Source: Treponema sp.
GTDB taxonomy: Bacteria > Spirochaetota > Spirochaetia > Treponematales > Breznakiellaceae
Reading direction: 5' to 3'
NCBI GenBank assembly: GCA_031255615.1
Contig: JAIRSD010000051.1
Coordinates: 1 to 10,405, forward strand
Length of the DNA stretch: 10,405 bases
The notes under the pieces are model-generated. The model did not search any database and was not told the DNA's origin. It saw nothing but the letters and a program-made list of their open reading frames with translations. The translations under genes were made by a program, and so were the position numbers. Each line of letters opens with the position of its first letter. The stretch's first letter is position 1. Shown piece after piece: positions 1 through 10,405 of this stretch.

Positions 1-47
1 GAGCAGACCCGGCGCGGAGCGCCGGGGCCGGAGGCGAAGCCGGAGCC
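1..47 (-). repeat. Copy 1 of a GC-rich dispersed repeat, cut by the window edge
   Basis: Read on the minus strand, these 47 bases match 3141-3187 (plus strand) with only 3 differences, and they share the segment around CGCGCCGGGTCTGCTC with 1209-1254. The block contains the perfect hairpin GGCGC-GGA-GCGCC at 11-23. It lies beyond the 3' end of the TatD gene and continues out of the window. No protein is needed to explain it, and its presence at three other intergenic sites marks it as a repeat. Confidence 0.8.
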
Positions 48-49
48 CT

Positions 50-108
50 GGCAACCGGAGGTTGCCTTGATAGCCCGGTCCCCGCCGGACCGGGAGGGCC
101 GGCGGGGA
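50..108. other. Two perfect GC-rich hairpins downstream of the TatD gene
   Basis: GGCAACC-GGA-GGTTGCC at 50-66 has a 7 bp stem and a 3-nt loop. TCCCCGCCGG (79-88) pairs perfectly with CCGGCGGGGA (99-108). Both lie 3' of the minus-strand TatD gene, which stops at 186, so they could end or protect its mRNA. Neither is followed by a T-run on the minus strand, so I do not call an intrinsic terminator. Bases 109-185 hold nothing I recognise. Confidence 0.5.
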
Positions 109-185
109 TGCGCCCGTATATCCACATTTACACGCAATACACGGCGTTTTAGCGGCAAGGTCGTCCGGGGCCGCGGGAGGATCGA

Positions 186-968
186 TCAGTCCAGGGGAAG
201 GCCGAAGAACCGGTTGGCGTTTTCCCAGAGCTGGGCCGCCAGTTCTTCCTCGTCTATCTCCAGCATCTCCGCCATGAACCGGGCCGTCAAGGGCAGATAC
301 TTCGGCATATTCCGCTTCCCCCGGTGTTCTGCCGGCACCATAAAGGGGCTCTCGGACTCAATCAGTATCCGGTCCAGGGGCAGCACCTTCACCGCGGCAT
401 GGAGATTCCGGGCGTTCCGGTAGGTCAAATTTCCCGCGAAGGAAAAGTAAAGGTTCAACCCCATGTCCAGAACCTTTTCGGCGTATTCGGCGCCCTCCGA
501 ATAGCAGTGAAAAACCCCTCCCCGGGGGGGCATGCGGTCCTTCAGAATGTCCAGCACGTCGTGCCCCGCCTCCCGGTTATGGACGATCACCGGCAGCTGC
601 AGCTTGGAGGCCAGATCAAGCTGGGTGATAAACAGTTCGATCTGGGAATTCTTATCCCCGAACTTGCGGTAGTAGTCCAGACCGATTTCCCCAATAGCCA
701 CCACCCGGGGGAACTGGGCACTCTGTTCCACCAGTTGGACCCAGTCTTTACCCGGATTTTGGACCTCCGACGGGCTGACGCCGACAGCGTGGTAGACATT
801 GGACGCGGACTTTAGATTATTGTAGACAGCGGCAAAGTCGTGGAGGCTATTGCAGATGGAGACAATACGGGTAACCTGGACGGCCCGGGCTTCCTGGATT
901 AACATAAGCTGCTCGATAGGGTCATCGACAATAAGGCCCACGTGGGCGTGAGTATCGAAGTATTGCAT
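186..968 (-). CDS. TatD-family metal-dependent hydrolase (260 aa)
   Basis: Cytosolic TIM-barrel hydrolase of the TatD/YcfH family. Characterised members are divalent-metal-dependent DNases or D-aminoacyl-tRNA deacylase-like enzymes, and the true substrate here cannot be told. Visible motifs are FDTHAH near the start (metal ligands His7 and His9), GEIGLDYYR with Glu94, VIVHNREA with His130, FHCYSEGAE with His154, and the family signature IESESP followed by PAEHRGKRN. The residue normally Asp in the E-T-D-[SA]-P motif is Glu206 here, which is unusual. The length of 260 aa is normal for the family. I chose ATG at 968 because the family begins right before FDTHAH. The longer reading frame to 1070 runs through a near-consensus promoter and adds 34 residues unlike the family. 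The Shine-Dalgarno is weak (GCGGA). The gene stands alone, divergent from the sugar isomerase across about 1.1 kb of repeats. Confidence 0.93.
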   Translation of the reverse strand: MQYFDTHAHVGLIVDDPIEQLMLIQEARAVQVTRIVSICNSLHDFAAVYNNLKSASNVYHAVGVSPSEVQNPGKDWVQLVEQSAQFPRVVAIGEIGLDYYRKFGDKNSQIELFITQLDLASKLQLPVIVHNREAGHDVLDILKDRMPPRGGVFHCYSEGAEYAEKVLDMGLNLYFSFAGNLTYRNARNLHAAVKVLPLDRILIESESPFMVPAEHRGKRNMPKYLPLTARFMAEMLEIDEEELAAQLWENANRFFGLPLD

Positions 969-1060
969 GGTTTTTCCGCTAAAAGAGGGGCAGGCCGAGA
1001 CCGGAGATACAGGGGCTGCCTCTATAAGAATTGAACTTTTTCCAAACTGGACTTGACGCA

Positions 1061-1089
1061 AGTATACCATGCGGATCTTGACAAGTCAA
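1061..1089 (-). promoter_or_regulatory. Sigma-70-type promoter for the TatD gene
   Basis: On the minus strand a -35 box TTGACT (1089-1084) is followed by an exact 17-nt spacer and a -10 box TATACT (1066-1061). Both boxes are one base from consensus. The predicted transcript starts near 1054, leaving an untranslated leader of about 85 nt before the ATG at 968. The promoter overlaps the alternative upstream ATG at 1070 and so rules that start out. Confidence 0.75.
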
Positions 1090-1152
1090 ACGAAATGACA
1101 GTAGAAACGGCAATTCTTGCTTTAAAAAGGCTTCGCGCGTCCCATGCCAGCC

Positions 1153-1280
1153 GGGCGCATTTTTACGCCGCCCGCGCCGCGAAAAACCGGGCTGTCAAGG
1201 CTGATGCAGGCTGCCGGGGTTCCGCTTCGCCCCGGACCCGCGCCGGGTCTGCTCCGCCGCCCCTTGCCCCCTGCGCGGCG
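1153..1280 (+). repeat. Copy 2 of the GC-rich dispersed repeat (about 128 bp)
   Basis: The block begins GGGCGCATTTTT, continues through a GC core to AAAAACCGGGCT, and then contains GGCTGC..TTCGCC..CCGG, CGCGCCGGGTCTGCTCCGC and GCGCGGC. The same landmarks in the same order make up 3091-3212, although the two copies have diverged in the core. Stop-free frames across it are an effect of high GC, as no translation resembles a protein family. It sits between the divergently transcribed TatD and isomerase genes. Bases 1281-1373 continue with short repeated words, including GGCCTTCCGCCGG at both 1300-1312 and 1359-1371. Confidence 0.7.
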
Positions 1281-1373
1281 TTGCGGTATACCACGGTTCG
1301 GCCTTCCGCCGGCCCGCGCTGTTCCCCGCCCATTTTGGCGGGTTTGCTGCTGGGGACCGGCCTTCCGCCGGAC

Positions 1374-1406
1374 GCATTTATGCCGCCCGCGCCGCGGCAT
1401 AAATGC
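1374..1406. repeat. 13-bp perfect-stem hairpin
   Basis: GCATTTATGCCGC (1374-1386) pairs perfectly with GCGGCATAAATGC (1394-1406) across a 7-nt loop CCGCGCC. Its core GCCGCCCGCGCCGCG is also found at 1167-1181 inside dispersed-repeat copy 2, but there the outer arms are A/T runs (TTTTT and AAAAA). The outer arms therefore differ between the two copies while remaining able to pair. No T-run follows, so it is not a standard terminator. Confidence 0.7.
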
Positions 1407-1426
1407 TTCGACATAAGTTATGCTGG

Positions 1427-1636
1427 TAGTATCTTGCCTGGTACGCTGCTTAGTCTAAAAAGTCAGATATGCGGACGGAAGAAATTTACCACGAAGGCGA
1501 GGAAGGCGCACGAAGACCGGGGATTGAAGGCTCTTTCTTCATTCCTTCGTGTTCCCGGCGAGCCGCAGCTCGCCTTGGTGCCCCTTCGTGGTTAACATTC
1601 CTATTCCCGGTTCTTTCGCTTATCCGATGGTTTAGT
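1427..1636 (+). repeat. Tandem repeat unit A (about 210 bp)
   Basis: This unit runs from TAGTATCTTGCCT to GGTTTAGT. It is followed after 13 bp by a diverged second unit at 1650-1864. The last 93 bp (1544-1636) match 1772-1864 with only two substitutions, while the first half is much more diverged, sharing TAGTA.CTTGCCT, CTAAAA, a CGGA word and CCGGGGATTG. No real protein is encoded; the plus-strand frame here yields the same Arg/Ala-rich peptide from both units. Confidence 0.85.
1488..1592. repeat. Inverted repeat ACCACGAAGG / CCTTCGTGGT in unit A
   Basis: ACCACGAAGG (1488-1497) is the exact reverse complement of CCTTCGTGGT (1583-1592). GCACGAAG (1508-1515) can pair imperfectly with CTTCGTGT (1546-1553 region). 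The distal part contains its own hairpin, GGCGAGC-CGCA-GCTCGCC (1557-1574). CCACGAAGG...CCTTCGTGG palindromes of this kind are, from general knowledge, common as intergenic repeats in several bacterial phyla. In unit B the left arm has decayed to ACCATAAAGCC, while the right arm is intact. Confidence 0.7.
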
Positions 1637-1649
1637 GTAATCACGGTAA

Positions 1650-1864
1650 TAGTACCTTGCCTAGGCTAAAAGGCATGATATACGGATGTAAAGAATTGAC
1701 CATAAAGCCGCCAAAGACGACAGGCGTTGAAAGCGTAGGAAAGCCGGGGATTGGATGCGCCTTTTCATGCGCCTTCGTGTTCCCGGCGAGCCGCAGCTCG
1801 CCTTGGTGCCCCTTCGTGGTTAACATTCCTGTTCCCGGTTCTTTCGCTTATCCGGTGGTTTAGT
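1650..1864 (+). repeat. Tandem repeat unit B (about 215 bp)
   Basis: This is the second unit of the tandem pair. Its 3' part (1772-1864) is 91/93 identical to 1544-1636, differing at A/G substitutions in CTRTTCCCGG and TCCGRTGG. Its 5' part has lost the ACCACGAAGG arm and cannot form the long outer stem. It ends about 180 bp before the start codon of the isomerase. Confidence 0.85.
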
Positions 1865-2036
1865 CCGGGCAGCCGGCCAGATCCCCGATGCGAGACAGGC
1901 CGGAGCCAGAGAGAAGCGCCGGGAATCGCCGTCCAGGCCTTGCGCCCGTCCTGGTTTTGGGGGACACTATGGATATATGGGATCGCCACCGGGCGGCGGC
2001 CCGGAAATTACACGGACCCGCCCCGCGGCGGGCGGC
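1865..2036. other. Gene-free leader region before the isomerase
   Basis: About 170 bp separate repeat unit B from the isomerase Shine-Dalgarno. The isomerase promoter should lie here or in the repeats. The best I can see is TTGCGC near 1938 with CACTAT near 1963 at a poor 19-nt spacing, which is not convincing. Short open frames across the region show no protein-like sequence. Confidence 0.35.
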
Positions 2037-2042
2037 AGGAGG
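2037..2042 (+). promoter_or_regulatory. Shine-Dalgarno AGGAGG fixing the isomerase start
   Basis: A perfect AGGAGG lies 5 nt before the ATG at 2048. It decides the start against the long in-frame upstream extension to 1751, whose residues are encoded by repeat unit B and are not conserved protein. Confidence 0.85.
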
Positions 2043-2047
2043 AATCT

Positions 2048-3040
2048 ATGGCACGGCCGGTAACTATTTTTTCAGGACAATGGGCGGATCTGCCCTTTGA
2101 AACGCTCTGCGAAAAGATGAAATCCCTTGGCTATGACGGAATCGAAATAGCCTGCTGGGGGGACCACCTGGACCCCCAAAAGGCGGTCGCCGATCCCGCA
2201 TATATCGAAGGCCGCAAGGCCGTCCTGGCCGCCCAGGGCCTCAAATGCTGGGCCCTAAGCGGCCACCTTATCGGCCAGTGCGTGGGGGACCTCTGGGACC
2301 CCCGGCTCGACGGCTTTGCCCCCGGCCCCCTGGCCGGAAAACCCGAAGAAATCCGGGAATGGGCCGTCGCGGAGATGAAACGCATCGCCGCCGCCGCGAA
2401 ACTCATGGGCGTCTCCGTGGTAAACGGCTTTATGGGAAGCCCCGTCTGGAAGTATTGGTACTCCTTCCCCCAGACCAGCGAGGAAATGATCGACCAGGCC
2501 TTCAAAGACATCGTAAGCCTCTGGTCCCCCATCTTCGACGAGTTTGATCGCCAGGGCGTCCGCTTTGCCCTGGAAGTCCACCCCACAGAAATAGCCTTCG
2601 ACTATTACACCTCCCAGCGGCTCCTGAAAGAGTTCGACTACCGGCCCACCCTGGGCTTCAACTTTGACCCCTCCCACCTCCAGTGGCAGGGAGTAAGCCC
2701 GGTCATCTTCATCCGCGACTTCGCCGACCGGATCTACCACGTCCACATGAAGGACGCCGCCGTCACCCTGGACGGCAAAGCCGGCATCCTGGGCTCCCAC
2801 CTCACCTTCGGGGACACCCGCCGGGGCTGGAACTTCCGCTCCCTCGGCCACGGAGACGTGGACTTCGAAAACATCATCCGGGAACTCAACGCCATCGGCT
2901 ACCAGGGCCCCCTCTCGGTCGAGTGGGAAGACTCCGGCATGGACCGGGACCACGGCGCCCGCGAAGCCTGCGACTTCGTCCGCCGCATAGACTTCCCCCC
3001 CTCGCAAGTAGCCTTCGACAGCGCCCTCAAAAAAGACTAG
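2048..3040 (+). CDS. Sugar phosphate isomerase/epimerase, AP endonuclease 2-type TIM barrel (330 aa)
   Basis: Cytosolic metal-dependent TIM-barrel enzyme of the xylose isomerase-like/IolE superfamily, likely isomerising or epimerising a sugar, inosose or keto-sugar. The exact substrate cannot be read from sequence. The N-terminal strand and helix FETLCEKMKSLGYDGIEIACWGD are typical of this family. Probable metal and substrate ligands are Glu176 in ALEVHP, Asp207 and His210 in FNFDPSH, His231/His233 and Asp236 in YHVHMKDA, and Glu292 in SVEWED, all at the expected barrel positions. The C-terminal GHGDVDFENIIRELNAIGYQG is also characteristic. Members of about this size often accompany Gfo/Idh/MocA sugar dehydrogenases, but none is present here. 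The gene stands alone on the plus strand between repeat blocks and converges on the hemerythrin operon. Codon choice is strongly C-ending. The stop is TAG. Confidence 0.92.
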   Translation: MARPVTIFSGQWADLPFETLCEKMKSLGYDGIEIACWGDHLDPQKAVADPAYIEGRKAVLAAQGLKCWALSGHLIGQCVGDLWDPRLDGFAPGPLAGKPEEIREWAVAEMKRIAAAAKLMGVSVVNGFMGSPVWKYWYSFPQTSEEMIDQAFKDIVSLWSPIFDEFDRQGVRFALEVHPTEIAFDYYTSQRLLKEFDYRPTLGFNFDPSHLQWQGVSPVIFIRDFADRIYHVHMKDAAVTLDGKAGILGSHLTFGDTRRGWNFRSLGHGDVDFENIIRELNAIGYQGPLSVEWEDSGMDRDHGAREACDFVRRIDFPPSQVAFDSALKKD

Positions 3041-3090
3041 GAACGCCGCCCCTCGCGCTCCATAAAGCACAGATTACGGAGCGTCATAAA

Positions 3091-3212
3091 GATAGGGGCG
3101 CATTTTTTGCGGCTCCGCCGCAAAAAACCGGGCTATCCGGGGCTGCGGCTTCGCCTCCGGCCCCGGCGCTCCGCGCCGTGGCTGCTCCGCACCCCTCCTA
3201 TCCCTTGCGCGG
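3091..3212 (+). repeat. Copy 3 of the GC-rich dispersed repeat (about 120 bp)
   Basis: This is the cleanest copy. It opens with GATAGGGGCGCA and the perfect hairpin TTTTTTGCGGC-TCC-GCCGCAAAAAA (3103-3127, 11 bp stem). It continues with CCGGGGC (3137-3143) pairing with GCCCCGG (3160-3166), and then CGGCGC-TCC-GCGCCG (3164-3178). Positions 3141-3187 match 1-47 (reverse) with 3 differences. It lies just past the isomerase stop. The A-run follows the stem on both strands, so the first hairpin is not a usual terminator. Confidence 0.8.
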
Positions 3213-3215
3213 CAG

Positions 3216-3375
3216 GGAGTTTCGCTTCGCGAAACTCCATAAAACCAAAAGGCTGCGCCTTTTGGTCCGGCAGGGATGCCGTCGGCATCCCTGCCGCGGA
3301 CGGGCCTGGGGTTTTTGCTTCGCAAAAACCCGGGAATCCTATCCCCCCGGAGTTTCGCGCTCCCCCGCGAAACTC
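3216..3375. repeat. Array of five consecutive perfect hairpins
   Basis: In 160 bp there are five back-to-back palindromes. GGAGTTTCGC-TTC-GCGAAACTCC is at 3216-3238 (10 bp stem). ACCAAAAGGC-TGC-GCCTTTTGGT is at 3244-3266 (10 bp). A 13 bp stem starting CGGCAGGGATGCC with loop GTC is at 3268-3296. GGGTTTTTGC-TTC-GCAAAAACCC is at 3309-3331 (10 bp). GAGTTTCGCG (3350-3359) pairs with CGCGAAACTC (3366-3375). The first and last share their stem sequence, and four have 3-nt loops. Nothing in the array is coding, and it separates two convergent genes. Confidence 0.85.
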
Positions 3376-3420
3376 AAAAGAACCGCAGGGCGCGGCATTT
3401 TGGTTCCGCCGCCTTCATTC

Positions 3421-3460
3421 GCCCCGGACCGGGGCTTTTGGGCGGGGTATGAGACCCCGC
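3421..3460. other. Two GC hairpins past the end of the hemerythrin operon
   Basis: GCCCCG-GAC-CGGGGC (3421-3435) and GCGGGGT (3442-3448) pairing with ACCCCGC (3454-3460). The second lies 15 nt beyond the minus-strand hemerythrin stop and could mark the 3' end of that operon. There is no T-run on the minus strand. On the plus strand the first is followed by only four T, so a terminator call stays weak. Confidence 0.4.
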
Positions 3461-3474
3461 TGCGAATAAAGGAA

Positions 3475-3984
3475 TTACTGTACGACCAGCCGTTTGGCTT
3501 CCTCGCCCGCTCCGGCGGGGCTTTCTTTTTTTACCTTCATCGTGATGTTATGCAGAGTCCCTTCCCGTTTCAGCTTGATAAGGTACATACCCATTTTCTT
3601 GTCGCATACAGCGATATGGGCCAGGACCCATTCTTTCAGGAACAGAACAAAATCGTCGGCGCTAACCTTTCGGCCCGCCTGGAAATCCTGGACCTGGCGG
3701 AGCACCTCTTTAACAAAATCCGCATGTTCCTTCTTGTGGGCCGCATATTCCGGGTAATTTATCCGCTCCATTATCTTTTCTTCCGTGCCGAAGTGGTAGT
3801 CCACATAATCCACGGCGGCGCGGATGGCGCTCATAAAGGCGGCCTGGGATTTCTCCCAACCCATAGCGCTGGCCTCGTGAAGCCGGTTGCAAATATTGAT
3901 TAACTCCTTATGCTGATCGTCAACAAGGCGGATGCCTACCGAGTATGAATCGCGCCACTCCACAATCCGCTTTTTGGAATTCAT
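3475..3984 (-). CDS. Bacteriohemerythrin (169 aa)
   Basis: Small cytosolic four-helix protein with a non-haem di-iron centre that binds O2 reversibly; proposed roles are oxygen sensing, storage or delivery. All seven expected iron ligands are visible: His25 (VDDQHKELI), His64 and Glu68 (YHFGTEEKIM), His83 and His87 (HKKEHADF), and His123 and Asp128 (WVLAHIAVCDKK). The N-terminal EWRDSYSVGI is standard for the family. The protein runs about 30 residues past the usual end of the domain, with a Lys/Glu-rich tail of no known role. It is the last gene of the minus-strand cluster, starting 2 nt after the synthetase stop, with AGGAGG at 3994-3999 inside the end of the synthetase gene. Cotranscription is therefore very likely. 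In a host from a low-oxygen habitat it may buffer O2, but this is inference. Confidence 0.95.
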   Translation of the reverse strand: MNSKKRIVEWRDSYSVGIRLVDDQHKELINICNRLHEASAMGWEKSQAAFMSAIRAAVDYVDYHFGTEEKIMERINYPEYAAHKKEHADFVKEVLRQVQDFQAGRKVSADDFVLFLKEWVLAHIAVCDKKMGMYLIKLKREGTLHNITMKVKKESPAGAGEEAKRLVVQ

Positions 3985-3986
3985 GA

Positions 3987-5702
3987 TTACTTGCCTCCTG
4001 CTTCCGCATCCTTGCCCCTAATCACATTGCGCTGTATCTTGCCGCTTATAGTTTTAGGCAATTCCGCGACAAATTCCACAATCCGCGGATATTTATACGG
4101 AGCGGTCACCCGCTTCACATGGTTTTGCAGCTCCCTGGTAAGCTCCTCCGACGCCTGCCAGCCCCGGGCAAGGACAACGGTAGCCTTGACCACCTGGCCC
4201 CGGATTGGATCCGGCGCCGCCGTTACGGCACATTCCAGCACCGAAGGATGCTCCATTAGGGCGCTTTCCACTTCAAAGGGGCCGATACGGTACCCGGAAC
4301 ATTTAATCACATCGTCATTCCGGCCAACAAACCAGTAGTATCCGTCCCCGTCGTGCCAAGCCATATCCCCGGTGTGATAGATCCCGTCGTACCACGCGGC
4401 GCGGGTAATTTCATCATCCTTCCAGTAGCCGGTAAAAAGCCCCGGAATCCTCTCCCCCGCCGGCTTGTCCGGTTTTCCGGCCAGGCTGCCGGGTTCCCCG
4501 GCAGCAGTGATGCTGATGTTCCCCACGATGCCGTCGTCGCAGACTTTCCCCTCCTCGTCCAGCAGATTCAGGCCGAAAAGGGGGGCCGGTTTCCCCATGG
4601 AACCCGGCTTTACCGGGAGCCACTTAAACACCGCCGCCATCACCGAGGTCTCCGACTGCCCGAATCCCTCCCGAATTTCCAGGCCGGTCATTTCCTTTAT
4701 CTTGTGAAACACCTCCGGACTCAGCGGTTCCCCCGCCACCGAAGCGTGTTCGATAAAGCTGAAATCCCAGCCCGACAGATCCTCCTTGATAAGAAAACGG
4801 AGAATCGTCGCGGGGGCGCAAAAGCTGACCGGCCTCAAACGCTGCAACGCGGAAAGTATCCCCTGGGGGTTGAACTTTTCCGTATCATAGACCCCGACGA
4901 CGGCCCCGCAGATCCATTGGCCGTAGATCTTGCCCCAGGCAAACTTGGCCCACCCCGAATCGCTTTGGGTCAGATGAACCTTGTTGTCCTGGACGCACTG
5001 CCAATACTTGGCGGTAACGATATGGCCCAGGGGGAGGCTGTAATCGTGGAGAACCATCTTGGGCATCCCCGTAGTCCCGGAGGAAAAGTACACCAACATG
5101 GGGTCCCTGATCCGGGTCCCCTCTTTTGGCCGGGTAAAGATCTCCGGGGCCCTCTCAATCTCCGCCGGGAGATCGATAAAGCCGGGAGGAACCTCTTTCC
5201 CCACCAGGGCTGTCTTCTTTACCGTTCCGCAGTCCGGCAGGGCGGCGTGAATACTATCCACCAATTCCTGATCGTCCACGCTGATTAAAAATTTGACCCC
5301 CGCGATATTACAACGGTATACCAGGTCCTTAAGGGTAAGCTGGTAGGATGCGGGAATGCAGATCGCCCCTATCTTCATTAGGGCGATCATCATGATCCAT
5401 GCTTCCGGCCGCTGTTTAAGGATAAGCATGACCACGTCGCCCTTCCCTATACCCTGGGCCAGGAGCATATTCGCCCCCTTGTCGCTCAGCCGTTTCATGT
5501 CCGCAAAACTGTAGGAACGCAGTTCCCCCGAATCGTCGGTCCAGAGCAGGGCCTGTTTTTTCGGATCCAGCCGGGCCCATTCATCGACCACGTCAAAGGC
5601 GAAGTTGAAGTCCTCCGGCATGTTGCAGCGGTAATTGGCGTAAAAATCTTCATAGCTGTCAAATTCTGTCCGGGGACAGTACCGGGAAAGTATTTCATTC
5701 AT
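3987..5702 (-). CDS. AMP-forming acyl-CoA synthetase, acetyl/medium-chain type (571 aa)
   Basis: Adenylate-forming enzyme of the ANL superfamily that would activate a carboxylic acid with ATP to an acyl-AMP and then to acyl-CoA in the cytosol. The core motifs are intact: YFSSGTTGMPK at 205-215 (phosphate-binding loop), GFGQSET at 346-352, TGD at 444-446, GRNDDVIKCSGYRIGP at 460-475 (hinge and CoA-binding region), and PKTISGKIQR with the catalytic Lys555. The sequence style resembles acetyl-CoA and medium-chain acyl-CoA synthetases rather than long-chain FadD, but the chain length is not determined. ATG at 5702 is preferred because it directly precedes the typical start (MNEILSRYCP) and lies 8 nt after the upstream regulator stop. 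A longer frame to 5771 would overlap the regulator and add a basic tail. The Shine-Dalgarno is weak. The XRE-cupin gene upstream probably controls it. Confidence 0.93.
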   Translation of the reverse strand: MNEILSRYCPRTEFDSYEDFYANYRCNMPEDFNFAFDVVDEWARLDPKKQALLWTDDSGELRSYSFADMKRLSDKGANMLLAQGIGKGDVVMLILKQRPEAWIMMIALMKIGAICIPASYQLTLKDLVYRCNIAGVKFLISVDDQELVDSIHAALPDCGTVKKTALVGKEVPPGFIDLPAEIERAPEIFTRPKEGTRIRDPMLVYFSSGTTGMPKMVLHDYSLPLGHIVTAKYWQCVQDNKVHLTQSDSGWAKFAWGKIYGQWICGAVVGVYDTEKFNPQGILSALQRLRPVSFCAPATILRFLIKEDLSGWDFSFIEHASVAGEPLSPEVFHKIKEMTGLEIREGFGQSETSVMAAVFKWLPVKPGSMGKPAPLFGLNLLDEEGKVCDDGIVGNISITAAGEPGSLAGKPDKPAGERIPGLFTGYWKDDEITRAAWYDGIYHTGDMAWHDGDGYYWFVGRNDDVIKCSGYRIGPFEVESALMEHPSVLECAVTAAPDPIRGQVVKATVVLARGWQASEELTRELQNHVKRVTAPYKYPRIVEFVAELPKTISGKIQRNVIRGKDAEAGGK

Positions 5703-5710
5703 GCTGTGTG

Positions 5711-6295
5711 TTATTCCTGGATGATGGTGATAAATTGGGCGGAACTCCCGCCGCCGCTTTCTAAAGCGCATTGGGCATGGGGAAGCCGGGCGTCAAAGTA
5801 GATCGAATCCCCCGCCAAAAGGTCGTAATCCCGGTTCCCCACGGTTATCCGGACCTTCCCCAAGACCACATAGTTGAATTCCTGGCCCGAATGGGAAACC
5901 AGGGGGGCGGGGGGCTTGCTGGTGTCCAGCGTTACCAACAAGGGCTCCATGGTCCGGCCCTTAAAGTTGTAGGCCAGGCTGGAATATTCGTAGCCGGGGT
6001 ATCGTTCCACCTGGATGCCCTTTCCGGCCCGGCAGACGCTGGCCGTTTTCATCCGGGGATCGTCGCCGGTCAAAATTACCGTCGTATCCGTGCCCAGCCG
6101 GTTGGCTATCTTGTAAAGCGCGCTGATAGGAATGTCCAGGGTCCCGGTTTCGTATTTTTCGTAGATTTCAAGGGGAATGCCAATATCCCGGGCCATATCG
6201 ATGGCGCTTATCTCCATGATCTCCCGGAATTCTTTGATTCTGCTGGGAATCTGGTCCAGTTGTCTTGTTTCCGGAGGGGAATCTTTTTTCTCCAT
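5711..6295 (-). CDS. XRE-family transcriptional regulator with C-terminal cupin (194 aa)
   Basis: A DNA-binding regulator with a ligand-sensing beta-barrel. Residues about 18-68 form a helix-turn-helix of the lambda Cro/XRE class (SRIKEFREIMEIS, then MARDIGIPLEIYEKYETG). Residues about 118-190 are a cupin with HSGQEFNYVVLGKV (His135, Glu139), a DLLAGDSIYFDA turn and LPHA (His173), suggesting a metal or small-ligand pocket. In many bacteria such proteins sit directly before AMP-forming synthetases, as here with an 8 nt gap, so it likely senses a substrate or product of that enzyme. There is no clear Shine-Dalgarno. A TATAGT box on the minus strand (6308-6303) would place the transcript start about 1 nt before the ATG, so an internal, nearly leaderless promoter is possible but unproven. 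Cotranscription from the PHP gene 18 nt upstream is equally plausible. Confidence 0.92.
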   Translation of the reverse strand: MEKKDSPPETRQLDQIPSRIKEFREIMEISAIDMARDIGIPLEIYEKYETGTLDIPISALYKIANRLGTDTTVILTGDDPRMKTASVCRAGKGIQVERYPGYEYSSLAYNFKGRTMEPLLVTLDTSKPPAPLVSHSGQEFNYVVLGKVRITVGNRDYDLLAGDSIYFDARLPHAQCALESGGGSSAQFITIIQE

Positions 6296-6313
6296 AAATA
6301 ATACTATAACCTA

Positions 6314-7120
6314 TCAACCCTGTTCAAAAAAGTCCCAAATGTCCGTCCGCAGCCTCTTCTCATTCCTGTCCAGTATTTCCAGCGGAATATCAACCGCCTC
6401 GTCCCCCCGGCTTTCGCAGCGGCCCTTCCCGGTCTTAAGGTTTTCAAGACCCCGGGGGGAACCCGCCCGGATCAGGGCGGCGAAATCGGCGGCCCCCTCC
6501 AGCCTCTTGTCCAGATACACCCCGTACAGGTCCCCGTTTTCGGCCTGCTCCAGGTGGTGGATGTCCGAACCGGCGGTAACGGGAAGCCCCAGCCTGGACG
6601 CGTAACGCAGGGCCAGGGCATCGTAGGATTGCTCATGGTTTCCCGCGTTGGCCGCCTCCACCCCGTCGATAAGCTCCGGGGCGAGACAGACCTTCTGAAT
6701 ATAGTAGTGCTGCCTAAAGGGGTGGGCGTGGATCACGCAGCCCCCCGCGGCCCTTACCGCCTCGTATTGGGCCTTCCGGGTCCATCTTTTCGCCTCCGGG
6801 TGTTCCAGCAACCATTCCTTATCCAGCCCGTAGATTAGATAATCGTCCCCGTTATAGGTCTCTTCCCAGCCGAAGAATACGTCCAGCCCCCTGCGAGCCC
6901 CCTCCTCCCGGGTTTCCTCAAAACCCCGGCAGAACTCCTTGACCCATTCCTTCCAGGGAAGCCGCCGGTCCACCGCGCAGTTTCCCCGGAAAAAATGATC
7001 CGTCACAAAGATCCCCGTGTAACCGGAATCCGCATAATATTTTAGATAATCCCGTCCCCGGGCGGAAGCGCAGTTGCTTCCCCGGCATGTATGCAAATGG
7101 GTCTCGTACAAATAGGCCAT
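6314..7120 (-). CDS. PHP-domain metal-dependent phosphoesterase (268 aa)
   Basis: Cytosolic hydrolase of the Polymerase and Histidinol Phosphatase superfamily, usually a trinuclear metal phosphoesterase. The four PHP motifs are intact: ETHLHT (His8, His10), TDH (Asp41, His42), HAHP (His131, His133) and GSDIHH (Asp186, His188). GWEE (Glu86/87) probably gives the bridging ligand. At 268 aa it is a stand-alone PHP protein with no polymerase or radical-SAM fusion. It resembles the many uncharacterised PHP proteins rather than a proven histidinol phosphatase, and no histidine genes are nearby. It is first in the four-gene minus-strand cluster. There is no Shine-Dalgarno before the ATG. A TGCTAAAAT extended -10 lies exactly where the start codon A would be the first transcribed base, suggesting leaderless translation. 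Cysteines are frequent near the N-terminus (12, 17, 48), of unknown meaning. Confidence 0.9.
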   Translation of the reverse strand: MAYLYETHLHTCRGSNCASARGRDYLKYYADSGYTGIFVTDHFFRGNCAVDRRLPWKEWVKEFCRGFEETREEGARRGLDVFFGWEETYNGDDYLIYGLDKEWLLEHPEAKRWTRKAQYEAVRAAGGCVIHAHPFRQHYYIQKVCLAPELIDGVEAANAGNHEQSYDALALRYASRLGLPVTAGSDIHHLEQAENGDLYGVYLDKRLEGAADFAALIRAGSPRGLENLKTGKGRCESRGDEAVDIPLEILDRNEKRLRTDIWDFFEQG

Positions 7121-7126
7121 ACCGAA

Positions 7127-7135
7127 ATTTTAGCA
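7127..7135 (-). promoter_or_regulatory. Extended -10 promoter candidate for the four-gene operon
   Basis: On the minus strand TGC-TAAAAT (7135-7127) fits an extended -10 element. The last base of the hexamer is 7 nt from 7120, the A of the PHP start codon. No -35-like hexamer is seen 17 nt further upstream (TAGCGC), which is tolerable for an extended -10 promoter. Confidence 0.4.
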
Positions 7136-7190
7136 CAGAGGAGGACCCCGCGCTAATGGTCCGGGTTACCCCATAGGGGAATTGGAGCGA

Positions 7191-7248
7191 AGCCTGTTTT
7201 TTTGCGGCCCGCCGCAGGCGGACAGCCGCAAAACATGCGCCCCTTATC
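7191..7248 (-). repeat. Copy 4 of the GC-rich dispersed repeat, 5' part only
   Basis: Read on the minus strand, it begins GATAAGGGGCGCA, forms the stem TTTTGCGGC...GCCGCAAAA and ends AAAAAACAGGCT, matching the opening about 44 bp of copy 3. Between the two stem arms it carries an extra nested hairpin CCGCC-TGC-GGCGG, which copy 3 lacks. It lies between the divergent PHP operon and the tRNA promoter. The rest of 7136-7298 shows no gene. Confidence 0.65.
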
Positions 7249-7298
7249 GATATGCGGCGCTTTCCGCACCGGGAATTGCGAAATTGCCGGCGAGATAC

Positions 7299-7327
7299 TT
7301 GACGAAGGTTTTTCTATTGGGTATATT
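7299..7327 (+). promoter_or_regulatory. Promoter of the initiator tRNA gene
   Basis: TTGACG (7299-7304), a 17-nt spacer and TATATT (7322-7327) form a near-consensus sigma-70 promoter, each box one base from consensus. Transcription would start near 7334, about five bases before the mature tRNA 5' end, so little 5' trimming by RNase P is needed. Confidence 0.8.
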
Positions 7328-7338
7328 TTATCGTACAA

Positions 7339-7411
7339 CGCAGGGTAGAGCAGTTGGCAGCTCGTCGGGCTCATAACCCGGAGGTCCCAGGTTCGAGTCC
7401 TGGCCCTGCTA
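7339..7411 (+). tRNA. Initiator tRNA-fMet (anticodon CAT)
   Basis: A complete 73-nt cloverleaf through discriminator A73 folds without strain. The D stem is GAGC/GCTC, the anticodon stem TCGGG/CCCGG with loop CTCATAA, the variable loop AGGTC, and the T stem CCAGG/CCTGG with loop TTCGAGT. Initiator identity rests on three features: an A11-U24 pair in the D stem, three consecutive G-C pairs (29-31 with 39-41) next to the anticodon loop, and no Watson-Crick pair at 1-72. Position 72 is T, giving C1-U72 where bacterial initiators normally have C1-A72. The 3' CCA is not encoded and must be added after transcription. The gene has its own promoter and terminator and no neighbouring tRNA. Confidence 0.96.
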
Positions 7412-7413
7412 AT

Positions 7414-7452
7414 GGCTTGCAATTCCTTATTGAGGGATTGGAAGCCTTTTTT
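7414..7452 (+). terminator. Intrinsic terminator of the tRNA gene
   Basis: GGCTT (7414-7418) pairs with AAGCC (7442-7446). The stem continues inward through an imperfect CAATTCC/GGATTG stretch, and TTTTTT (7447-7452) follows directly. It begins two bases after the tRNA discriminator base. On the minus strand no T-run follows the stem, so it does not serve the convergent zinc ribbon operon. Confidence 0.8.
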
Positions 7453-7548
7453 GTTATGGCGGTGTACGGCTTTGGGGCGGGCGTTGTTTACCGGCAGACC
7501 CGCTCGGCGAATTCAACCCGCGAGGTCTCCGGCGTTGCCCGGCGCCGT

Positions 7549-7914
7549 TTAACGCAGGGCGTTGTATAAAAGCATGAGGACGCCGATGAGGGTGACGGCG
7601 GCGATAAGGTACAGCCACAGGGGCGGGGAAAGGGCCGGTTCACGGGATGCCGTCCGACCGGGGATTCGGGACCGGGGGGCGCGCCGTTTTGAATTCCCCC
7701 CGCGGGGAGGATCCGCGCCGGGGGGCTTCCGCGCCGGAGAGGAGGAATAGCCGCATTCCGGGCAGCCCTGGACAAAGTCTTCTTCCTGGCCGGTGAAGCC
7801 GCATTCCGGGCAGCGCACGGAGGCGAAGAACCGTCCGCACCGGGGGCAGCTTTTTGCCGACATGGGGACTTCGGCGCCGCAGTTATCGCAGAAAAAAATA
7901 GGCTTTTTGCCCAT
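7549..7914 (-). CDS. Membrane-anchored double zinc ribbon protein (121 aa)
   Basis: I do not recognise a named family. The N-terminal half carries four CxxC knuckles at Cys9/12, Cys23/26, Cys35/38 and Cys51/54, enough for two zinc ribbons. A Pro/Arg/Ser-rich linker (about 57-95) follows, then one transmembrane helix at about 98-119 (LWLYLIAAVTLIGVLMLLY) ending at the C-terminus. This is a tail-anchored layout with the ribbons most likely in the cytoplasm. The first part resembles the small zinc ribbon modules found in many bacterial membrane proteins. Start ATG 7914 has GGAG six bases before it. It lies 23 nt after the FmdB-type gene on the same strand and is last in the ileS operon. The function is unknown; a protein-protein or regulatory role is a guess. 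Confidence 0.85.
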   Translation of the reverse strand: MGKKPIFFCDNCGAEVPMSAKSCPRCGRFFASVRCPECGFTGQEEDFVQGCPECGYSSSPARKPPGADPPRGGNSKRRAPRSRIPGRTASREPALSPPLWLYLIAAVTLIGVLMLLYNALR

Positions 7915-7937
7915 GACCGCTCCGCCCGGTGAAAAAC

Positions 7938-8270
7938 TTAGACCTTGCTGATCTCCGTTTTAGCTTTGTTTTCGCCGCCCTTGGCCCCTTCCGCGGCTCC
8001 CGTTTTGGCGGGCGCATCCGCCGCCGCGGGGGCCTTGCCCTCTTTTTTTGCCCTGGCAGCATTCCCGTTGGAGGAAGTTCCGGCGGAACTTTTGTTTTTA
8101 TCGGTAACGTAAAAACCGGATCCCTTAAAGATGACGCCGGTTCCGCCGTTGATGAGGCGGCGCAGCTCGCTGCCGCACTGGGGGCAGATCTTAAGCGGCG
8201 CGTCGCTCATACTCTGGAAAACATCAAAGCTATGTCCGCAGCTTTTACATTCGTATTCATAGGTAGGCAT
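7938..8270 (-). CDS. FmdB-family zinc ribbon protein (110 aa)
   Basis: Small cytosolic protein of the FmdB/CxxC-CxxC-SSSS putative regulatory family. The family signature is complete: MPTYEYECKSCGHSF with Cys8/Cys11, CPQCG with Cys29/Cys32, and GVIFKGSGFYVTD. Residues after about 62 are a low-complexity Ala/Lys/Gly tail, variable in the family. The founding member was proposed to regulate formamidase, but the role of most relatives is not known. ATG 8270 is chosen because MPTYEY is the invariant family start and AAGGA lies just upstream, overlapping the stop codon of the lipoprotein gene. The longer frame to 8420 lies inside that gene. Tight spacing suggests translational coupling with it. 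Confidence 0.94.
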   Translation of the reverse strand: MPTYEYECKSCGHSFDVFQSMSDAPLKICPQCGSELRRLINGGTGVIFKGSGFYVTDKNKSSAGTSSNGNAARAKKEGKAPAAADAPAKTGAAEGAKGGENKAKTEISKV

Positions 8271-8280
8271 GATTAGATCC

Positions 8281-9270
8281 TTACGTTTGCCCCGAATATA
8301 CTGAAAAGAGGCTGAAAAGTAAAGCAACGTCCTCTTCGCCCATGGGGGCGGTCCGCAGGGTAAGGTAGAGCCCCTCCTGCTCCGGGGGCCGGGCGAAAAG
8401 CAGGGAGAGCAGCTCGACAATTCCGGACCCCGCCGCCCCGGTTCCGGGAATGAAAAGCCGGACCGTAGAAAAGAGGGTCATCAGAGTGCGGGCGTTGGTC
8501 GTTGACGGGGCTTTGATCCGCAGCCGAATCTCGTACAAGGGTCCGGTCCCGCCGGGGCCCGCCGTTGGACCGGCATCCGGTTCCGGGGAATCGGAACCGG
8601 GAACTATGGAGAGGGCGGCCAGCAGTTCTTCTGCGGGGATTCGGATAGGGAGGCGCAGGGCGCTGAAGAAACGATCCAGGAAGGCCGCAGGGTTTTCCAT
8701 CCACAGGGCCAGGGGAGCTTCCCCCCGGAAGGCGTTAAAACTTTCCGGGGCATTGACTCCCGGCCCCTGGGTGTAGGGGCCTGCCGCCGGCCCAGCCCCG
8801 GCTTTCGCCCCGGAGTCCTCCGGCCCCAGAGCGGCAAAGGCGCGGGTATTGTTGAAGGCCAGGGAAATATTCCGCTCCGCCGAGTACCAGAAGGGCCCGG
8901 CGGGGGATCGCTGTTTTTTCCAGCCCCTGTCTCCGGTAAGGGCCAGCCGGGCTCCGAAACTGGGGTAGTTCCCCCAGGCCGCGGCCTGGAGACTGATCTC
9001 AGAATCCGGGGGGAATAGGGCGACCGCGGCGTAGCGGGTCCGGTCCAGAACCTGGGCGGCATCCTCCTTCCCGAGTCCGCCGATGCCGAAACGGTCCAGG
9101 AAGGACCGGGCCGGGGGAACATCCGCCACCAGGTACACCATGGCCCCGCTTTCCAGGGGCAGGGGTCCGTTAAAGGAAAACTCCGGGGTTTTCGGGGCCG
9201 TGGCGCAGGAGGCCAAGACCAGCAGCGTCAGAAGCCCCGCCGGTCCGGGATTCTTCTTATACCTTCTCAA
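8281..9270 (-). CDS. Probable lipoprotein, unknown function, directly downstream of ileS (329 aa)
   Basis: Residues 1-22 form a lipoprotein signal: MRRYKK, a hydrophobic stretch and the lipobox LASC, with Cys22 as the predicted lipidated residue. The mature part, about 307 aa, has no motif I recognise. It mixes beta-rich segments (SGAMVYLVADV, YAAVALFPPDSEISLQAAAWG) with a Gly/Ala/Pro-rich loop around 153-175 and a second near 230-245. The start must be TTG at 9270: an in-frame TAA lies two codons upstream, and the next Met is residue 44, inside the mature part. It overlaps the end of ileS by 14 bp, so coupling to ileS translation is likely. From memory, Treponema pallidum has the membrane-associated lipoprotein TP0453 next to ileS; this could be a distant counterpart, but I could not compare sequences. 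Surface or periplasmic location is inferred. Confidence 0.85.
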   Translation of the reverse strand: MRRYKKNPGPAGLLTLLVLASCATAPKTPEFSFNGPLPLESGAMVYLVADVPPARSFLDRFGIGGLGKEDAAQVLDRTRYAAVALFPPDSEISLQAAAWGNYPSFGARLALTGDRGWKKQRSPAGPFWYSAERNISLAFNNTRAFAALGPEDSGAKAGAGPAAGPYTQGPGVNAPESFNAFRGEAPLALWMENPAAFLDRFFSALRLPIRIPAEELLAALSIVPGSDSPEPDAGPTAGPGGTGPLYEIRLRIKAPSTTNARTLMTLFSTVRLFIPGTGAAGSGIVELLSLLFARPPEQEGLYLTLRTAPMGEEDVALLFSLFSVYSGQT

Positions 9271-10405
9271 GTTTTACCAGCCATTGTTCGTCCCCCGCTT
9301 CCAGGGGGACCTGCCCCCCGGCGGGGCCCCAGGAGACCTCCCGGGCCAGGGTTTCGGCGGCCACCAGGGGGGCGAAACTTTCCCAGGCGGCCTTGAGTTT
9401 AGCGGAACCGTGGAGGACCAGGCGGATCCGGTCCGTAACTTCCAGCCCCCGTTCCTTGCGGAGGTTCTGGACCCCCCGTACCAGGTCCCGGATATCCCCC
9501 TCCCGGGAGAGTTCCTCCGTAATTTCCGTGTCCAGGCCGATGGTCAGGGTTCCCTCGTTCAGGACCCGGAGATTGGCCTTTTCCAGCCGGCGGATGTCCA
9601 GCTTTTCGGCGGTAATGTCCACGTTGCGGCCCGCCACGTCAATCGCCAGGGTGGCCCCCTCCAGGAGGCTTTGGATCTCCCCCTGGCTGAGGGTTTCGAT
9701 CTTCGCCGCCGCGGCCTTCATGTCCTTGCCCAGTTCCTTGCCCAGGACCCGGAAGTTGGCCTTAACCTGGTACTCCACCAGGTCTTCCTCGTTGTCCCCA
9801 AAGACCAGGTCCTTGACGTTTAGTTCCTCCCGGATGATCTCTTCCATTTCCAGGAGGACCTTTTTTTCCTCCCCGTTCCGGGTGACCAGTTCCGCCATCC
9901 GCAGGGGCTGGCGGACCTTGATGCCGTACTGGGAGCGCAGGGACCGGCCCATGGAGACCGCGTGCCGGACCGCCGCCATGCGGTATTCCAGGTCCCGGTT
10001 CCGCCGCCCCGCACAGAGGACGGGGAAATCCTCCAGGTGGACCGATTCCTCCTCGTCCGGCCGGCGGAGGTTTTGCCAGATCGCCTCCGTGGTGAAGGGC
10101 ATGATGGGGGCCGCCGTCTTGATCAGGGTCTTGAGCGCCCCGTAGAGGGTGGCGTAGCCCTCCTGCTTGTCCGCGTCGTTTTCGCTTTTCCAGAAGCGCC
10201 GGCGGGATCGGCGGATGTACCAGTTGTTAAGGAGATCGATGAATTCCAGGATGGGGTCCACCGCCCGGCTTAGATCGTAGGAGTCCAGGGCCGCGCCCAC
10301 CCGTTCCACCAGGCGTTCCGCCTCCGAGAGGATCCAGGTGTCCAGGGGGTTGGCGGGGTCTTCCGGCGGGCCTGCGGGGTCCGCGCCGTCGATGTTGGCG
10401 TAGGT
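9257..10405 (-). CDS. ileS: Isoleucyl-tRNA synthetase, C-terminal 382 residues (partial)
   Basis: Class Ia aminoacyl-tRNA synthetase charging tRNA-Ile; only the C-terminal part is in the window and the 5' end lies beyond the right edge, so the HIGH and KMSKS motifs are not visible. The segment shows the end of the catalytic region and the anticodon-binding helical domain: LDTWILSEAERLVE, LLNNWYIRRSRRRFWKS, LKTLIKTAAPIMPFTTEAIWQNL and YGIKVRQPL. The tail DLVRGVQNLRKERGLEVTDRIRLVL is typical of the longer eukaryote-like type 2 IleS. The CxxC zinc tail of the E. coli-type enzyme is absent. Type 2 enzymes are known for low sensitivity to mupirocin, but that cannot be judged here. The gene ends with TAA at 9259-9257, overlapping the lipoprotein start. 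Confidence 0.95.
   Translation of the reverse strand, partial: TYANIDGADPAGPPEDPANPLDTWILSEAERLVERVGAALDSYDLSRAVDPILEFIDLLNNWYIRRSRRRFWKSENDADKQEGYATLYGALKTLIKTAAPIMPFTTEAIWQNLRRPDEEESVHLEDFPVLCAGRRNRDLEYRMAAVRHAVSMGRSLRSQYGIKVRQPLRMAELVTRNGEEKKVLLEMEEIIREELNVKDLVFGDNEEDLVEYQVKANFRVLGKELGKDMKAAAAKIETLSQGEIQSLLEGATLAIDVAGRNVDITAEKLDIRRLEKANLRVLNEGTLTIGLDTEITEELSREGDIRDLVRGVQNLRKERGLEVTDRIRLVLHGSAKLKAAWESFAPLVAAETLAREVSWGPAGGQVPLEAGDEQWLVKLEKV

Follow-up and report, generated by a model that had tools for sequence, protein, structure and literature searches.

Intergenic hairpins of a Treponema sp. form a composite of two repeats, the first with a core common to filamentous phages and plasmids

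The hairpin row between two convergent genes

The window analysed here is a 10,405-nucleotide stretch of Treponema sp. DNA, whose closest protein relatives were found in two Treponema MAGs (L001 and L002, 88% at the amino acid level), with isolate codes that we take to belong to a termite-gut series. An AP_endonuc_2 (sugar-isomerase-like) ORF on the + strand has its 3' end at 3040 and a hemerythrin ORF occupies 3475-3984 on the - strand, which is the convergent order described in the first-pass annotation. That annotation had also listed hairpins between these genes with stems of 11, 10, 10, 13, 10 and 10 bp, and all of them were present at the positions claimed and far above the shuffled expectation: six perfect hairpins (stem of at least 8, loop of 2-6) lie in 3041-3475, whereas 500 dinucleotide shuffles averaged 0.14 and never exceeded 3, and the whole window holds 8 hairpins with a stem of at least 9, versus a mean of 0.48 in 60 shuffles. 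A chance origin was rejected on these counts and on the hairpin enrichment of element-rich relatives, which the annotation had proposed as a check and which bore it out, with 3.8 hairpins per 10 kb in G096 (from contigs of 40-kb scale) versus 1.4 in six few-copy relatives, in a comparison whose shuffles preserve single-base content only and whose G001 and G002 loci were picked around copies. Structure prediction against shuffled controls agreed with this, giving DNA folding z values of -4.4 (+ strand) and -4.6 (- strand) for 3096-3210 and of -8.8 for 3211-3440.

The row of hairpins consists of two adjacent repeats, which we call element A (3096-3210) and array B (3211-3375). The palindromes had been described as following one another almost without gaps; this fails for 3128-3215, which contains no perfect hairpin of such size and is the remainder of the same folded element, with imperfect arms and closing stems. 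Likewise, the hairpins at 3216 and 3350 do share a stem, which is 9 nt long (GAGTTTCGC) and not 10. Beyond this first reading, the locus is a composite of two repeats, of which the first has, as judged by sequence comparison, a core common to phages and plasmids.

The plan of element A, which applies to 63 places listed (4 of them in the window), is GGGCGCAT, a variable hairpin, ACCGGGCT, further arms and ATCCCTTGCGC. In an unconstrained DNA fold of the window minus strand, hairpin I appeared together with the outer stem and with the inner stem and its mismatch, and modelling shows element A in a predicted closed, multi-branched structure of outer stem, hairpin I, an inner stem interrupted by a C.T mismatch that is conserved, and further arms (Table 1).

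Table 1. Positions of element A, its parts and further copies, and of the array B hairpins, in the window
Feature	Position	Strand	Basis and remarks
Element A, full copy, GGGCGCAT ... ATCCCTTGCGC	3096..3210	+ (GNA-loop strand = minus)	Window and relatives' copies; below Rfam Flavo-1 cut-off
Outer stem, 5' side GCGCA	3098..3102	+	Pairs with 3206-3210; sequence and unconstrained DNA fold, minus strand
Hairpin I, 11 bp, loop TCC (GGA on minus)	3103..3127	+	Variable palindrome, constant flanks in relatives
Inner stem, 5' side GGGCTA	3130..3135	+	Pairs with 3199-3204 across C3133.T3201 mismatch; paired variation, fold
Inner arms of element A, imperfect hairpins	3138..3198	+	Content varies among copies
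Inner stem, 3' side TATCCC	3199..3204	+	Paired variation and DNA fold
Outer stem, 3' side TGCGC, element A end	3206..3210	+	Copy comparison and DNA fold
Array B hairpin GGAGTTTCGC-TTC-GCGAAACTCC, 10 bp	3216..3238	+	Same place and GGAGTTT..AAACTCC frame as in G096
Array B hairpin, 10 bp, loop TGC	3244..3266	+	Perfect-hairpin listing
Array B hairpin, 13 bp, loop GTC	3268..3296	+	Perfect-hairpin listing
Array B hairpin, 10 bp, loop TTC	3309..3331	+	Perfect-hairpin listing
Array B hairpin, 10 bp, loop CTCCCC	3350..3375	+	Perfect-hairpin listing
Second element A copy, degenerate, upstream of isomerase ORF	1153..1276	+	Match over 130 nt (1153-1279) at 72% identity, E 4e-9; 3' end set by eye
Third element A copy, truncated by window start	1..115	-	51 nt (51-1), 92% identity, E 1e-16
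Fourth element A piece, strongly degenerate, between PHP-domain ORF and tRNA	7190..7254	-	38 nt, 84%, E 9e-5, plus 18-nt match; limits by eye

Another repeat family in the window has two copies in direct orientation upstream of the isomerase ORF (about 1540-1640 and 1775-1865), each some 85-90 bases long (GTGTTCCCGGCGAGCCGCAGCTCGCC...). Beside the hemerythrin ORF, 3440-3474 matches short stretches in G005, G002 and G003; the place of this stretch was not found by motif in three loci.

The first-pass annotation had suggested that the hairpins might block transcription or protect mRNA 3' ends. A bidirectional terminator or 3'-end protector would suit a site between convergent genes, and 3000-3520 contains 7 terminator-like sites versus a mean of 1.1 in shuffles. 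However, none of the six perfect hairpins is among these sites; at 3103-3127 and 3309-3331 a T run precedes and an A run follows the G+C part, which is the reverse of a terminator, and T follows the hairpin at 3244-3266 only. Moreover, among chromosomal copies of element A for which both neighbours were called (by crude ORF calls), the flanking genes are convergent in 9, divergent in 12 and tandem in 15. An intrinsic terminator is therefore unlikely, 3'-end protection is disfavoured by this tally and by the lack of a G.U excess described below, and we regard this explanation as a whole as very improbable.

Dispersal and paired change in related genomes

Searching the genomes of 11 relatives for element A, with at most the best 40 candidates scored per genome, gave matches in 7 of them (at least 41 in G001 and at least 17 in G002). 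The exact-flank pattern was found in up to 82 of 195 family genomes, an upper figure that takes in single non-palindromic chance hits such as that in G043, and the reversed control gave 2 hits in all; hits numbered 312 in G096, 225 in G001, 138 in G071 and 110 in G122. Phylum-wide the pattern was rare (34 of 392 genomes, with 9 for the reversed control), and outside the element-rich genomes about half of this sample shows non-palindromic matches by eye. The full pattern was absent from 12 genomes of mixed phyla and from 97 genomes in the class of a deltaproteobacterial MAG. One locus search gave at least 120 loci among the matches listed, with a stem of at least 4 in 8 of the 80 loci checked.

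The second pair of the inner stem, counted in the 84 full copies among 104 Treponema copies, was T-A in 43, A-T in 36, G-C in 2, C-G in 1 and broken in 2; the search pattern fixes the first pair of this stem and not the second. Across the 104 copies 906 of 1006 cells of hairpin I are Watson-Crick, and 35 distinct stems occur among the 75 copies that are perfect up to the loop. These comparisons show a putative structure that is kept while the sequence varies. Stem changes between copies were thus mostly paired when the check for stem-breaking as opposed to paired changes, which had been proposed for sister strains, was run on related copies and relatives, and this supports the earlier suggestion of selection for structure or of templated copying that keeps it. 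The accompanying picture of single, independent palindromes did not survive, as these are arms of two composite repeats.

Array B has counterparts as well. In G096 a second hairpin array comes after the TTGCGC end of element A, and over six of seven such arrays (L176 being left out) 196 of 198 cells are Watson-Crick, with more than one pair type at 8 of 33 pairs. The Rfam family TD-2 (RF03162) was found above its cut-off of 48.7 bits in the arrays after element A in L101 and L133 (G001); matches with E of at most 0.001 numbered 63 in G001 and 64 in G096, and in 40 G096 contigs taken whole all 5 hits abut an A end by hand comparison. In contrast, array B of the window (3211-3375), with the same place and the same GGAGTTT..AAACTCC unit, had no TD-2 match up to E 10, and TD-2 is present in G012, G013 and G015, genomes without the A pattern. 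We found no publication in the open literature linking TD-2 to Treponema denticola. Many elements in L164, L175, L176 and other G096 loci are flanked by a third repeat family, also dispersed (TTTACCGCAAAGTCGAAAAAGTCAAAGAAG and its inverse).

The chromosomal copies have no fixed relation to genes. Among 77 Treponema copies there was no bias in gene orientation (upstream neighbour +29/-35, downstream +25/-21, the rest having no called neighbour), and 40 of them overlap open frames of 90 codons or more, which we take to be mostly spurious. Nor was there a bias toward GC-skew arcs in one Bacteroidota genome, where a tally by hand placed 12 versus 16 of 30 hits in the two arcs and left out two hits in an unsampled skew transition. 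Because the chromosomal copies lack both biases, a selfish or neutral palindromic repeat (REP- or MITE-like) is a serious rival explanation. The element would then be functionless, with hairpins that stay perfect through fold-back copying at stable turns, and would be merely carried by phages and plasmids as an insertion. The hundreds of copies and their modular arms fit this explanation, as does a site that is not common to the syntenic intergenic region of L001; that region has no element A flanks, which would fit gain or loss and is no proof of transposition.

Dispersed intergenic palindromes at high copy number also recall REP/REPIN sequences and their RAYT transposases. Y1 transposase (PF01797) had 0 matches in the element-rich genomes G001 and G122, despite their 225 and 110 pattern hits, so RAYT is not required and mobilisation of this type was rejected as unneeded in these two genomes; other element-rich genomes do contain Y1 transposase (e.g. 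12 in G096 and 29 in G054). Element A further differs in its predicted multi-branched closed fold, REP being single or paired hairpins. The Treponema relatives G016, G017, G018 and G019 have 46, 33, 97 and 34 Y1 transposase matches and no A pattern, and may have a REP/RAYT system of their own.

Rickettsia palindromic elements are dispersed palindromes that insert in frame within genes. Element A resembles them in its dispersal and in L252 (and, by sequence, L228), where its position is within an open stretch that extends a methyltransferase-like frame at the N terminus, and differs in that the Treponema copies are chiefly intergenic. By eye, the element at L252:1896-1984 and that in L228 stand immediately before a C5-methyltransferase-like frame, and the one in L252 is in an open frame with it.

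Phage and plasmid copies, Flavo-1 and the folded strand

With the Treponema copy as query, blastn against plasmids and phages gave no match. The fuller pattern matched 42 IMG/VR contigs, and a compact query of the phage form found 117 plasmid records (59 with at least 80% query coverage) and 16 phage records, which include 14 from Pseudomonas phages and one from Pf1. In an alignment of 48 phage and plasmid copies, which leaves out 9 of the 42 viral copies, L228 and 6 of 18 plasmids, 88.5% of cells were paired in a 27-pair structure versus 73.4% in shuffles, a structure drawn by hand from one alignment row, which favours it. The same alignment gave 182 two-sided changes versus 68.5 in shuffles, and sliding the structure along it lowered pairing to 31.6-47.3%. 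Helix 1, the outer stem, was paired in 98.7% of cells and varies in pairs; helices 4, 5 and 8 paired in just 65-78% of cells. The phage and plasmid form has two C.T mismatches in like settings (the inner stem and a GAGCC..GTCTC side arm), perhaps marking a protein contact.

A covariance model (R1) built from the phage and plasmid copies alone found Treponema copies with E down to 3.6e-8, and in the window it matched 3096-3212 (E 4e-4). It matched 9 of 9 element-rich whole genomes and 1 of 6 others, and its best E in 470 kb of other loci was 0.094. Together these matches indicate that the phage, plasmid and Treponema copies form one family. Since the model found just 1 of 30 Bacteroidota loci, the tie to that phylum rests on Rfam and on a common GCT/ATC core.

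That tie is to Flavo-1 (RF01705), which, like TD-2, emerged only when G096 loci were scanned with Rfam. At gathering threshold the window gave tRNA only, a permissive scan gave weak sRNA matches far under their cut-offs (e.g. BTH_s1 with 25.1 of 74 bits), and five phage-contig loci gave no match. Of 31 Treponema copies scanned, 8 exceeded the Flavo-1 cut-off on their GNA strand, with matches among the copies of G096 and G122, comprising 3 of 3 copies in L164 and L183 and 5 of 28 in the remaining sources. Within Bacteroidota, Flavo-1 occurred in 10 of 80 genomes, with up to 51 copies where at most the best 51 candidates per genome were scored; these copies are likewise multi-copy and have closing stems and the GCT/ATC core in common with element A. 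On the other hand, 23 of the 31 copies scanned were under the curated cut-off of 42 bits, as were the element A copies of the window, and Flavo-1 is entered in a table as an RNA of 'Bacteroidetes' (PMC2864571), whereas the element described here extends to Spirochaetota, phages and plasmids and shows signs of acting as DNA. Element A is a spirochaete branch of the Flavo-1 kind, with a core common to filamentous phages and plasmids. We found no published function for the Flavo-1 or TD-2 candidate RNAs in the open literature, nor, by titles and the beginnings of abstracts there, any publication on such a folding element.

The Rfam filing itself, together with the Flavo-1 scores above cut-off and those of TD-2 in L101 and L133, would favour a structured RNA that is transcribed and acts in cis or in trans. 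Selection on the RNA of one strand would be expected to leave that strand with more G.U than A.C pairs. Counts of G.T and A.C were 24 versus 22 of 1281 cells and, in hairpin I of the Treponema copies, 13 versus 18 of 1006 cells, so that neither pair count gave a G.U excess on either strand. The loops of hairpin I are TNC or TNNC in 36 of the 48 phage and plasmid copies, with GNA or GNNA in 0, and in 50 of 75 Treponema copies (19 of the 50 being TGCC), versus GNA or GNNA in 3. TNC/TNNC loops on one strand mean that the opposite strand bears GNA/GNNA loops. UNCG and GNRA are the tetraloop types of RNA, and the loops seen here are instead triloops of a DNA-stable type on one strand. According to one source, GNA and GNNA loops on G+C pairs form exceptionally stable DNA mini-hairpins (PMC4686876). 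In Flavobacterium psychrophilum, a further report places some Flavo-1 hits at 5' transcribed regions, which favours an RNA, and describes the hits as indistinctly sense or antisense, with many beyond transcribed regions (PMC9723704). We therefore consider a structured RNA improbable: the absent G.U excess and the GNA-type loops of one strand argue for DNA. A role of the element as a folded single DNA strand is the inference with the strongest support here and not a demonstration.

Gene context in phages and plasmids is consistent with such a strand. In filamentous phages the coding strand is the packaged strand. All 17 filamentous-phage-like contigs with a Rep_trans- or Zot-family gene (4 of which are near-duplicates and the rest related, with Pfam assignment run on L304 and L316 only) have these genes on the GNA strand of the element, as does Pf1; a distance of about 120-165 nt separates the element from the Rep gene downstream of it in 16 of 16 phage contigs. 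Neither gene is present on 25 of the 42 viral contigs, and in several viral contigs the element is inside an open frame. The viral contig pairs L315/L331 and L326/L337 are alike upstream of the element and different downstream. Of 18 plasmids (typed as 7 conjugative, 2 mobilizable and 9 non-mobilizable), 15 have their first downstream gene, and 9 their first upstream gene, on the element's strand. This fixed orientation and distance to Rep, the mostly single orientation to the next plasmid gene, and a conserved core that retains its mismatch across phages, plasmids and Treponema all count against a functionless repeat, which we hold to be somewhat unlikely.

Proposed role of the folded strand

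The reading that we prefer is that selection would act on a folded single DNA strand bearing GNA-type loops (GCGCAAGGGAT...) and not on RNA. The GNA-loop strand is probably the form present by itself in filamentous phages and in plasmid transfer, where the element would most likely serve as a site at which second-strand priming, or transcription from single-stranded DNA, begins. As for the chromosomes of Treponema and Bacteroidota, the structure may have spread there as a non-coding, orientation-neutral repeat whose arms were swapped or re-copied as palindromes. On balance it seems probable to us that this explains the whole, with a folded single-stranded start signal of phages and plasmids amplified as chromosomal repeats. 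The copy in the window would most likely be a chromosomal repeat of this kind, with no role shown for either neighbouring gene.

The known signals closest to this are Frpo, ssi and other single-strand origins, which are likewise folded, orientation-bound and near early-read genes; the likeness meant here is one of fold, orientation and gene context. psiB is a gene read from a single-stranded promoter, and the genes following the element in 9 of 18 plasmids are psiB (4), DUF3846 (3) and DUF736 (2). Early genes of this sort, as well as methyltransferases, are described for other plasmids as read from single-stranded promoters, Frpo (PMC11541004, PMC7736820). A fixed orientation of the folded strand to early genes or to the packaged strand was found in phages (17/17) and plasmids (15/18), and not in the Treponema copies. 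Unlike these signals, element A showed no -35/-10 pair (0 sigma-70-like sites in 3000-3520 of the window, by a consensus scan of the double-stranded sequence only), and it is far wider spread and chromosomally amplified.

More tentatively, and at a likelihood short of even, Flavo-1-like elements could be a cross-phylum class of folding start signals of single-stranded DNA and not RNAs, lying beside a filamentous-phage replication gene and in probable plasmid entry regions. They would have multiplied unchecked in the chromosomes of Treponema and Bacteroidota, in which each copy would be a potential second-strand start site, which may be how they spread. Flavo-1 was listed as a candidate RNA in 2010 and still has no known function; the tie to phages and plasmids, the fixed orientation and the DNA-type loops turn it into a direct question, namely whether a folded single strand primes DNA or RNA synthesis. 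If this is true, it would account for the abundance of palindromes between the genes of these spirochaetes and would provide a sequence handle on how the single strand of plasmids and phages becomes duplex outside Enterobacteria.
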